This document shows, in pieces, positions 1 to 64,000 of a stretch of DNA of 64,000 bases. Under the pieces are notes generated by a model. The model saw only the letters and a list, made by a program, of their open reading frames with translations, was not told the DNA's origin and made no database searches. A program made the translations under genes and the position numbers. Within the stretch, counting starts at the first letter, position 1. Each line of letters begins with the position of its first letter. This stretch comes from Rouxiella sp. S1S-2 (GTDB lineage: Bacteria; Pseudomonadota; Gammaproteobacteria; Enterobacterales; Enterobacteriaceae), in NCBI RefSeq assembly GCF_009208105.1, contig NZ_WFKL01000001.1:1302001-1366000 (forward strand), in the 5' to 3' direction.

Positions 1-635
1 AGGCTAGCGACAAAAGGCTGGCTGCCGCGGCGCGAGACTCTGCCAAAGGTCGGCTTAAGCCCTAAGATGCCGCTTAGCGAAGAAGGGACGCGAATAGAAC
101 CATTGGTATCGCTGCCCAAAGTAAAATGCACCAACCCGGCGGCGACGGCAGCGGCGGAACCGCCCGAAGAGCCGCCGGCAATGCGCGCGCGATCTCGCGG
201 ATTTCGCGTGGCACCATAGTGGCTATTTTCAGTGGTAAAACCGTAGGCGTAGGCGTCCATGTTTAGCATGCCGGAGAGTAGCGCACCGTTTTCGGCCAAG
301 CGGGCGACGGTCCAGGCATCCTCTTTTGCCACCGGATTGCTGCTGTTAAGGCTGGCTCCGGCCAGAGTGACTTGCCCGGTGACATCAAGCAGATTTTTAA
401 CCGCGTAAGGCACCGCCGCAAGCGGAGGTAAGGTGCTGCCACTGGCGCGTAGTTTATCGATTTTGGCCGCTTCACACAGCATACGTTCGCCGGTTACGTG
501 GGTGTAGGCATTGAGTGTTGGGTCGGCTTTTTCTATATTATCGAGCGTTTGTCGGGCAATTTCGCGGGCAGAAACATCCCCGTTTTTGAGCGCCTGCTGG
601 ATATCGCTAATACTGCTTTCGTGTAAAGGTTTCAT
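1..635 (-). CDS. hpxY: Amidase HpxY/AtzE-like, 3' end cut by window edge
   Basis: This is an amidase-signature hydrolase of the AtzE/HpxY type; the first 211 codons are inside the window and the C-terminus lies beyond base 1. The catalytic Lys sits in AVKNLLDV, followed by the Gly/Ser motif GGSSGGSAAAVAAG and the nucleophile region SDTNGSIRVPSSLSGILG, so the Ser-cisSer-Lys triad is present. The ATG overlaps the hpxX stop codon by 4 bases (ATGA), implying translational coupling. AtzE works as a complex with the small DUF4089 protein AtzG, and hpxX next door encodes that type of protein. The purine-catabolism context favours a ureide-derived substrate, but the exact substrate is inference. Confidence 0.88.
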   Translation of the reverse strand, partial: MKPLHESSISDIQQALKNGDVSAREIARQTLDNIEKADPTLNAYTHVTGERMLCEAAKIDKLRASGSTLPPLAAVPYAVKNLLDVTGQVTLAGASLNSSNPVAKEDAWTVARLAENGALLSGMLNMDAYAYGFTTENSHYGATRNPRDRARIAGGSSGGSAAAVAAGLVHFTLGSDTNGSIRVPSSLSGILGLKPTFGRVSRRGSQPFVAS

Positions 636-832
636 GCGTGATAAACCCCGGCAATCTCGAGGCGCGGGTCAAGCGGCAGGTCCATCAACGGTTGTGCCAT
701 CTGGGCAATGCGGGTGAACTGGACAAGTAACTCCTGACGACGTGCATCGTCAAGCTCCAAGGCTAATACGGCTTCCATCTGGCTGATATACGCCGCCCAA
801 TCAGCGGGAGGCGCAGAAGGTGTGGTTTTCAT
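632..832 (-). CDS. hpxX: DUF4089 small protein HpxX/AtzG-like
   Basis: A 66-residue DUF4089 protein. In the AtzEG complex the small partner AtzG is needed for a stable amidase, so this is probably the partner of the downstream amidase. I chose the ATG at 832 (MKTTPSAPP) because AGGAA lies about 7 bases upstream; a TTG at 859 would be a longer alternative with no better ribosome binding site. Helical segments and conserved-looking Trp, Tyr and Leu positions are visible, but no catalytic motif, as expected for a structural partner. It lies 151 bases downstream of hpxW on the same strand and overlaps hpxY by 4 bases. Confidence 0.82.
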   Translation of the reverse strand: MKTTPSAPPADWAAYISQMEAVLALELDDARRQELLVQFTRIAQMAQPLMDLPLDPRLEIAGVYHA

Positions 833-983
833 CGTTTTTTCCTGTCTGTTAATCCCCAAATTAATTACGGGGGAATGTCTTCATTTTTATCCCCTCATCA
901 TGTGCGAGGGCATTTCTTGAATTGGATCCCTTTCCCATTTGGGGGAGGGCTAGGGTGGGGGAAACAAACGCCCCCACTCACCT
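833..983. other. Gap between hpxW and hpxX with GC-rich inverted tract
   Basis: No gene is seen here. Bases 925-961 carry CCCTTTCCCATTTGGGGGAG followed by GGCTAGGGTGGGGG, which resembles the dispersed CCCTAACCCTC-type palindromic repeats common in enterobacterial gaps. It may form an intra-operon hairpin that lowers hpxXY expression relative to hpxW. Only this copy was found, so repeat status rests on resemblance. Confidence 0.3.
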
Positions 984-2570
984 TTAAAAACCCGCTGCAC
1001 TGCCGTTGCTGCGTGGATCCGAAGCACCCTCGAACATACCGTTGGTGTGGCGCACAATCGCCCCTGCGTGCCCGACGGCTTCGCTAAATTCAGGCAGCAT
1101 CTCGACCTCATGACCCCGCTGGCGAAGTCCTGCCAGCGTGGCGTGACTGAATCGGCTCTCAAGCTTAAGTGAATCGGAACTTTGCCCCCAGGTGCGGCCC
1201 AGCAGCCAGCGCGGTCCGGTTATCGCCTCTTGCAACGGTTTTCCCTGTACCACGTGGCGAATAAACACTGCCGCCTGGGTTTGCGGCTGACCGTCTCCGC
1301 CCATCGCCCCATAAACCATCGTTCGCCCGTCATACAGGCGCGCAGCGGCAGGATTTAGCGTATGGAACGGCTGTTTGCCCGGTGCCAGTGCCAGCAGATG
1401 GTCGGCGTCGAGGCTGAAGGAAGCACCACGGTTTTGCCACATGATGCCACTGTTCGGTAACACCACGCCGCTGCCAAATTCATGATAAATACTTTGGATA
1501 AACGATACCGCCAAACCACTGCTGTCCATCACGCCCATCCAAACCGTGTCGCCCGGGCCTTTGCCTTTACCCCAATCTGCGGCGCGATGAGGATTAATGC
1601 GCGTCGCCAGTGCATCGAGATAGGCGGGATCCAACAGTCCTTGAGCATCCTGAGTCATAATGCGCGGGTCGGTGATAAAACGGTCGCGCAGGCCAAACGC
1701 CAACTTGGTGGCTTCGACGATGCTGTGAATGGTGGCACCTTCATCCATCGCCTCAAGATTTAGGCGGTCGGTAAGGCCAAGGATCGCCAATGAAACCAGA
1801 CCCTGCGTAGGGGGCGTCAGGTTATAAATTTCGCCCTTGCTGTGCTTGAGTTTGAGGGGAACGCGGCGCTGTGGCCGATAGGCTGCCAGGTCATCGCGGG
1901 TCAGCGGCATACCGAGCTTTTGCATGTCTGCGGCCAGGCTGTCGGCCAAATTGCCACGATAAAAACTGTCCAAACCCTCCTCGCAAAGCTGCATCAGCGT
2001 CGAGGCCAACTGTGGCTGAGTAAAGCGCTGCCCGCACTGAGGTACCTGACCGTGAGGCAGAAATACCTCGCAAAAGCCTGCCATAGATCCCAGCTCGTGG
2101 CGCTTGCTGTGCGTCGCCGCCTCCTGAGAAGCCGTAACCGGAAAGCCGTCAGCGGCGTAGCGAACGGCGTCGCGCAGCAGGCGAGAAACGGTTTTTTGCT
2201 CACCGCCCAACTCGGCGGACACGTTCAGCGCCTCCTGCCAGCCGCCTACGGTGCCGGCCACGGTCAACGCCGCTTTTGGCCCGCGATGAGGAATATGGCT
2301 TTCGCCGGCATAAAAATCGAGAGAGGCAAGAGAACCTGCGGCACCGCTGGCATCGATGGCCACCGGATTGCCCTGCGGCGGTACAATCAGCCAAAAACCA
2401 TCACCACCCAAACCGTTCATGTGCGGATAAACTACGGCGATGGTGGCGGCAGCGGCAACCATCGCTTCGATGGCGTTGCCTCCCTCCCGTAAAACCGCCA
2501 ACGCGCTCTGGCTGGCGAGATGATGAGGAGTAACCGCCATACCAAGCGGTGCGCTATTGCTGTTAATCAT
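984..2570 (-). CDS. hpxW: Oxamate amidohydrolase (gamma-glutamyltransferase-like Ntn hydrolase)
   Basis: A 528-residue member of the gamma-glutamyltransferase superfamily, matching Klebsiella HpxW, an oxamate amidohydrolase of the uric acid pathway. The autoprocessing nucleophile is Thr342 in PGDTVWMGVMDSSG, where the precursor should be cut into about 36- and 20-kDa chains. Family motifs MNGLGGDGFW (residues 51-60) and the GAMGGDGQPQ loop near the C-terminus are present. There is no signal peptide, unlike periplasmic Ggt, so it is cytoplasmic. It is the first gene of a leftward hpxW-hpxX-hpxY unit behind a sigma-54-like promoter at 2687-2702. A generic gamma-glutamyl hydrolase is the alternative. 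Confidence 0.88.
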   Translation of the reverse strand: MINSNSAPLGMAVTPHHLASQSALAVLREGGNAIEAMVAAAATIAVVYPHMNGLGGDGFWLIVPPQGNPVAIDASGAAGSLASLDFYAGESHIPHRGPKAALTVAGTVGGWQEALNVSAELGGEQKTVSRLLRDAVRYAADGFPVTASQEAATHSKRHELGSMAGFCEVFLPHGQVPQCGQRFTQPQLASTLMQLCEEGLDSFYRGNLADSLAADMQKLGMPLTRDDLAAYRPQRRVPLKLKHSKGEIYNLTPPTQGLVSLAILGLTDRLNLEAMDEGATIHSIVEATKLAFGLRDRFITDPRIMTQDAQGLLDPAYLDALATRINPHRAADWGKGKGPGDTVWMGVMDSSGLAVSFIQSIYHEFGSGVVLPNSGIMWQNRGASFSLDADHLLALAPGKQPFHTLNPAAARLYDGRTMVYGAMGGDGQPQTQAAVFIRHVVQGKPLQEAITGPRWLLGRTWGQSSDSLKLESRFSHATLAGLRQRGHEVEMLPEFSEAVGHAGAIVRHTNGMFEGASDPRSNGSAAGF

Positions 2571-2686
2571 GCCGTCATCCTTATTTCACGGTTGAGTCTT
2601 TTCATCTGGCTGCTTTTTTTCAATTTCGATAATCCATGTCTGTCACTGCTTCGCCTAACTTCTTACCTTAACTCCCCTTAATTACA

Positions 2687-2702
2687 AGCAAGAGGTGTTC
2701 CA
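2687..2702 (-). promoter_or_regulatory. Predicted sigma-54 promoter of hpxWXY
   Basis: On the minus strand the sequence TGGAAC-N5-TTGCT matches the sigma-54 -24/-12 consensus TGGCAC-N5-TTGCW except for one base, with the invariant GG and GC dinucleotides correctly spaced. It lies about 117 bases upstream of the hpxW start, giving a leader of roughly 105 nt. Nitrogen (NtrC) control would fit the ureide function of the operon. Predicted from sequence only. Confidence 0.65.
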
Positions 2703-2707
2703 GATCG

Positions 2708-2751
2708 GCTGCTTATGGCTAATCTTTTACGAAACTGTGAACATAAGCAGC
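2708..2751. promoter_or_regulatory. Interrupted perfect palindrome, candidate regulator operator
   Basis: The arms GCTGCTTATG (2708-2717) and CATAAGCAGC (2742-2751) are perfect 10-base reverse complements with centres 34 bp apart, about three helical turns. The site lies directly upstream of the hpxW sigma-54 promoter and 84 bases before the RpiR-type regulator gene, so it is a good candidate binding site for that regulator or for another activator. I did not find a second copy upstream of the importer operon. Confidence 0.5.
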
Positions 2752-2835
2752 GGCCGAAATTGAAAAAATTTATTTGCTACAGCAATTGTAGGTCATGATA
2801 TCTTCGGCTGAAACGTTGGTTACAGGGAACTGCAC

Positions 2836-3675
2836 ATGAAACAGATCGATGAACGCCTGCGCGGCTATTACGCCGAGCTTACGCCGCAGGAACAGCGGGT
2901 TGCGGATTTTATATTCGATCACATTGATGACCTTATGAGCTACAACAGCGCCGAGCTGGCGCGCCTGAGCGGCGTGTCAAAAGCCACGGTCAGTCGCCTG
3001 TTCAAACGTTTGGGATACCCGAGCTATCGCGACATGCGCGATGAGGTGCGCACCCTGCGCCAGAGCGGCATGCCATTGACCGACAGCCGAGATGCGGTGC
3101 AGGGCAACACGCTGCTGTCTCGCCACTACAAGCAGGAAATGGCTAACCTGACCCAGTGGATTAACCAGATTGATGGCGGTCAGTTTACGGCAGTGATCAC
3201 TGCGCTCAGTCTGGCGCGGCAGGTCCGTTTGCTGGGGCTGCGCAACAGTTATCCGGTGGCGCTCCACCTGCGTCAGCAGTTGTTGCAAGTGCGAGATCAG
3301 GTGATGATTATGCCGCAGCCTGGGCAGACGCTGGCTGAAGAACTGGTCGATTTAATTCCCCAGGACGTGGTGATATTTATCGCGTTTCGCCGCCGTCCGC
3401 GCACCGCCCGCGCTATTCTGACTCAGCTTCAGCAGATGAACGTTCCGGTGCTGCTTATCTGTGAACCTCAGGCACAGTCGCTTATCCCGCTGGCCCGCTG
3501 GCACCTTTCTGCGTCGCTCGACAGCGTTTCTGCCTTTGACTCCTATTCGGCGGCCATGAGCATCGCCAATCTGCTCAGCAATGCTCTGCTGCATGAAATG
3601 CTGGCTTCTGGACGTCAGCGCATTCACCAAATTACCGACCTCTATAACGATCTTGACGAGCTGGAACAGCGCTAA
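2836..3675 (+). CDS. MurR/RpiR family transcriptional regulator of the hpx island
   Basis: A 279-residue regulator with an N-terminal HTH_6 domain (about residues 1-77, with the helix-turn-helix around NSAELARLSGVSKATVSRLF) and a C-terminal SIS-like sugar or metabolite binding domain (about 125-260). It is divergent from hpxW and upstream of the importer and hpxJKQT, a position typical of a local regulator. The effector is probably a ureide intermediate rather than a sugar phosphate, but that is inference from context. The ATG at 2836 follows ACAGGGAACTGCAC, with AGGGA as ribosome binding site. A palindrome at 2708-2751 is a candidate operator. Confidence 0.85.
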   Translation: MKQIDERLRGYYAELTPQEQRVADFIFDHIDDLMSYNSAELARLSGVSKATVSRLFKRLGYPSYRDMRDEVRTLRQSGMPLTDSRDAVQGNTLLSRHYKQEMANLTQWINQIDGGQFTAVITALSLARQVRLLGLRNSYPVALHLRQQLLQVRDQVMIMPQPGQTLAEELVDLIPQDVVIFIAFRRRPRTARAILTQLQQMNVPVLLICEPQAQSLIPLARWHLSASLDSVSAFDSYSAAMSIANLLSNALLHEMLASGRQRIHQITDLYNDLDELEQR

Positions 3676-3708
3676 TTCGTTCACAATAAAGCCCTAAATT
3701 GGTGCTTT

Positions 3709-3725
3709 CGCACACTTAAAGTGCA
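3709..3725 (+). promoter_or_regulatory. NtrC-like enhancer site
   Basis: CGCAC-N7-GTGCA matches the NtrC consensus TGCAC-N7-GTGCA in 9 of 10 arm positions. It lies about 130 bp upstream of a consensus sigma-54 promoter (3857-3872), the usual distance for an enhancer. Overlapping GTGCATTGCACC sequence suggests a second, weaker half-site arrangement just downstream. Confidence 0.55.
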
Positions 3726-3856
3726 TTGCACCCGTTGGAGTTTGGCGCTGCTGCTCCGTTTTGGGGTGATTACGCCTCATTATCCTTAGCCGTTTATTAC
3801 CCTTAATCCTTTATGTATCGCGATATTGCCAGTGAGTCCGGCACATTTTTATTTTT

Positions 3857-3872
3857 TGGCACATTAGTTGCA
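3857..3872 (+). promoter_or_regulatory. Sigma-54 promoter of the ureide importer/hpxJKQT operon
   Basis: TGGCACATTAGTTGCA is a full match to the sigma-54 consensus TGGCAC-N5-TTGCW. Transcription would start near 3884, about 45 nt before the ATG at 3929. Together with the NtrC-like site at 3709-3725 this predicts nitrogen-limitation control of the whole rightward operon. Confidence 0.85.
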
Positions 3873-3928
3873 GAATGTGTGGCATAAGAATCTATCGTTT
3901 CACAAACTATGAGTCCGGGGAATCACAA

Positions 3929-4720
3929 ATGAAAATGAACAAACGGTTGTTGGCGTGGGTAGGTGCAGCGATGTTGATGGTTCAGGCACCGCTGGTATTG
4001 GCCGATCAGCTGCAGGAAATCCAGCAGCGCGGCGTTCTGCGCGTCGCTATCCCGCAGGACTTCCCGCCTTTTGGATCGATTGGTACTGACATGCAGCCAC
4101 AGGGTTATGACATCGACATGGCGCATTACCTGGCGGATAAAATGAAACTTAAGTTGCAGCTGGTGCCTGTTTCCAGTGCCAACCGCGTTCCTTACTTGCA
4201 AACCGATAAGGTCGATCTGGTTATATCCAGTCTGGGCAAAAACCCTGAACGCGAAAAAGTCATCGACTTCAGCAAAGCTTATGCGCCGTTCTTCCTCGGC
4301 GTTTTCGGGGCTAAAGGCGATGCGTTGAGCGATGTTAAGCAGCTTTCCGGCAAGTCTATCGGCGTGACCCGCGGCGCAGTTGAAGACTTGGTTCTGACAG
4401 ACATTGCACCGAAAGATGCAAAAATCGAACGTTATGAAGACAATAACACTACCCTGTCGGCGTACCTGTCCGGACAGGTTGAGTTTATCGCTACCGGAAA
4501 TCTGGTCGTTGCCGCCATTGCTCGTCAGAATCCACAAAAAGCGCCGGAATCAAAAGTATTGCTGAAAGACTCTCCGTGCTTTATCGGCATGCGTAAAAAT
4601 GAGCCTGCGCTGAAGGCGAAAGTCGATGGGCTAATTGATGAAGCCTTGAAAGATAAGACGCTGAATAGCCTGTCTGAAAAATGGATGAAAGCCCCTCTGC
4701 CAGCCAATCTGGGTGCCTGA
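3929..4720 (+). CDS. ABC transporter periplasmic substrate-binding protein (polar amino acid type)
   Basis: A 263-residue solute-binding protein of the bacterial SBP family 3. The N-terminus MKMNKRLLAWVGAAMLMVQA with VLA-DQ after it is a Sec signal peptide cut around residue 24. The mature protein carries the family pattern GVLRVAIPQDFPPFG, GYDIDMAHYLADKM and the DLVISSLGKNPEREKVIDFS box. It is the first gene of the operon behind the sigma-54 promoter and is followed by two permeases and an ATPase. Its place before hpxJ and hpxK suggests a ureide such as allantoate or ureidoglycine-like compounds as ligand, but family members bind amino acids, so the ligand is open. Confidence 0.85.
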   Translation: MKMNKRLLAWVGAAMLMVQAPLVLADQLQEIQQRGVLRVAIPQDFPPFGSIGTDMQPQGYDIDMAHYLADKMKLKLQLVPVSSANRVPYLQTDKVDLVISSLGKNPEREKVIDFSKAYAPFFLGVFGAKGDALSDVKQLSGKSIGVTRGAVEDLVLTDIAPKDAKIERYEDNNTTLSAYLSGQVEFIATGNLVVAAIARQNPQKAPESKVLLKDSPCFIGMRKNEPALKAKVDGLIDEALKDKTLNSLSEKWMKAPLPANLGA

Positions 4721-4787
4721 TCCTTTTCAAGTAAAAGCTGTGAGTAAGAACAATGAGTAAAATCAGCGTGTGCAACGGAGAACCATC

Positions 4788-5453
4788 ATGACGTATCAGC
4801 TTAATTTCAGTGCACTATGGCCCTATTTGCCGCAGCTGTTGGGCGGTTTATGGACCACCATTGAGCTGACTTTCATGGCCACGATTGGCGGCATCGCCAT
4901 CGGCATTTGCGGCGCGGCGATTCGCTGCGGCAACAATGTAACGCTGCGCCGCGTTTGGGGCGTGTATGTTGAAGTGATCCGCAATACGCCGTTTGTGGTG
5001 CAACTGTTCTTCATCGTGTTTGGTTTACCGAGCCTGGGGTTGAAAATGACTGCCGGGGAAGCCGCGCTGCTGGCGATGCTGATTAATCTCGGGGCTTACA
5101 GCACCGAGATTATTCGCGCCGGAATTCAGTCAACGCCGAAAGGGCAGTGGGAGGCGGGCCGCGTGCTGGGCCTGACCCCTGGTCAGACCTTTTTTAGGGT
5201 GATTTTGCCACCGTCGTTAAAACGTATTTATCCGGCGCTGGTCAGCCAGTGCATCATCGTGATGCTCGGATCTTCAGTGGTTTCGCAGGTTTCATATCAG
5301 GAATTGACCTTTGTCGCCAGCCTGATTCAGTCTCGGACCTTCTTGAGTTTCGAAACCTATTTTGTGTGTACGCTGTTCTATCTGGCACTGTCGATTGTCA
5401 TGCGTCAGCTGTTGTTGATTGCCGGACGCCGCTTCTTTGGGAGTTACAGCTGA
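4788..5453 (+). CDS. ABC transporter permease, HisM/GlnP family (first subunit)
   Basis: A 221-residue inner-membrane permease with about five hydrophobic spans. The EAA cytoplasmic loop reads GQWEAGRVLGLTPGQTFFRVILPPSL, the contact point for the ATPase. The start MTYQLNF at 4788 follows a GGAG ribosome binding site; the six upstream in-frame codons lack one. It overlaps the second permease by one base (TGATG), so the two are coupled, and they probably form a heterodimeric pore for the solute delivered by the binding protein at 3929. Confidence 0.85.
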   Translation: MTYQLNFSALWPYLPQLLGGLWTTIELTFMATIGGIAIGICGAAIRCGNNVTLRRVWGVYVEVIRNTPFVVQLFFIVFGLPSLGLKMTAGEAALLAMLINLGAYSTEIIRAGIQSTPKGQWEAGRVLGLTPGQTFFRVILPPSLKRIYPALVSQCIIVMLGSSVVSQVSYQELTFVASLIQSRTFLSFETYFVCTLFYLALSIVMRQLLLIAGRRFFGSYS

Positions 5454-6106
5454 TGATGACGTTTACCGACTGGGACATTCTGCGCAACCTGCTGCTCGCC
5501 GCACGCTGGACGATTATGCTGTCGCTGGTGGCTTTCATTGGTGGCTCGCTGGTTACTGTCCCGCTTATTTTAATGCGCCTGACTCGCCGCCGCTGGCTGG
5601 TAAACGTGGTGCGCGTCTACGTTGAGGTTTTCCAAGGCACGCCGCTGCTGATGCAGCTGTTTTTGGCGTTCTTTGGCCTAGGACTGTTTGGTATTAACGT
5701 CAGCCCGTGGACCGCCGCCGCCTTTGCGTTGACCTTCTATTCCAGCGCCTATTTGGTGGACATCTGGTCCGGCAGTATTGACGCGCTGCCTAAAGGTCAG
5801 TGGGAAGCCTGCCGCTGCCTCGGCCTGACTTTTGGCCAAACGCTGTGGCGGGTGATCACCCCGCAGGCGCTGCGTATTGCTATCGCGCCTACCGTTGGTT
5901 TTCTGGTGCAGGTCATCAAAGGCACCGCGCTGGCCTCAATTATCGGCTTTGTTGAGCTGACCAAGGCCGGAACAATGCTCAATAACGTGACCTACGAACC
6001 CTTTAAAGTCTTTGGGCTAGTCGCCTGTGGCTACTTCCTGATGTGTTATCCACTCTCTCTTTACAGTCATTATCTGGAAAGAACATTGCTTGGAGATAAA
6101 AAGTAA
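5453..6106 (+). CDS. ABC transporter permease, HisQ/GlnP family (second subunit)
   Basis: A 217-residue polar amino-acid type permease; the EAA loop is GQWEACRCLGLTFGQTLWRV. The start is the first of two adjacent ATGs at 5453 (MMTFTDWD), which overlaps the stop of the preceding permease; the much longer in-frame upstream extension lies entirely inside the first permease and is not coding. Its stop overlaps the ATPase start by one base (TAATG). It should pair with the upstream permease. Confidence 0.85.
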   Translation: MMTFTDWDILRNLLLAARWTIMLSLVAFIGGSLVTVPLILMRLTRRRWLVNVVRVYVEVFQGTPLLMQLFLAFFGLGLFGINVSPWTAAAFALTFYSSAYLVDIWSGSIDALPKGQWEACRCLGLTFGQTLWRVITPQALRIAIAPTVGFLVQVIKGTALASIIGFVELTKAGTMLNNVTYEPFKVFGLVACGYFLMCYPLSLYSHYLERTLLGDKK

Positions 6107-6858
6107 TGCCGCTGATCACAATTAATCAGGTTCAAAAATTTTATGGTCAGAACCATGTACTGAAAGGCGTGGATCTGGATATCGAAGGTGGAGAGGTGAT
6201 TTGCATCATCGGTCGCAGCGGATCGGGGAAAAGTACGCTGCTGCGCTGTATGAACGGCCTTGAAGCGTATCAGGACGGCAGCATCAAACTGGGCGGCATG
6301 ACCATCACCAGCCGCGATTCACAGGCGCGCGATATCAGCCGTTCCGTGGGCATGGTTTTCCAAAACTTTAACCTGTTCCCGCACATGACCGCGCTGGAAA
6401 ACGTGATGTTGGCGCCGCGCCGCGTGTTGGGTAAAAACGCCGCTGAGTGCCGCGAGCTGGCGATTCAGATGTTGACCAAAGTCGGCCTTGCCGACAGGGT
6501 TGATTACTATCCGGCCAATCTTTCTGGCGGCCAGCAGCAGCGTGTAGCGATTGCCCGCGCGTTAGCAATGAATCCAAAAGTATTGCTGTGTGACGAAATT
6601 ACCTCGGCTCTCGACCCCGAGCTGGTAGGGGAAGTCTTAAAAGTGTTGGAGCAGCTGGCGGCAGAAGGAATGACGCTGGTGCTGGTCACACATGAAATGA
6701 ACTTTGCCCGCGAAGTGGGTGATCGGGTGGTGTTTATGCATCAGGGCACCGTCTGGGAGCAGGGCGAGAGCCGTGCGCTGTTTGCTAATCCGCAAACACC
6801 TGAGTTCAAACAGTTTATCGCGTCAGTGCGTGGCTTAAACGAAGCCGCAAACTCATAG
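6106..6858 (+). CDS. ABC transporter ATP-binding protein (GlnQ/HisP type)
   Basis: A 250-residue ATPase with Walker A GRSGSGKST, Q-loop VFQNFNLFPH, signature LSGGQQQRVAIARAL, Walker B VLLCDEITSALDP and the switch His in VLVTHEMNFA. It energises the importer made of the binding protein and two permeases directly upstream, to which it is coupled by a one-base overlap. hpxJ follows after 23 bases, so uptake and catabolism are co-transcribed. Confidence 0.9.
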   Translation: MPLITINQVQKFYGQNHVLKGVDLDIEGGEVICIIGRSGSGKSTLLRCMNGLEAYQDGSIKLGGMTITSRDSQARDISRSVGMVFQNFNLFPHMTALENVMLAPRRVLGKNAAECRELAIQMLTKVGLADRVDYYPANLSGGQQQRVAIARALAMNPKVLLCDEITSALDPELVGEVLKVLEQLAAEGMTLVLVTHEMNFAREVGDRVVFMHQGTVWEQGESRALFANPQTPEFKQFIASVRGLNEAANS

Positions 6859-6881
6859 CCATCGATTAAAAAAGGATAACC

Positions 6882-8141
6882 ATGTTGGACATCTCACAAT
6901 TAGGTCAAATCAATCCGCCTCACCGCCTGCTGATGGGGCCGGGACCGATTAACGCCGATCCCCGCGTGCTGCGAGCAATGTCGAGCCAGCTTATCGGCCA
7001 GTATGATCCGGCGATGACCGGTTACATGAATGAAGTGATGCAGCTGTATCGCGCGCTCTACAAAACAGAAAACCAGTGGACCTTCCTGATTGACGGTACC
7101 TCGCGTGCCGGTATCGAAGCGGTGCTGCTGTCGGGTATTCGCCCTGGCGACAAAGTGCTGGTGCCGGTGTTTGGCCGTTTCGGTCATTTGTTGTGTGAAA
7201 TTGCCCGCCGCTGCCGCGCTGAGGTTCACACCATTGAAGCGCCGTGGGGCGAGGTGTTTACCCCGCAGCAGATTGAAGATGCCATTAAATCGGTGAAGCC
7301 GCGCTGGCTGCTAACCGTTCAAGGCGACACCTCGACCACTATGCTGCAACCGCTGGAAGAATTGGGTGAAATCTGCCGTCGTCACGGCGTGCTTTTCTAC
7401 AGCGATGCGACCGCCTCTTTTGCCGGTAACCCAATGGAGACCGATGCCTGGGGTCTGGATGCAGTTTCCGCCGGTTTGCAAAAATGCCTTGGCGGCCCGT
7501 CCGGCAGTTCACCGGTGACCATCAGCCCGAAATTTGAAGAACAAATTCGCCGTCGCAAATGCGTTGAAGAAGGGATCCGCACTGCCGATCACGCCGACGG
7601 TGACGAGGAGATGATCTACTCCAACTATTTCGATCTCGGGATGATCATGGACTATTGGGGACCAGAACGTTTGAATCACCACACTGAGGCGACCAGCATG
7701 CTGTTTGCCGCGCGCGAATGCGCCCGCGTGATTCTCGAAGAAGGTCTGGACAACACTATCGCACGCCATAAATTGCACGGCGGCGCACTGCTGGCCGGTA
7801 TCCAGGGCATGGGGCTGGAAGTGTTTGGTGACGTGAACCACCGCATGAACAACGTGTTGGGCGTGGTTATTCCGCAGGGTGTGCACGGCGAACAGGTTCG
7901 TTCAACAATGCTCAATGATTTTGGCATTGAGATTGGTACTTCATTTGGCCCACTGAGCGGCAAAATTTGGCGTATCGGCACCATGGGGTATAACGCGCGC
8001 AAAGACTGTGTGATGCAAACGCTGGTGGCGCTCGAAGCCGTGCTGAATCGCCAGGGTTTTGCCTCGAAATACGGTGCCGGTTCGCAGGCCGCGTGGGATC
8101 ACTATTCCCTTTCGACCGATCGCGTGGCAGGAGGCCAGTAA
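6882..8141 (+). CDS. hpxJ: Ureidoglycine-glyoxylate aminotransferase
   Basis: A 419-residue class V PLP aminotransferase of the HpxJ/PucG type, which transfers the amino group of (S)-ureidoglycine to glyoxylate, giving glycine and oxalurate. The PLP lysine is in SAGLQKCLGGPSGSSP, and the N-terminal MGPGPINADPRVL motif is typical of the alanine-glyoxylate aminotransferase family. ATG at 6882 is preceded by AAAGGA. It is followed by hpxK after two bases. Oxalurate produced here would feed oxamate metabolism, which fits the hpxW oxamate amidohydrolase in the divergent arm. Confidence 0.9.
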   Translation: MLDISQLGQINPPHRLLMGPGPINADPRVLRAMSSQLIGQYDPAMTGYMNEVMQLYRALYKTENQWTFLIDGTSRAGIEAVLLSGIRPGDKVLVPVFGRFGHLLCEIARRCRAEVHTIEAPWGEVFTPQQIEDAIKSVKPRWLLTVQGDTSTTMLQPLEELGEICRRHGVLFYSDATASFAGNPMETDAWGLDAVSAGLQKCLGGPSGSSPVTISPKFEEQIRRRKCVEEGIRTADHADGDEEMIYSNYFDLGMIMDYWGPERLNHHTEATSMLFAARECARVILEEGLDNTIARHKLHGGALLAGIQGMGLEVFGDVNHRMNNVLGVVIPQGVHGEQVRSTMLNDFGIEIGTSFGPLSGKIWRIGTMGYNARKDCVMQTLVALEAVLNRQGFASKYGAGSQAAWDHYSLSTDRVAGGQ

Positions 8142-8143
8142 CA

Positions 8144-9400
8144 ATGATTGCAGCCGTGCCCTTGAGTACAGAGGCTGAGCAGGCAGCGCGTAGAGTCATG
8201 GCGCGCTGCGACCGACTCGCCGAGCTGAGTGAAACGCCGGGGCAGTTGACCCGCGTTTATCTCTCTGCACAACATATTCAGGCCAACCGTTTGGTGGGGG
8301 AATGGATGGCGGCGGCAGGTATGACCACCTGGCAAGACAGCGTGGGCAATATTTGCGGACGCTATGAGGGCCTCAATCCGCAGGCTCCCGCACTGTTATT
8401 GGGCTCGCATCTCGACAGCGTGCGTAACGCCGGTCGTTATGACGGCCCGCTCGGCGTGCTGACCGCCATTGAAGTGGTCACCCATTTACATGCTCAGGGC
8501 ATTCGCCTGCCGATGGCGGTGGAGATTGTCGGCTTTGCGGATGAAGAAGGCACACGTTTCGGCATCACGCTACTGGGCAGTCGTGGCCTCACCGGCACCT
8601 GGCCACAGGAGTGGCTGCAGCGCACCGACGCGCAGGGCATTACGGTAGCTGACGCCATGCTGAGCCTCGGCCTGAATCCTATCGATATTTTATCTTCCCA
8701 GCGTAATATCAACGATTTTTGTGCCTACCTCGAACTGCACATCGAGCAGGGTCCGTGCCTACAGTCGGCCGATTTGCCGCTGGGCGTGGTGACGGCGATT
8801 AACGGCGCACGTCGGCTGAACTGCCGTTTTGTCGGCCATGCTGGCCATGCGGGAACAGTGCCGATGGGGCATAGACAAGACGCGCTTGCCGCTGCCGCCG
8901 AGTGGATGGTTGCCATCGAAACGCTGACCACCGAGCGCGGTAACAATCTGGTCGCCACCGTGGGGCGTATTGAAAGTTTCCCCGGCGCGATTAATGTGAT
9001 CCCGGGTGAAGTAAAACTGACGCTCGACGTGCGTGGTCCTGAAGATGAGCCGCTTGAAATCCTGCTGGTCAGCCTGCTCGACAAGGCCAGTGAGATAGCC
9101 ACACGCCGAGGCCTGACCTTCGATGCCGAACAGTTTTATGGCATTAAAGCCACCGCCTGTGACCCACAGCTGCAGCTGCGTTTGGCGCAAAGTGTTGAAG
9201 CCCTTCAGGGGCAGTCGATGCTTTTACCCAGTGGAGCAGGGCATGATGCGATTGCCATTGCCGAGTGCTGGCCGGTCGGTATGCTGTTTGTACGCTGTAA
9301 AGATGGCATCAGCCATCATCCTGATGAGTCCGTTACCGTTGAGGACGTTGCCTTTGCCACGCAGGCATATATCGATACGGTATTGAGCTTTAATCCGTGA
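8144..9400 (+). CDS. hpxK: Allantoate amidohydrolase (M20 family)
   Basis: A 418-residue M20 amidohydrolase that hydrolyses allantoate to (S)-ureidoglycine, CO2 and ammonia. The binuclear-metal ligands are visible: GSHLDSV, the bridging Asp in DGPLGVLTAIEV, FADEEGTRFG, HIEQGP, and a C-terminal SGAGHDAIAIA His. The start at 8144 (MIAAVPLSTEAEQ) follows AGGAGG; the upstream in-frame extension overlaps hpxJ and is rejected. Its product is the substrate of the HpxJ aminotransferase encoded just before it. Confidence 0.92.
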   Translation: MIAAVPLSTEAEQAARRVMARCDRLAELSETPGQLTRVYLSAQHIQANRLVGEWMAAAGMTTWQDSVGNICGRYEGLNPQAPALLLGSHLDSVRNAGRYDGPLGVLTAIEVVTHLHAQGIRLPMAVEIVGFADEEGTRFGITLLGSRGLTGTWPQEWLQRTDAQGITVADAMLSLGLNPIDILSSQRNINDFCAYLELHIEQGPCLQSADLPLGVVTAINGARRLNCRFVGHAGHAGTVPMGHRQDALAAAAEWMVAIETLTTERGNNLVATVGRIESFPGAINVIPGEVKLTLDVRGPEDEPLEILLVSLLDKASEIATRRGLTFDAEQFYGIKATACDPQLQLRLAQSVEALQGQSMLLPSGAGHDAIAIAECWPVGMLFVRCKDGISHHPDESVTVEDVAFATQAYIDTVLSFNP

Positions 9401-9465
9401 TTTATGAGTGAAAAATCAGTATTTCATCAGTAAATACTCAGTAAATAATCAGGGAGAAAACGGCC

Positions 9466-9960
9466 ATGACGTTAGAGGAATTTAATTCGCTTTCAGCCGA
9501 CGAGGTGCGAGAAGTATTAGCGCCGTGTGTAAATATCGCGCAGTGGGTTAACGAAGTGAGTGCAGCGCGTCCATTTAGCAGCGTAGAACAGGCTGTGGAA
9601 TGCGCGACACGGGCCAGCGCCTGCTGGCAGGCTGAGGCCATAATGAGCGCACTGTCTCAGCATCCGCGCATCGGTGAACGAGTTCAGGGTGACAGCAAAG
9701 AAGCCGCTCTGTCGCGCGCCGAACAGGCCACGTTGGGGTTGGGCGAGCAGCAAACCGCACGGGCTTTATTGCAAGGCAACCAACAGTATGAACAACGTTT
9801 TAATCGGGTGTTTTTGATTCGAGCCAAAGGCCGAACGCCTGCCGAAATCCTCTCTCACCTGCATCGTCGGTTGCAAAATAGCGACCCGCAGGAGCTGGAG
9901 GAAACTGCCGAACAGCTCCAGCAAATCACCCTGCTGCGTTTTAAGGAGTTATTTCACTGA
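9466..9960 (+). CDS. hpxQ: OHCU decarboxylase
   Basis: A 164-residue 2-oxo-4-hydroxy-4-carboxy-5-ureidoimidazoline decarboxylase (UraD/HpxQ), which converts OHCU to (S)-allantoin. The catalytic His is in SQHPRIGERV, and the signature FLIRAKGRTPAEIL is intact. Its RBS is GGGAGAAAACGGCC before ATG. The stop overlaps the start of hpxT by one base, so the two consecutive steps of uric acid ring opening are translationally coupled. Confidence 0.92.
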   Translation: MTLEEFNSLSADEVREVLAPCVNIAQWVNEVSAARPFSSVEQAVECATRASACWQAEAIMSALSQHPRIGERVQGDSKEAALSRAEQATLGLGEQQTARALLQGNQQYEQRFNRVFLIRAKGRTPAEILSHLHRRLQNSDPQELEETAEQLQQITLLRFKELFH

Positions 9961-10295
9961 TGACTAAAATCACCACTCATATTCTGGATACATCTCTCGG
10001 CAAACCGGCGGCACAGGTTCGCGTGTGGTTAGAGAAAATAGACGGCCAGAAAGGGATCCTCGTTAATGAGGCGCACACCGACGATGATGGCCGTGCAACC
10101 ACTCTGACGCCAGACGGCGTCGCGCCGGGTAATTACCGCCTTTATGCCGACGTGGGCCACTACTTTGCCGCGACCGGACGTGAAACGCTGTACAACCTGA
10201 CCATTATCGACGTGATTATTTCAGCCTCACAGGCGCATTATCATTTACCGATCCTGCTTAGCCCTTATTCCTACTCAACTTATCGCGGGAGTTAA
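9960..10295 (+). CDS. hpxT: 5-hydroxyisourate hydrolase (transthyretin-related)
   Basis: A 111-residue HIU hydrolase, which makes OHCU, the substrate of HpxQ. The N-terminal ILDTSLGKPAAQV and the C-terminal signature ending YRGS are family hallmarks. It acts in the cytoplasm as a homotetramer by homology; there is no signal peptide. It is the last gene of the rightward hpx operon, followed by a hairpin at 10298-10324. The uric-acid-oxidising step is not encoded in the window. Confidence 0.93.
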   Translation: MTKITTHILDTSLGKPAAQVRVWLEKIDGQKGILVNEAHTDDDGRATTLTPDGVAPGNYRLYADVGHYFAATGRETLYNLTIIDVIISASQAHYHLPILLSPYSYSTYRGS

Positions 10296-10297
10296 TT

Positions 10298-10324
10298 GCC
10301 GGTGGCGTTAATGCTTTCACCGGC
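10298..10324. terminator. Hairpin between convergent genes
   Basis: GCCGGTG (10298-10304) pairs with CACCGGC (10318-10324) over a 13-base loop, followed by an AT-rich tail TAAATATTTTG. It lies between the converging hpxT and amidotransferase-like genes and probably terminates the hpx operon. Confidence 0.5.
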
Positions 10325-10336
10325 TAAATATTTTGT

Positions 10337-11626
10337 TTAACCCATTAAAAAGCAAGGGTGTTTTAAGCGCACACTCTTAGTCAGTGCATCGTGGCTGACG
10401 TCGCGCACCCTGTTGCTTTGGCGAACCTGTTGCAAAAACGCCATCAGCAACGGGTGCGGACGTTCGCGGCGCGATTGAAGCTCTGGATTAGCCTGCACGC
10501 CGACAAAGAACGGGTGATCTTTCAATTCTATAGACTCTGCCGAAAGCCCCGTTTCATCCGTGCCCGTTACCTCTAAACCCGCGGCCGAAAGTGTGTCGAG
10601 CAACTGTGGGCTGAGCCGCCAACGCTGGTTGTAGCGCAGCTGCGCCTCTCTTCCCATCATCTGCGCCATTTTACTGCCAGACTGGAACACCACCTTGTGA
10701 TTACCCTGCCTGACGAGGCCATGCTCAAGGGGCAGACTTGACTGCAATGCGCTGAGCGTTGACGGTCCCGGCATTGCAATCGCGTCATCGCCGAGCGTTT
10801 TTTGCCCCAGCGCGGCTACCATCATATGCATGCCGCTGTTGATGCCCAGTACCGGCGTTTGATTGTCGAGTGCCCATTTGGCCACCGAAAGCTGGCAGCT
10901 ATTCCCGGCATTGGCGTGCTCCGAGCCATGCGCAGCAAGGCCAGGCAGGATAAGACCGTCGAGGTCGAAAAGGGTGCTGTCAAGCTGACTGCCGACCAAA
11001 TTTGGAGTGATGTAAATTATCTCGATGTTCAATGCCAGTGCATCAGCGGCGTCTCCCAGTGCAGCCAGCATGGCGGGATAGCTGTCGCGATGTTCATTAA
11101 CATCGCCCAGCAGCCCAATGCGCAGATGTTTTCCTGCCCGCATAACCGGCTGGGTAACGGCGCCGAGCACCCAACGACCAAAGCGGTCGCGGGTCCAGCC
11201 GTTGCTGCGAACTTTACCGCTTTCACAATCTTCCAGCTGATACCTGTCCTGATTTTTCACTACCTGTAGGGATTCGATTTCGATGCCGTTTTCTACGACA
11301 GTTTTTAGCAGACTCTGGTAACAAGGCGAAGACAGTGGCTGGTTTAATGGCACAACGATATCTTCTTTAACTGCCCGATTTATCAGAGATTCCAGTTCAA
11401 GTTCTGCACCTGCTCCACGACCGGTCAAACGCTCTAGCCAAAGCAGCCCGCTGGTAATTTGCTGACCCAATGGCGAAATATATTGGTGGGAATTGATATA
11501 GCGTTTGTTGTCGAAACTGACCGGCAAGTGACACAGTGGCAACGCGCGCAGTTCAGCAAGTATCGCGGCCAGCGCACCATAAAATGCAGGTTCAGGCGTG
11601 GAGTGTGCAATAAACGTGATAGTCAT
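10337..11626 (-). CDS. CTP-synthase-like glutamine amidotransferase homologue with degenerate active site
   Basis: A 429-residue protein. Residues about 165-400 align with the C-terminal class I glutamine amidotransferase domain of CTP synthase: LDGLILPGLAAHG, PVLGINSGMH, QANPELQS, HPLLMAF. At the catalytic Cys position (PyrG GICLGMQ) there is Asn263, and at the catalytic His (PyrG QFHPE) there is Asn380; only Glu382 of the triad remains. The oxyanion GGFG motif is also changed. The N-terminal 165 residues match no domain I recognise and are not the CTP-synthase ligase domain. So it is unlikely to hydrolyse glutamine and may be a binding or regulatory protein. It is convergent with hpxT; function unknown. 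Confidence 0.75.
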   Translation of the reverse strand: MTITFIAHSTPEPAFYGALAAILAELRALPLCHLPVSFDNKRYINSHQYISPLGQQITSGLLWLERLTGRGAGAELELESLINRAVKEDIVVPLNQPLSSPCYQSLLKTVVENGIEIESLQVVKNQDRYQLEDCESGKVRSNGWTRDRFGRWVLGAVTQPVMRAGKHLRIGLLGDVNEHRDSYPAMLAALGDAADALALNIEIIYITPNLVGSQLDSTLFDLDGLILPGLAAHGSEHANAGNSCQLSVAKWALDNQTPVLGINSGMHMMVAALGQKTLGDDAIAMPGPSTLSALQSSLPLEHGLVRQGNHKVVFQSGSKMAQMMGREAQLRYNQRWRLSPQLLDTLSAAGLEVTGTDETGLSAESIELKDHPFFVGVQANPELQSRRERPHPLLMAFLQQVRQSNRVRDVSHDALTKSVRLKHPCFLMG

Positions 11627-11725
11627 CAGTTAGCCTCTGTCAGATGTTTTAGCAGAGGAACTTGAATGCAAGAATTACACCAGCTGTGGGGAGAAGGCTG
11701 TGAGTTTACATTAATTGACCTTATT

Positions 11726-11750
11726 AAAAGAAAACCAGCCCGCAGGCTGG
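11726..11750 (-). terminator. Rho-independent terminator of the mtnE-mtnU operon
   Basis: On the minus strand CCAGCC-TGCG-GGCTGG is followed by TTTTCTTTT. It ends the leftward mtnE-mtnU transcript just before the amidotransferase-like gene. Confidence 0.8.
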
Positions 11751-11771
11751 CACCTCTCGTAAGGGGTGATT

Positions 11772-12545
11772 CTACTCGTGACGCAGGAAACTATCGGCAT
11801 CGCGCCATGCGGGGAAGGACTCGCGATAATCCTGCAAGGCTTCTAGCGAAAGCTCGGCTTCAATAATCATTGCTGCGCCCGGTTCAGCGCGCGCGAGCTC
11901 TTCACCAAGGGCATTAATAATCAGGCTGTCACCGCTGTAGTGATGACCGTTATCATCGTCACCGACCCGATTACAACCGGCTACATAAGCCTGATTCTCG
12001 ATGGCGCGCGCGGTCAGCAGTGCCTGCCAGTGGTGCGTGCGGCGGGCGGGCCAGTTGGCGACGTAAAGGGCGAGGTCATAATCTTGACCATTGCGCGACC
12101 AGACAGGGAAACGCAGGTCATAGCAAACCTGCGGCAGAATGCGCCAGCCGCGCCATTCAACCACTTCTCGGCGTTTACCGGCGACATAATAGTTGTGCTC
12201 ACCGGCCATGCGGAACAGATGACGCTTGTCGTAGAAATGTACCTTGCCCTGTGGCTCAACCAGCAGGAAACGGTTTACTGCACCCTTCGACGTAGAGAGC
12301 GCTACGCTGCCGCCAACCATGGCGTTCAACTTATGTGCCCACTTATGCAGCCACTCTATAACCCGCGATTCCGGCAGGGCGCGCTCGGGCGCCTGCATGG
12401 CAAAGCCGGTAGTAAACATCTCGGGCAGAATAATCAAATCTCGACCGACAAGTGGGCCGAGCAGCGAGTCAAAGTGGCTCAGGTTCGCTTCGCCGTCCAG
12501 CCAAACCAGTGGCTGTTGTAACAACGACAGTTTTAAAGTTGACAC
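11772..12545 (-). CDS. mtnU: Omega-amidase (2-oxoglutaramate amidase), YafV type
   Basis: A 257-residue nitrilase-superfamily enzyme very close to E. coli YafV. It hydrolyses 2-oxoglutaramate or 2-oxosuccinamate left by glutamine-dependent transamination. The Glu-Lys-Cys triad is in LPEMFTTGF, DKRHLFRM and CYDLRFPVWSR. I chose the GTG at 12545 (MSTLKLSLLQQPLVW) with GGAG six bases upstream, matching the YafV length; the longer reading lies inside mtnE. It overlaps the 3' end of mtnE by 13 bases, so the transaminase and the amidase that pulls its reaction forward are coupled. Confidence 0.9.
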   Translation of the reverse strand: MSTLKLSLLQQPLVWLDGEANLSHFDSLLGPLVGRDLIILPEMFTTGFAMQAPERALPESRVIEWLHKWAHKLNAMVGGSVALSTSKGAVNRFLLVEPQGKVHFYDKRHLFRMAGEHNYYVAGKRREVVEWRGWRILPQVCYDLRFPVWSRNGQDYDLALYVANWPARRTHHWQALLTARAIENQAYVAGCNRVGDDDNGHHYSGDSLIINALGEELARAEPGAAMIIEAELSLEALQDYRESFPAWRDADSFLRHE

Positions 12546-13693
12546 AGGCGCTCCGCAGCAGCATCCAGCGTGGCTTCTTTCTTGGCGAAGCACAGGCGGA
12601 TCAGTTTGTGTGGGAAAGGTTCGGCGCAGAATACCGACAGTGGTATTGCCGCTACACCCACATGTTCAACCAACCATTGGCAGAAAGCAACGTCATCTAA
12701 ATCAGAGACTTCACTGTAGTCCACCAGCAGGAAATATGTCCCTTCGCTTGGCAAGACTTTCAGTCGGCTTTTCTCCAGCCCCTGAGCCAGGCGGTCGCGC
12801 TTGGCGCGGTAAAATTCTGGCAGCTCCTGCCAATGTTCCGGCTGTTCGCGCAGCATGTCAGCCAAGGCAAGCTGAACCGGCGTGGTGATAGCAAAGGTCA
12901 AAAACTGGTGAATTTTACGCAGTTCAAGGCTGATAGCCGCCGGTGCCACACAGTACCCCACGCGCCAGCCGGTCATGTGGAAGGTTTTACCAAAAGAGGA
13001 CACGGTGATGGCGCGCTGGCGTAGCTGTGGATGGCGCAATACGCTGGCGTGGCCCTGTTTGGCGAAACAAATGTGCTCGTAGACTTCATCACTTATCACG
13101 AAAATATTGCGATCGGCGATAATTTGCCACAGACGGTCAACGTCCTGATTGTTCCAGGCCGTCGCTGTCGGGTTATGCGGCGTATTAATGATAATCACTT
13201 TAGTTCGGTCAGTAATTTGGTCGGCAAAGTGCACCCAGTCAACCTTGAACTCCGGTGGCTGCAGCTGAATACGCTTACTCACGCCGCCAGCCAACTGCAC
13301 CGCCGGGGCGTAACAGTCATAGCTCGGGTCGAAACTGATCACTTCGTCGCCTTCACTGACCAGTGCAGTAATAGCGATGTACAGCGCTTCGGTGGCCCCT
13401 GAGGTGACAGTAATATCCGTTTCAGCATCGGGCCTGTAACCATAGCCCAGCTCGGTTTTGTCGGCTATCGCGTTACGCAGAGCCGCAGTGCCGGTCATTG
13501 GCGCATACTGATTCGCCCCCTCTGCCACGTGCACGCTCAGGCGGTGACGCAGATACTCCGGTCCGTCAAAGTCAGGGAATCCCTGCGACAAATTTATCGC
13601 ATTATGCTTTTGCGCCAGCGCACTCATTTGCGAGAAAATATTGGTTCCTAGTGCGGGCAGTTTGCTCTGTGGAATAAGTGCTGCTGTGCTCAT
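12533..13693 (-). CDS. mtnE: Methionine aminotransferase (YbdL type)
   Basis: A 386-residue class I/II PLP aminotransferase that transaminates 2-oxo-4-methylthiobutanoate, preferentially with glutamine, to methionine, the last step of the methionine salvage pathway. The PLP lysine is in SSFGKTFHMTGWRVGY, and INTPHNPTA and NLSQGFPDFDGP are diagnostic of the YbdL group. It is divergent from mtnB, and a MetJ-box array at 13833-13856 lies in the shared promoter. mtnU follows with an overlap. Confidence 0.92.
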   Translation of the reverse strand: MSTAALIPQSKLPALGTNIFSQMSALAQKHNAINLSQGFPDFDGPEYLRHRLSVHVAEGANQYAPMTGTAALRNAIADKTELGYGYRPDAETDITVTSGATEALYIAITALVSEGDEVISFDPSYDCYAPAVQLAGGVSKRIQLQPPEFKVDWVHFADQITDRTKVIIINTPHNPTATAWNNQDVDRLWQIIADRNIFVISDEVYEHICFAKQGHASVLRHPQLRQRAITVSSFGKTFHMTGWRVGYCVAPAAISLELRKIHQFLTFAITTPVQLALADMLREQPEHWQELPEFYRAKRDRLAQGLEKSRLKVLPSEGTYFLLVDYSEVSDLDDVAFCQWLVEHVGVAAIPLSVFCAEPFPHKLIRLCFAKKEATLDAAAERLCQL

Positions 13694-13832
13694 TGCTTTT
13701 CTTGCTCCAGACGCGGGTTAAGCGATAAAAAATGGATCTTTGTTTTGGTCATCGAAACCTGATTGCTCGATACCTGAGATTGTCGATATCTATTGGTTGA
13801 TACTACCGCACGATGTTAAGATTTGGCAATCA

Positions 13833-13856
13833 AGACGCTTAGATGTTTAAACGGCT
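13833..13856. promoter_or_regulatory. MetJ operator: three tandem met boxes
   Basis: Three contiguous 8-mers AGACGCTT, AGATGTTT and AAACGGCT each match the met box AGACGTCT at 6 of 8 positions, the tandem arrangement needed for cooperative MetJ-SAM binding. It sits between mtnE and mtnB, so both arms are probably repressed when S-adenosylmethionine is plentiful. Confidence 0.8.
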
Positions 13857-13949
13857 AAATATCCTAATCATCTAATTTATAGCGGATCATAATAAACAAT
13901 AATAAAGTGGAGGCCGCTTCCTCTTAAATACCCGGCCTTCTCAGGAATA

Positions 13950-14567
13950 ATGATGACCGAAAATAACCCTCTACATGCTCTGCTTGCCGCCTGTCACTGG
14001 ATTGGTGAGAAGGGATGGTGTCCGGCCACCGGCGGCAATATGTCCGTGCGTGAAGACAGCGAATACTGCCTGATTACCGAGTCTGGTAAGGACAAAGGGC
14101 AACTGACAGAAAATGATTTTCTGCGAGTTGAGATTGCCACCAATCATGTACCCAGTGGAAGAACGCCTTCTGCCGAAACGGGTCTGCATACTCTGATGTA
14201 TAACCTTTATCCGCAGGTTGGCGCCGTGCTGCACACCCATTCGGTGAACTCTACCGTGCTGTCCAGGGTTGAGCGCAGCGCAGGTCTGGTGCTGCAAGGT
14301 TATGAAATGCAGAAGTCACTGGCCGGTCAGCGCAGCCACCTGGATAAGGTCATTATTCCTATTTTCGATAACAGTCAGGATATTCCGGCGCTGGCAGCAG
14401 AGATTGCCCAATGGGCGCAGTCACATCCGCTACACTATGGTTTTCTGATCCGTGGACACGGCCTGACCTGTTGGGGCAAAAATGTCGCCGAGGCGCGTCG
14501 TCATCTCGAAGGACTCGAGTTTTTATTCCAGTGTGAACTGCAACTTCGCCTGTTGGAGGCAAAATGA
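13950..14567 (+). CDS. mtnB: Methylthioribulose-1-phosphate dehydratase
   Basis: A 205-residue class II aldolase-fold enzyme that dehydrates 5-methylthioribulose 1-phosphate to 2,3-diketo-5-methylthiopentyl 1-phosphate. Zinc ligands lie in [12 protein letters not shown] and in [10 protein letters not shown], and ATGGNMSVR is the phosphate-binding motif. The start is the first of two adjacent ATGs, preceded by CAGGAATA. Its end overlaps mtnC by 4 bases (ATGA). Confidence 0.93.
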
Positions 14568-15250
14568 TCCGCGCCATTGTTACCGATATTGAAGGAACAA
14601 CCACTGACATCCGTTTTGTACATCAGGTACTTTTCCCTTACGCGCGTGCGCGACTTGCTGATTTTATTACCCGACATGCAGAAGACCTTGAGGTGCTACA
14701 GGCGCTGGACGCGCTGCGTGAAGAAATTAACGAACCGCAGGCCGAAATCGTCGATCTCGTCGATCAACTCTATGTTTATATGGATAAAGACGAAAAATCA
14801 CCCGCGTTGAAAACGCTGCAGGGGATCATCTGGCGCACCGGTTATACCGACGGCGATTTTCGCGGACATCTTTATCCCGACGTTGCGCCGCAGCTGGCGC
14901 AGTGGCAGGCTCAGGGCATCAAACTGTACGTTTACTCTTCCGGCTCGGTGGATGCGCAAAAGCTGTTGTTTGGCTACAGCGAGGAAGGTAATCTTTTGCC
15001 GCGGTTTACCGACTATTTCGATACCCGCGTCGGTGCCAAACGAGAAGTGGCCTCATACCAGAATATAGCCGAACAGCTCATGCTGCCGGCCTCTGACTTG
15101 CTGTTTTTGTCTGACATCCGCCAGGAGCTTGACGCTGCGCGTGAGGCGGGCTGGAATACCTGCCAGCTGGTACGCGACGAAGCCGACGAGTTGAGCGATC
15201 ACCCGCAGGTTAACCGATTTGATCAGGTCGAGATTGACCTTACCCACTGA
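14564..15250 (+). CDS. mtnC: Enolase-phosphatase E1
   Basis: A 228-residue HAD phosphatase that enolises and then dephosphorylates the MtnB product to acireductone. The first motif is [13 protein letters not shown], with the Asp nucleophile and a second acidic residue at +2; the second motif Ser is in [10 protein letters not shown] and the third motif in [13 protein letters not shown]. It is coupled to mtnB by a 4-base overlap and to mtnD, which starts 13 bases later. Confidence 0.94.
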
Positions 15251-15263
15251 CCAGGAGTTTGCA

Positions 15264-15809
15264 ATGAGTGCACTGACTATCTTCAGCGACAGCAATCCTT
15301 CAGCACCTATTTGGGAAAGCCGCGACGGTAATGAAATTGCCGCTGAATTAAGCAAGATTGATGTTCGTTTCGAACGCTGGCAGGCCGACCGCGAGCTGGG
15401 AAATGATCCTCAGCCAGCACAGGTTATCGAGGCCTATCAGCATGAAATTAACAAGCTGGTGGCAGAAAAAGGGTATCAGAGCTGGGATGTGATAAGCATG
15501 CGTCCCGATAATGCACAGCGTGAAGTGCTGCGCACCAAGTTTCTCTCTGAGCACACTCACGGCGAGGATGAAGTTCGTTTCTTTGTTGACGGTGCCGGAC
15601 TATTTTGTTTGCATCTCGAAGGCAAGATTTTCCAGATCTTGTGTGAGAAAAACGATCTGATCTCTGTACCTGCGAATACCCGCCACTGGTTTGACATGGG
15701 CGGTTCGCCTTCATTTACGGCGATCCGTCTGTTTGACAATCAGGAAGGGTGGGTGGCGCACTTTACTGGTGATGCGATTGCCGATGCGTATCCGAGATTA
15801 GGCGAATAA
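15264..15809 (+). CDS. mtnD: Acireductone dioxygenase
   Basis: A 181-residue cupin metalloenzyme. With Fe(II) it yields 2-oxo-4-methylthiobutanoate and formate; with Ni(II) an off-pathway product. Metal ligands are in [15 protein letters not shown] (HxHx4E) and the later His in NTRHWFDMG. The start at 15264 (MSALTIF) follows CCAGGAGTTTGCA; the reading frame open upstream lies inside mtnC. A GC-rich hairpin follows the stop. Confidence 0.94.
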
Positions 15810-15821
15810 TTGAAAAATCCC

Positions 15822-15845
15822 TCCCCCGCTTTTTTCAGTGGGGGA
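15822..15845. terminator. Terminator between convergent mtnD and mtnA
   Basis: TCCCCCGC pairs with GTGGGGGA around a loop of eight. On the minus strand the hairpin is soon followed by ATTTTTC, so it may serve mtnA better than mtnD. Confidence 0.55.
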
Positions 15846-15865
15846 AAGGTTTCAAAGTCCTGCTT

Positions 15866-16891
15866 TTACCGCGTCGCTCTAAAAAATCCGTCTCTAACCT
15901 GTTCGGGTGTCACTACGCCCGAATCCAATACCCATCCGCTGACAAGATCGGCAGGTGTCACGTCAAACGCCGGATTGTAGACCTCTGCATCGACCGGTGC
16001 CCACTGCACATCACCAAAGCTGCCTGACACGCCGGTGACTTCTTTTGCTGCGCGCTGTTCGATAGGAATAGCCTCGCCGTTCGGACAGTGTGGATCATGG
16101 GTGGTGTGCGGTGCGGCAACATAAAAAGGAATACCGTGATATTTGGCCAACACCGCCAGGCTATAGGTGCCTATTTTATTAGCAACGTCGCCGTTGGCCG
16201 CAATGCGGTCTGCTCCAACCCAAATAGCATCGACCTGTTTTTTTGCCATCAGACTCGCCGCCATCGAATCACAAATTAGCTGATAGGGGATGTTTAACTC
16301 ACCCAACTCCCACGCCGTCAGTCTTCCGCCCTGTAAGAGTGGTCGTGTTTCATCCACCCAAACTTGCGCCACTTTGCCCTGCTGGTGCGCGCGATGAATA
16401 ACGCCGAGCGCCGTGCCCACGCCCGCCGTGGCTAAACCACCGGTGTTGCAGTGGGTCAAAATACGGCTGTCCGCCGTGACCAATTCGGCGCCGTGGGTGG
16501 CAATACGGTCGCAAAGTTCACGGTCTTCTCCAACGAGTCCTTCCGCTTCCTGAACCATGGCCGGAATGTGAAATCGCTGTTCGAGCGCGATTTTCATGCG
16601 GTCTAGATTGTTCATCAAGTTCACCGCCGTGGGGCGGGAGGCGCGAAGGGTGGCCAGTGCCTGATGCAGCTCAGCTACCGGCATGCCTTCTTCCGCCAAC
16701 TGGGCCAGCAACAGGCTGGCGGATAAACCAATCAGCGGTGCTCCGCGAACGCGCAACGCGTGGATATGGCCGACCAAGTCATCCACGGTTCGGCAAAGAT
16801 GCCATTCAGCGCGCTGTGGTAAGGCCTGTTGGTCCAGGATCCACAACTGACTTTTGCGGATGCGTAAACTGGTTGTTGTGAGTGTCTGCAT
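15866..16891 (-). CDS. mtnA: Methylthioribose-1-phosphate isomerase
   Basis: A 341-residue eIF2B-alpha/MtnA family isomerase that converts 5-methylthioribose 1-phosphate to the ribulose form. Catalytic Cys is in [12 protein letters not shown], the catalytic Asp in [20 protein letters not shown], and the phosphate loop RVRGAPLIG is near residue 48. It is divergent from mtnK, which makes its substrate, with a MetJ operator between them. Confidence 0.94.
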
Positions 16892-16952
16892 TGTGAGTCA
16901 AATCCCTGTTGCACGGTTGCATCTGATTGCTTATTCTGCCAACATAAGTTTC

Positions 16953-16976
16953 GGATGTATAGACGTCTAAATGCTT
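16953..16976. promoter_or_regulatory. MetJ operator between mtnA and mtnK
   Basis: A perfect met box AGACGTCT (16961-16968) is flanked by the weaker boxes GGATGTAT and AAATGCTT in tandem register. Its position between the divergent genes predicts joint MetJ repression of mtnA and mtnK. Confidence 0.85.
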
Positions 16977-17030
16977 TTATGGCTATTCGCTCAGGGTGGC
17001 GCTGAATTCAGAAGATTACGAGAGGTTAGG

Positions 17031-18230
17031 ATGTCACGTTATTACACATTTAGCTCTGCAGACGCGGTAGAATATGCCCGCCAGTTTGGTGGCGTTGAAG
17101 ACCCGCAATCTCTGGTCACTGCCGACGAAATTGGCGACGGTAACCTGAATCTGGTGTTCAAAATTCGCGATACCAACGGCGTCAGCAGGGTGATTGTGAA
17201 GCAGGCGTTGCCGTATGTGCGCTGCGTGGGAGAGTCCTGGCCGCTCACTATTGACCGGGCTCGCATCGAGGCTGAAACCCTGATTGTTCATGGCCAATAT
17301 TGCCCACAGTACACGGTTAAAATTATTCATCACGATCCTGAGTTGGCGGTGATGGTTCAGGAAGACCTTTCGGATCATCTGATTTGGCGCGGTGAGCTGG
17401 TGCAGGGTAAACACTATCCTCAGGCCGCTAGCCAACTGGGTGAATATCTGGCGCAAACTCTGTTCCATACTTCAGATTTTTATCAGGATGCTCAGCATAA
17501 AAAATCGGAAGTTGGTCGCTTCCTTAACCCTGAGCTTTGTCTGATTACTGAGGATTTGTTCTTTACCGATCCTTATATTGAACACGAACGCAATCGCTAC
17601 GATGCTGCTTTGCAGCCGACGGTTGATGCACTGCGTGCCGATATCCCATTGCGGATAGCGGTGGCGGCCCTCAAGCAGCGTTTTCTCAGTAATGCCGAAG
17701 CGCTGCTTCACGGCGACGTTCACAGTGGATCAATCTTTGTGGCCGAAGGCAGCCTGAAAGTCATAGACGCAGAATTTGGTTTCTATGGCCCAATGGGTTT
17801 TGATCCCGGTTCTGCGATGGGTAACCTGCTGCTAAATTATTGCGGTTTGCCCGGTCTGGTTGCCACGCGTGAAGCGGCAGACGGCAGGGAACAGCGGCTG
17901 CAGGACCTGCGCGACCTGTGGTTAAGCTTCTCGGAACGCTTCCTACAGTTGGCGCGTGATGAAACGCAGGACGTGGCGTTTAAAGTACCGGGATATGCCG
18001 AATATTTCCTGAAACAGGTATGGCACGATGCGGTGGGTTACTGCGGCTCGGAGCTTATTCGTCGCACCATCGGTTTCTCTAATATTGCCGACCTTAAAAA
18101 TATCATCGACGACGACATGCGCCACGAATGCCAGCGTCACGCTGTCAGCCTTGGCCAGTGGTTGATCATTACTGCGCCACAGATTGACGACATTGACGCA
18201 CTGATTGCGCGAATTCGCCAGAACGGCTGA
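17031..18230 (+). CDS. mtnK: S-methyl-5-thioribose kinase
   Basis: A 399-residue kinase of the APH/choline kinase fold that phosphorylates methylthioribose at the anomeric carbon. The catalytic loop is [13 protein letters not shown] and the metal-binding DFG equivalent is [11 protein letters not shown] start it at MSRYYTF (17031) behind GAGAGGTTAGG; an in-frame ATG at 16971 would extend it through the MetJ operator, which argues against it. It is the entry point of the salvage pathway encoded from 11.7 kb to here. Confidence 0.93.
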
Positions 18231-18372
18231 TTATAATATCGCGGCCTTTCGATAAACACAGTTAAAAACGCCGCGAATTTTATCAGGCTGCAAAATACGT
18301 CAAATAAGTCATCAGAAAGAAGGGGCGATTGTTCCCCAGACTTGTATAATGCCCGGCTACGAGGTGCCAGCG

Positions 18373-18401
18373 GGTAACCCCTGTGCAATCCCTCGGTTAC
18401 C
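18373..18401 (+). other. Leader hairpin upstream of yehS
   Basis: GGTAACC (18373-18379) and GGTTACC (18395-18401) are perfect complements around a 15-base loop, in the stretch between a TATAAT-like box near 18345 and the yehS start. It could be a leader structure or part of a regulator site; no known riboswitch pattern is recognised. Confidence 0.3.
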
Positions 18402-18427
18402 AACCACCCACACGGGAATACAGAATT

Positions 18428-18898
18428 ATGATGAATAACGACGTCTTGCGCAGCGTACGCTACATGCTCGACTTGAGCGAAGGCAGGCTGATTGAGATTT
18501 TGGCATCCACCGGAATTACCATTAGCCCGCCGGTGATGTCGCGTTATCTGAAAAAAGAAGACGAAGCGGACTACATGGTTTGCCCTGATGAAGTCATGGC
18601 AAACTTCCTTAATGGTCTGATTTTCTTCAAACGCGGTAGGGACGATCGTTTCCCAGCACCAGAAGTTGAAAAGCGCGTCACCAATAACGTGATGTTAAAA
18701 AAACTGCGCGTGGCTTTTGAGCTGAAAACTGAAGATTTGCAGGGCATTCTGGCGGCGGCTGATTTTAAGGTTTCTGAAGGCGAGCTGAGTGCTTTCTTCC
18801 GTAAAGAAGGCCACAAGAACTACCGTCCGTGCGGCGATCAGGTTCTGCGCTACTTCCTGAAGGGGCTAACCATGCGCGTACGCCCGAAAAAAGGCTGA
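18428..18898 (+). CDS. yehS: DUF1456 family protein YehS
   Basis: A 156-residue protein made of two DUF1456 repeats (about residues 1-75 and 82-156), each with a SVRYMLDL/KKLRVAFELK helix and an RKE/KKED-type loop. It closely follows E. coli YehS (SVRYIL, DEVMANFLNGLIFFKRG, PCGDQVLRYFLKGL). Its molecular function is unknown. The start is one of two adjacent ATGs (18428 or 18431). In E. coli yehS is elsewhere on the chromosome, so its place between mtnK and fadE is a lineage trait. Confidence 0.88.
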   Translation: MMNNDVLRSVRYMLDLSEGRLIEILASTGITISPPVMSRYLKKEDEADYMVCPDEVMANFLNGLIFFKRGRDDRFPAPEVEKRVTNNVMLKKLRVAFELKTEDLQGILAAADFKVSEGELSAFFRKEGHKNYRPCGDQVLRYFLKGLTMRVRPKKG

Positions 18899-18941
18899 TT
18901 ATTCACTGAATGTTTTGAGCATATCACCTTGTTACGCCCAC

Positions 18942-18969
18942 AAAAAAACCGCCTGATGGCGGTTTTTTT
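18942..18969. terminator. Bidirectional Rho-independent terminator
   Basis: CCGCC-TGAT-GGCGG is flanked by seven A on the left and seven T on the right, so it works in both directions. Rightward it ends yehS; leftward it would end the predicted antisense RNA starting near 19043. Confidence 0.9.
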
Positions 18970-19043
18970 GTGCTGGTCCAGTAAGCGGCCTTTCCAGCGG
19001 GATGATACTTAGCGATTACGCTGTATCGCAAGCACGTTCCAGT
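18942..19043 (-). ncRNA. Predicted antisense RNA of a type I toxin-antitoxin-like locus
   Basis: A minus-strand -35 TTGACA (19078-19073), a 17-base spacer and a weak -10 CAGACT (19055-19050) would start RNA at about 19043. The first 16 nt would be ACTGGAACGTGCTTGC, the exact complement of 19180-19195 in the leader of the small peptide gene. A small stem (GCGAT/ATCGC) follows, and the RNA would stop at the U-rich terminator at 18942, giving about 100 nt. The layout resembles OrzO/ZorO, IstR/TisB and AgrB/DinQ. It is predicted from sequence; no similarity to a named RNA is claimed. Confidence 0.55.
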
Positions 19044-19195
19044 AAAGGCAGTCTGTTCTTAATAATATCGACTGTCAAGCGAACCTTAAGTCAAATGGGT
19101 GTAGGATGCCTGCGGGCCTTTTCGCCGCCTTAAGCAAGTGGGCATCGGATTTTGAAAAGGATTTCTAACGGCCGTAAATGCAAGCACGTTCCAGT
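19028..19195. repeat. 16-bp direct repeat pair GCAAGCACGTTCCAGT
   Basis: The same 16-mer occurs at 19028-19043 and 19180-19195, 152 bp apart, with no extended similarity either side. In the second copy it forms most of a hairpin (CAAGCAC at 19181-19187 with GTGCTTG at 19194-19200, loop GTTCCA). The identity is what gives trans base pairing between the predicted antisense RNA and the peptide mRNA. Confidence 0.85.
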
Positions 19196-19258
19196 GCTTG
19201 TTTCACGGTGGTATCTCCGGTGGTATTCCCGTGAAGCGGTCTGAGCAAGGACCGCACA

Positions 19259-19378
19259 ATGAAACGATACCTCGGTATTGTTCTTATTGTATTGGCTGTC
19301 GTGTTGAGTGCCGGGAAGGGGAGTTGGAATATTTCCAATAACTCTCTCAAAGTGATCATCACTACCACCAACAAGTAA
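19259..19378 (+). CDS. Small hydrophobic peptide, candidate type I toxin
   Basis: A 39-residue ORF. It begins MKRYLGIVLIVLAVVLSAG, a basic start and one short membrane span (about residues 4-18), and ends in a polar tail SWNISNNSLKVIITTTNK. The Shine-Dalgarno AAGGA (19247-19251) is partly buried in a hairpin, GCGGTC (19236-19241) with GACCGC (19250-19255); a second stem TCACGG/CCGTGA (19203-19208/19229-19234) and a 5' hairpin at 19181-19200 precede it. A strong terminator follows 6 bases after the stop. These are the marks of a type I toxin mRNA. I do not recognise the peptide as Hok, Ldr, TisB, ZorO or DinQ. A small exported or membrane peptide with another role is possible. Confidence 0.6.
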   Translation: MKRYLGIVLIVLAVVLSAGKGSWNISNNSLKVIITTTNK

Positions 19379-19383
19379 GCTAA

Positions 19384-19413
19384 ATAGCCACCCAATTGGG
19401 TGGCTATTTTTTT
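19384..19413. terminator. Strong terminator of the small peptide gene
   Basis: ATAGCCACCC-AATT-GGGTGGCTAT is a perfect 10-bp stem followed by six T. The T tract reaches into the fadE stop codon (19412-19414). The stem may also help end the opposing fadE transcript. Confidence 0.92.
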
Positions 19414-21859
19414 AGGCCGCTTCAGTATGTCGAGTGGCGGCTTTTTCGGTTGCTGGTTTTTGCTGCGCGAGTTGGTCAGGTTCAAATTCGTCAACGTTGA
19501 TTGAACGCAGGCGACTCTCTTCGGCTCTGGCCAGAATGCGGGCATCGTCGGCGCTTAAGTGTCCAGCGTCCATGCCCATCTGGGCCAGCTTGTCCAGGCG
19601 GGTAAACGACAGTTTTTTACCCATCGCCTCACACAGTCTTTTGTGCACCGGCTCGGCGGCAATAATGTCGGCCAATGCCTCCTCAAGTTGACCTACCGGA
19701 TTATGCTCGCTTGGCGTCAGATACTGACCGCGCGCAATGCGGCTTCGTGTGGCAGATGGCACCTGAAGAATGCGAGCCAATTGATGGTCGAGCTGGTCGG
19801 AAGGGGCGCGATGCACGCGGCCAATCGGGAAAATCACCATGGTCAACAGCCCAGCAATAAAGCCGTTAGGGAAGTTGCGAAGAAGGTCGGTAATCGCCGT
19901 TTCAGCCTGATTCAGACAGTCCTGCACGCCCCAATGTACCAGCGGCAGATCAGCCTCATTACGACCTTCCTCGTCATAGCGTTTCAGCGTTGCGGTGGCA
20001 AGATAAAGCTGGCTGAGAATATCACCCAATCGTGCCGAAATTCGCTCACGGCGTTTAAGGCTGCCACCCAGCACGCCCATAGACACGTCAGACAGCAGTG
20101 CCAGGTTGGCACTCAGGCGGTTGATATGCTGATAGTAGCGGCGCGTTACGTCATTCACCGGCGCACGGCTGGTGCGTCCGTGCGTCAGGCCGAGCCACAG
20201 ACTGCGCACTTTATTGGTGCCAACGTGGCCGAGGTGACCAAACAGCGCACGGTCAAAGGCGTGCAAGTCTTTCGCCTCCGCAGCGGCCATTTCTTTCAAT
20301 ACATAAGGGTGACAGCGAATCGCCCCCTGACCGAAGATAATCATGCTGCGGGTCAAAATATTTGCCCCCTCAACGGTAATCGCGATCGGTGCACCCTGAT
20401 AGGAACGGGCAACAAAGTTGCTTTTCCCCAGCATAATGCCTTTACCGCCGGTGATATCCATCGCATCCATGACGGCGCGCTGGCCGCGATGGGTACAGTG
20501 ATATTTCACGATAGCCGACAGCACCGCCGGTTTTTCACCGAGCATAATTCCGTTAGTAATAAGCGTAGCGGCCGCGTCCATCACATAGGCGTTACCCGCA
20601 ATGCGCGCCAGCGGCTCTTCAATCCCTTCCATTTTACCGATCGGCAGTTTGAACTGACGGCGAATATAGGCATAAGCACCGGTCGCAACCGCCAGCGATT
20701 TCAGGCTGCCAGTGGCGTTAGAAGGCAGGGTAATACCGCGGCCCACCGACAAACATTCAACCAGCATGCGCCAACCTTGACCGGCCATTTTGGGTCCGCC
20801 AATGATGTAGTCGATAGGCACGAAAATATCGTTGCCGCGCGTGGGTCCGTTCTGGAACGGAATGTTGAGCGGGAAATGGCGATGGCCAATTTCAACACCC
20901 TGAGTGTCGGTCGGGATCAGTGCACAGGTAATGCCGAGCTCTTCTACATCGCCCAGCAGATGGTCTGGATCTTTCAACTTGAAGGCCAAACCCAGCACCG
21001 TAGCGATAGGAGCGAGAGTAATGTAGCGTTTATTCCAGGTCAGCTTCATGCCCAGAACCTGTTTACCCTGCCAGTCACCCATGCACACCACGCCAACGTC
21101 GGGAATGGCACCGGCATCTGAACCCGCCTCCGGGCTAGTGAGTGCAAAGCAAGGGATCTCAAGTCCTTTGGCCAGGCGCGGCAAGTAGTGATCTTTCTGC
21201 TCGTCGGTGCCGTAGTGCTGTAGCAGTTCGCCCGGGCCGAGTGAGTTTGGCACGCCGACAGTGATGGCTAAAATACCTGAGACACCGGCCAGTTTTTGCA
21301 GCACTCGCGCCTGAGCATAGGCCGAGAATTCGAGGCCGCCGTACTCTTTTTTGATAATCATCGCAAAGAAACGGTGCTCTTTCAGGTAAGCCCACAGCTC
21401 CGGCGGCAGGTCGGCCAGTTCATGAGTTATCTGGAAGTCATCGGCCATGCGGCAGGCTTCTTCAACCGGACCGTCGATAAAGCGCTGCTCTTCTTCGGTC
21501 AGCGTTTGCTGAGGATAATCTTGCAGCTTTTTCCAGTCCGGGGTACCGCTGAACAAATCGCCTTCCCACCAGGTGGTACCGGCTTCAATCGCCTCTTTTT
21601 CAGTGCGCGACATGCTGGGCATCACTTTGCGGAAGGTGCGCAGTGCCGGGCCGGAAAACAGCGAGCGGCGCAGAGGAAGGAGATTGAGCGGCAGCAAAAT
21701 GATGGCCATAGGCAGCAGCACCCACGGCGTCCACAGGCCAATTACGGCCATTGCCGCGGTATAAACCAGCAAAACAACGCTGCTCGGCAGCAGGCTGACG
21801 CGGTGATAAAACAGCACACCAATAAGAACCAGTAGGATAACAACGCTAAGAACTATCAT
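19412..21859 (-). CDS. fadE: Acyl-CoA dehydrogenase FadE
   Basis: An 815-residue acyl-CoA dehydrogenase, the size of E. coli FadE (about 814), catalysing the first step of fatty acid beta-oxidation. Two N-terminal hydrophobic segments (about residues 1-23 and 28-55) suggest membrane association. The acyl-CoA dehydrogenase core follows with [14 protein letters not shown] and later [10 protein letters not shown] motifs, then the long FadE-specific C-terminal extension. It starts at ATG 21859 behind CAGGAG. A FadR-like operator lies 20 bases upstream. Confidence 0.96.
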
Positions 21860-21878
21860 AGTAAAACTCCTGAGTTGT

Positions 21879-21895
21879 AGGAGGTCTGACCTGTT
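21879..21895 (-). promoter_or_regulatory. Candidate FadR operator
   Basis: AGGAGGTCTGACCTGTT matches the FadR consensus AGCTGGTCCGAYNTGTT at 14 of 17 positions and lies just upstream of the fadE start. Repression of fadE in the absence of long-chain acyl-CoA is expected. Confidence 0.7.
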
Positions 21896-22119
21896 GGGTT
21901 GATACTATGGTTTTAGTCCAAGCTAAAGGCTTTATCAACGCGTTTACATCTTAATTACAACTCACGTCACAAACTGGCAGCATGAAGTCGGAAAAGCGTA
22001 AACTATCGTCGTGAAGATGGCGGGAAGTCTTCTCGCTTTTTCGGCTTTCCGCTACACTGCACAGCAAAACAATTCTATGCGCGGTTAATCCGTTGCAAGA
22101 GAAACGCTAAGAGGCTGCC

Positions 22120-22701
22120 ATGTACCTGGATATTATCCGCACTGAACTTAACGAAGCTGCTGAAGTACTGAATAAATTCATCAGTGACGAAAACAATATT
22201 GCGTCTATTCAACGTGCCGCAAAACTGATTGCCGACTCGTTCAAAGCCGGTGGCAAAGTATTGTCATGCGGTAATGGCGGTTCCCACTGCGACGCCATGC
22301 ACTTCGCTGAAGAGCTAACCGGCCGCTACCGCGACAACCGTCCAGGCTACCCGGCCATTGCCATTTCAGACGTTAGTCACATCTCCTGCGTCAGCAACGA
22401 TTTTGGCTACGAGTACATTTTCTCCCGTTATTTAGAAGCCGTTGGCCAGAAAGGTGACGTGCTGCTGGGTATTTCAACCTCAGGTAACTCCGGCAATGTT
22501 ATTAAAGCGCTGGAAACCGCCAAGGCCAAAGGCATGAAAGTCATTACCTTGACCGGTAAAGACGGCGGTAAAATGGCATCGCTGGATGCAGACGTTGAAA
22601 TTCGCGTGCCACATTTTGGTTATGCTGATCGAGTGCAAGAAATTCACATCAAAATCATCCACATCCTGATATTGTTAATAGAAAAAGAGATGGCTGAATA
22701 A
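22120..22701 (+). CDS. gmhA: Sedoheptulose-7-phosphate isomerase
   Basis: A 193-residue SIS-domain enzyme (GmhA/LpcA) that makes D-glycero-D-manno-heptose 7-phosphate, the first step of ADP-heptose synthesis for the lipopolysaccharide inner core. Motifs [20 protein letters not shown] and [15 protein letters not shown] bind the sugar phosphate. The ATG at 22120 follows AAGAGGCTGCC. It is followed 40 bases later by yafJ, the order seen in E. coli. Confidence 0.96.
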
Positions 22702-22741
22702 CGACTATCGTTGTTGCCTGTGAAGATTAAGGAGATTGGCA

Positions 22742-23509
22742 ATGTGCGAACTGCTCGGGATGAGTGCAAATGTGCCTACGGACATTTGCTTCAGTTTTAC
22801 CGGGTTGGTGCAACGTGGGGGGCTAACAGGCCCGCATAAAGATGGCTGGGGTATTACCTTTTATGAGGGTAATGGCTGCCGCACCTTTAAAGATCCCCGG
22901 CCCAGCTTTAACTCGCCCATTGCCCGTTTGGTGCAGGAATACCCGATTAAATCCCTTGCGGTTATCTCGCATATTCGCCAGGCGAATCGGGGGGAAGTGG
23001 CGCTGGAAAACACCCATCCCTTTACCCGTGAGCTGTGGGGCCGTAACTGGACCTATGCGCACAACGGGCAACTGCGAGGCTATCGTCAGCTTGATACCGG
23101 TACGCTGCGCCCCATCGGACAAACCGACAGTGAATACGCCTTCTGCTGGCTGCTGCACAAGCTGACCGAACGTTATCCGCGCACACCGCGCAGCTGGCCT
23201 TCTGTATTTCGCTATATTGCGTCATTGGCTGACGAGCTTCGCAAGAAAGGGGTGTTTAACATGCTGCTGTCGGATGGGCGTTTTGTGATGGCCTACTGCT
23301 CGACTAACCTTTACTGGATAACGCGTCGTGCGCCGTTTGGGAAAGCGACCTTGTTGGATCAGGATGTGGAAATTGATTTTCAGCAGCAGACGACGCCTGA
23401 CGATGTTGTGACGGTCATTGCAACCCAACCGCTGACAGGCAATGAAACCTGGAACAAAATTGCTCCAGGCGAGTTTGCATTATTTCACTGTGGCGAACGC
23501 CAGCTGTGA
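22742..23509 (+). CDS. yafJ: Class II glutamine amidotransferase YafJ
   Basis: A 255-residue Ntn-type class II glutamine amidotransferase-like protein. The catalytic Cys2 follows the initiator Met (MCELLGM), so the start is 22742 and not the ATG two codons upstream; GGAGATTGGCA supplies the ribosome binding site. Other motifs are HIRQANRG and [10 protein letters not shown]. The in vivo substrate is not established. Its last 30 bases overlap the 3' end of convergent yafK. Confidence 0.9.
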
Positions 23510-24205
23510 AGCCGGTGGTGTCAGAGTCTGTGTCTGATTAACGACATAACCGCCGTTGACCACTGAAACGCTCGGCGGCTGGTGGTACTTTTGGAAGTAC
23601 GCATAGCCGGGCTGCAGCTGGCGCCAGAAATTAATATAGTAGGAGTTTCTGTTTAACTGCATGTTGGCGTCAGTCATCCGGAAAGGATAGATGCTGATTT
23701 CAACGTTGCGCTGGCCGTTGTTGAAGGCTGCCTGAACGTAATTAAAAATAACGTTCATATAGGCATCGGTCATGGCGTAGCAACCGATAGATAAACAGTT
23801 ACCGTGGATCATCAGGTATTTACCTGAATATCCCTGCGCACGATCGTAATCATTTGGGAAACCAATATTAATGGCGCGATAAAACTTGCTGTCAGGCTTC
23901 AAATGATGAATATCGATGTTATAAAAACCTTCCGGGCTTTTAAAATCGCCTTCACGACGTTTGTTACCTAATCCACCCGAGAAGTCGCAAATACGATAAG
24001 CGCCAACCAGCTGGAATTTATCTTCAACTTTGGCATAGAGTTCGAGAGTGCGCTCTTGCTTAAATATCTGAATATAAACAGGGGAACCTAATAATTGCTG
24101 TTGAACACCCGTTTCTACAGGAGCCTGTTCGCTGGCGACAGCGGTGCTCACGCTAAAAAAGGGAAAACTAAAAAGCATCGCAAGCAGCAGCGCGATTCTG
24201 ACCAT
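23480..24205 (-). CDS. dpaA: L,D-transpeptidase-fold protein YafK (DpaA/LdtF)
   Basis: A 241-residue periplasmic protein with a signal peptide (cut around residue 24, after TAVASE) and a YkuD domain at about residues 45-175. The catalytic Cys is in [14 protein letters not shown]. The E. coli orthologue (YafK, LdtF, DpaA) removes Braun lipoprotein from peptidoglycan rather than forming cross-links. The Pro-rich C-terminal 60 residues follow the domain. It is convergent with yafJ with a 30-base overlap, as in E. coli. Confidence 0.9.
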
Positions 24206-24462
24206 TCTTAATCCTGCATTATTTACAACTCTATTATTTTTTATCCGCTGACTTAGCGTCGCGGACCGCCACTGATATTCAATATCTTGAACGCAGCCAT
24301 ATTAATACTGATTAAATTTTTATCAATGGTTTGAAATGTAATTTATTTCGCGATTGAGATAAAAAAAGCCTTTATTTGCAGGTTTTTACAAAAGTCCCGC
24401 CAATTAAGCCAAATTTTAGATCAACAGCGCGCATTTACGGTGCTTGAGATTTAGAAACCTAA

Positions 24463-24478
24463 CTGTATACTTATACAG
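24463..24478 (+). promoter_or_regulatory. LexA box of dinB
   Basis: CTGTATACTTATACAG is a full match to the SOS box CTGT-N8-ACAG, 25 bases before the dinB start. It predicts induction on DNA damage. Confidence 0.93.
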
Positions 24479-24503
24479 TTATCGAGAGGTGAAGGGGAGG
24501 ATT

Positions 24504-25562
24504 ATGCGCAAGATCATACACGTCGATATGGACTGCTTTTATGCAGCTGTAGAAATGCGCGACGATCCTTCCCTGCGCGATATTCCGTTGGCAATTGGTG
24601 GCAGCAAAGACCGGCGCGGCGTAATAAGCACCGCTAACTATCCGGCGCGACGCTATGGTGTTCACAGCGCCATGTCCACCGCCATGGCGTTAAAGCTTTG
24701 CCCGCACCTTAAAGTGATTCCCGGCAGGGGCGAGGCCTATAAGGAAGCATCGCTGCATATTCGCGAAATTTTTGCCCGCTACACCGCGCTGATCGAACCT
24801 CTTTCTTTGGATGAAGCCTACCTCGACGTGACTCACAGTACGCACTGCAGTGGATCGGCGACGTTAATGGCCAGTGAAATTCGCCAGGCTATTTTCGACG
24901 AGCTTAACCTCACGGCGTCGGCCGGTATTGCGCCTATCAAGTTTCTCGCCAAAATTGCCTCAGACCTTAATAAACCTAACGGCCAGTTTGTCATAACTCC
25001 TGATAAGGTGGATGAATTCCTGCTGGATTTGCCGTTGGCCAAGATCCCAGGCGTAGGGAAAGTCACGGCCCGCAAGCTGGAAGAAAACGGTTTAATCACC
25101 TGTGGTGACGTGCAACGCTATGATTTGTCGCTGTTGCTGAAAAGATTCGGAAAATTTGGGCGGGTATTGTGGGAGCGCTGTCAGGGTATTGATGAACGCG
25201 AAATCTCATCGGAACGATTGCGCAAGTCAGTAGGCGTTGAGCGCACGCTGGCGGAGGATATTCACGATTGGGAAAGTTGTGTTGAGCTGATTGAACGCCT
25301 GTATCCCGAGCTTGAAACCCGATTAACGCGTGTCAGCCCGGACTTACGCATTGCCCGGCAGGGCGTAAAGCTCAAGTTTCATGATTTTCAGCAAACTACG
25401 CAAGAGCACGTTTGGCCGGTATTAAATAAAGCCGATTTACTTAAAGTCGCGCAAGAAGCCTGGGAGTCGCGTCGCGGAGGGCGAGGTGTAAGGCTGGTTG
25501 GGCTGCACGTCACTTTGCAGGATCCACAGTTAGAACGGCAGCTGTTGCTGCCGTGGGAATAA
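24504..25562 (+). CDS. dinB: DNA polymerase IV
   Basis: A 352-residue Y-family translesion polymerase. Catalytic carboxylates lie in [11 protein letters not shown] and [10 protein letters not shown], and the little-finger domain occupies the C-terminal third, ending [10 protein letters not shown], a clamp-binding tail. The start at 24504 ([10 protein letters not shown]) follows GGGGAGGATT; the open frame upstream runs through the LexA box and is rejected. Confidence 0.96.
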
Positions 25563-25572
25563 TATCTGTATC

Positions 25573-25673
25573 TTTCAAACGACAGAGGCGTTGGCTGCCT
25601 TCTCTCACCCCAGTCACTGACTCGTGTAAGCTCTTGGGGCATCGTTCAGTTGCCGCCTTCCTGTCGTTCGAAA
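25573..25673. repeat. ERIC element
   Basis: An about 101-bp enterobacterial repetitive intergenic consensus element bounded by TTTCAAACGACAG and CTGTCGTTCGAAA, near-perfect inverted repeats. The interior CTCACCCCAGTCACT and GTGTAAGCTC are the classic ERIC core sequences. It lies between the 3' ends of dinB and pepD and can fold into a long hairpin, perhaps separating the converging transcripts. Confidence 0.88.
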
Positions 25674-25695
25674 TCCACCGGATATTTACTGAGCA

Positions 25696-27156
25696 TTAAC
25701 CGCGTTCTGGAATGGCTTTCAGTAATGCGGTCAGCAGCTGCCAGTAAAGGTCAACGCTGCCGATGTGCACCTGCTCATCCGGGGAGTGAGGCCCGGTGAT
25801 GGTCGGTCCGATTGAGACCATATCCATGTCAGGATAAGGCTTCTTGAACAAACCACATTCCAGACCCGCGTGGATCACCATAATGTTTGGCGTTTTGTTA
25901 AACAGACCTTCATAAATCTCACGAACCTGCGCCATTACCGGTGAAGTTGGATCAGGTTTCCAGCCAGGGTACCCGCCTTTTGGTGTCGTTTTAGCGCCCG
26001 CCAGCTGGCCCACAGAGGTCAGCATGCTAACCACATAGTCTTTACCGCTGTCGATCAGGGAGCGGACCAGGCAGACGATTTCAGCCTCGCTTTCGGTCAT
26101 GGTCACAACGCCTACGTTCAGCGAGGTTTCAACCACGCCTTTTACGTCGTCGCTCATGCGAATAACGCCGTTCGGCGTTGCGTTTAGCAGGCCCAGAAAA
26201 CGGCTCTGGCTGTCTTTGTTCAACGCTTTGGCATCGCTGTTCAGCGCTTCTATCACCAGCTTGATGTTTTTCTCAACGGCGGCCAGTTCGAACTGAACGG
26301 TAGCCTGGAAAGCATCCGCGGCGGCCTTAAATGCTTCAACTTTATCAGCAGGTATAGCCAACTGAGCAACAGCTTCACGTGGAATCGCGTTGCGCAGGGT
26401 GCCACCGGTCAAGTCCAGCAGGCGAACATCCAGCGTTTGTGCATGTTCGCACAGGAAACGCGCCAGCAGTTTGTTGGCATTGCCCAAGCCTAAATGAATT
26501 TCAGCGCCAGAGTGACCGCCTTTCAGGCCTTTCAGCGTCAGTTTTAGCGTGGTGAAGCCCACCGGAACTGCTTCGCGCTGGAGCGGCAAAGTGGTAATAA
26601 AGTCGCCTCCACCGGCACAGCCCATGTAAATTTCGCCCTCGGTTTCCGAGTCGGTGTTGATCAGGATTTCGGCCTGCAGCCAGTTAGGCTGCAGACCAAA
26701 TGCGCCGTCCATACCGGCTTCTTCGGTCATGGTCAGCAGCACTTCTAGCGGGCCGTGCTCAACGCTTTTATCCGCCAGTACCGCCAGCGCAGACGCCATA
26801 CCGATACCGTTATCGGAACCTAACGTGGTGCCACGGGCTTTCACCCAGCCGTTATCAACGTAAGGCAAAATAGGGTCTTTAAGGAAGTCATGCACCGTGT
26901 CGTTGTTTTTTTGCGGAACCATGTCCAGATGGGCTTGCAGCACGACAGGTTTACGGTTTTCCATTCCGGCAGTCGCGGGTTTGCGAAGCAAAATGTTGCC
27001 AACCTGGTCGCGTTCGGCGTGAAGGCCTTGCTCGGCGGCCCAGTCTAGAACGTGTTTAGCCAATTCTTCTTCATGATAAGAAGGGTGCGGAATTGAACAA
27101 ATTTTGGCAAAAATATCCCACAGAGGTTGTGGTGAAAGCTGAGACAGTTCAGACAC
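25696..27156 (-). CDS. pepD: Aminoacyl-histidine dipeptidase
   Basis: A 486-residue M20 dipeptidase (peptidase D, broad carnosinase-like specificity). Zinc ligands are in LQAHLDMVPQ, GSDNGIGMASA, MTEEAGMDGA, INTDSE and HAGLECGLF. I start it at the GTG at 27156 (MSELSQLSPQPLW), which follows GGGAGACTTACA and matches the E. coli protein; the 32 codons upstream read as noise. It is divergent from gpt. Confidence 0.94.
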   Translation of the reverse strand: MSELSQLSPQPLWDIFAKICSIPHPSYHEEELAKHVLDWAAEQGLHAERDQVGNILLRKPATAGMENRKPVVLQAHLDMVPQKNNDTVHDFLKDPILPYVDNGWVKARGTTLGSDNGIGMASALAVLADKSVEHGPLEVLLTMTEEAGMDGAFGLQPNWLQAEILINTDSETEGEIYMGCAGGGDFITTLPLQREAVPVGFTTLKLTLKGLKGGHSGAEIHLGLGNANKLLARFLCEHAQTLDVRLLDLTGGTLRNAIPREAVAQLAIPADKVEAFKAAADAFQATVQFELAAVEKNIKLVIEALNSDAKALNKDSQSRFLGLLNATPNGVIRMSDDVKGVVETSLNVGVVTMTESEAEIVCLVRSLIDSGKDYVVSMLTSVGQLAGAKTTPKGGYPGWKPDPTSPVMAQVREIYEGLFNKTPNIMVIHAGLECGLFKKPYPDMDMVSIGPTITGPHSPDEQVHIGSVDLYWQLLTALLKAIPERG

Positions 27157-27405
27157 TGTAAGTCTCCCGGTTGGTAGGTCGAAAAAAGTTGACGAGATGG
27201 TGGACAGAATATCACTTTCTCCCGCACTGTGCGCGTCAGGCAAAGATGACAATCCGCTAAACGTGGCCTTTCTGTGCGGGATAAGCGCTGGTTTTTAACC
27301 GCAGGACTCACTATAATCTCGCGCAACAATTTTTCCCTGAATAATTTTGTTAAAAGCCGTTAATCTTATTACAGGCTGGGATATCCCTTTTTTGAGAGTT
27401 AAAAA

Positions 27406-27864
27406 ATGAGCGAAAAGTACGTTGTAACTTGGGACATGCTGCAAATTCACGCCCGCACACTGGCAAAACGCCTGCTGCCGGTAGAACAATGGACCGGCAT
27501 TATTGCCGTCAGCCGCGGTGGCCTGGTCCCAGCAGCGTTGCTGGCTCGCGAGTTAAATATCCGTCACGTTGATACCGTTTGCATCTCCAGCTATGACCAC
27601 GACAATCAGCGTGAAATGAAAATTGTTAAACGCGCTGAAGGTGACGGCGAAGGCTTTATCGTCATTGATGATCTGGTAGACACTGGCGGAACCGCACAGG
27701 CAATCCGCGAAATGTACCCAAAAGCGCACTTCGTCACCGTGTTCGCCAAACCGGCCGGTCGTCCGCTGGTTGATGATTATGTAATTGATATTCCACAGGA
27801 TACCTGGATTGAACAGCCATGGGATATGGGCGTAGTCTTCGTCCCACCTATCGCGGGCAAATAA
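27406..27864 (+). CDS. gpt: Xanthine-guanine phosphoribosyltransferase
   Basis: A 152-residue purine salvage enzyme that converts guanine, xanthine and hypoxanthine to nucleotides. The PRPP-binding loop is [13 protein letters not shown], and VSRGGLVPA is the pyrophosphate loop. It is peripherally membrane-associated in E. coli. Its 3' flank holds an ERIC-like element and a terminator. Confidence 0.96.
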
Positions 27865-27876
27865 ATCCTCGTTACC

Positions 27877-27966
27877 CTTTGAGCCGCAGATGCGTTGGCC
27901 GCCCTGATAACTGACCTGAGTCAGCGCCTGGGAATATGCTTGGTTGCCGCCTTCCGGCAACTCAAA
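27877..27966. repeat. Second ERIC-like element
   Basis: About 90 bp bounded by CTTTGAG and CTCAAAG. It shares GCGTTGGCYGCC, a CAGTCA-like core and GTTGCCGCCTTCC with the element at 25573-25673, in the same orientation. It is shorter and more diverged, between gpt and its terminator, so it is probably transcribed with gpt. Confidence 0.65.
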
Positions 27967-28001
27967 GACTTTAGAGGATCGTTTCTCAACAGTTGTTATT
28001 T

Positions 28002-28026
28002 AAACGCTCGCTTATGCGGGCGTTTT
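28002..28026 (+). terminator. Rho-independent terminator of gpt
   Basis: AAACGCTCGC and GCGGGCGTTT form a stem with one mismatch and a TTAT loop, followed by TTTTT. Confidence 0.8.
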
Positions 28027-28128
28027 TGATTTATGTTCTGATCCGACCTCCGCAGACTTTGTTATAATCCTCCACTGGAGAGGGTGCGCCCGCGCCTTCT
28101 TACCTGCCAAAAGAGGATGTTAACTGTT

Positions 28129-29376
28129 ATGGCACCCACTAATCTTTCTGTAAAACTGTTTAAACCTCGATTTAAATATCCTGAGACCTCGACGCTCGTT
28201 CCACGAGCCGATCGTCACTCTTCTCCGCCGATTCATTCCGCGCTTGAAGGCGATTCAGCACCTTGTTGGTACCGCACTCTCAATCGTCTGATGTGGCTGT
28301 GGCGCGGTATTGATCCTTTGGAGGTTGAAGAAGTGTTGTCGCGCATTGCCGTTTCAACCGCCGAACGCACCGATGACCAACTGTTGGATACCGTCGTCGG
28401 TTATCGCAACGGTAACTGGATCTATGAGTGGTCGAATCAGGCGATGAGTTGGCAGCAGAAAGCGCAGGATGAGCAGGACCCGGAGAAGGCCAGCGAATAT
28501 TGGCTGCGGGCGGCTAATTTTTACAGCGTTGCCGGCTATCCACACATAAAAGGCGATGCCTTGGCAGAACAGGCCGAGGTTCTGGCTAATAAAGCCTTCG
28601 AAAAATCTACCGAAGGTTCATCCTATAAGTTAAAAGAGTTTTCACTGCCGGTGGAAGGCAGCAAGCCGATTATCGGATTTGTGCACCTGCCAAACAGTGG
28701 CACCGCACCTTTCCCGGCGGTGTTGGTTTGTGGTGGCCTGGATTCTTTGCAAAGCGACTATCATCGCCTGTTTCGCAGCTATCTGGCTCCGCTGGGCATA
28801 GCCATGATAACTATCGACATGCCGTCGGTCGGGTTTTCATCGCACACCAAGCTAACGCAGGATACCAGCGTACGGCATCAGCAGGTGCTACAGCAGCTTG
28901 ATAAAATTCCCTGGGTAAACGGGACGCGCGTCGCCGTTTTAGGCACCCGTTTTGGCGGTAACGTTGCCGTGCGCCTGGGCTATCTTGAGCCACGTAGAAT
29001 CAAGGCAGTTGCCTGCCTGGGTCCGATTGTTCATCAAATGTTGACCGATGCAAACTGCCAGAAACGCGTACCTGATATGTATATGGACGTGCTGGCGAGC
29101 CGGATTGGCATGCCTTACGCCAGCGACGCGGCATTAAAGGTTGAGCTTAATCGGTATTCTCTTAAAACGCAGGGCCTGCTGGGCAGAAGAACGCCGGTGC
29201 CGATGCTGTCATGCTATTGGGAGAACGATCCCTTTAGTCCAAAGGAAGAATCCAGACTTATTGCGGCCTCCAGCGCGGATGGAAAAACTATCGTCATCCC
29301 CTCGCAGCCGCTGTATGGCAGTTTTGACAAGGCGCTCAACGATATTTGCCAGTGGTTAAAATTAAAATTGTCATAA
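28129..29376 (+). CDS. frsA: Alpha/beta hydrolase FrsA
   Basis: A 415-residue FrsA (YafA) orthologue. In enterobacteria FrsA binds dephospho-EIIA(Glc) and was linked to the respiration/fermentation switch. The alpha/beta hydrolase core spans about residues 170-400, with the [17 protein letters not shown] elbow where a nucleophile Ser is replaced by Arg/Phe/Gly-type sequence, as in E. coli FrsA. I start at [11 protein letters not shown], matching E. coli length; an ATG four codons earlier is possible. crl follows after 63 bases. Confidence 0.92.
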
Positions 29377-29439
29377 CGAAATTGTTTGCTAATTTTAAAC
29401 GGTTTGCTACAAATGGAGGCCTACATAAGGAGATTGTAC

Positions 29440-29841
29440 ATGACGTTACCTAGTGGTCATCCTAAAAGCAGACTGATGAAACGTTTCGGCACGTTAGGGC
29501 CTTATATCCGCGAAGCGAAATGCGAAAAAGAGCGTTTCTTCTTCGATTGTCTGGCAGTTTGCGTAAACGTGAAGCCAGCACCAGAAAAACGTGAGTTTTG
29601 GGGCTGGTGGATTGAGCTGCAGGCAGAAAGTGACAGATTTACTTATATCTACGAGTACGGCCTGTTTGACAAAGATGGCAATTGGAAAGCTCAACAGATT
29701 AAAAATGCTGAAGTGGTCGATAAACTTGAAACTACGCTACAGACCTTTTTCAAAAATCTGAACGCCATGATTGTGGAAATGGAACTTAAGCTCGAACCCG
29801 CACACGATTTTGCTAAAGACCCCATCAAGCTTTCAGCGTAA
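29440..29841 (+). CDS. crl: Sigma-S (RpoS) specificity factor Crl
   Basis: A 133-residue Crl that promotes assembly of sigma-S with RNA polymerase. The start [16 protein letters not shown] follows AAGGAGATTGTAC and matches E. coli Crl in length. Conserved [16 protein letters not shown] and [11 protein letters not shown] form the sigma-S-binding face. The frame remains open 18 codons upstream but lacks a ribosome binding site. Confidence 0.96.
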
Positions 29842-29881
29842 AGACTGATTTCGCTCCACCCCAATTGTATGTCATTATTTA

Positions 29882-29905
29882 GCGTTATGTCAGTTGGCAT
29901 AACGC
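29882..29905. other. Hairpin between crl and proB
   Basis: GCGTTATG (29882-29889) and CATAACGC (29898-29905) pair perfectly around eight bases. No clear U tract follows, so it may be a weak crl terminator or a leader structure of proBA. No phoE gene is present here. Confidence 0.4.
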
Positions 29906-29983
29906 GTTCCAGCTGTTAGATATACAGCACAGGCGATGACGTCGACCTTTCGATTTTAATTCAATACAAACGGCAGAAAGATT

Positions 29984-31087
29984 ATGAGTGGCAGCCAAAC
30001 GTTGGTTGTAAAACTGGGCACCAGCGTGCTCACCGGTGGCTCACGCCGCCTTAACCGTGCCCACATTGTTGAACTGGTGCGCCAGTGCGCTCAGCAACAT
30101 GCGGCAGGGCATCGTATCGTTATCGTCACTTCTGGCGCCATTGCGGCCGGACGCGAACATCTTGGCTACCCCGAACTCCCCGCCACCATCGCCTCCAAGC
30201 AGCTATTGGCGGCGGTAGGGCAGAGCCGTTTGATTCAACTGTGGGAACAGCTGTTCTCTATTTATGGCATCCACATTGGGCAGATGCTGCTGACCCGTGC
30301 TGATCTCGAAGACCGCGAACGCTTTCTCAACGCCCGCGACACCATGAATGCGTTGCTCGATAACCACATCGTGCCGGTGATTAACGAGAATGACGCGGTC
30401 GCTACTGCCGAAATTAAAGTTGGCGATAACGACAATCTTTCCGCATTGGCCGCCATTTTGGCCGGTGCCGATAAACTGCTGCTGTTGACCGACCAGCCGG
30501 GCCTGTTTACCGCCGATCCGCGTACCAACCCCGACGCGGAGTTAATTCGCGAAGTGACCGGTATCGACGATGCACTGCGCGGCATTGCCGGCGATAGCGT
30601 CTCCGGGCTTGGCACCGGCGGTATGGCGACTAAGTTGCAGGCCGCCGACATTGCATGCCGCGCCGGTATCGACACGATTATTGCCGCGGGCAGCCTGCCT
30701 GGCGTAGTTGGCGATGTGATAGCCGGTAACTCGGTCGGCACACGTTTTCATGCCATGGAAACCCCGTTAGAGAACCGCAAACGTTGGATCTTTGGTGCGC
30801 CGCCTGCCGGTGAAATTACCATTGATGACGGCGCTGTTTCCGCGATGCTCGAGCGCGGTAGCTCGCTGCTGCCCAAAGGCATTCGCGACGTGAAAGGTGA
30901 TTTCTCGCGCGGCGAAGTGATCCGCATTCGCAATCTTACCGGTCGCGATTTGGCACACGGCGTCAGCCGCTATAACAGTGATGCAATGCGCATGATTGCC
31001 GGGCACCACTCCCAGCAAATCAACGATATTCTCGGATATGAATACGGTCCTGTTGCCGTTCACCGCGACGATATGATCGTTAGTTAA
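29984..31087 (+). CDS. proB: Glutamate 5-kinase
   Basis: A 367-residue enzyme with an N-terminal amino acid kinase domain ([12 protein letters not shown], the feedback-sensitive [17 protein letters not shown] region, [15 protein letters not shown]) and a C-terminal PUA domain (about 275-360). It catalyses the first step of proline synthesis and is inhibited by proline. It lies 9 bases ahead of proA in the standard operon. Confidence 0.97.
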
Positions 31088-31096
31088 GGAGTATTT

Positions 31097-32350
31097 ATGT
31101 TGGAGCAAATGGGCAAAGCCGCCAGACAGGCGTCTTACCAGCTTTCTACATTGAGCACCGCGCAAAAAAATGCCGCGCTGATGCTGATTGCCGACATGCT
31201 TGAGGCCAACAGCCAGAGCATTATTCAGGCTAACGAACTCGACATGGCCGCCGCGCGCGAAAACGGCATGAAAGAGTCACTGCTCGACCGCCTGCTGTTG
31301 ACCCCGGCACGCCTGACCGCCATTGCCAACGACGTGCGCGACGTGTGCCGCCTCAGTGACCCGGTGGGTCAAGTGATCGACGGCGCGCAGATGGACAGCG
31401 GATTAAAGCTGCAGCGTCGACGCGTGCCGCTTGGCGTCGTCGGCGTGATTTATGAAGCGCGTCCCAACGTCACCATTGACGTTGCCAGCCTGTGTTTGAA
31501 AACCGGCAACGCCGTCATTCTGCGCGGCGGTAAAGAGACGCATCATACTAATTTGGCAACGGTAAACGTTATTCAGAAAGCGCTTGAACAGTGTGGACTG
31601 CCCGGCGCCGCCGTTCAGGCTATTCAAAGCCCGGACCGCGCGCTGGTGGCCGAGATGCTGCGCCTTGATAAATACATCGACATGCTTATCCCGCGCGGTG
31701 GTGCTGCGTTGCATAAACTGTGCCGCGAGCAGTCGACTATTCCGGTCATCACCGGCGGCATTGGCGTGTGTCACACCTTTGTTGATGAAAGCGTTGATTT
31801 CGACAAAGCGCTGACGGTAATTGAAAGCGCCAAAGTACAGCGCCCGAGCGCCTGTAACAGCCTCGAGACGCTACTGGTGCATGAAGCGATTGCCAGCCGC
31901 TTCCTGCCTGCGCTTAGCGAGAAGATGCAGGCTGCAGGCGTCACTTTGCACGCCAGCGTTTCCGCGTTGCCTTGGCTTAAAAACGGACCTGCCACTGTCG
32001 TTGAAGTGAAAGACGAAGACTATCAGGACGAGTGGCTGTCATTGGATCTCAACGTTACCGTGGTGGAAGACCTCGAGGCCGCCGTGGCGCACATCCGTCA
32101 CTACGGCACCGAGCATTCCGACGCCATTTTGACGCGTTCAATCAGCAGCGCGGAGCGCTTTGTTAACGAGGTTGACTCCTCGGCAGTGTACGTTAACGCC
32201 AGCACGCGCTTCACCGACGGCGGCCAATTTGGCCTGGGCGCTGAAGTGGCGGTAAGCACCCAAAAACTCCACGCCCGAGGGCCGATGGGCCTCGAAGCAC
32301 TGACCACTTATAAGTGGATCGGTTACGGGGATGATTTAGTGAGACCTTAG
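31097..32350 (+). CDS. proA: Gamma-glutamyl phosphate reductase
   Basis: A 417-residue aldehyde dehydrogenase-fold enzyme that reduces gamma-glutamyl phosphate to the semialdehyde. The catalytic Cys is in [35 protein letters not shown] and [19 protein letters not shown] are family motifs. It ends at a terminator at 32401-32435. The thrW tRNA found after proA in E. coli is not here. Confidence 0.97.
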
Positions 32351-32400
32351 CCCTTAACGGCTAAGTTCGCGGGCTATTTCTTTCTACAGCCTGAGGCTAA

Positions 32401-32435
32401 AAAAACCGGTGAAGCATAATGCGACACCGGTTTTT
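32401..32435 (+). terminator. Terminator of proBA
   Basis: AAACCGGTG pairs with CACCGGTTT around a 13-base loop and runs into TTTTTC. A second short stem, CTTAGCC/GGCTAAG, lies just after the proA stop near 32346-32364. Confidence 0.75.
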
Positions 32436-32501
32436 CTCTTTTCAGATACTTAAATAATTAAGACGAAAATGGATCGCGTCTGCCTACGTATTGAGCGCGC
32501 C

Positions 32502-33710
32502 TTACTCTACGGCAATCGGCTTTTCATCCACTTTTACCGACTCATTGCCCTGAATATCTTTTACTCGCTGTTCCACTTTCGAAACAGCAGCGGCATCTTT
32601 AAGCAACGAATAGGTCAGCGTGAATTCTGTGCTTTGTCCCGCCTGCAATTGCTTAACGCGCCCCTGCTCTTTCTCGATAGTGACCGGATAAGCATAGTTG
32701 GTGCCAGGCTCAATGCCGGTAACGTAACCTTGTTTCAAGGTGTCGGTGTTTTTCCACATAGTGAGCAGCGGCAACTGATGGGTATCAAATTCAATCGATG
32801 CACCCTTATCACCCTTACTGTTAATCACCGCGGCTAATGTTTTACCGCTGCTGTCTGCTTTGGGCTTCAGGTTAAACACCATCTCATCGAAGTCTTTGGT
32901 CGGCGCGCCGTAGGTTGCCCAGTGGTCTAATCCTTTTTTGGCATATTCATTGAACGGTGATACCGACTCCAGCGGAGCGATAAACCGCGCATTTTCTTCA
33001 AGGATAGGCGTGCCGAAGTTACTGTGATAGATAATCTGATAGTCGTGCGGATAGTCTGCTTTATTGGTCAATACGTCATGAACCGTAAACGAGTCACTGC
33101 CCGGCACATAGCGGAGTTCGGTCCAGGTCTCGAGGTTAGCTTTCTTAAATGTGTGCTCTTTCAGCAGGCCGCGAATGCGGATTTCGTGCGGCGCTTTATC
33201 ATCAACAATCACTTCAACTTTTGAAGCCGGCGTATTTCCTGCCTTGCCGTGCAGAGTATAAATTACACCGTCTTTGGTGACCGGATGGCCGGTCCATTCG
33301 AATCCGCAGCGCACCATCATCTCATTGAAACCTTCCAGCCAGCCAAGGCCGTTACGGCTTTCAAGATTTATATAAGCAGGATTCACCACTTCATTGACCG
33401 GCGAATCCCAACCAAGGCGCACGCCGTGTCCGGTTACGCGCAGCAGGTCCATACCCCGCGTCGGGCTTAGCATGATAGTCAGGCCATTTTTACTGGTCAA
33501 CGTGATAACCTTCGATCCCTCCTGTTTACCGCCGTGAAGCACCTTTTGCTCAATGCTGAAAGGTTCATTACCTAACTTCAGCTGTGAGCTGTTTATCTGC
33601 CAATTTCCCTTTTCCGTACTGGTGTCAGCATCGGTCAGCATCCAACTTTTTGCCGCCACCTGTGAGCTGATTAATGCCAGAATTACCCCTGCCAGAATAC
33701 GCTTTTTCAT
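32502..33710 (-). CDS. Secreted DUF4432 aldose-1-epimerase-like protein
   Basis: A 402-residue protein with a clear Sec signal peptide (MKKRILAGVILALISSQVAA, cut before KSW), so it is periplasmic. The rest matches the DUF4432 group of galactose mutarotase-like beta-sandwich proteins, with PTRGMDLLRVTGHGVRLGWDSP near residue 90, HSNFGTP and GIEPGTNYAYP as likely sugar-binding loops. The substrate is unknown. It stands alone between proA and the VOC gene. Confidence 0.75.
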   Translation of the reverse strand: MKKRILAGVILALISSQVAAKSWMLTDADTSTEKGNWQINSSQLKLGNEPFSIEQKVLHGGKQEGSKVITLTSKNGLTIMLSPTRGMDLLRVTGHGVRLGWDSPVNEVVNPAYINLESRNGLGWLEGFNEMMVRCGFEWTGHPVTKDGVIYTLHGKAGNTPASKVEVIVDDKAPHEIRIRGLLKEHTFKKANLETWTELRYVPGSDSFTVHDVLTNKADYPHDYQIIYHSNFGTPILEENARFIAPLESVSPFNEYAKKGLDHWATYGAPTKDFDEMVFNLKPKADSSGKTLAAVINSKGDKGASIEFDTHQLPLLTMWKNTDTLKQGYVTGIEPGTNYAYPVTIEKEQGRVKQLQAGQSTEFTLTYSLLKDAAAVSKVEQRVKDIQGNESVKVDEKPIAVE

Positions 33711-33982
33711 TATTCTCTTCCTTTAGCTGAATTGATTTAGCTTAAACCAAGGGCAGACTACAAAGTTAAGGGCGGTAAATATGTGAGGGGTATCACCTGC
33801 GAGATATTTAGGTGAATAAGCTGATTGAAATGAGGGGTATATCACGATTTATGATGATTTAAGCAGCATATTTCATAATAAGATGTGAGTGACGATTTTA
33901 GGGATCAAAGAATTTGATATCGATTCAGCTTGCTGATCCCTAATGTGAGTTGTTTAAAGATTATGTCAACGCTCGGCGGATT
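33711..33982. other. Gene-free stretch
   Basis: About 270 bases rich in AT between the DUF4432 gene start and the VOC gene stop. It must hold the DUF4432 gene promoter. I see no further gene, repeat or convincing terminator. Confidence 0.4.
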
Positions 33983-34531
33983 TTATTGAGAGTCTGCCTG
34001 CGGGATCCACGTTTCGGTTTCGCTGTTTTCTGGGTAATAGTAGCCGTTGGGGATTGACTGCAGCTCGACCAGACTGCCCCAAGGGGTGGTAAAGTAAACG
34101 CTGGCGTTGCCTTCGGTATCTTCATGGCGGGAGTTTTCATGGACTTCGGAAAGAAGCGTGCCGCCCGCAGACGTCACGCTTTTAATCGTATATTCAATGT
34201 CATCCACATAAAAGCAGATGTGATTCCAGCCAATATCTTCAAGACCTACCGGAGATGCCTGCTTGTTGCTGACTATCTCGAACAGCTCCAGATTCGCACC
34301 ATTACCAATGCGTAGCAGACGTTGCTTGATAACCCTCGTACCCGTTGAGAGGCCCAACTGTTTCTCCGTTGTTGCCCCTTTTCGCGGCTCATCGTCGGTT
34401 GTCAGACCGTTATAAACAAACTTTGCATCCAATGCCTGTTTAAAAAATGCAGTCGCCTGCTCCAAATCTGGCACTGTCAGACCGATATGATTGATGCCTC
34501 GAGTGAGTCTTTTATGCGCATTATCCATCAT
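33983..34531 (-). CDS. VOC (glyoxalase/dioxygenase) family protein
   Basis: A 182-residue vicinal-oxygen-chelate protein. The first beta-alpha-beta module begins INHIGLTVPDLEQATAFFKQAL (His ligand), and the second holds WNHICFYVDDIE and a closing SLVELQSIP Glu ligand, so the metal site His/His/Glu looks complete. I start at MMDNAHKRL (34531) behind AAGGA, not at the longer ATG at 34585. It is the last gene of a leftward unit with the EIIC and the dehydrogenase-like gene. Glyoxalase, ring-cleaving dioxygenase and isomerase roles are all possible. Confidence 0.8.
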   Translation of the reverse strand: MMDNAHKRLTRGINHIGLTVPDLEQATAFFKQALDAKFVYNGLTTDDEPRKGATTEKQLGLSTGTRVIKQRLLRIGNGANLELFEIVSNKQASPVGLEDIGWNHICFYVDDIEYTIKSVTSAGGTLLSEVHENSRHEDTEGNASVYFTTPWGSLVELQSIPNGYYYPENSETETWIPQADSQ

Positions 34532-34597
34532 TGATTTTTCCTTACCGTATTGAAATATAAGCTTATCCTTAAGCATAGTCGGCAATGTGGATATGAT

Positions 34598-35662
34598 CTA
34601 ATTTCCCACTCTAAAAGCGGAACTCCCTTCCGCCACTTCTGCCTCCTCCTTAACTTCAACCATTGCCGGTTTTAATACCGAATACATCACGCCCGTCACT
34701 GCCGTTCCAGCAATAATTGACAGTAGATACATCCCCACGTTGCCCACGGCGTGGGGGATGGCAAGAACAAAAAGCCCTCCGTGCGGCGCCATTAGCGTGC
34801 AGCCAAAAAACATGGAAAGGCCTCCCGCCAAAGCACCACCCGCCATCGTTGAGGGGATAACCCGCATCGGATCCCTTGCCGCAAAGGGGATCGCGCCCTC
34901 GGAAATAAAGCACAGACCGAGCACAAATGAGGCTTTTCCTGCTTCACGCTCGGATTGGGTAAATTTGGATTTGGCCAACCAGGTCGCCACACCCATTCCC
35001 AGTGCCGGTACCATTCCTGCGGCCATAATTGCGGCCATCGGGCCATAGGTTTGCGAGGCGAGAAGCCCCACGCCGAAGGTGTAGGCTGCCTTGTTAACGG
35101 GTCCGCCTAGGTCGAAACACTGCATCGCGCCGAGCAACACCCCGAGCAGTACGGCATTGGCGGTGGTCATGCCCGCCAGGAAGGTGGTTAATGCGCTCAT
35201 GGCTGCTGCCACTGGACCCCCGACGACATAAATCATCACCAAACCGGTGAACAGCGTTGCCAGTAAGGGCACCACTAATACCGGTTTTAAGGCTTCCATA
35301 TCGGCGGGAAGTTTGACTTTTTCAACCAGAAACTTAGCGGTATAACCGGCGAGAAAACCGGCCACAATGCCGCCTAAAAAACCTGCTCCACCCAGGCTTG
35401 CCAGCATGCCGCCGACTAATCCCGGTGCGAGCCCCGGTCTGTCGGCGATAGAAAAGGCGATGTATCCCGCCAGCACCGGCACCATCAGGGCAAAGGCAGC
35501 TTTACCACCGATGTCCATGAGGGCGGCAGCCAGCGTACCTTGCTCTTTAAACGCCTGAATGCCAAAGACAAAGGAGAGGGCGATGCACAATCCTCCGGCG
35601 ACAACCAGAGGTAACATATGTGAAACGCCGGTCATGAGATGCTTATAAATGCCTTTATTCAT
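34598..35662 (-). CDS. PTS fructose-family EIIC without EIIA or EIIB
   Basis: A 354-residue membrane permease with about ten spans, matching the EIIC domain of the fructose-mannitol PTS family ([47 protein letters not shown]). Neither the phosphocysteine EIIB nor the phosphohistidine EIIA domain is fused or encoded nearby, so it must borrow them from another system or transport without phosphorylation. It sits between a shikimate-dehydrogenase-like gene and a VOC gene, which suggests a non-standard substrate. Confidence 0.85.
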
Positions 35663-35746
35663 AGGGTACGCCTTCTATTTTTATGTCATCGGATACAAGT
35701 ATCGACAGGTTTTTTTTATATAAAAGACTGAGGCTTAATGACGACG

Positions 35747-36571
35747 CTATGCACCCTGACGTGCATGTTTAGCCGCCTGTTGGAACAGTTCGTCGTTAGG
35801 GCGAACACCGGTGTAAAGAACAAACTGCTCTACCGCCTGAATCGCGAACACTTCAGAACCGGTAATCACCGCTTTATTCTGACTTTTTGCGTATTTAAGC
35901 AGGGGCGTTTCAGCAGGCAGGGCGACCACTTCAAAAATAACCTGTGCGGAATTGATTTGCTGCTCGCTGAACGAAAGCTTGTCGGCGTCTTCACCGCCCG
36001 CCATGCCAATGGGGGTGGCGTTAATCAGCAAGTCAGGTTTGAGATCGGTCATATCTTTACGCCATTCAAAGCCGTAGAGTTTGGCCAGATCAGTGCCGGT
36101 TTTTTCATTTTTGGCGACGATAAAACCCTGTTTAAATCCGGCATCTTTCAGCGCACAGGCCACGGCTTTAGCCATGCCACCGCTGCCGCGCAGGGCAAAA
36201 GTGAAGTCATTGGGAACTTTATATTGCTTGAGCAGAGTGGCAATTGCGATGTAGTCGGTGTTATAGGCTTTAAGGTAACCGTTTGAATTAACGATAGTAT
36301 TTACAGAGTTAATGGCTTTAGCCGAAGCGTCCAGTTCATCGAGCATAGGAATACACTCTTCTTTGAACGGCATTGAAATCGCACAGCCGCGAATGCCTAA
36401 TGCGCGTACGCCACCTATGGCCCCTTTGAGGTCTTGCGTGGTAAATGCCTTGTACAAGTAGTCGAGATCCAACGCATCGTAGAGATAGTTATGAAAACGC
36501 GTACCGAAATTGCTCGGACGGGCGGCGAGCGACATGCAGATGGTGGTGTCTTTGTTCAAATGTTTGGTCAT
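35747..36571 (-). CDS. Shikimate dehydrogenase-like protein (AroE superfamily, SdhL type)
   Basis: A 274-residue protein. The N-terminal substrate domain has the AroE pattern (GTRFHNYLYDALDLDYLY, SMPFKEE with the catalytic Lys) and the Asp in NTDYIA; the Rossmann part begins at LRGSGGMAKAV. It most resembles the Haemophilus HI0607 (SdhL) branch, which has little activity on shikimate, so a quinate/shikimate-like or other polyol substrate is likely. It is the first gene of the leftward EIIC/VOC unit and divergent from an SgrR-family regulator. Confidence 0.8.
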   Translation of the reverse strand: MTKHLNKDTTICMSLAARPSNFGTRFHNYLYDALDLDYLYKAFTTQDLKGAIGGVRALGIRGCAISMPFKEECIPMLDELDASAKAINSVNTIVNSNGYLKAYNTDYIAIATLLKQYKVPNDFTFALRGSGGMAKAVACALKDAGFKQGFIVAKNEKTGTDLAKLYGFEWRKDMTDLKPDLLINATPIGMAGGEDADKLSFSEQQINSAQVIFEVVALPAETPLLKYAKSQNKAVITGSEVFAIQAVEQFVLYTGVRPNDELFQQAAKHARQGA

Positions 36572-36714
36572 AACTGAGTCCTGTATTTCACTTTTTTTGA
36601 TACGCAGGTGAGGCGAGACAAATGCGGATCGTCGGCTATTGCGATTTTAGAAATAATCGCTTAAAAAGGTGATATTAAAAATTGCTGACTTTTACTGTCT
36701 GGAGTTCCTCTTTT

Positions 36715-38472
36715 ATGCCAAGCCGTCGTCTTGAACAGCAATATTTGCGCCTGCTGGACTTTTTCCCGATGCAGAAGGTGAGCACCACGCTTCAGGAGTT
36801 GGCGGACCAACTTCATTGCAGCAAAAGGCACATGCGCAGTCTGCTGGTTCAAATGCAGGAATTGGAGTGGATTGACTGGCAGTCAGTCGCCGGACGTGGC
36901 CATCGTTCGCAACTGGTCCTGCTAAGAAATGCCCACCAACTGCTGGTGGCAAAAGCCGATAAACTATTGGATGAAGGCAATTTCGACGAGGCGATTAACC
37001 TGCTTGGCGATGAAAAACAGCTGGTGACCTCACTGTTGCGCAGTAAGCTTGGATACAGTATTCGCGATGAATATCAGTCAATAAGAGTGCCTTACTACCG
37101 AACGATGCCTAACCTTTATCCGGGTACGCCGCTACGACGTTCCGAGTTGCATCTGGTTCGACAGATTTTTAACGGACTAACGCGTATCAACGAGAAAAGT
37201 GGCGGCGTTGAGCAAGACCTTGCGCATCAATGGCGACAAATTGACCCACTTCAATGGCGTTTTTACCTGCGCCCCGGCGTGCAGTTTCATGACGGTCGCG
37301 AACTGGGGAGTCTCGACGTGGTGGTGTCGTTGACTCGTTGCGCGCAACAGTCGCTTTTTTCTCACATCAAGCAGATTTATCAGAGCGGATCGCTGAGCGT
37401 TGTGATCGAACTTACTCAGCCAGATGCACAGCTTCCTCTTTTATTGTCTCATCCCGCGGCGATGATTTTGCCAGCAGACCACGCCTCTCGCATCGATTTT
37501 GCTTCACGCCCCATTGGAACCGGTCCTTATCAGGTCAGTGAAAACAACGACTGGCGGCTGTTATTGAAGGCTTTCGACCACTATTTTGGATTCAGGGCAC
37601 TGCTGGACGAGGTTGAGGTATTGATGTGGCCTGACCTGGCAACGCTGTCATTAACGGATAAAAGCGCCTCCTCTTCTAATGCTATACCTGCGCAGTCCGC
37701 GGCCTGGCTAAGTTCGAGTATTAGTGATGTGGACTACGTTGCTGGTCACGCGGTGAATTTTACCGGTAAACCTTCCGACCTTTCGAGTGAAATGTTTCTG
37801 GAAAGGGGCGGGTACTTCTTGCTCTGTGACAGCCGGTCCGAACATTGGAAAACCATTGAGCAACGCCGCTGGCTGCGTGAAAAGCTCAATCCAAATTTAC
37901 TGATTCAGCAGCTTATTGAACCTATCCGCCAGTTTTGGGTGCCCACTGGAAGCCTGTTGCCTTCGTGGTTTCACTGCATGGATGCCGGAAAATCTCAGGC
38001 TCCGCATCTTCCTGCCAGGTTGAGGTTGGCCTATCACGAGCAGCATCCTGAATACTCTATGTTGGCTAATGACATGAAGACAATTCTTGCCGCCGAGGGG
38101 GTGGAACTTGAGGTGCTTGAGCTTGACTATGAGCGCTGGGCAACAGGTGGCGCGGAGGCTGACCTGTGGCTGGGAACGGTGAACTTCGCGGTTCCCGAAG
38201 AGTGGAATGTGGGCGCATGGATGCTGGGCATGCCGCTTCTAAAACACTGCCTCTCGGGGGGAGATAACTCGCTTTTTTTAGAATGGTTACAGCAGTGGCG
38301 CGAGCAGACTTTAAGCTCACAGCAGTTGGTTCAAAACGTGGTGGGTGAGGGATGGCTTCAGCCGCTTTTCCACCACTGGATGCGCCTAAAAGGACCCGAG
38401 CAGGCGCAGGGTATCCACCTTAATAACCTCGGCTGGTTTGACTTCAAAACCACCTGGATGGAGCCGGAGTAA
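36715..38472 (+). CDS. SgrR-family regulator with solute-binding domain
   Basis: A 585-residue protein with an N-terminal winged helix (about residues 1-110, TTLQELADQLHCSKRHMRSLL) and a C-terminal extracellular-solute-binding-protein-5 like domain. It follows E. coli SgrR along its length (YYRTMPNLYPGTPLRRSE, WRFYLRPGVQFHDGREL, LGWFDFKTTW). E. coli SgrR activates sgrS on sugar-phosphate stress. No sgrS seed or setA gene is seen here, so I treat this as a paralogue that probably controls the divergent dehydrogenase/EIIC/VOC operon. The start MPSRRLEQQ follows GGAG; the earlier ATG at 36682 lacks support. Confidence 0.8.
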   Translation: MPSRRLEQQYLRLLDFFPMQKVSTTLQELADQLHCSKRHMRSLLVQMQELEWIDWQSVAGRGHRSQLVLLRNAHQLLVAKADKLLDEGNFDEAINLLGDEKQLVTSLLRSKLGYSIRDEYQSIRVPYYRTMPNLYPGTPLRRSELHLVRQIFNGLTRINEKSGGVEQDLAHQWRQIDPLQWRFYLRPGVQFHDGRELGSLDVVVSLTRCAQQSLFSHIKQIYQSGSLSVVIELTQPDAQLPLLLSHPAAMILPADHASRIDFASRPIGTGPYQVSENNDWRLLLKAFDHYFGFRALLDEVEVLMWPDLATLSLTDKSASSSNAIPAQSAAWLSSSISDVDYVAGHAVNFTGKPSDLSSEMFLERGGYFLLCDSRSEHWKTIEQRRWLREKLNPNLLIQQLIEPIRQFWVPTGSLLPSWFHCMDAGKSQAPHLPARLRLAYHEQHPEYSMLANDMKTILAAEGVELEVLELDYERWATGGAEADLWLGTVNFAVPEEWNVGAWMLGMPLLKHCLSGGDNSLFLEWLQQWREQTLSSQQLVQNVVGEGWLQPLFHHWMRLKGPEQAQGIHLNNLGWFDFKTTWMEPE

Positions 38473-38531
38473 GCTTGGGTTAAAAAGGTTTTGTTATCTA
38501 ACATCGGCGATAACTGAAAACGTCACACATA

Positions 38532-39425
38532 TCACTCCAGTTTACTTTTTCCCGAGCAGCAAGTAATACCAAACACGATAAGGACGAGTGAGATCAGATG
38601 ATAGGTTTGAAAGGTCTCACCTAATAACAGGATACTGAGCAGGCCGCCGGAAACAGGGATAATATGGGTAAATATCTCGCTGCGGGTGGTGCCTATCATC
38701 GATACCCCTTTGTTCCAAAAAACATAAGCCAACCATGAAGGGAAAATCACGAGATATAGCACGCCTAAAACAGTAGGGAAATTGATCGCCTGAGTTAGCA
38801 GTGAGTCATCATGTGAAAACAAGCGGTATCCAAGATAGATTGGCAGCAGAATAATCGTACCCACTAACGAGCAGAAGCCAACAAAGGCGGTATTGGTCAC
38901 TCGCTTGTCTTTCAATCTCAATAATGCGCAGTAAAACGCCCAGCTTAATGCCGATATAATGGTGAGAATATCACCGACCCCAAATGCAGAAAACGATGAA
39001 CCCCCTCTGGCATTAGCATAAGCCAGATAGATAACGCCTGCCGTGCTGACACCAGCACCGACGATATTCCTGCGGGTAATCTTTTCGTGAAAAAACAAAA
39101 AATTTATGATGATGACCAGGCAGGGTGTAACGGAGATATAGATGGCGGCGTTCAAGGCGCTTGTATACTGCAGTCCAATGTATAGGGTGAGAGGGAAGCA
39201 AACCTGGCCCAAAAAAGCGTAGAGTGAATTTATTAGCAGATTTTCTGTCAGGTAGTGCCACTCATTTTTGATGGTTTGCCAATAGAGTGAAAACATCAGT
39301 GCCGAAGTGAGCCCCCAACGAATCAGGCTTAATAAATAGGGATTAACCGTGCTGACCAGCATATGACCGGCAACATAATTACCCCCCCAAAAAAGTGTCG
39401 CTAAAATCAGTAATAAATAAGGCAT
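38532..39425 (-). CDS. EamA/DMT family exporter
   Basis: A 297-residue drug/metabolite transporter with ten predicted membrane spans in two EamA repeats (about 5-135 and 148-285), starting LLLILATLFWGGNYVAGHML. It lies 54 bases downstream of the haem-oxygenase-like diiron oxidase gene on the same strand. The pair looks like make-and-export: the oxidase modifies a metabolite or amino acid and the DMT protein removes it. The exported compound is unknown. Confidence 0.85.
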   Translation of the reverse strand: MPYLLLILATLFWGGNYVAGHMLVSTVNPYLLSLIRWGLTSALMFSLYWQTIKNEWHYLTENLLINSLYAFLGQVCFPLTLYIGLQYTSALNAAIYISVTPCLVIIINFLFFHEKITRRNIVGAGVSTAGVIYLAYANARGGSSFSAFGVGDILTIISALSWAFYCALLRLKDKRVTNTAFVGFCSLVGTIILLPIYLGYRLFSHDDSLLTQAINFPTVLGVLYLVIFPSWLAYVFWNKGVSMIGTTRSEIFTHIIPVSGGLLSILLLGETFQTYHLISLVLIVFGITCCSGKSKLE

Positions 39426-39479
39426 TTTTTTCCTGGAGTGGCCCTAAGGCCACTGAATATGTAACTTTTTGCATGTTGA

Positions 39480-40505
39480 TTATATTTTTTTAAATTCGCT
39501 AAGTAAGTTGTCATAATATTTTTCAGCCGTATTTAATCGTAATACACTGCCAAGGTAAAACTCGTTTGCTGCCTCAGGGTGTTGTTGGGTAATTACATTA
39601 ATGACCTTATAAAGCCAGTCTTCGCCGTGTTTGATATCGACCTCGATGTGTTCGGTATAATAATGTATGTCTCTGACCGTGAGCCCGAGTCGTGTGCAGC
39701 CTTTTACCAGTTTTGAATATTGTGGTGGGTCGAGTACTTCGGTCATTGCCATTACGCCGAGTAGCTTGTAGTAATGGCGGCGGTTAATGCCTCCGAGCAT
39801 AAAAGCATTATGTCCTGCAATCGCCTCCACCCCATACAGCTCAATATAATGGCTCTCCGGCAGGGAAATAGCTCGCCTCTCAAGCAGGTCCTTATACAGA
39901 TTTACGTGAGTAAAGTCGTTATCTCCGTGACCGACTTCATCCCAGATATTTTCACTGATAGTCGCTCGGGTTTCCGGTGGTGCACCAATTAGCGTATAAG
40001 CTACCAGGTCGAAAAAAAGCAAATTAAGGGCGCTGTCACTCTTTAGAAATAGATAAAGTTGTTCTTCTGTCGCTTCTTTCTCTATAAAATCGAACAATGG
40101 GTGATGAGAGGCGTTGTGGTTTCTCCAAAGATTTATCAAGAATTTAGCGCAGTTTTCATAACCGGAAGAAAGGTTAATACTCTGCAGGTCGGTAAATTCG
40201 TGCGAGAGCCATCGGGTTTCAATTTTATTTCTGATGCTGAGCAAGATAGGATCATATTGATGCGTGGCGGCGGTAGATAATGGGTTGCATAAATTTATTT
40301 GGTAAATCATAAATAGCGCATTGTGAATCACTTTTTGCGCATCTAAAGAATTTTCATCATAGGCATCGCTCAAGATTTTATCGATATCAATAACACTTCC
40401 TTCAATATTACAGGGCGTTTGTTGGTTGATGTATGAAATAAGTCTTTTTGTGAAATTATATCTGTCATTTTCAATGGTCGATTTGACTTCTTTTAGATTA
40501 AACAC
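39480..40505 (-). CDS. Haem-oxygenase-like diiron oxidase (HDO) family protein
   Basis: A 341-residue all-helical protein of the iron-containing redox enzyme/HDO group (relatives include UndA, BesC and the SznF central domain). Likely metal ligands: a Glu in IEKEATEEQ (residues 141-149), E190 and H193 in WDEVGHGD, and the H286-x3-D290-x2-H293 motif in HIEVDIKHGEDW, which matches the HxxxDxxH helix of SznF. The first 100 residues form a family-variable extension. The gene is visibly AT-rich and starts just after a GGAGG ribosome binding site. Enzymes of this fold oxidise amino acids or fatty acids; substrate unknown. Confidence 0.8.
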   Translation of the reverse strand: MFNLKEVKSTIENDRYNFTKRLISYINQQTPCNIEGSVIDIDKILSDAYDENSLDAQKVIHNALFMIYQINLCNPLSTAATHQYDPILLSIRNKIETRWLSHEFTDLQSINLSSGYENCAKFLINLWRNHNASHHPLFDFIEKEATEEQLYLFLKSDSALNLLFFDLVAYTLIGAPPETRATISENIWDEVGHGDNDFTHVNLYKDLLERRAISLPESHYIELYGVEAIAGHNAFMLGGINRRHYYKLLGVMAMTEVLDPPQYSKLVKGCTRLGLTVRDIHYYTEHIEVDIKHGEDWLYKVINVITQQHPEAANEFYLGSVLRLNTAEKYYDNLLSEFKKI

Positions 40506-40658
40506 AATAACCTCCTTTTTGTTATGGATATTGGCAGTGTAGACCTATCTACTCCGTTAGCCAGAAGATAAATAATTATGCTCGTTTTTTTATAATATAT
40601 TGGATGACGTTGATGGGAATATTGTTTAACTTAATCGGTAGGGCCTGATTAATGAGAA

Positions 40659-41555
40659 ATGAATATGTCAGATAAGGCGTTTCATTGGAGTTGGATTACG
40701 CGTGAAGGTCATCAAGACGCAAGTGCACAAGTGACGGCTCGTTTTCCTTATTGGAGTTTTACCAAAACCGTTATTGCCATTTGTGCCTTAAAGCTTTCTG
40801 AAATTGGTGTAGTTGAGCTCGATACTCACCTTGATGGTGAAGCCTATACGCTGCGTCAATTGCTCCAGCATACCGCCGGTATTGCTGACTACGGGCAGAT
40901 TGCCGATTATCATCGCGACGTTGCAGCTCAGCAATTGCCCTGGCCGCGAGAAAAACTGTTGGCCGCCGTAAGGGAGAAAGGTACGCTGTTTCCTCCGGGC
41001 GGCGGATGGGCCTATTCCAACGTCGGCTATATGCTGGCCCGTGAACATCTTGAGTCCGCCTCAGGGCAACGTTTTGCAGATTTGCTGGAGAAGTTAATTG
41101 TTACTCCGCTGGGTTTACAGAGCGTTGAGCTTGCCACTACGCAAAAACAGTTTGCAAGTCTGCATTGGCAGGCCGCCGCGCAGTATCATCCTGGTTGGGT
41201 CTATCATGGCTGCCTGACGGGAACCGCAAACGACGCCGCCAAAATTTTGCACGCGCTGTTTAGTGGTGAATTACTGAGTGAGACCCTGCGTGAACAAATG
41301 CTGGTACGCTATCCGTTAGGCGGTGTGATCCCTGGACGGCCGTGGACCGAGTGTGGCTACAGTTTGGGGCTGATGAGCGGCAAAGTAGAGCAGGGGATAA
41401 GGGCCATTGGCCATTCAGGCGCCGGACCATTCTGCGTAAACGCGGTCTATCATTTTCCCGACCGCGATGATCCGATAACCGTGGCTTGTTTCACCAAGGG
41501 CGCAGATGAAGGACTTGCCGAATTTTATGCCACACGGCTTGCCAACGAGAGATGA
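40659..41555 (+). CDS. Serine hydrolase, beta-lactamase/PBP4-like family
   Basis: A 298-residue class C beta-lactamase-family protein. The SxxK nucleophile is S33-F-T-K36, the YxN motif is Y119-S-N121, and HSG in AIGHSGAGPFC stands at the KTG position. There is no signal peptide, so it is probably a cytoplasmic esterase or peptidase rather than a resistance enzyme. It is divergent from the diiron oxidase gene across 153 bases, so the two may share control. Convergent DUF3237 gene follows after 26 bases. Confidence 0.82.
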   Translation: MNMSDKAFHWSWITREGHQDASAQVTARFPYWSFTKTVIAICALKLSEIGVVELDTHLDGEAYTLRQLLQHTAGIADYGQIADYHRDVAAQQLPWPREKLLAAVREKGTLFPPGGGWAYSNVGYMLAREHLESASGQRFADLLEKLIVTPLGLQSVELATTQKQFASLHWQAAAQYHPGWVYHGCLTGTANDAAKILHALFSGELLSETLREQMLVRYPLGGVIPGRPWTECGYSLGLMSGKVEQGIRAIGHSGAGPFCVNAVYHFPDRDDPITVACFTKGADEGLAEFYATRLANER

Positions 41556-41581
41556 ATAACAGCACGACGGCAAAGCTCTAC

Positions 41582-42049
41582 CTATAAAAGCTCATAAAAC
41601 TTCAGCGAAACCCCCTCTGCGGTGCGTTGTCCGGTGCAGATGAAAATCGATTCGGTCATCCAGCGCAGTGCTTCACTATAAACTTCAAATTTAGGTACTG
41701 CTTTGAAATAGATTTCTTCAGGCGGGATCTGGTTGAAGAAAGACATGTCTTCCCCAAACAATTTATTGCGCCATTCCTCAGGGATACGGCGAATACCGTT
41801 GTTTTCAATGTAAACACAGCCTTGGCGGGTTTGCAGGCCATAGCGCGCCGAAAGGTGGCAGGTACCATCTGGATGCACGATTTGGCTGTCAATGCCGCCC
41901 GGCAAGACAGAACCCGTTAATCTGCCGGTGACCTTCCCCTCCACAATAGCAATAAGCTGGCGTTTTCCGCCGTCTGCGGTGGCATTAATGACCGTTGGCT
42001 TATCAACGCGTATCTCAACAGAAAAACTGTGTTTGAGCTCAGGGTGCAT
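41582..42049 (-). CDS. DUF3237 family protein
   Basis: A 155-residue DUF3237 beta-barrel protein. Visible family features are the GKVTGRLTGSVLPGGIDSQ segment, SARYGLQT and a C-terminal YFKAVPKFEVYSEALRWMTESIFICTG-like stretch, whose FEV and W-M-T are conserved. The function is not known. No signal peptide. Its promoter faces the InvB-like gene across 116 bases. Confidence 0.8.
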   Translation of the reverse strand: MHPELKHSFSVEIRVDKPTVINATADGGKRQLIAIVEGKVTGRLTGSVLPGGIDSQIVHPDGTCHLSARYGLQTRQGCVYIENNGIRRIPEEWRNKLFGEDMSFFNQIPPEEIYFKAVPKFEVYSEALRWMTESIFICTGQRTAEGVSLKFYELL

Positions 42050-42165
42050 TTTTCCTCCTATTTGAGCGATTTATAGCTGTTAATAAGACAGAACCGATTT
42101 AGCTTGTACGCCGTGGCAGGTTGCTGTTTTTCACTAATTATTTATGAATTCTAAGGATAGATTAC

Positions 42166-42573
42166 ATGCACTACAACATTGCAGAGCGTTTGCGTAAAAC
42201 CCTGAGCAACATGGGATATCCCGTTGAATCCCATCAGTTCGATGCGCACTCTACTATAGAGATCAGTTTTTCCAATATTCCAAGCCTGTTTTTCTCCGTG
42301 ATTGATGAAAGGCTGTGGCTGTGGAGCGCGCTGAGCTGGATGGACAGTTCAACGCTTTCTTCCTGGGGAACCGAGCTATGGGAGGAGTTGCAGGAGGCTA
42401 TTTGCTGGGTGGTGACGGGCCAGCCGGTGCTGGGATTAGGCAGCGAAGGCTATGAGTTGAAAGCGCTGGTGGACGATGCCTGTTTTGATGAAGAGACGAA
42501 TCTTGAAGCTCTGCTTGAGGCCTTCTATGTGCTTTGCTTACGATTGAACGAACGCTTTAGCCAGTCGAGATAG
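42166..42573 (+). CDS. InvB/SpaK-type type III secretion chaperone homologue
   Basis: A 135-residue acidic protein that aligns with Salmonella InvB/Shigella Spa15: HSTIEISFSNIPSLFFSVIDERLWLWSAL matches HSTI...LPSICISVKDDDVWIWAQL, and YELKALVDDACFDE matches LTLKALVHPDFLSD. Such chaperones bind effectors for SPI-1 type secretion. No injectisome gene or effector lies nearby, and the neighbours are a DUF3237 gene and an isomerase fragment, so it is an orphan that may serve a distant system, be a relic, or have a new partner. Confidence 0.75.
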   Translation: MHYNIAERLRKTLSNMGYPVESHQFDAHSTIEISFSNIPSLFFSVIDERLWLWSALSWMDSSTLSSWGTELWEELQEAICWVVTGQPVLGLGSEGYELKALVDDACFDEETNLEALLEAFYVLCLRLNERFSQSR

Positions 42574-42747
42574 CATGCCGAGAACGACCTGCATCGCCTT
42601 GATGTTTTTCCATCATTTAATTTGATGGCTATCACGATATTAGTATTCCATTGGATATAAAAATGGCTTGTTTGTTTCGTTCTGTGCACAGTGTATGTTA
42701 TACAGCAGCTAAAAACGGACAAGGTTGTATAGGTAAGCCATTGCTAA

Positions 42748-42929
42748 CATTTCTGTGATGGCCGCCTGGCGCATATTGGAGAAGAGTGGAGCGAATGGGG
42801 ACAGCGCGATTATCAGCCAGGAGAAGCGATGTGGATATTGCCGCCTGGATAGCGGCGGTGCGCGCTACGGGTTACAACGGGGTAGGGTGCCGCGAACGGC
42901 TCATTCCGACTCAGGGTCAAACGAAATGA
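42748..42929 (+). pseudogene. Frameshifted C-terminal remnant of a sugar-phosphate isomerase/epimerase
   Basis: From 42748 one frame reads HFCDGRLAHIGEEWSEWG then QRDYQPGE; from 42828 a second frame reads DVDIAAWIAAVRATGYNGV. Joined, they give the closing strands of a xylose-isomerase-like TIM barrel (QPGEGDVDIAAWI). A single missing G near 42825 explains the shift. The upstream part of the gene is absent (a stop stands at 42745) and the end is degraded. It is probably the relic of an inositol-cluster isomerase gene that once stood next to iolR. Stop at 42927-42929 falls in the presumed IolR operator. Confidence 0.65.
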
Positions 42930-42945
42930 AATTTTTTATTCATTT
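42924..42945. promoter_or_regulatory. Candidate IolR operator upstream of iolR
   Basis: AAATGAA (42924-42930) and TTCATTT (42939-42945) form a perfect inverted repeat with an 8-base AT spacer, 48 bases before the iolR start. The same TTTCATT/AATGAAA elements recur upstream of iolC and iolT, so autoregulation by IolR is likely. Confidence 0.6.
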
Positions 42946-42992
42946 TGTTAGACTGAAGTATTCACCACAATGTTTATAAAGGGCGATTTCCT

Positions 42993-43829
42993 GTGTCGAA
43001 GCACTCAACTCAATTGTCTATTTTACAGGAAGACATTCGTAACCGTTACGACAGTCTGAGCAAGCGTCTTAAGCAGGTGGCACGGTATATTCTTGATAAT
43101 AGCAATAGCGTAGCGTTTGATACGGTGGCGTCTATTGCTCAACGAGCCGACGTACCTCCTTCCACGTTGATACGTTTTGCCAGTGCGTTTGGCTTTAGCG
43201 GCTTCAATGAAATGAAACAGGTATTCCGTCAGCATCTGATGGAAGAGACCGTCAGCTACACCGAAAGGGCACGTTTATATCGTCAATCTAGCGCGGATGA
43301 CGGTGATGCCGTGCCTGAAAAACCTGATGAAGTTCTGAATATGTTCTCGATGGTCAACGCCCAGGCGCTGCAGCAGTTGCCGACGCAAATAAGCGCCGAG
43401 CAGCTCAACGAGGCAATTAAGATGCTGTCGCAGGCGGACAACATTTATATCATCGGTTTGCGCCGCTCTTTTAGCGTGGCCAGTTATCTGACCTACGCCC
43501 TGCGCCATCTTGAGCGCCGCGCCTTTCTGATTGATGGGTTGGGTGGCATGTTTTCTGAGCAGCTAAGCATGGTGAGCACAAAAGACGTGGTGATCGCCAT
43601 CAGCTATTCTCCCTACGCTAGCGAAGCGATGGAGTTGGTTCAGCTCGGCGCCCGCCGTGGAGCGCGTCAAATAGCCATAACTGACAGCCAGGTTAGCCCG
43701 CTGGCGGCATTCAGCGACGTATGTTTTGTGGTACGTGAAGCCCAGCTTGACGGTTTTCGTTCACAGGTTGCGTCGATGTGTTTGGCGCAAACCTTGGCGG
43801 TGTCTTTGGCGTTGAATCACGCGGGTTGA
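42993..43829 (+). CDS. iolR: Inositol regulator IolR (MurR/RpiR family)
   Basis: A 278-residue regulator with an N-terminal HTH_6 domain (FDTVASIAQRADVPPSTLIRFASAFG) and a C-terminal SIS domain (about 125-265, IIGLRRSFSVASYL, AISYSPYASEAMELV). The start is a GTG at 42993 with AAGGG about ten bases upstream. It faces the iol structural genes and probably represses them until a phosphorylated inositol intermediate binds the SIS domain, as in Salmonella IolR. Unlike the RpiR protein at 2836, it is paired with inositol genes. Confidence 0.88.
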   Translation: MSKHSTQLSILQEDIRNRYDSLSKRLKQVARYILDNSNSVAFDTVASIAQRADVPPSTLIRFASAFGFSGFNEMKQVFRQHLMEETVSYTERARLYRQSSADDGDAVPEKPDEVLNMFSMVNAQALQQLPTQISAEQLNEAIKMLSQADNIYIIGLRRSFSVASYLTYALRHLERRAFLIDGLGGMFSEQLSMVSTKDVVIAISYSPYASEAMELVQLGARRGARQIAITDSQVSPLAAFSDVCFVVREAQLDGFRSQVASMCLAQTLAVSLALNHAG

Positions 43830-43965
43830 TTTTTAGATTCTAATTACAGAAGGCGCGTAAGCGCGCGCCCTCTGAGCTCCCGCGCTGTATCCTCGTTTAC
43901 ACGTATCGATGCTCACGTGTGTAGATCTTTCCAGCGATCTCCGTGAGTGGCGCGTTGCCGTTCCT

Positions 43966-44766
43966 TCATCCCCCCACTGAAAACGCCCTTAAAAAGCGCT
44001 CAATCGCTTTATTGGAATCCCCCGATGCCCACGCCTCCATGCCAACCACGCCGCGATAACCGGTCGCGTACAGGGCATTAGCGATGGCCGGATAATTGAT
44101 TTCACCGGTGCCAGGTTCCTGACGGCCTGGCACGTCTGCCACCTGAACTTCACCAATGTACGGTGCAGACTGACGAATCAGCTCAATCAAATTACCTTCG
44201 CCAATCTGTGCATGATAGAGGTCGAGATTCATCTTCAGCCAAGGGCTGTTCACCGCCGAAATCAGCGTTAACGTATCCTGGACTCGGGCAAAAGGCGTGC
44301 CTGGGTGGTCAACCTGGGTGTTGAGGTTTTCTAGCAGGAACACCTTCTGATGACGCTCGCCTAATTTCGCAATCTCACACAGCGTTTTGTAGGCTTTAAT
44401 CCACATCGCCCCGGTGACTTCATTTTGGGGATTAACCGGCAACCCCTGGCCGTCCAGCCCGGTGCCGTGCAAATTAAGACTCGGGCAGTCAAGGCGTTTA
44501 GCCACCTCAATTGAGGTCTCGGCGCTTTCCAGCAGGCGTCCAATTTGATCGTCGTCGAGCAGGTTGCCGTCGATATAACCGGTCATGGAGGTAAAGCGCG
44601 CCCCGGTCGACGCCAGTGCATCGATATCTTTTTGCGTCCAGTCCCATATTTCGACTGAAAATCCTGCCTCATGAATACGTTTTACCCGCTCAACAAAGGG
44701 CAGGTCGAGGAAAACCATTTCGGCACATACAGCCAGTTGAAAAGGGGAGGAGTTAAGAGCAGACAT
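43966..44766 (-). CDS. Hydroxypyruvate isomerase-family TIM-barrel protein
   Basis: A 266-residue xylose-isomerase-like TIM barrel of the Hyi family. LLENLN (Glu ligand), MNLDLYHAQIGEG and EVQVADVPGRQEPGTGEINY are the usual active-site signatures of hydroxypyruvate isomerase. Set beside iolB it probably isomerises an inositol-derived keto intermediate, but Hyi activity itself cannot be excluded. A strong terminator of the iolAB transcript lies 26-48 bases upstream of its ATG, so it needs its own promoter or readthrough. Confidence 0.78.
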   Translation of the reverse strand: MSALNSSPFQLAVCAEMVFLDLPFVERVKRIHEAGFSVEIWDWTQKDIDALASTGARFTSMTGYIDGNLLDDDQIGRLLESAETSIEVAKRLDCPSLNLHGTGLDGQGLPVNPQNEVTGAMWIKAYKTLCEIAKLGERHQKVFLLENLNTQVDHPGTPFARVQDTLTLISAVNSPWLKMNLDLYHAQIGEGNLIELIRQSAPYIGEVQVADVPGRQEPGTGEINYPAIANALYATGYRGVVGMEAWASGDSNKAIERFLRAFSVGG

Positions 44767-44791
44767 AGTAGTTTTCCTAATCCAAAATTGT

Positions 44792-44814
44792 AAAAAAAGC
44801 AGCCCTGGGGCTGC
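44792..44814 (-). terminator. Rho-independent terminator after iolB
   Basis: On the minus strand GCAGCCC-CA-GGGCTGC is followed by seven T (44798-44792). It separates iolB from the Hyi-like gene. Confidence 0.88.
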
Positions 44815-44848
44815 TTAAAAGTTTGAAGTAAGGTGAAAAATCAACTGA

Positions 44849-45670
44849 TTAGTCCTTATTTCTCGGATATTTATCTGAGTTTACCCAGGCGTGATCTTTC
44901 TCCCAGGTAAACTGCCACTTGCGCTCCGGCCCCGCCATCACGTTTAGATAGTAGTTGTCATAACCGGCGATAGTCGCCACAGGATGATAACCGCGGGGAA
45001 CCTGCACCACGTCCCGGTCATAGGGGGCCATGCATTCGTCAAGGCTGCGATCGTCGGTATAAACCCGATGCAGTGCAAAGCCCTGAGGCGGATCAAAACG
45101 GTGATAATAGGTCTCTTCAAGATAAGTCTCTTTACCCTCTACCGGCGTATCGTGCTTATGGCTGGGGTAAGAGCTGGTGGCACCTTCATCGGTGTACACC
45201 TCCACGACTAACAGGCTGTCTGCCGGCTGGTCGTCGGGTAAAATATTGTGCACCAGGCGCTTATTACGTCCTTTACCACGACGCTCAACGCCCACGTCTT
45301 TTGGGGCGATAAGGCGAGCGGGCAGATGACCAAAGCCGGGTGCGCTGCACACTGCCAGCTCCAGGTCGGTTTCAGCCTTTACGTCGGCGTGGGTGCTGTG
45401 TGGCACATAAACCGACCACGCCGGAATACGTTCAAAAGGGCTCATACGTTCGCCAATATGGGCAAACGTCTCTGCCGGAGTCACCACGCTTGCCCTTCCT
45501 GATACCAGCACCAGGCAGCGTTCTTTATCATCCGCAGGCAGGGTCAGTGTCTGACCCTCTTCAAGCTGATAGACGTCAAAACCAACATATTTCCAGCCTG
45601 CACTTTCTGGTGTGATGTGTTGGATACGCCCGCCTTGCGACGGTGCGTGCTTACTGAGCAAGCGGGTCAT
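44849..45670 (-). CDS. iolB: 5-deoxy-glucuronate isomerase
   Basis: A 273-residue bicupin that converts 5-deoxy-glucuronate to 2-deoxy-5-keto-gluconate. Metal ligands are in SYPSHKHDTPVEGKETYLEETYYHRFDP-type sequence (HxH, Glu and His) near residues 170-195, and the second cupin holds VQVPRGYHPV. The start follows AAGGAGAGGG. It lies 24 bases downstream of iolA and ends at a terminator. Confidence 0.94.
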   Translation of the reverse strand: MTRLLSKHAPSQGGRIQHITPESAGWKYVGFDVYQLEEGQTLTLPADDKERCLVLVSGRASVVTPAETFAHIGERMSPFERIPAWSVYVPHSTHADVKAETDLELAVCSAPGFGHLPARLIAPKDVGVERRGKGRNKRLVHNILPDDQPADSLLVVEVYTDEGATSSYPSHKHDTPVEGKETYLEETYYHRFDPPQGFALHRVYTDDRSLDECMAPYDRDVVQVPRGYHPVATIAGYDNYYLNVMAGPERKWQFTWEKDHAWVNSDKYPRNKD

Positions 45671-45694
45671 GTCCCTCTCCTTGTGTTGAAAATT

Positions 45695-47200
45695 TTAACC
45701 CAAAGTTGGCATGCTAAATTCGGCAACAGTGTGCTGCCCGGTCGGCCAGCGCGTGGTGACAGTTTTCATGCGGGTATAGAAGCGCACGCCGTCTGGCCCA
45801 TGAACGTTCAGTGCGCCAAACACCGAACGTTTCCAGCCGCCAAATGAGTGGAAGGCTACCGGGACGGGTACAGGAATGTTTACGCCCACCATACCGGCTT
45901 CAACGTTTTGCACAAACTCACGCGCGTAATGGCCATTGGTGGTGAAAATGGCGCTACCATTGCCAAATTCGTGACCGTTAACCGTGTTTAGCGCGGACTC
46001 GAAATCCTTCTCGCGAACGATGCCCAGTACCGGTCCAAAAATCTCTTCGCGGTAGATTTTCATGTCAGTGGTGACGTTGTCAAACAGCGTGCCGCCCACG
46101 TAGAAACCTTCTGGATGACCTTCAACCTTGTGATTTCTGCCGTCGATAACCAGTTTCGCACCTTCTGCAACGCCCTGATCGATATAGCCCAGAACTTTGG
46201 TTTGGTGGGCTTTCGAGATAACCGGACCCATTTCATTTTCTTCTTTACCGCGCAAGTTGCCCGGACCGATGCGCAGCGCATTGACCAGCGGCGTCAGTTT
46301 GGCAATCAGTTTGTCGGCAGTGTCATCACCTACCGCAACCACAATCGGCAACGCCATACAGCGTTCACCGGCTGAACCAAACGCACCGCCCATAATTGCC
46401 TGTACGGTGGCATCTAAGTCGGCATCTGGCATGACAATCGCGTGGTTTTTGGCTGCGCCAAATGCCTGAACGCGCTTGCCGTGGGCGCTGGCAGTGGCGT
46501 AAATATGTTGAGCTACGGCGGAAGAACCCACGAAGCTCACGGCCTGAATACGTTCATCGCGGGTCAGCAGGCTGGCGGCTTCGTTACCACAGTGAATAAC
46601 GTTGAATACGCCGTCCGGTAATCCTGCTTCTTTCAGCAGTTCAGCCAGGCGCAGTGAGGCTGAAGGCGCGGGCGCTGGTGGCTTGAGAATAAAGGTGTTA
46701 CCGCAGGCCAGGGCGACTGGGAACATCCACATTGGCACCATCGCCGGGAAGTTGAATGGCGTAATGCCCGCCACCACGCCCAGTGGCTGCATGACCGAGA
46801 AGCTGTCTACGCCGGTGCCGACGGTGTTGGAATACTCACCTTTCAACAGGTGCGGAATACCGCAGGCAAATTCGACCACTTCAAGACCACGGGTCAGCTC
46901 GCCCAGTGCATCGGAATAAACTTTCCCATGCTCGCTAACAATCAGCTCAGCCAGCTCTTCACGGTTTTTTTCGATTAAGGCTTTAAACTCGAAAAGAATG
47001 CGTGCGCGGCGCAGTGGCGGGGTTTTGGCCCACGTGGGAAAAGCCGTGTGCGCATGCTCAATCGCCTGCAATACTTCCTGCTCGGTGCTTTGTGTGACCT
47101 GACGGATAACCTGACCGGTTGCCGGATTGGTGACGGGAAGTGTTTCTTTGCTGCTGCTCGTTGAGCGCTGGCCGTTTATGAAATTCGCAATTGTTTCCAT
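45695..47200 (-). CDS. iolA: Methylmalonate/malonate-semialdehyde dehydrogenase (CoA-acylating)
   Basis: A 501-residue CoA-dependent aldehyde dehydrogenase (IolA/MmsA) that converts malonate semialdehyde to acetyl-CoA. The catalytic Cys is in GSAGERCMALPIVVAVG; PFNFPAMVPMWMFPVALACGNTFILKPP and AFHSFGGWKRSVFG are MmsA hallmarks. It heads the iolA-iolB unit, with a 412-base upstream region carrying palindromes. Confidence 0.93.
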   Translation of the reverse strand: METIANFINGQRSTSSSKETLPVTNPATGQVIRQVTQSTEQEVLQAIEHAHTAFPTWAKTPPLRRARILFEFKALIEKNREELAELIVSEHGKVYSDALGELTRGLEVVEFACGIPHLLKGEYSNTVGTGVDSFSVMQPLGVVAGITPFNFPAMVPMWMFPVALACGNTFILKPPAPAPSASLRLAELLKEAGLPDGVFNVIHCGNEAASLLTRDERIQAVSFVGSSAVAQHIYATASAHGKRVQAFGAAKNHAIVMPDADLDATVQAIMGGAFGSAGERCMALPIVVAVGDDTADKLIAKLTPLVNALRIGPGNLRGKEENEMGPVISKAHQTKVLGYIDQGVAEGAKLVIDGRNHKVEGHPEGFYVGGTLFDNVTTDMKIYREEIFGPVLGIVREKDFESALNTVNGHEFGNGSAIFTTNGHYAREFVQNVEAGMVGVNIPVPVPVAFHSFGGWKRSVFGALNVHGPDGVRFYTRMKTVTTRWPTGQHTVAEFSMPTLG

Positions 47201-47612
47201 CTTCTCTACCTTACCTCAGAACCGTGATGAGTTATCTGGACCCTGCTAAGGGGTTGCCTGTCAGAAATTACTCTATTGCTTTGAACTAAATATTTCAAAT
47301 TAAATTTAATGGAATTTATATTTCTGTGATCTTAGGCGGAATTTTTAGCGTATTTAAATCAGAGTTTCAAACAATAAATAATTAAATTATTGATTTTTAT
47401 ACATAATATTTAATGTTGGCGTGTGATGAAAAAGAAATGAGGGTGATAAAAGTCGAATGTGTTTTAATCGATTAAAACCCTTTTTCGTTTCATTTTCACG
47501 GAACGAATAATTCATTTCTGCAAAATATGTTCGGCAGCTCCAGTGCAACAACACAGACGCGTAACCTCGAAAGTCCCCCCCTGCGGCTAAAGAGGTCGGA
47601 GGGGAGGGGCGT
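47201..47612. promoter_or_regulatory. iolA promoter region with operator-like sites
   Basis: No gene is seen in these 412 AT-rich bases. They carry the 18-bp palindrome at 47461-47478 and, at 47488-47518, TTTCATTTT followed by GAACGAATAATTCATTTC, which resembles the IolR-type elements near the other iol genes. The bases near the iolC stop (47572-47605) are GC-rich (CCCCCTGCGGC and GAGGGGAGGGG). Confidence 0.5.
47461..47478. promoter_or_regulatory. Perfect 18-bp palindrome, LacI-type operator candidate
   Basis: GTTTTAATCGATTAAAAC is a perfect palindrome with the central CG typical of LacI/GalR-family operators. It is unlike the TTTCATT motif of IolR and lies 260 bases upstream of iolA, on its promoter side. 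It may bind a second, LacI-type regulator encoded outside the window. Confidence 0.5.
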
Positions 47613-49538
47613 TTAACGATGGCTTGCGGGACGGTACTCGCGCCAGTATTTAATCAACGTGAGATAGCGCTGCTTCACGTCATCGATCAGCCGTTGGTCA
47701 TCAAATTTGTTAGCCAGCCACTGACGGGAGGCGTCGCCGAAAATAGTACGTCCTACGGCAAAGCCTTTAACCCATGGAATATCTGCAGCGGCGGCGAAAC
47801 CGGCCTTCAAGGTGGACTCCGGGGCATCAAGACCCAGTATCAATATACCGCGACACTCAGGATCGTTTTCATCGATAAGCTGGCTAATGACTTGCCAACT
47901 TGCAACAGTCTGCGCTGGAAGTTTCCACCAGTCCGGCTGGATCCCCAGTGCATAAAAACGCGCTACGGTTTGCGCATAATACTTCTCGTTCTGGTCCGGA
48001 TTTTCGGCAGGCAGAATGATTTCCAGTAGCAGCTCATGACCTGATTTGCAGCACGCCCGATACACTTCCAGCGCCAGCGCTTCCTGCTCTTCACGCAGTG
48101 CCGCATCGTCTTTTGGATGATAGAACATCAGGCATTTCACTACGTGCTCCAGCGGCCAGTCGATTAACTGCGAACCAATGTTACCGTGTTCCAGGCGCAG
48201 CGGGCGTGAACTTGGCTGCTCAATCGGTCTGCCAATCCACCAGCCCTCACCGGTAATGGCATTCAGCGCATTTTGGCCGAAAGTCGTGTCAGCCAAAATA
48301 CCGCTGTTGTTGCGCAGACCGGCTTCCTGAGCAGCCTGACGTGCACCTTCTAGCAGCAGCACTTTTAAACGCGGGATCTCGTCAACGTCAGCACCAACTT
48401 CCTGTGCCATATCCACCAGCTGCTTGCGATGGTCAAAGGCAAAAATGCACAGTTCGGGCCACTGCTGTTTGCGGGTGGTAACCCGATGCAGATGATTCAG
48501 GCGAGCGTCTTTGTCCGGCTGGGGGACCGACTTGTCGCGCAGCAGATAGTCATCAAGCTCTTTTTTAGTTGGCATGGCAGGTGCGCAGCCGTGGCGTGAA
48601 ACCACCAGTGCACCGCAGGCGTTAGCATAGCGACACGCCTGCTCCCAGCCTTCGTCATTAAGATATCCGCGCAGCAAACCGGACATAAACGCGTCGCCCG
48701 CGCCCAGTACGTTAAGCACCTCAACACGAACGCCGGAATGCAGTTTCACCTCTTCCCACGAAGAAGGGATTTGCTGTTCGAATACCGAGCATCCCAACGC
48801 GCCGCGTTTGCACACCAGTGTGGCATCGGTGTGTTCACGAACGTGTTTTAGTGCAGCAAGGGTGTCGGTGCTGCCACCGGCAATGTGGAATTCTTCTTCA
48901 GTACCGACTATCAGGTCGAAATGATGCAACACTTCCTGAATTTCGCGGGTCACTTTTTCAGAAGAGACAAAGCGGGTTTCGCCATCGCCCAGCGAGGTCA
49001 GCCCCCACAGTACCGGGCGATAGTCGATATCCAGTGCACGGCGCAGGCCATGTTTTTGGGCATATTCTAGCGCCTTTAATACTGCCTGACGGGTTTGAGG
49101 ATGAGATAGATGAGTTCCCGTCACCGCCAGCGCACGCGATGAGGCAATATAGTCTTCATTAATGTCTTGCGGCGTCAGCGCCATATCGGCACAGTTGTCG
49201 CGGTAAAAGATCAGCGGGAACGTGTCTTGATCTTTAATCCCTAACAACACCAAACCGGTAAGCCTCTCTTTATCGGTAATCAAACTTTGGGTATCTACGC
49301 CTACGCGAATTAACTCTTCGCGCAGAAAGCGGCCCATATGCTCATCACCTACGCGCGCCAACATACTGGACCGTAGCCCCTGAATGGCCGTGCCATATGC
49401 CACATTGCCTGACGAACCGCCGAGATATTTGGCAAAGGTGCCGACGTCTTCCAGACGTGCGCCAATTTGCTGTCCGTACAAGTCAACGGCTATGCGTCCT
49501 AAACAGATTACATCCAGTTTCTTTTGCATGTTATTCAT
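47613..49538 (-). CDS. iolC: 5-dehydro-2-deoxygluconokinase fused to DUF2090 aldolase-like domain
   Basis: A 641-residue two-domain protein. Residues about 8-320 form a PfkB/ribokinase-family kinase (NVLGAGDAFMSGLLRGYL, with the catalytic Asp), which phosphorylates 2-deoxy-5-keto-gluconate. Residues about 340-635 are a DUF2090 TIM-barrel of the class I aldolase kind (ELCIFAFDHRKQLVDMA), equivalent to the IolJ aldolase step. Such IolC-DUF2090 fusions are usual in proteobacteria. ATG at 49538; the large palindrome at 49585-49625 lies in its promoter. Confidence 0.93.
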   Translation of the reverse strand: MNNMQKKLDVICLGRIAVDLYGQQIGARLEDVGTFAKYLGGSSGNVAYGTAIQGLRSSMLARVGDEHMGRFLREELIRVGVDTQSLITDKERLTGLVLLGIKDQDTFPLIFYRDNCADMALTPQDINEDYIASSRALAVTGTHLSHPQTRQAVLKALEYAQKHGLRRALDIDYRPVLWGLTSLGDGETRFVSSEKVTREIQEVLHHFDLIVGTEEEFHIAGGSTDTLAALKHVREHTDATLVCKRGALGCSVFEQQIPSSWEEVKLHSGVRVEVLNVLGAGDAFMSGLLRGYLNDEGWEQACRYANACGALVVSRHGCAPAMPTKKELDDYLLRDKSVPQPDKDARLNHLHRVTTRKQQWPELCIFAFDHRKQLVDMAQEVGADVDEIPRLKVLLLEGARQAAQEAGLRNNSGILADTTFGQNALNAITGEGWWIGRPIEQPSSRPLRLEHGNIGSQLIDWPLEHVVKCLMFYHPKDDAALREEQEALALEVYRACCKSGHELLLEIILPAENPDQNEKYYAQTVARFYALGIQPDWWKLPAQTVASWQVISQLIDENDPECRGILILGLDAPESTLKAGFAAAADIPWVKGFAVGRTIFGDASRQWLANKFDDQRLIDDVKQRYLTLIKYWREYRPASHR

Positions 49539-49584
49539 CTTCCTATCCTCAACCCAAGCTAAATGGCCTTTAAAACATACTAAG

Positions 49585-49625
49585 GTTTAATAATTTCATT
49601 TTCAATAAAAATGAAATTATTAAAC
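49585..49625. promoter_or_regulatory. Perfect 18-bp inverted repeat upstream of iolC
   Basis: GTTTAATAATTTCATTTT (49585-49602) and AAAATGAAATTATTAAAC (49608-49625) are exact reverse complements with a CAATA spacer. The core TTTCATTTT/AAAATGAAA is the element repeated at other iol promoters, so this is probably the strongest IolR operator of the cluster, 47-87 bases before the iolC start. Confidence 0.7.
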
Positions 49626-49734
49626 GCATTGTTTTTATGATAATGCTCACAGATTATTAATTTTAGTCTTTTATATCATGAGGAGATGTTTGCTAGTTAA
49701 TTGATATTTATGTATTTATTTTTAATTTAATCAC

Positions 49735-49751
49735 TTTCATTGAAAATGAAA
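49735..49751. promoter_or_regulatory. Second IolR-like operator between iolC and iolT
   Basis: TTTCATT-GAA-AATGAAA is a perfect inverted repeat, followed by a further ATGAAAC. It lies about 200 bases upstream of iolC and 75 bases before the iolT terminator. Confidence 0.55.
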
Positions 49752-49825
49752 TGAAACATCCTTTTTTGGATTTTTTACTTCATTTTTGATCTGCGCCACA
49801 CAATTCCGCTTAAAAAATGGCCTCA

Positions 49826-49866
49826 AATAAAAAAGGCCTGAATTTGCGAGAGGCAGAATTCAGGCC
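49826..49866 (-). terminator. Rho-independent terminator of iolT
   Basis: GGCCTGAATT (49835-49844) and AATTCAGGCC (49857-49866) form a perfect 10-bp stem; on the minus strand it is followed by TTTTTTATTT. Confidence 0.92.
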
Positions 49867-49926
49867 ATCGGGTCAAACGCTGCAGCAGATAGTGCGTTAG
49901 CGGATAAATTTATTTAATGCCATTGC

Positions 49927-51375
49927 TTAGATGACAGAGGATTTAGCGTTGACAGGCTCGACATCTTCTTCGATATCTCGACCATAAAATTTTCTCAGTG
50001 CGATGGCTTCAATTCTTTCCAAAGGTACATTCGCCGTTTCAGGGACGAAGCGGTAGGTAAACACGAACATCAGCAGTGAGAATCCGGAGAACAGAAGAAG
50101 AGGGAACCCACCGTGGAACACTTCCTGCAGATAAGGGTTACTGTTCATGATAGGGAAAGTGGTACTGACGGCAAAGTTGGCAATGGAAAGTGAGCACACT
50201 GAAATGCCGACACAGATGGAGCGAATTTCCATTGGGAAGATTTCGCCCAGTACGGTCCAGATAACCTGACCCCATGTGATGCCAAACAGGAACATAAAGG
50301 TAAACAGACCCAGTACGGAAAACACGCCCGGGAAGCGCAGATAAAACGCTGCGAAGGAGTAGGCGAGGCAGACCGTTGACGCCAGCGCGCCCCACAGCAG
50401 CAGGTTGCGACGACCTATTTTATCCAGCAGCATCATGCCGACCACTACGCCGAGGAACTGGGCAAATGCCAGAACAAATGCCAGGAACATGGCAGTGTTA
50501 TTATCGGTAGTGATGTTTTTCATCAGCGTAGGACCAAAATACTGAATCACATTTACACCACTTAACTGATTACCCACGGCCAAGCCAATACCGATGATTA
50601 AGAGTGGAATAGTTTTTTTATTCAGTTTGAATTTCGTTTTGCCGCTGTTGTTAATATCGGTTTTGATTGAGTCTCGTATCTCGCTGAACACTGTTTTTGC
50701 ATGTTCAGGGTTGGAGATTTTACCTAACGTGGTGAGGGCCTCTTTATCGCGTCCGCGGAATACGCTCCAGCGCGGAGACTCAGGGATAAAGGCGATAAAC
50801 ACCAACAACGCGACGCAGGGAACCAGCGCCGATGAAAGAATATAACGCCAGCCGGTATCGACTAAAACATCAGATGTCATTGATTTACTGATGAAGAAGT
50901 TAGTCAGCATCACGACGCTTTGGCCACCAACACAGCAAATGGAGTATAGCGCGGTGGTTCTGCCACGGTAGCGGGAGGGCGAAAGCTCTGCCAGATAGAT
51001 AGGCGAAATAACGCAGGCCAAGCCTATCGCCAAGCCACCAATCAATCTAAACAGGATAAAGGCGGTAAAATTGTGTGCCAGTGCGGTGCCGATAATAGAA
51101 ACCGCGAAGATAATTGCCGTGACGCAGAGGGAGCGTTTTCTGCCGAAATGATCGCTGATTTTTGGTGCCACCAGGCAACCTACCAGGCTTGATACCTGAA
51201 TACAGGACACTGCCCAGCCAGTTTCTGCCGGCGTAAGTTGGAAATAGGTGCTTAACGGTTCAATCGCCCCTGAAATGATTGAACTGTCATAGCCCATCAA
51301 CAGGCCGCCAAACGCGGCGACGGTGCAACAGAGCATCAGGTAGACAAGGTTGTAATGAGTCTTATTTGTAGCCAT
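49927..51375 (-). CDS. iolT: MFS myo-inositol transporter
   Basis: A 482-residue sugar-porter MFS protein with twelve spans. Sugar-porter signatures are present: GGLLMGYDSSIISG, RLIGGLAIGLACVISPIYLAE, RYRGRTTALYS, PESPRW and RFVPETANVPLE. Placement in the iol cluster points to inositol import by proton symport, as for Salmonella IolT1. Repeated IolR-like sites lie upstream. Confidence 0.87.
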   Translation of the reverse strand: MATNKTHYNLVYLMLCCTVAAFGGLLMGYDSSIISGAIEPLSTYFQLTPAETGWAVSCIQVSSLVGCLVAPKISDHFGRKRSLCVTAIIFAVSIIGTALAHNFTAFILFRLIGGLAIGLACVISPIYLAELSPSRYRGRTTALYSICCVGGQSVVMLTNFFISKSMTSDVLVDTGWRYILSSALVPCVALLVFIAFIPESPRWSVFRGRDKEALTTLGKISNPEHAKTVFSEIRDSIKTDINNSGKTKFKLNKKTIPLLIIGIGLAVGNQLSGVNVIQYFGPTLMKNITTDNNTAMFLAFVLAFAQFLGVVVGMMLLDKIGRRNLLLWGALASTVCLAYSFAAFYLRFPGVFSVLGLFTFMFLFGITWGQVIWTVLGEIFPMEIRSICVGISVCSLSIANFAVSTTFPIMNSNPYLQEVFHGGFPLLLFSGFSLLMFVFTYRFVPETANVPLERIEAIALRKFYGRDIEEDVEPVNAKSSVI

Positions 51376-51855
51376 TTTTACCCTCCCTTTTCACCTATTC
51401 AACTAACTGTCTGATGTGTGAAAGGTTTTTTACAGGTTGATGAGATATTCTATTTAAATTGTTTTTGAAATAAATATTCGCAAATGAATATTAGTGAATG
51501 ATTCATTTCATTAATGTGAGGGGGGCTACAATTTAAAAAATAGATTAAATTTTTCACAATTTAATCTAACTTTTTAATTTAAATGGAATTTTATGGATTG
51601 GGAGAATGTTTCATACGGATTTATGTGATCTAGTCGAGGTTTCTTTTTTATAAGGACATAAAAGCGGTGCATCACGGAAAACAGTGCCGTTCTGAGTTGA
51701 GACGAGAAAGAGGGGGGCTACGTTGACGGTGCATCAAATACTGCAGTTGCTTGTTGGGCAAAAAACAGCCGCCAGCGAGAGCAGTACATTTTTAGGGCGT
51801 TCTGACAGATTATTTTATGAGATATTACCGTAATTCGAGGGTAAATATTTAGATG
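51376..51855. promoter_or_regulatory. iolT upstream region
   Basis: 480 AT-rich bases that hold the iolT promoter. Near 51493-51512 AATGATTCATTTCATT echoes the IolR-like motif (TGAAT-G-ATTCA). A 36-codon frame from TTG 51723, behind GAGGGGGGC, is open to TAA but has no recognisable content and is not called. Otherwise nothing is seen. Confidence 0.4.
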
Positions 51856-51954
51856 CTAAAGCGTCAGTAGTGCATAACCGGCGTAACCCACGGCGGTCCA
51901 AAATGAAACCATTGAAACGAATAATGCGAGCCAAACTTTACCTTTGAAGGACAT
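51856..51954 (-). CDS. Small single-span membrane protein
   Basis: A 32-residue ORF starting MSFKGKVWLALFVSMVSFWT and ending AVGYAGYALLTL: two Lys, then one membrane span of about 20 residues. It recalls the E. coli YmiA pattern KxKxWLAxFxxxxxFW, but the resemblance is short. AGTGGAATTTAAT gives a modest ribosome binding site. It stands alone between iolT and the bestrophin-like gene. Function unknown. Confidence 0.6.
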   Translation of the reverse strand: MSFKGKVWLALFVSMVSFWTAVGYAGYALLTL

Positions 51955-52188
51955 ATTAAATTCCACTTAACTTATTGAGTTAACTGCCGTAACCCATAAT
52001 TTATCCCTCTGTACAAGCATGAGCTATTCATTTGACCTTAAAATAAGACTTCTACGACATTAATCAGATTTTCTAAGAACTGAGTAAATCCTGATTAGAG
52101 ATTAAGACGCTTATTATCATCATTGATATTCATCAAATGAATCTGCTATAACAAAAGCTTAACCCCCTTAAAAATTCATTCCGCTTTT

Positions 52189-53106
52189 ATGATTGTCAGA
52201 CCCCACCAACATTGGTTTCGAAGACTGTTTGTTTGGCACGGCTCGGTGTTGTCGGAAATATTATTTCGCCTGAGCCTCAATCTGGCCATGTCCGTGGTCG
52301 CTATTCTGTGTTTTCAGTGGTACGAGGCTCTGGGGGTTAAACTCACCTTGGCGCCTTTTAGCCTGCTCGGCGTGGCAATTGCTATTTTCCTCGGCTTTCG
52401 CAATAGCGTCAGCTATGCCCGTTTTACCGAGGCGCGGATGATGTGGGGAAATTTGCTTATTGTTAATCGCTCACTGCTGCGACAGATAAAAAGCATTCTT
52501 GTGCAGCGGCCCGACTTGGCGCAGGAGTTTGCCGCGCTGCTGATGGCGTTTAGCTACTGCCTGAAGCATCAGTTGCGTAAGACGCCGATGAAAGAGGATT
52601 TGTCACGACTGCTTGTGGGGTACGATACGCAAGCGATCGCCAATAGCGCCTCGCCGTGTAACCAAATCTTGTTGTTAATTGGACAGTGGCTGGGGAAAAG
52701 ACGTCAGGAAGGGGATATTTCGGATATTCTTTTTCATAGCATCGATCTGAACGTTAATCAGCTGTCGTCGGTGCTGGCGGGGTGTGAACGTATCTCTAAT
52801 ACGCCAATCCCCTTTGCCTATAGCCTGATCGTGCATCGCACGGTTTATCTGTTTTGCACACTGCTGCCTTTTGCGCTGGTGCCCGACCTGCACTACATGA
52901 CACCTCTGGTTTCGGTGTTTATTTCCTACACCTTTATTTCTCTCGATGCTCTGGCAGAAGAGCTGGAAGACCCCTTTGGCACCGCGCCAAATGACCTGCC
53001 GTTAAACGCGATGTGTAACGCTATCGAAATTAATCTTCGTGAGATGAATAACGAAACTGAACTGCCGCAAAAGCTGCTGCCGGATAAACAGTTCCAGCTT
53101 AATTAA
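52189..53106 (+). CDS. Bestrophin-like channel protein (YneE family)
   Basis: A 305-residue UPF0187/bestrophin family protein close to E. coli YneE. Four hydrophobic segments (about residues 21-45, 48-70, 212-235, 238-262) and the family signature LGFRNSVSYARFTEARMMWG are visible, with the EDPFGTAPNDLPL motif near the C-terminus. Bacterial bestrophins form pentameric ion channels. The start at 52189 is preceded by only a weak ribosome binding site (TTCCGC). Confidence 0.85.
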   Translation: MIVRPHQHWFRRLFVWHGSVLSEILFRLSLNLAMSVVAILCFQWYEALGVKLTLAPFSLLGVAIAIFLGFRNSVSYARFTEARMMWGNLLIVNRSLLRQIKSILVQRPDLAQEFAALLMAFSYCLKHQLRKTPMKEDLSRLLVGYDTQAIANSASPCNQILLLIGQWLGKRRQEGDISDILFHSIDLNVNQLSSVLAGCERISNTPIPFAYSLIVHRTVYLFCTLLPFALVPDLHYMTPLVSVFISYTFISLDALAEELEDPFGTAPNDLPLNAMCNAIEINLREMNNETELPQKLLPDKQFQLN

Positions 53107-53132
53107 CTCGACAGATTAACGATTGCGTGCGC

Positions 53133-53426
53133 TTATTTCTCAATCTTTTTGCCGTCAACGTGGCCTAAAGAACGTTCGGGAAAGCAGATATCACGCACTC
53201 TTTGTTTAATCTGTGCGGCATCAGGAAAACCTCCGTCCCTTTTTCGCTCCCAAAGAAGGTGCTCATCGAGGGTGATTTCATAGATACCCCCAGTGCCGGG
53301 AACCAGCGTCACCGACCCGAGGTCAGTGCTGAAAGAGTTAAGCAGCTCCTGTGCCATCCACGCGGCGCGCAACAGCCAGTTGCATTGAGAGCAATATTTG
53401 ATAGTGACTGTGGGGAGCTTTTCCAT
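53133..53426 (-). CDS. SelT/SelW/SelH (Rdx) family protein
   Basis: A 97-residue thioredoxin-like protein. The redox motif CSQC (residues 12-15, in KYCSQCNWLLRAAWMAQELL) carries Cys where vertebrate SelW has selenocysteine. GTGGIYEITLDEHLLWERKRDGGFPDA completes the fold. A redox role is inferred from the family. It ends 27 bases from the convergent bestrophin-like gene. Confidence 0.88.
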   Translation of the reverse strand: MEKLPTVTIKYCSQCNWLLRAAWMAQELLNSFSTDLGSVTLVPGTGGIYEITLDEHLLWERKRDGGFPDAAQIKQRVRDICFPERSLGHVDGKKIEK

Positions 53427-53513
53427 TTTCTGGACCTTAGATTTTGGTGAGTTTCAACACAACAGTAATGCCGCAAAGATAACCGAAACGCTTTAAATCT
53501 CACAGACCGATCG

Positions 53514-54227
53514 TTATAAATGCCTGGCGATACCAAAAATCTTTTGCAGCCCTTTTTGGCCTTGGTCGCTGAAATCCAGGCCTCGGCCGTCTAGGTGGCG
53601 GGTTACCCACCCTTTGTTTTCAAACAGGGTGAGCAGGGCGGCACCGAGTTGGCCGCCAAGATGATAGCGGCGTTCGCTCCAGTCCAGGCAGGGACAGCAG
53701 AATTTCCGGCGTGAAAGGGCAGGAAAACAGACAAGGCCAAGCGCCTCAAGCTGACGTTGACCCCGCGCAGTCAGTGCGTCACCCTCGGCGGAGATCCACA
53801 GCTCAGCCTGCATAAACTGATATACGGCGACGGCAATCTCACCCGCCAGATGGTCATAACAGGTTCTCGCCTGCCGCAGGTGAACCGGCGTTGTCACCGG
53901 CGGACGCGGTTGCGCCCTCCACGACATTCCCATCATTAATTCCAATAGCTCGGCAACGTCGTGACCGGCTAAACGATAGTAACGATGCCGCCCCTGAGAC
54001 AGGCAGTTGATAAAACCTTCTTCACTCAGGCGCGCGAGATGGGCGCTGGCGGTGGAGGCCGAAATATCTGCCACGGCGCTGAGTTCGGTGGCGGTATAGG
54101 CACGTCCGTCCATGAGTGCACACAGCATGCGGGCACGAGACTTATCCGCCATCGCGGCCGCCGTAGCCGCCAAACGATCCTCTGGGTGGGTAGCTGAAAC
54201 TGCCGTGGGTGTCTGATTGGCGGGCAT
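53514..54227 (-). CDS. ArsR-family transcriptional regulator
   Basis: A 237-residue regulator whose winged helix occupies about residues 20-95 (SRARMLCALMDGRAYTATELSAVADISASTASAHLARLSEEGFI). A long C-terminal domain carries a Cys pair (FCCPCLDWSERRYHLGG) that could sense metal or redox. I start at MPANQTPTAV (54227) behind GGAG, not at 54269, which overlaps the next gene. It lies 26 bases after the TSUP permease gene and is probably in its operon. Confidence 0.82.
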   Translation of the reverse strand: MPANQTPTAVSATHPEDRLAATAAAMADKSRARMLCALMDGRAYTATELSAVADISASTASAHLARLSEEGFINCLSQGRHRYYRLAGHDVAELLELMMGMSWRAQPRPPVTTPVHLRQARTCYDHLAGEIAVAVYQFMQAELWISAEGDALTARGQRQLEALGLVCFPALSRRKFCCPCLDWSERRYHLGGQLGAALLTLFENKGWVTRHLDGRGLDFSDQGQKGLQKIFGIARHL

Positions 54228-54253
54228 ACATTTCTCCAGGTTGATGAGATTTT

Positions 54254-55000
54254 TTACAGTGAACGCCAAATCATTTCAACGCCAAGCAGCAGCAGGCAAA
54301 CAAGAAAACCGCGCTTGAATGCCTGCGGGCTGATTTTTTGGCGCAGCTTTTGTCCACCGATCATGCCGAGCATGGCTGGGATAACCGCCAGTGCCGATGT
54401 GCCAAAAGCCTCGGTATGCAACGCACCATGCCAGCCTAAACCTGCGGCCAGCGCAAAGGTCGAGACGGTAAAAGAGAGGCCCAGCGCCTGCACTAGCGAG
54501 TCTTTTTCCAGCCCCAGCGACTGTAGCCAGGGTACCGCGGGGATAACAAAGACGCCGGTTCCCCCGGTAAGCAGGCCGGTTGTCAGGCCAATCAGCGGCG
54601 ACAGCCACACTTCTAGCCGTGCGCCGACGTAAAGTGGTTTGGCAAACAGGGTCCAGACAGCGTAAACCACTAAAGCCATACCCAGCGCCAGCGTGGTGTG
54701 ATGATTACTGCCCGTCGCCAGCCAATGGCTGCCGAGCATAGTGCCTGCAACAATCATTACCATCATCGGCCACAGTCGAACGCAGAGTCGAGTCAGGCCA
54801 GTTGTCCCCCGCAGCTGCAGCAAGTTAGTGATGAACGAGGGTAAAAGCAGCAGTCCTGCCGCCGTCGCCGGTGAAATAAGTGAACCCAGCAGCCCCATCG
54901 CCACTGTCGGCAGCCCCATGCCGGTAATGCCTTTAATCGTTCCGGCCAGCAAGAAGGTAGCCGCAATCATGGTCAGCATCGCAGGTGTAAATTCACTCAT
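54254..55000 (-). CDS. TSUP (TauE/SafE) family permease
   Basis: A 248-residue membrane protein with about eight spans in two TauE repeats (TIKGITGMGLPTVAMGLLGSLISP, LIGLTTGLLTGGTGVFVIPAVPWLQ). The family exports or imports sulfite, sulfonates or related anions. The downstream ArsR gene with a Cys-pair domain suggests control by a sulfur species or metal. Substrate not assigned. Confidence 0.85.
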   Translation of the reverse strand: MSEFTPAMLTMIAATFLLAGTIKGITGMGLPTVAMGLLGSLISPATAAGLLLLPSFITNLLQLRGTTGLTRLCVRLWPMMVMIVAGTMLGSHWLATGSNHHTTLALGMALVVYAVWTLFAKPLYVGARLEVWLSPLIGLTTGLLTGGTGVFVIPAVPWLQSLGLEKDSLVQALGLSFTVSTFALAAGLGWHGALHTEAFGTSALAVIPAMLGMIGGQKLRQKISPQAFKRGFLVCLLLLGVEMIWRSL

Positions 55001-55169
55001 GGTTTTTGATTTCCTATTGGTCTGATTATGCCGCCATCTTGCGCGTACGCCATCAGTGATGCTTCGTCAGCCAGCGAAATATGCCTACAGTGTAAACTGA
55101 ACGACCAGTAGACAATCGTCCAAACAGTGATTTGAGCGATATATTTAGTAACACTTGTGTAAATTTTCA

Positions 55170-55188
55170 AATGATAATGATTATTAAT
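55170..55188. promoter_or_regulatory. Fur-box-like sequence
   Basis: AAATGATAATGATTATTAA resembles the Fur consensus GATAATGATAATCATTATC and has a near-palindromic core TGATAAT-G-ATTATTA. It could link either neighbour to iron status; weak evidence. Confidence 0.4.
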
Positions 55189-55326
55189 CGTAAAGTAACT
55201 TTCGTCAGATAAATCTTAAATGTTAATATGCTTTTAGTCCCCCCTTATACAGAGCTAACGCCGTCTCAAGCGAGTGCCGGAGATAAGCGCCGGGAGGGGG
55301 AGTCCCTGTCACTATCCGAATCAGCG

Positions 55327-55335
55327 TCTATACTT
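55327..55335 (+). promoter_or_regulatory. Sigma-S type -10 element of osmC
   Basis: TCTATACTT matches the extended -10 favoured by sigma-S (CTATACTT), about 30 bases before the osmC ATG. E. coli osmC has an RpoS-dependent promoter, and Crl, which assists sigma-S, is encoded in this window. Confidence 0.65.
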
Positions 55336-55365
55336 ATTCCTGTGTTAAACAGAGCAGAGGAAATT

Positions 55366-55797
55366 ATGGCTATCAAAAAGTATGGACAGGCTCATTGGGA
55401 AGGCGACATCAAGCAGGGTAAAGGGACCATTACGACGGAGAGTGGTGCTCTGAAAGATCAGCCCTACGGCTTCAATACCCGTTTTGAGGGGAAAGCCGGT
55501 TCAAACCCAGAAGAGTTGATTGGCGCTGCACACGCAGCCTGTTTCTCGATGGCACTTTCATTAATGCTGGGAGAAGAAGGTTTCACTCCCGAAGGCATTG
55601 ATACTAAAGCGACAGTTTCACTTGATAAAGTCGACGGCGGTTTTGCGATCAGTGCAATCGCGTTAGACAGTCACATCAAACTGCCGGGGATTTCAGAAGA
55701 TAAATTCGACAGCATCATCAAAAAGGCTAAAGAAGGTTGCCCAGTGTCGAAACTGCTTAAAGCTGAAATTACCCTTAAATATGAGTTAGATAATTAA
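55366..55797 (+). CDS. osmC: Osmotically inducible peroxiredoxin OsmC
   Basis: A 143-residue OsmC that reduces organic hydroperoxides through two Cys, in AHAACFSMALSLML and KEGCPVSKLL. The start MAIKKYGQAHWEGD at 55366 follows AGAGGAAATT and matches E. coli OsmC over its length. The homodimer is cytoplasmic. Confidence 0.95.
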   Translation: MAIKKYGQAHWEGDIKQGKGTITTESGALKDQPYGFNTRFEGKAGSNPEELIGAAHAACFSMALSLMLGEEGFTPEGIDTKATVSLDKVDGGFAISAIALDSHIKLPGISEDKFDSIIKKAKEGCPVSKLLKAEITLKYELDN

Positions 55798-55871
55798 ATT
55801 TTTTTAGGCAACTCATTTTGACCCGCAGTGCGCAATAGCGTTTTCTCAGATGACCGCTGAAACTTCAGTGG

Positions 55872-56318
55872 TCATCCTCCAGCCTCTTCCCCCGTTTTTA
55901 AAAATCTCTGACTATGGTCGGCTTCTAACTTTTTTACACTGTCATAACGGCCAAATAAGCGGTAGCGATTGAGCGCAATCCCGTTGTAGCAGGCATCTCT
56001 GAAACGCAGCGGCAAAATACGCAACGCGGCCATCGCTCGCCAAGGAAAGGGTAAAAAAGACATGACGCGAAATATGGCTTCTGAGCGTTTATAAACGTGG
56101 TCGCCGTCAATCAACACAATAGTATTGACGTTTTCGGGTGAGAGTCCGGCCCAAATCGACAGCGCGCGTCCCGCCTCGGATTGCACCGGTGCCATTCTAA
56201 CGCTGTGTTTTTTATCGTGGCGAATCAGAAAGTTGACCCAGCCGTTACAGAGCCGACAAACGCCGTCGTAGATAATCACGCGTTCACCTGGCTGCAGATA
56301 GGGTGCTGAATTATCCAT
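55872..56318 (-). CDS. DCC-family thiol-disulfide oxidoreductase (DUF393)
   Basis: A 148-residue protein with the DxxCxxC signature in YDGVCRLCNGWVNFL, plus IVLIDGDHVYKRSEAIFRV and YRLFGRYDSV, the hallmarks of the DUF393/YuxK group. Redox partner unknown. It overlaps the upstream MATE gene by 8 bases, so the two are probably co-translated. Confidence 0.85.
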   Translation of the reverse strand: MDNSAPYLQPGERVIIYDGVCRLCNGWVNFLIRHDKKHSVRMAPVQSEAGRALSIWAGLSPENVNTIVLIDGDHVYKRSEAIFRVMSFLPFPWRAMAALRILPLRFRDACYNGIALNRYRLFGRYDSVKKLEADHSQRFLKTGEEAGG

Positions 56319-57774
56319 TGGCTGTCACCTCCTCTTTAGTGGACTGCAGGTCTTTTGGCGGCCGTGGATATTTCCAGAGCCAGCGACCACTGGCCATGCG
56401 CCAATAGAAGAACGCCCCGCGCACAATCCAGTCCAGGAACATGCCCAGCCACACGCCGACTACGCCAAAGCCCAGCACGACACCCATGGTATAACCCGCC
56501 ACGATGCGGCACCCCCACATTCCGAGCATTGAAACCCACATGGTAAAGCGTGCATCGCGCGCGCCTTTTAATCCTGCGGGTAACACCCAGGAGGCGGCCC
56601 AGAATGGAATAAAGGCGGCGTTGAGCCAAACCAAAATTTTCACCACGTCAATGACGTCTTCTTCGCGGGTGTAAAATGATGCGAGCATGCCTGCCAGCGG
56701 CACCGACAGCAGTGCCAGCGAACAAATGCCTATGGCCGAAAGCCAGTAAACGTGGCGTAGCTGAAACTCGGCCTGACCTATTTCGCCTTTGCCCAAGCGG
56801 GTGCCGACGATAATCGTGGCCGATGAGCCGAGGGCGTTACCCGGCAGGTTAATTAACGACGCAATGGAGAAGGCGATAAAGTTACCGGCAATCACGTTGG
56901 TACCCATGCCGGCAACGAAAACTTGCGTCAGCAGCTTGCCGCCGTTAAATAGCACAGACTCGATGCTGGCCGGAATACCAATGCCCAACACCTCAACCAA
57001 AATGTTGGTGTTGATACGGGTAAAATAGCTTTTTAATGAGATTTTTAACGAGGGATTGAAGCCGATAGCCAGCACGTACAGCACCGCGGCGGCACCAATA
57101 TAGCGCGAAATCGTTAAGCCTAATCCCGCACCGATAAAGCCCAGACCTTTCCACGAAAAGCAGCCATAGATCAGTACGGTGGTAATCACGATGTTAAGAA
57201 TGTTCATGCCGCCGTTAATCAGCATCGGAATTTTAGTATTACCTGCCCCGCGCAGTGCTCCACAGCCGATAAGTGCAATAGCCGCCGCCGGATAGCTCCA
57301 CACCGTGACCCGCAAATAACTCAACGCCAAGGCTTTTACTTGCGGCGCCGCATTACCGGCAATTAAATTAATAATACTTTGTCCGCAAAATTCGATGATA
57401 AGCGCGAGAATAATGGCGAACAACGTCATGATAATAAGCGACTGCCGGGCAGCATCGCGTGCGCGTTCGTGATTAAGCTTACCGAGACTAAAGGCGACCA
57501 CCACCGTAGTACCGAGATCGATAGCGGCAAAAAATGAAATTACCACCATATTAAAGCTGTCTGCCAGACCTACACCAGCCATGGCTTCTTTGCCTAACCA
57601 ACTGACAAGAAAGGTACTTAACACCCCCATCAGCAATACACAGGCATTCTCAAAGAAGATAGGCACGGCCAGCGGCGTTATCTCTCGCCAAAACAGTACC
57701 CGATAGGAACGCCGCTTGGGATACCAAGGGGTACGCTTGATAGCGTTGAGCGCAGAGGCTCTAAGGTTTTGCAA
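56311..57774 (-). CDS. MATE family efflux transporter
   Basis: A 487-residue multidrug and toxin extrusion protein with twelve spans in two MatE repeats. N-terminal FWREITPLAVPIFFENACVLLMG and the LRGAGNTKIPMLING motif of the family are visible; it is closest in feel to E. coli YeeO/EmmdR-type members. The substrate is not deducible. The DUF393 gene follows with overlap. Confidence 0.88.
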   Translation of the reverse strand: MQNLRASALNAIKRTPWYPKRRSYRVLFWREITPLAVPIFFENACVLLMGVLSTFLVSWLGKEAMAGVGLADSFNMVVISFFAAIDLGTTVVVAFSLGKLNHERARDAARQSLIIMTLFAIILALIIEFCGQSIINLIAGNAAPQVKALALSYLRVTVWSYPAAAIALIGCGALRGAGNTKIPMLINGGMNILNIVITTVLIYGCFSWKGLGFIGAGLGLTISRYIGAAAVLYVLAIGFNPSLKISLKSYFTRINTNILVEVLGIGIPASIESVLFNGGKLLTQVFVAGMGTNVIAGNFIAFSIASLINLPGNALGSSATIIVGTRLGKGEIGQAEFQLRHVYWLSAIGICSLALLSVPLAGMLASFYTREEDVIDVVKILVWLNAAFIPFWAASWVLPAGLKGARDARFTMWVSMLGMWGCRIVAGYTMGVVLGFGVVGVWLGMFLDWIVRGAFFYWRMASGRWLWKYPRPPKDLQSTKEEVTANG

Positions 57775-58066
57775 AATAGTTCCAGCTTTATTGAAAAGTG
57801 AATTTCACTAAATAAGCATGATTAAAGAATAACAATTATGCAAAATCTTTTTGTATCAGATTTTTTAAATTAAACCGTTATTTCAAGCTGGTTGAACAGG
57901 CGAACCACCGGGAGGGGGATTCGCCCATCATGGACTAGTCGATAAGGCGATTCTTGGCGCTTTCTCACTGAGCCAAGTTCTACGATGATGGTCTGCATCA
58001 GGTAGCGAGGCCGCGGCCACGATGCCTATTGTATTAACTATCATTCAACAGTGAAAAGGGTTTCCA
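57775..58066. other. Gene-free stretch between MATE and AhpD-like genes
   Basis: About 290 bases holding two divergent promoters. A GC-rich part at 57900-58020 contains GGCGATTCTTGGCGC and GCGAGGCCGCGGCC. No gene, known operator or terminator was recognised. Confidence 0.3.
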
Positions 58067-58546
58067 ATGAACCAGCGTTTAGATTACTTCCAGCTTTCTT
58101 CCGCACTGGCTAAAAAATATCTCGATTTTAATACTGCGGTAGGCAACAGCGCGGTGGTGAAGGAGTTCAAGATACTGGTCACCGTGCGAGCCTCGCAGAT
58201 TAATGCCTGCGGTTTTTGTCTGGATATGCACGTTAAAGAAGCCAAGATTTGGGGTGAACGCGAGCTACGAGTGCACCACATCGCTATCTGGCGTGAGTCA
58301 CCGCTGTTTAGCCCCCGCGAACGGGCGGCGCTGGAGTGGACCGAGGCGCTGACCACGCTTTCTGCTCAAGGCGTGTCGGATGAAATCTATGACCACGTGC
58401 GTACCCACTTTTCAGAAGAGGAACTTTCCGACCTCAGCTTCCTGGTGGTGGCGATTAACGGCTGGAACCGTCTAAACGTTGCTGTTCGCATGAAGCCGGG
58501 ATCGGCCGACGCCGCGTACGGGCTTGATAAGGCAGGGCTTAACTGA
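58067..58546 (+). CDS. AhpD-like carboxymuconolactone decarboxylase family protein
   Basis: A 159-residue protein with the redox motif CGFCLDMH (C-x-x-C and following His), as in AhpD-type peroxidase reductants, and a second helix WTEALTTL. The family covers alkylhydroperoxidase-like and carboxymuconolactone decarboxylase enzymes; the Cys motif points to the former. It is convergent with the MocR-type regulator gene after 73 bases. Confidence 0.87.
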   Translation: MNQRLDYFQLSSALAKKYLDFNTAVGNSAVVKEFKILVTVRASQINACGFCLDMHVKEAKIWGERELRVHHIAIWRESPLFSPRERAALEWTEALTTLSAQGVSDEIYDHVRTHFSEEELSDLSFLVVAINGWNRLNVAVRMKPGSADAAYGLDKAGLN

Positions 58547-58619
58547 GTTTGCGTCGCGCGACATTGGCGTTATCGCGGCAGCTTAGCGTTATTACGGATA
58601 AGGTGCCGCGCAATACTTC

Positions 58620-60035
58620 TCACAGCAATGCCAGAATCTTTAGGCCGATTTTCTCGGCCTGGTGCTGCGATTCAATATTGGTAAAGCCGATAAGCAGTCC
58701 GCGCTCACCCTGGCTGTTGTTGCTCCAGCTCGACAGCGCGTGAGTATAAAGCCCGTTCTCGCGCATGCGGGCGGCAATTCTGGCGTCGTTGAGCGGAGCG
58801 CGTAAACGCAGAACCAAATGCATGCCGCCGGGCTGCGGGTCGATGGTTATATAGTGGCCGAGTATCTTACTCAGCCCGGCTACCGCCATCGCTCGCCGTT
58901 CTGCATAGAGTTTTCGCATTCGGTGAATGTGTCGCGAAAAATGCCCCTCCATCATCATATCGCTGACGATAGCCTGCGGCATTTCGTTCATTCCTTCAAA
59001 AAAACTCAGGCTGGCGCGCTCAAAGTGTTCGACCTGTTGCTCGGGCACCACTAGATAGGCCAGCCTAATCCCCGGAAAAAGTACCTTGCTAAAGGTGCCG
59101 CAGTATAAAACCCGCCCCTGATTATCCAGGCTTTTCAACGCCGGAAGTGGACGGCTGACGTAGCGATATTCTCCGTCGTAGTCGTCTTCAATAATCCATG
59201 CCTGCTGGCACGCGGCCCATTCAAGCAGCGCGAGACGTCTGGGCAGTGAGAGCGAAACACACAGCGGACTTTGATGCGCTGGCGTCACAATGGCCGCACG
59301 GGCGTGTTCCGCCCGTTTCATTCCCTCAGACACCTGAATTCCTTGTGCATCAACCGGCACGGCAATTTGCTTTATCTGCGCACCTCGCAGCAGTTCGCGG
59401 GTCAGGGGAAAACCGGGGTCCTCCACCCACACTTCATCGTTGGGTTTGAGCAGTGTGTGTAAAATCAGCTGCAGCGTGCCGCGATACCCCGACGTGATAA
59501 ACACCTGCGAACCGTTACAGTTAATCCCTCTTGCTATCTGCAAGTAGGCCGCAATCGCGTTGCGCAGCGCCGGTAGACCAAGGTGAGCGGGATATTTCAT
59601 GTCGTTGGGCTGCATGGCTCGCAAGTATCGCGCTCCCAGTCGGGCCCAAATTTTTCGCGGAAAAGCGTCCAGAGCAGGCAATCCCATTTGCAGTGGCATA
59701 ATCGTGCTCGGCTGCATGCCACCGTGGTGAATCTGCGCGGGAACAGCGTTGGCTTTTGGGGCAGACTGTGGCGGTATGTTGGGGGTAACACGCGTACCCG
59801 CCTGGCCTTGGGACTGAATATAACCTTCTGCGGTCAGCAGAGAATAGGCGGCTTCGATAGTACCACGCGCCAGCCCAAGCTCTTTCGCCAATTGTCGCGC
59901 CGAGGGAAGCCTGTCGCCAGGTTTTAGCAGGGCATCGGCAATTGATGCCCTGATACGATGATAAATTTGACGATAAAAAGGCTCATCGCTGAGTCGATCA
60001 AGGGTCATCAATTGACTGCTTTCAGCGGCCTTCAT
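58620..60035 (-). CDS. MocR/PdxR-type GntR regulator with aminotransferase domain
   Basis: A 471-residue MocR-family protein: a GntR winged helix (residues about 15-85, LPSARQLAKELGLARGTIEAAYSLL), a linker, then a class I aminotransferase-like PLP domain with the PLP lysine in YCGTFSKVLFPGIRLAYLV. Such proteins sense PLP or an amino compound. Its ATG overlaps the stop of the upstream LysR gene by 4 bases, an unusual pairing of two regulators in one transcript. Targets could be the adjacent AhpD-like gene. Confidence 0.88.
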   Translation of the reverse strand: MKAAESSQLMTLDRLSDEPFYRQIYHRIRASIADALLKPGDRLPSARQLAKELGLARGTIEAAYSLLTAEGYIQSQGQAGTRVTPNIPPQSAPKANAVPAQIHHGGMQPSTIMPLQMGLPALDAFPRKIWARLGARYLRAMQPNDMKYPAHLGLPALRNAIAAYLQIARGINCNGSQVFITSGYRGTLQLILHTLLKPNDEVWVEDPGFPLTRELLRGAQIKQIAVPVDAQGIQVSEGMKRAEHARAAIVTPAHQSPLCVSLSLPRRLALLEWAACQQAWIIEDDYDGEYRYVSRPLPALKSLDNQGRVLYCGTFSKVLFPGIRLAYLVVPEQQVEHFERASLSFFEGMNEMPQAIVSDMMMEGHFSRHIHRMRKLYAERRAMAVAGLSKILGHYITIDPQPGGMHLVLRLRAPLNDARIAARMRENGLYTHALSSWSNNSQGERGLLIGFTNIESQHQAEKIGLKILALL

Positions 60036-60919
60036 ACTTTTCTCCGGGCAAAAGTGTGTTCACACAGAAAATCGATTAAAGCCCGCAGCCTCGGCGTCAT
60101 GTATCCGCCCGAAGGCCAGAGAATATTGAAAGAGGCGCTGTGTGAGATAAATTCGTTAAGCACACTTTGTAATTTGCCGCTGACAAGCGCCTCACGCGCC
60201 GCAAATTCTGGCAGGCAGGTTATCCCGTTGCCCTGCTGGGCGAAATAAACCTGAGCCTCAAGATTATTGCAAACCATGGATAGCGGGAGATCAAGCGGCA
60301 GTTCGTGCACCAGCGGCCAAGGTTCAATTTTTCCACTGCGGCTAAAACGATAATGCAGACAGCTGTGCTGCGCCAGTTGCTCCGGTAACTGAGGAATGCC
60401 GTGTTTGGCGAGGTAGGCGGGCGAGGCGACAACGAATTTAGTGTAATCGCCGAGCTTGCGCAGGTTGAGCCGCGAATCGGTCATTTCACCGGTGCGGATC
60501 ACTGCGTCGAATCCTTCTTCAATGACATCGACCATTTTGTCGCTAAAGTTCAGTTCCAACTCGACGTCGGGATAGCATGACATAAACTCGCTCAGCACCG
60601 GCAGCATCAGGGAGCCGACCATCGGCAGGCTGATGCGCAGGCGACCCCGTGGATACTGAGATGCAAGGCTAAGCTCGTGCTCGGCGGCCTCATATTCAGC
60701 CAGTATTCTGCGGCTTCGTTCTAGAAAAAGCTGACCTTCGGCAGTCAGCGTCAGACTGCGTGTACTGCGGTGAAATAGCCGCACATTGAGCTTGTTTTCA
60801 AGCCGCGAAATGCTTTTACCGACGGCGGATGCTGAAACGCCCAATGTGCCACCGGCGGCGACGAAACTGCCGGTTTCTGCGACCTGCACAAATACGCCAA
60901 GGCTACTGAGGCTGTCCAT
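60032..60919 (-). CDS. LysR-family transcriptional regulator
   Basis: A 295-residue LysR regulator: HTH at about residues 1-60 (FVQVAETGSFVAAGGTLGVSASAVGKSISRLENKL, LFHRSTRSLTLTAEG) and a LysR substrate-binding domain. The start at MDSLSSLGVF (60919) follows GGGAGATAAA; the ATG-like codon at 60940 is less likely. It is divergent from the esterase/MFS pair across 115 bases, so that operon is its likely target. Most similar in style to CrgA-group regulators. Confidence 0.9.
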   Translation of the reverse strand: MDSLSSLGVFVQVAETGSFVAAGGTLGVSASAVGKSISRLENKLNVRLFHRSTRSLTLTAEGQLFLERSRRILAEYEAAEHELSLASQYPRGRLRISLPMVGSLMLPVLSEFMSCYPDVELELNFSDKMVDVIEEGFDAVIRTGEMTDSRLNLRKLGDYTKFVVASPAYLAKHGIPQLPEQLAQHSCLHYRFSRSGKIEPWPLVHELPLDLPLSMVCNNLEAQVYFAQQGNGITCLPEFAAREALVSGKLQSVLNEFISHSASFNILWPSGGYMTPRLRALIDFLCEHTFARRKV

Positions 60920-61034
60920 TTTATCTCCCATTACGGACAAAATGTTCCGTATATAAAAGAAATTTACCCCACTTTTTCCGTATTCCCTAGCGTTCTATCT
61001 TGAGTTCACGACGTAATCTTCCAGGGAATATCGC

Positions 61035-62243
61035 ATGAAACAGTCAGCTTCGTGGGTCAAAAATCAGCATGATAATAAAAGTCAGTATGAACAGTTTTCT
61101 GCCGTTAATAGCGTGATCGACCAGGCACTAGTGGAAAATCGGCTGGTGGGCGCGGTGGTCATCGTTGCCCATCGGGGGGAGATTTGCTTTCAAATCGCCG
61201 ACGGGTGGGCCGACCGTGAAGCGCAGAAATCGATGTCGCTGAACACCTTGTTTCGCCTGGCGTCGGTGTCCAAACCGATTGTCTCGGCGGCGGCAATGGC
61301 GCTTATTCGTCAGGGGCGTTTGTCTCTTGACCAGCCGTTGGACGCGCTGCTGGCGGATTTTCGCCCAACCTTGGCCAGCGGCGAAGCGGCGACAATTACT
61401 GTGCGCCAACTGCTGAGCCACACCGCCGGACTGGGATACCGTTTTCTTGAAAGTGATGCGCAGGGGCCTTATGCGCAGGCCGGTGTTTCTGATGGGATGG
61501 ACGACGCAACGCAGTCGCTGAGTGAAAACTTGCGTCGGTTGGCCAGCGTGCCACTGCTTTATACACCGGGCACCGCTTGGTGTTATTCACTGGCCATTGA
61601 CGTGTTGGGTGCGGTTATTGAGCAGGTGTGCGGACAACGGCTGGACCAGGCGGTAAAAAGTCTGGTTACCGGCCCTTTAGGCATGAATGACAGCGGCTTC
61701 TATACCCGACAGCCGGAGCGCCTGGCTACGCCTTACGTCAGTGACCGTCCGCGGCCACACATTTTGGCTGAAAATGAATCCGTTTCGCCATTTGAAGAAA
61801 GCGTTGGCATACCTTACTCGCCACATCGCATTCTGAATGCCGAGGCTTTTCCCTCTGGCGGCGCGGGAATGGTGTCCAGCGCACCTGATTTACTGCGTTT
61901 TTTTGAAGTGCTGCGCCAGGGCGGTGAGCCGCTCATTTCTGCAGCACTTATTGATGAGATGGGCCGCGACCAGACGTCGGGTGCCGCGTTGCCTGATGCG
62001 CCGGGATTCGGCTTTGGCCTGGGGTTTTCGGTACTTCGTGACCCGCAGGAGGCCGCGTCGCCCGAGTCGGTGGGAACCTGGCGCTGGGGTGGGGCGTACG
62101 GTCATTCGTGGTTTGTCGACCGCCAACGTGAACTGACGGTGGTGGCGTTGACCAATACGTTGTATGAGGGCATGTCAGGGCAGTTTGTCAGTGATCTGCG
62201 TGACGCGGTCTATGCCAGTCTTTTTAACGGGGATAACTTATGA
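61035..62243 (+). CDS. EstB-like serine esterase (class C beta-lactamase fold)
   Basis: A 402-residue hydrolase with S77-V-S-K80 as SxxK nucleophile motif and a YSL triplet (WCYSLAIDVLG) in place of the YxN of beta-lactamases. WGGAYGHSWFVD matches the WGG motif of EstB-type family VIII carboxylesterases, so an esterase is more likely than a lactamase. No signal peptide is seen. The MFS gene overlaps its stop (ATGA), so enzyme and exporter are translated together. Confidence 0.85.
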   Translation: MKQSASWVKNQHDNKSQYEQFSAVNSVIDQALVENRLVGAVVIVAHRGEICFQIADGWADREAQKSMSLNTLFRLASVSKPIVSAAAMALIRQGRLSLDQPLDALLADFRPTLASGEAATITVRQLLSHTAGLGYRFLESDAQGPYAQAGVSDGMDDATQSLSENLRRLASVPLLYTPGTAWCYSLAIDVLGAVIEQVCGQRLDQAVKSLVTGPLGMNDSGFYTRQPERLATPYVSDRPRPHILAENESVSPFEESVGIPYSPHRILNAEAFPSGGAGMVSSAPDLLRFFEVLRQGGEPLISAALIDEMGRDQTSGAALPDAPGFGFGLGFSVLRDPQEAASPESVGTWRWGGAYGHSWFVDRQRELTVVALTNTLYEGMSGQFVSDLRDAVYASLFNGDNL

Positions 62244-63436
62244 GCCGTGACGCACGACTGCCGGTATCAGGACTGCTGGCTTTGGCGATGACCGGATTTA
62301 TCGCCATCATGACTGAAACACTGCCCGCGGGCCTGCTGCCGCAAATCAGCGACGGCCTGCATGTTTCGCCGTCGATGGCCGGTCAGATGGTGACGCTTTA
62401 CGCGGTGGGCTCGCTGGTAGCGGCCATTCCCCTGACCGTGGCGACCCGCGGTTGGCGGCGGCGCAGTGCATTGTTAAGCTCAGTCATCGGTTTTTTACTG
62501 TTTAACTCTCTGACCACCTTTTCAACGGATTACACCCTTACGTTGGTGGCGCGCTTTTTTGCTGGCGCTTCGGCAGGATTGGCCTGGGGCCTTATCGCGG
62601 GTTATGCCCGAAGAATGGTTGTGCCCGCCCTGCAGGGCCGTGCGATGACGCTGGCGATGATTGGCACGCCCTTGGCGCTGTCACTGGGTGTGCCGCTGGG
62701 CACCTGGATTGGCTCCTGGGTCGGCTGGCGCAGTGCGTTTGGCATTATGTCCGTGTTAACCCTGCTGCTCATTGGCTGGATAGTGGCTAAAGTGCCCGAT
62801 TTTCCGGGAGAGGCGCCTCAAAAGCAGCTCTCGTTGTATCAAGTCTGGCGGATGCCCGGCGTGAGACCGGTGCTGATGGTTATTTTTACCTGGATAACCG
62901 CGCACAACATTCTTTACACCTATATTGTGCCATTTTTAACCCCACTCGGCCTGGCCGGGCAGACGGACAGTATTCTGCTCTTGTTTGGACTGAGTGCACT
63001 GTTGGGCATCGGATTGACCGGTTTTCTGGTTGACCGTTGGCTGCGCAGGAGTGTGATTATCAGCCTGGCGATTTTTGCGCTTAGCGCACTGACTTTTGGC
63101 AGCGTGGCCCACATTGCTCCTGTGTTTTATTGCGCCATCTTTGCCTGGGGGGCAACTTTTGGCGGCGCGGCCACATTGCTGCAAACCGCCTGTGCCGATG
63201 CGGCGGGCGAGAGCGCGGACATTGCACAATCGATGATTGTGGTGGCGTGGAATCTGGCAATTGCCGGAGGAGGTATTGCGGGCGGCGTATTGCTTAAATC
63301 GCAGGGCGTGGGGGCATTTCCGTGGGCAATGCTGCTGCTGGTGATCATCAGTCTGGTGATTGCGTTCAGTGCCAGAAAAACCGGCTTTACGCCAGGGCCG
63401 CGCCAATCGGAAACCGTACAAAAGGCACTTGGCTGA
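62240..63436 (+). CDS. MFS exporter (DHA1/AraJ-like)
   Basis: A 398-residue twelve-span major facilitator. The N-terminal FIAIMTETLPAGLLPQIS motif and LVARFFAGASAGLAWGLIAGYARRM match sugar- and drug-efflux DHA1 members. Coupled by a 4-base overlap to the esterase gene and presumably controlled by the divergent LysR protein. Substrate unknown. Confidence 0.88.
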   Translation: MSRDARLPVSGLLALAMTGFIAIMTETLPAGLLPQISDGLHVSPSMAGQMVTLYAVGSLVAAIPLTVATRGWRRRSALLSSVIGFLLFNSLTTFSTDYTLTLVARFFAGASAGLAWGLIAGYARRMVVPALQGRAMTLAMIGTPLALSLGVPLGTWIGSWVGWRSAFGIMSVLTLLLIGWIVAKVPDFPGEAPQKQLSLYQVWRMPGVRPVLMVIFTWITAHNILYTYIVPFLTPLGLAGQTDSILLLFGLSALLGIGLTGFLVDRWLRRSVIISLAIFALSALTFGSVAHIAPVFYCAIFAWGATFGGAATLLQTACADAAGESADIAQSMIVVAWNLAIAGGGIAGGVLLKSQGVGAFPWAMLLLVIISLVIAFSARKTGFTPGPRQSETVQKALG

Positions 63437-63439
63437 CGA

Positions 63440-63691
63440 TTAGCGATGCTGGGTTGCAAAGAAAGCGAGCTGTTTGTATCTATTCGGGACAGCGGCGCGA
63501 CCGGGTGCAACCTTGGTGGCCTTGGTAGGGTCACCCGCGACAAACTCCAGCGTTGGCGAGTAATAAAAAGGCAGCCAGCCGCCGTATCCATTTTCCCACT
63601 CCCAACGAACGGGGCAGGGCCACAGAATGTCTTCGTGCATGATGTAATAGGTCCAACGTCCATGCGGACGGCGTGGTTTACTTGCGCTCAT
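63440..63691 (-). CDS. Small hypothetical protein, aromatic-rich
   Basis: An 83-residue frame from ATG 63691 (MSASKPRRPHGRWTYYIMHE); a TTG at 63763 would add 24 residues. It is rich in Trp, Tyr and Pro (WEWENGYGGWLPFYYSPTLEF), which is not what a chance frame usually gives. No family is recognised and no convincing ribosome binding site is seen. It converges on the MFS gene with 3 bases between. Confidence 0.45.
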   Translation of the reverse strand: MSASKPRRPHGRWTYYIMHEDILWPCPVRWEWENGYGGWLPFYYSPTLEFVAGDPTKATKVAPGRAAVPNRYKQLAFFATQHR

Positions 63692-63815
63692 AGGTCCGAC
63701 AACGAATGTGAAAGTGAATGAATCAAACCCTGCTATTTTCGCTCTCGTCGTCACAGGTTTCAACCTATTAACATGATAGGGCGAAATTTAATCAACCAAG
63801 GCAGTGGCGCGGAGT

Positions 63816-64000
63816 TTATTTTTGTCGCGAAATGTTATGCAGCAGGGCAATAAACTGGCGTGTGGTGTGGTGAAGTCGCAGCATGGGCAGTGCTATATCA
63901 CTGTCGGCATGGCTTAGCTTTGTTTCCAGCATCATGCAGAGATGTTGTCCTGCTTCAAAATGCGTCAGGGCAAAATTGCCCTTGAGACGATGAATTTTGC
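63816..64000 (-). CDS. C-terminal end of an Hpt-domain signalling protein (partial)
   Basis: The last 60 codons of a gene running in from beyond base 64000. The phosphotransfer His is in KIHRLKGNFALTHFEAGQHLC, then CMMLETKL and a final helix ending HNISRQK. The HRLKG-F pattern and following LC-LE resemble RcsD and EvgS-like Hpt domains. The rest of the protein, perhaps a hybrid sensor kinase, is outside the window. Confidence 0.72.
   Translation of the reverse strand, partial: KIHRLKGNFALTHFEAGQHLCMMLETKLSHADSDIALPMLRLHHTTRQFIALLHNISRQK

Follow-up and report, generated by a model that had tools for sequence, protein, structure and literature searches.

A timPR type I toxin-antitoxin locus in Rouxiella, with a probable second, covarying contact between the TimR antitoxin and timP mRNA

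The 64,000 nucleotides of Rouxiella sp. S1S-2 DNA analysed here (the window) contain, at 18942-19413, a small toxin gene and a predicted divergent antitoxin RNA, with mtnK (16971-18230) and fadE (19412-21859, minus strand) among their neighbours. The plus strand of 19112-19411 matches the Rfam family RF00126 (ryfA) in a covariance search with 205.4 bits against a cut-off of 80, over the full length of the model (1-296 of 296), and this stretch is taken as the timP mRNA. A probable extended -10 element of its promoter, TGTAGGAT, lies at 19100-19107 (+), where relatives read TGTACAAT or TATGAT. The Rfam match and this element together put the most likely start of the mRNA close to 19112 and its length at about 300 nt, which corrects an original prediction of about 230 nt.

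The leader of timP mRNA can be folded into four stem-loops on the plus strand, SL1 (19117-19160), SL2 (19180-19201), SL3 (19202-19235) and SL4 (19236-19255), so that three stems, and not two as first described, stand upstream of the hairpin that buries part of the Shine-Dalgarno sequence. This hairpin is SL4; the GGA of the Shine-Dalgarno AAGGA falls within its stem and the AA within its loop. SL2 contains the known TimR target at 19180-19195. A predicted pseudoknot of 7 bp, including one G-U pair, joins CAUCGGA (19143-19149, +) to UCCGGUG (19216-19222, +) within SL3. The open reading frame at 19259-19378 (+) starts with ATG in frame after SL4 and encodes 39 amino acids, within the 38-40 codons sought for timP, and an intrinsic terminator follows at 19382-19413 (+); both are placed as originally claimed. 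The N-terminal part of the peptide is hydrophobic, and a Sec signal sequence, inner-membrane location and toxicity on overexpression would be expected of it from its family.

The ryfA RNA was renamed timP once its product was demonstrated in Salmonella to be a toxic inner-membrane protein, repressed by the divergent RNA TimR, and a complementary upstream RNA was described in every species analysed there (PMC7667032). Later work established how the leader folds, that SL1 and SL3 form a pseudoknot and what TimR does to it (PMC11228461). The elements of this published anatomy recur at the Rouxiella locus, namely a seed complementary to SL2, the SL1-SL3 pseudoknot, a Shine-Dalgarno sequence partly held in SL4 and a divergent TimR with its terminator, and therefore we read it as a timPR locus in a new genus. 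On this anatomy the system is a known one and the genus is new for it; that the locus is a timPR type I toxin-antitoxin system, published mechanism included, we hold to be very probable.

The peptide had been assigned to an unrecognised toxin family, and here the original prediction was wrong: the peptide is TimP, as indicated by the RF00126 match over cut-off, a weak match to NCBIfam NF040796 (TimP) and the published family. NF040796 scores it at 13.6 bits where 45 are needed, a library threshold and not a biological feature; locus L004, which reaches 227 bits in Rfam, likewise stays under it with 42.9. It is scarcely credible that the locus represents a new type I family merely resembling zorO/orzO, tisB/istR or dinQ/agrB. 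The layout is indeed similar and the NCBIfam threshold is missed, but the full-length ryfA match contradicts such a reading, the four stem-loops, pseudoknot and TimR site are those of timPR, and the AgrB covariance model gives only 22.9 bits in the window against a cut-off of 40. No RNA named for zorO/orzO or tisB/istR was found at Rfam gathering scores in the window or up to E = 1 in 18850-19500, with the limit that Rfam may not model each of them. A rydB RNA (RF00118) is found elsewhere in the window, at 55240-55307 (+), scoring 51.4 bits where the cut-off is 50. The type I reading itself and the divergent layout with a short trans duplex are borne out by ryfA/timP membership above the Rfam cut-off, and by relatives that retain the complementarity while its letters change.

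The predicted TimR RNA occupies the minus strand at 18942-19043 (about 102 nt). It would begin with a 16-nt seed (19028-19043) that is the exact complement of SL2, continue through a second hairpin (18972-18998) and end at an intrinsic terminator (18942-18969), the U-rich terminator already noted. The minus-strand promoter is as described, with TTGACA at 19078-19073, a 17-nt spacer and CAGACT at 19055-19050. A TTGACA box likewise lies upstream of the antitoxin in four relatives (L005, L007, L012 and L013). The reservation that the -10 is weak holds for the window; since relatives read CAAACT, CAAAAT or TACAAAAT there, the position of the promoter is nonetheless supported.

The seed and its target are two copies of one 16-mer, GCAAGCACGTTCCAGT, at 19028-19043 and 19180-19195, with no third copy on either strand of the window. 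The longest word shared by the two regions was at most 12 letters in 2000 dinucleotide shuffles of both, and 157 pairs of segments with the same spacing, taken from the rest of the window, shared no word longer than 11; the complementarity pointed out in the original prediction thus exceeds chance by far. Its proposed check, co-conservation of the leader repeat with the peptide, was run on relatives with a positive outcome. In 42 of 56 loci (near-copies included) the leader and the TimR region have an exact word of at least 9 letters in common; three of the other 14 are collapsed, one is truncated where its contig stops, and in ten the common word is shorter. Words of this length also arose in 156 of 2000 shuffles of the window regions, and single short repeats therefore prove little. 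Wherever the leader copy is present it begins 72 to 85 nt 5′ of the start codon, and the letters of the repeat vary between species and between copies.

In the genus, four of six genomes contained a match; in the host family, 68 of 392 sampled genomes had a match at E 0.001 and 35 one above cut-off; the weak matches include chance ones, for example in the genomes behind L010 and L011. The closest named relative of the peptide is TimP of Rouxiella silvae (100% identical), followed by that of Serratia sp. M24T3 (77%). From 86 listed loci, 12 for which the script found no terminator were dropped and then three collapsed ones (L019, L053 and L054), and the 71 intact loci were thinned to 39 non-redundant representatives, on which the pairing counts out of 39 are based. 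L010 and L011, weak Rfam matches inside the reading frame of another protein, were excluded, as were L071 and second copies of one place. L071 (1501-1658) is a partial timPR match covering 24% of the query, on the E. coli plasmid p21KM1392_3 with ParA; it carries no annotated gene, and its search gave 18 plasmid places in total. The peptide itself had no match at E 0.001 among 72,556 plasmid records.

A second region of complementarity appears in these loci. In the window, UAAGC in the apical loop of SL1 (19131-19135, +) can pair with GCUUA in the loop of the second hairpin of TimR (18982-18986, -). Across the family the two loop words change in step, as AAGC/GCUU, UAGC/GCUA, UCGC/GCGA and UGGC/GCCA (timP/TimR), and longer matched words also occur (UUAGCG/CGCUAA, UUAGCAG/CUGCUAA, GUAGCAG/CUGCUAC and GUAGCAA/UUGCUAC). 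The four core positions are fully paired, with compensatory changes, in 37 of 39 representatives. The GC of the core is paired in all 39. The position one base 5′ of the timP GC is Watson-Crick paired in 37 (A-U 23, C-G 12, G-C 2; shuffle mean 18.5), the position two bases 5′ in 39 (U-A 31, A-U 8; shuffle mean 26.3) and the position three bases 5′ in 26 (shuffle mean 14.5). None of 5000 row shuffles, which ignore relatedness among loci, was as high at any of these three variable positions. On the 3′ side of the GC, the next two positions are paired in 16 and 9 of 39, no more than in shuffles. The uninterrupted run measures 4 to 7 bp in 37 loci, with no more than 4 bp in the class that includes E. 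coli, and 2 bp in L025 and L031, which break the contact; non-cognate pairs of different timP class gave runs of at most 3 bp in 884 of 1080 cases. In the predicted folds the TimR core is mostly unpaired in 35 of 39 loci, and 25 of 39 leaders leave over half of the SL1 loop unpaired.

The same loop pair emerges when the whole leader is compared with the TimR tail. In a scan of 6146 column pairs it ranks first by the number of fully paired loci (37 of 39; the next-best pair reaches 24 of 39), by covariation and by their product. Among 361 local 4-bp diagonals its register leads by the fraction paired, and also by covariation in overlapping windows. The 6146-pair scan used ungapped words around each column, a design chosen after the failure of a gapped full-leader scan had been explained: the loop pair went unranked there because the alignment gaps fall inside the loop. 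A first column scan had placed the loop pair first with close rivals (z 5.8 against 5.7 and 5.6). A test of the longest run in wide stretches, in which 83 of 20,000 permutations were as high, was noisy because of chance GC runs and was replaced by the column-anchored tests.

A further 30 sources (10 of the 12 loci in which the script had found no terminator and 20 additional ones) yielded 17 scorable loci, and all 17 contain a run of 4 to 7 bp; they were read by eye with the target known, and several are near-copies, several diverged. L042, L098, L099 and L107 were left unscored as they lack a complete leader or TimR, as were the collapsed L085, those with no leader match (L109-L113, L115 and L116) and L114, which runs off its contig; L097 represents two copies counted once.

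Could the loop match have arisen through common ancestry, or because each loop is constrained separately, in an otherwise published timPR system with no pairing between them? Linked genes share ancestry, so that row shuffles exaggerate; the invariant GC core contributes nothing; and the published probing, in the part consulted, contains no SL1 footprint (PMC11228461). The TimR-induced changes given there lie at SL2, 57-58, 142-144 and near 165, with a further change at G103-G111 in SL3 in a mutant; the SL1 loop is not among the places named (PMC11228461). Shared descent, however, yields correlation and not complementarity, and one position shows A-U, C-G and G-C pairs, another U-A and A-U. In a tree computed from sequence that holds neither contact site, the pair type changes seven times, one change leading to a non-pairing exception; 13 of 36 inner branches are poorly supported, and the well-supported branches force fewer changes. 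Moreover, the loop pair has no close competitor among the leader column pairs. We therefore consider such an origin without pairing improbable, and judge it likely that the loop of the second TimR hairpin pairs with the apical loop of SL1. The covariation is observed; a contact in solution, and an effect of it, is what we infer.

Two other pairings were considered. One, in which TimR GGAAAGGCCGC would form a long duplex with the 5′ end of timP (GCGGGCCUUUUC in the window), was rejected: the two sides do not vary in step, and the best related column pair is fully paired in 18 of 39 loci, far below the loop pair. Pairing of the 3′ arm of SL1 with the 3′ strand of SL2 is G-U-rich, gives the best run in only some members of group i, and involves an SL2 already constrained by its own stem.

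What a contact with SL1 might do can be considered in the light of the bench work in Salmonella. There, the Shine-Dalgarno sequence is locked in SL4 and the pseudoknot is required for translation (PMC7667032, PMC11228461), and TimR binds SL2, favours the pseudoknotted form and destabilises the pseudoknot (PMC11228461); according to a commentary, TimR binding does not overlap the pseudoknot region (PMC11295053). What makes TimR favour the pseudoknotted form, and by what means its binding weakens that fold, is posed as a question in PMC11228461. All 39 representatives contain a pseudoknot run of 6 to 8 pairs, taken as the best run within a stretch with G-U allowed, a count looser than the contact test because the first-found run was shifted (GGCxxxG) in 12 of 39.

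From this anatomy, timP mRNA of Rouxiella would fold with SL4 holding the Shine-Dalgarno sequence, and its translation would need the SL1-SL3 pseudoknot. The 5′ end of TimR, made from the divergent transcript, would pair with SL2, break the pseudoknot and block TimP synthesis. If the loop of the second TimR hairpin also paired with the SL1 apical loop, TimR would clamp SL1 and SL2 together, which would explain how an RNA directed to SL2 can detect and open a pseudoknot formed by SL1 and SL3. The proposed contact (19131-19135) and the pseudoknot strand (19143-19149) are only 7 nt apart, so that a doubly held TimR could sense the pseudoknotted fold, and TimR held on SL1 and SL2 could pull SL1 off SL3. 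We find it fairly likely that TimR has these two grips, a seed on SL2 and a kiss with the SL1 loop with family-wide compensatory change, and that they bear on how the pseudoknot is recognised and broken; the role of the SL1 contact in breaking it is held somewhat less firmly than the contact itself.

The family extends over many genera in a subfamily with MEMR...GGWNIS-type peptides (L009, L034, L037, L038, L040, L041, L043, L044 and L046-L049, with L105, L106 and L108 assigned by leader). Six of six such loci tested fall under the Rfam cut-off (L009, L037, L041, L043, L046 and L049), and three of three (L009, L043 and L046) have no NCBIfam TimP match. Scored members have both the pseudoknot and the second contact; in L044 and L047 the exact leader repeat falls short of 9 nt. 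An alternative, put forward in work on Shigella and on pathogenic E. coli, is that RyfA acts chiefly as a regulatory RNA on other genes and the peptide is secondary. PMC5333039 reports that RyfA1 affects ompC and, according to a section heading, that there was no small protein under the conditions used. Yet a 39-40-codon reading frame after SL4 is retained across subfamilies of low identity, W23 is found in 14 of 14 aligned peptides (and lost in L039), and the peptide is toxic in Salmonella (PMC7667032), which makes a merely secondary peptide very unlikely.

Individual copies have fared differently. The Rouxiella genome itself carries a second, diverged timPR copy beside lpdA (L002 1501-1798; C1:4712369-4712666), which has a 13-nt repeat and a pair of SL1 and TimR loops (UUAGCG/CGCUAA) of its own; its TimP frame is broken, 16 codons from ATG, and congeners L014, L015, L017 and L018 have intact frames of 40 aa. 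Two genomes contain tandem copies (L006 with L013, and L018 with L015) in which the adjacent TimR seed is mismatched to its own timP: L006 has 7 nt in common with its own TimR and a leader word matched by the TimR of L013, and L018 has no matching seed adjoining. L013 reads ATA where ATG is expected. At the collapsed loci L019, L053, L054 and L085, the TimR terminator, tail and seed abut SL2 and the reading frame of timP; SL1 and the stretch carrying the two promoters are absent, as though a deletion had occurred between the direct repeats on which antitoxin pairing depends.

No second TimR contact is named in the consulted portions of PMC7667032, PMC11228461, PMC13188913, PMC5333039 and PMC8167048, and for kissing between TimR and timP our literature search returned only PMC8167048, there about Helicobacter pylori; supplements and subscription papers lay outside both searches. 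The system is therefore a known one with one apparently undescribed feature, the contact with the SL1 loop. A covarying loop contact matters for the question on TimR preference and pseudoknot breaking raised in PMC11228461: if true, a second grip on SL1 would turn it into a two-sided mutation test, and a bipartite antisense RNA clamping two stem-loops would serve well as a model for further type I toxin mRNAs that are not processed. Libraries moreover understate the breadth of the family, as the MEMR-type subfamily is missed by the Rfam cut-off and by the NCBIfam TimP model where tested.

Several known systems resemble this locus. Like timPR, the zorO-orzO, tisB-istR and dinQ-agrB pairs combine a toxin mRNA with a divergent short antisense RNA of limited complementarity, but their mRNAs need processing and timP mRNA does not (PMC7667032). 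In aapA1-IsoA1 of H. pylori, a type I antitoxin meets its toxin mRNA via two kissing-loop contacts (PMC8167048). That system differs from timPR in its unrelated toxin and its processed mRNA. The antisense RNA of aapA1 also overlaps its own target gene, whereas TimR is divergent. RyfA1-RyfB1 of Shigella dysenteriae belongs to the same family as timPR; it was interpreted as a regulatory RNA pair, in which RyfB1 affects RyfA1 and not RyfA2 (PMC5333039). Closest are timP-TimR of Salmonella (formerly ryfA-STnc2070) and timP of E. coli, which share with the Rouxiella locus the RNA family, the four stem-loops, the Shine-Dalgarno sequence in SL4, the pseudoknot, a divergent TimR with a seed for SL2 and a small hydrophobic toxin. 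They differ from it in genome place (sseA-sseB, against fadE in Rouxiella), in a diverged peptide, in the letters of the seed and in the putative second contact, which would comprise 5 bp in Rouxiella (UAAGC/GCUUA) and 4 bp in the E. coli loci L067-L070 (UCGC/GCGA).
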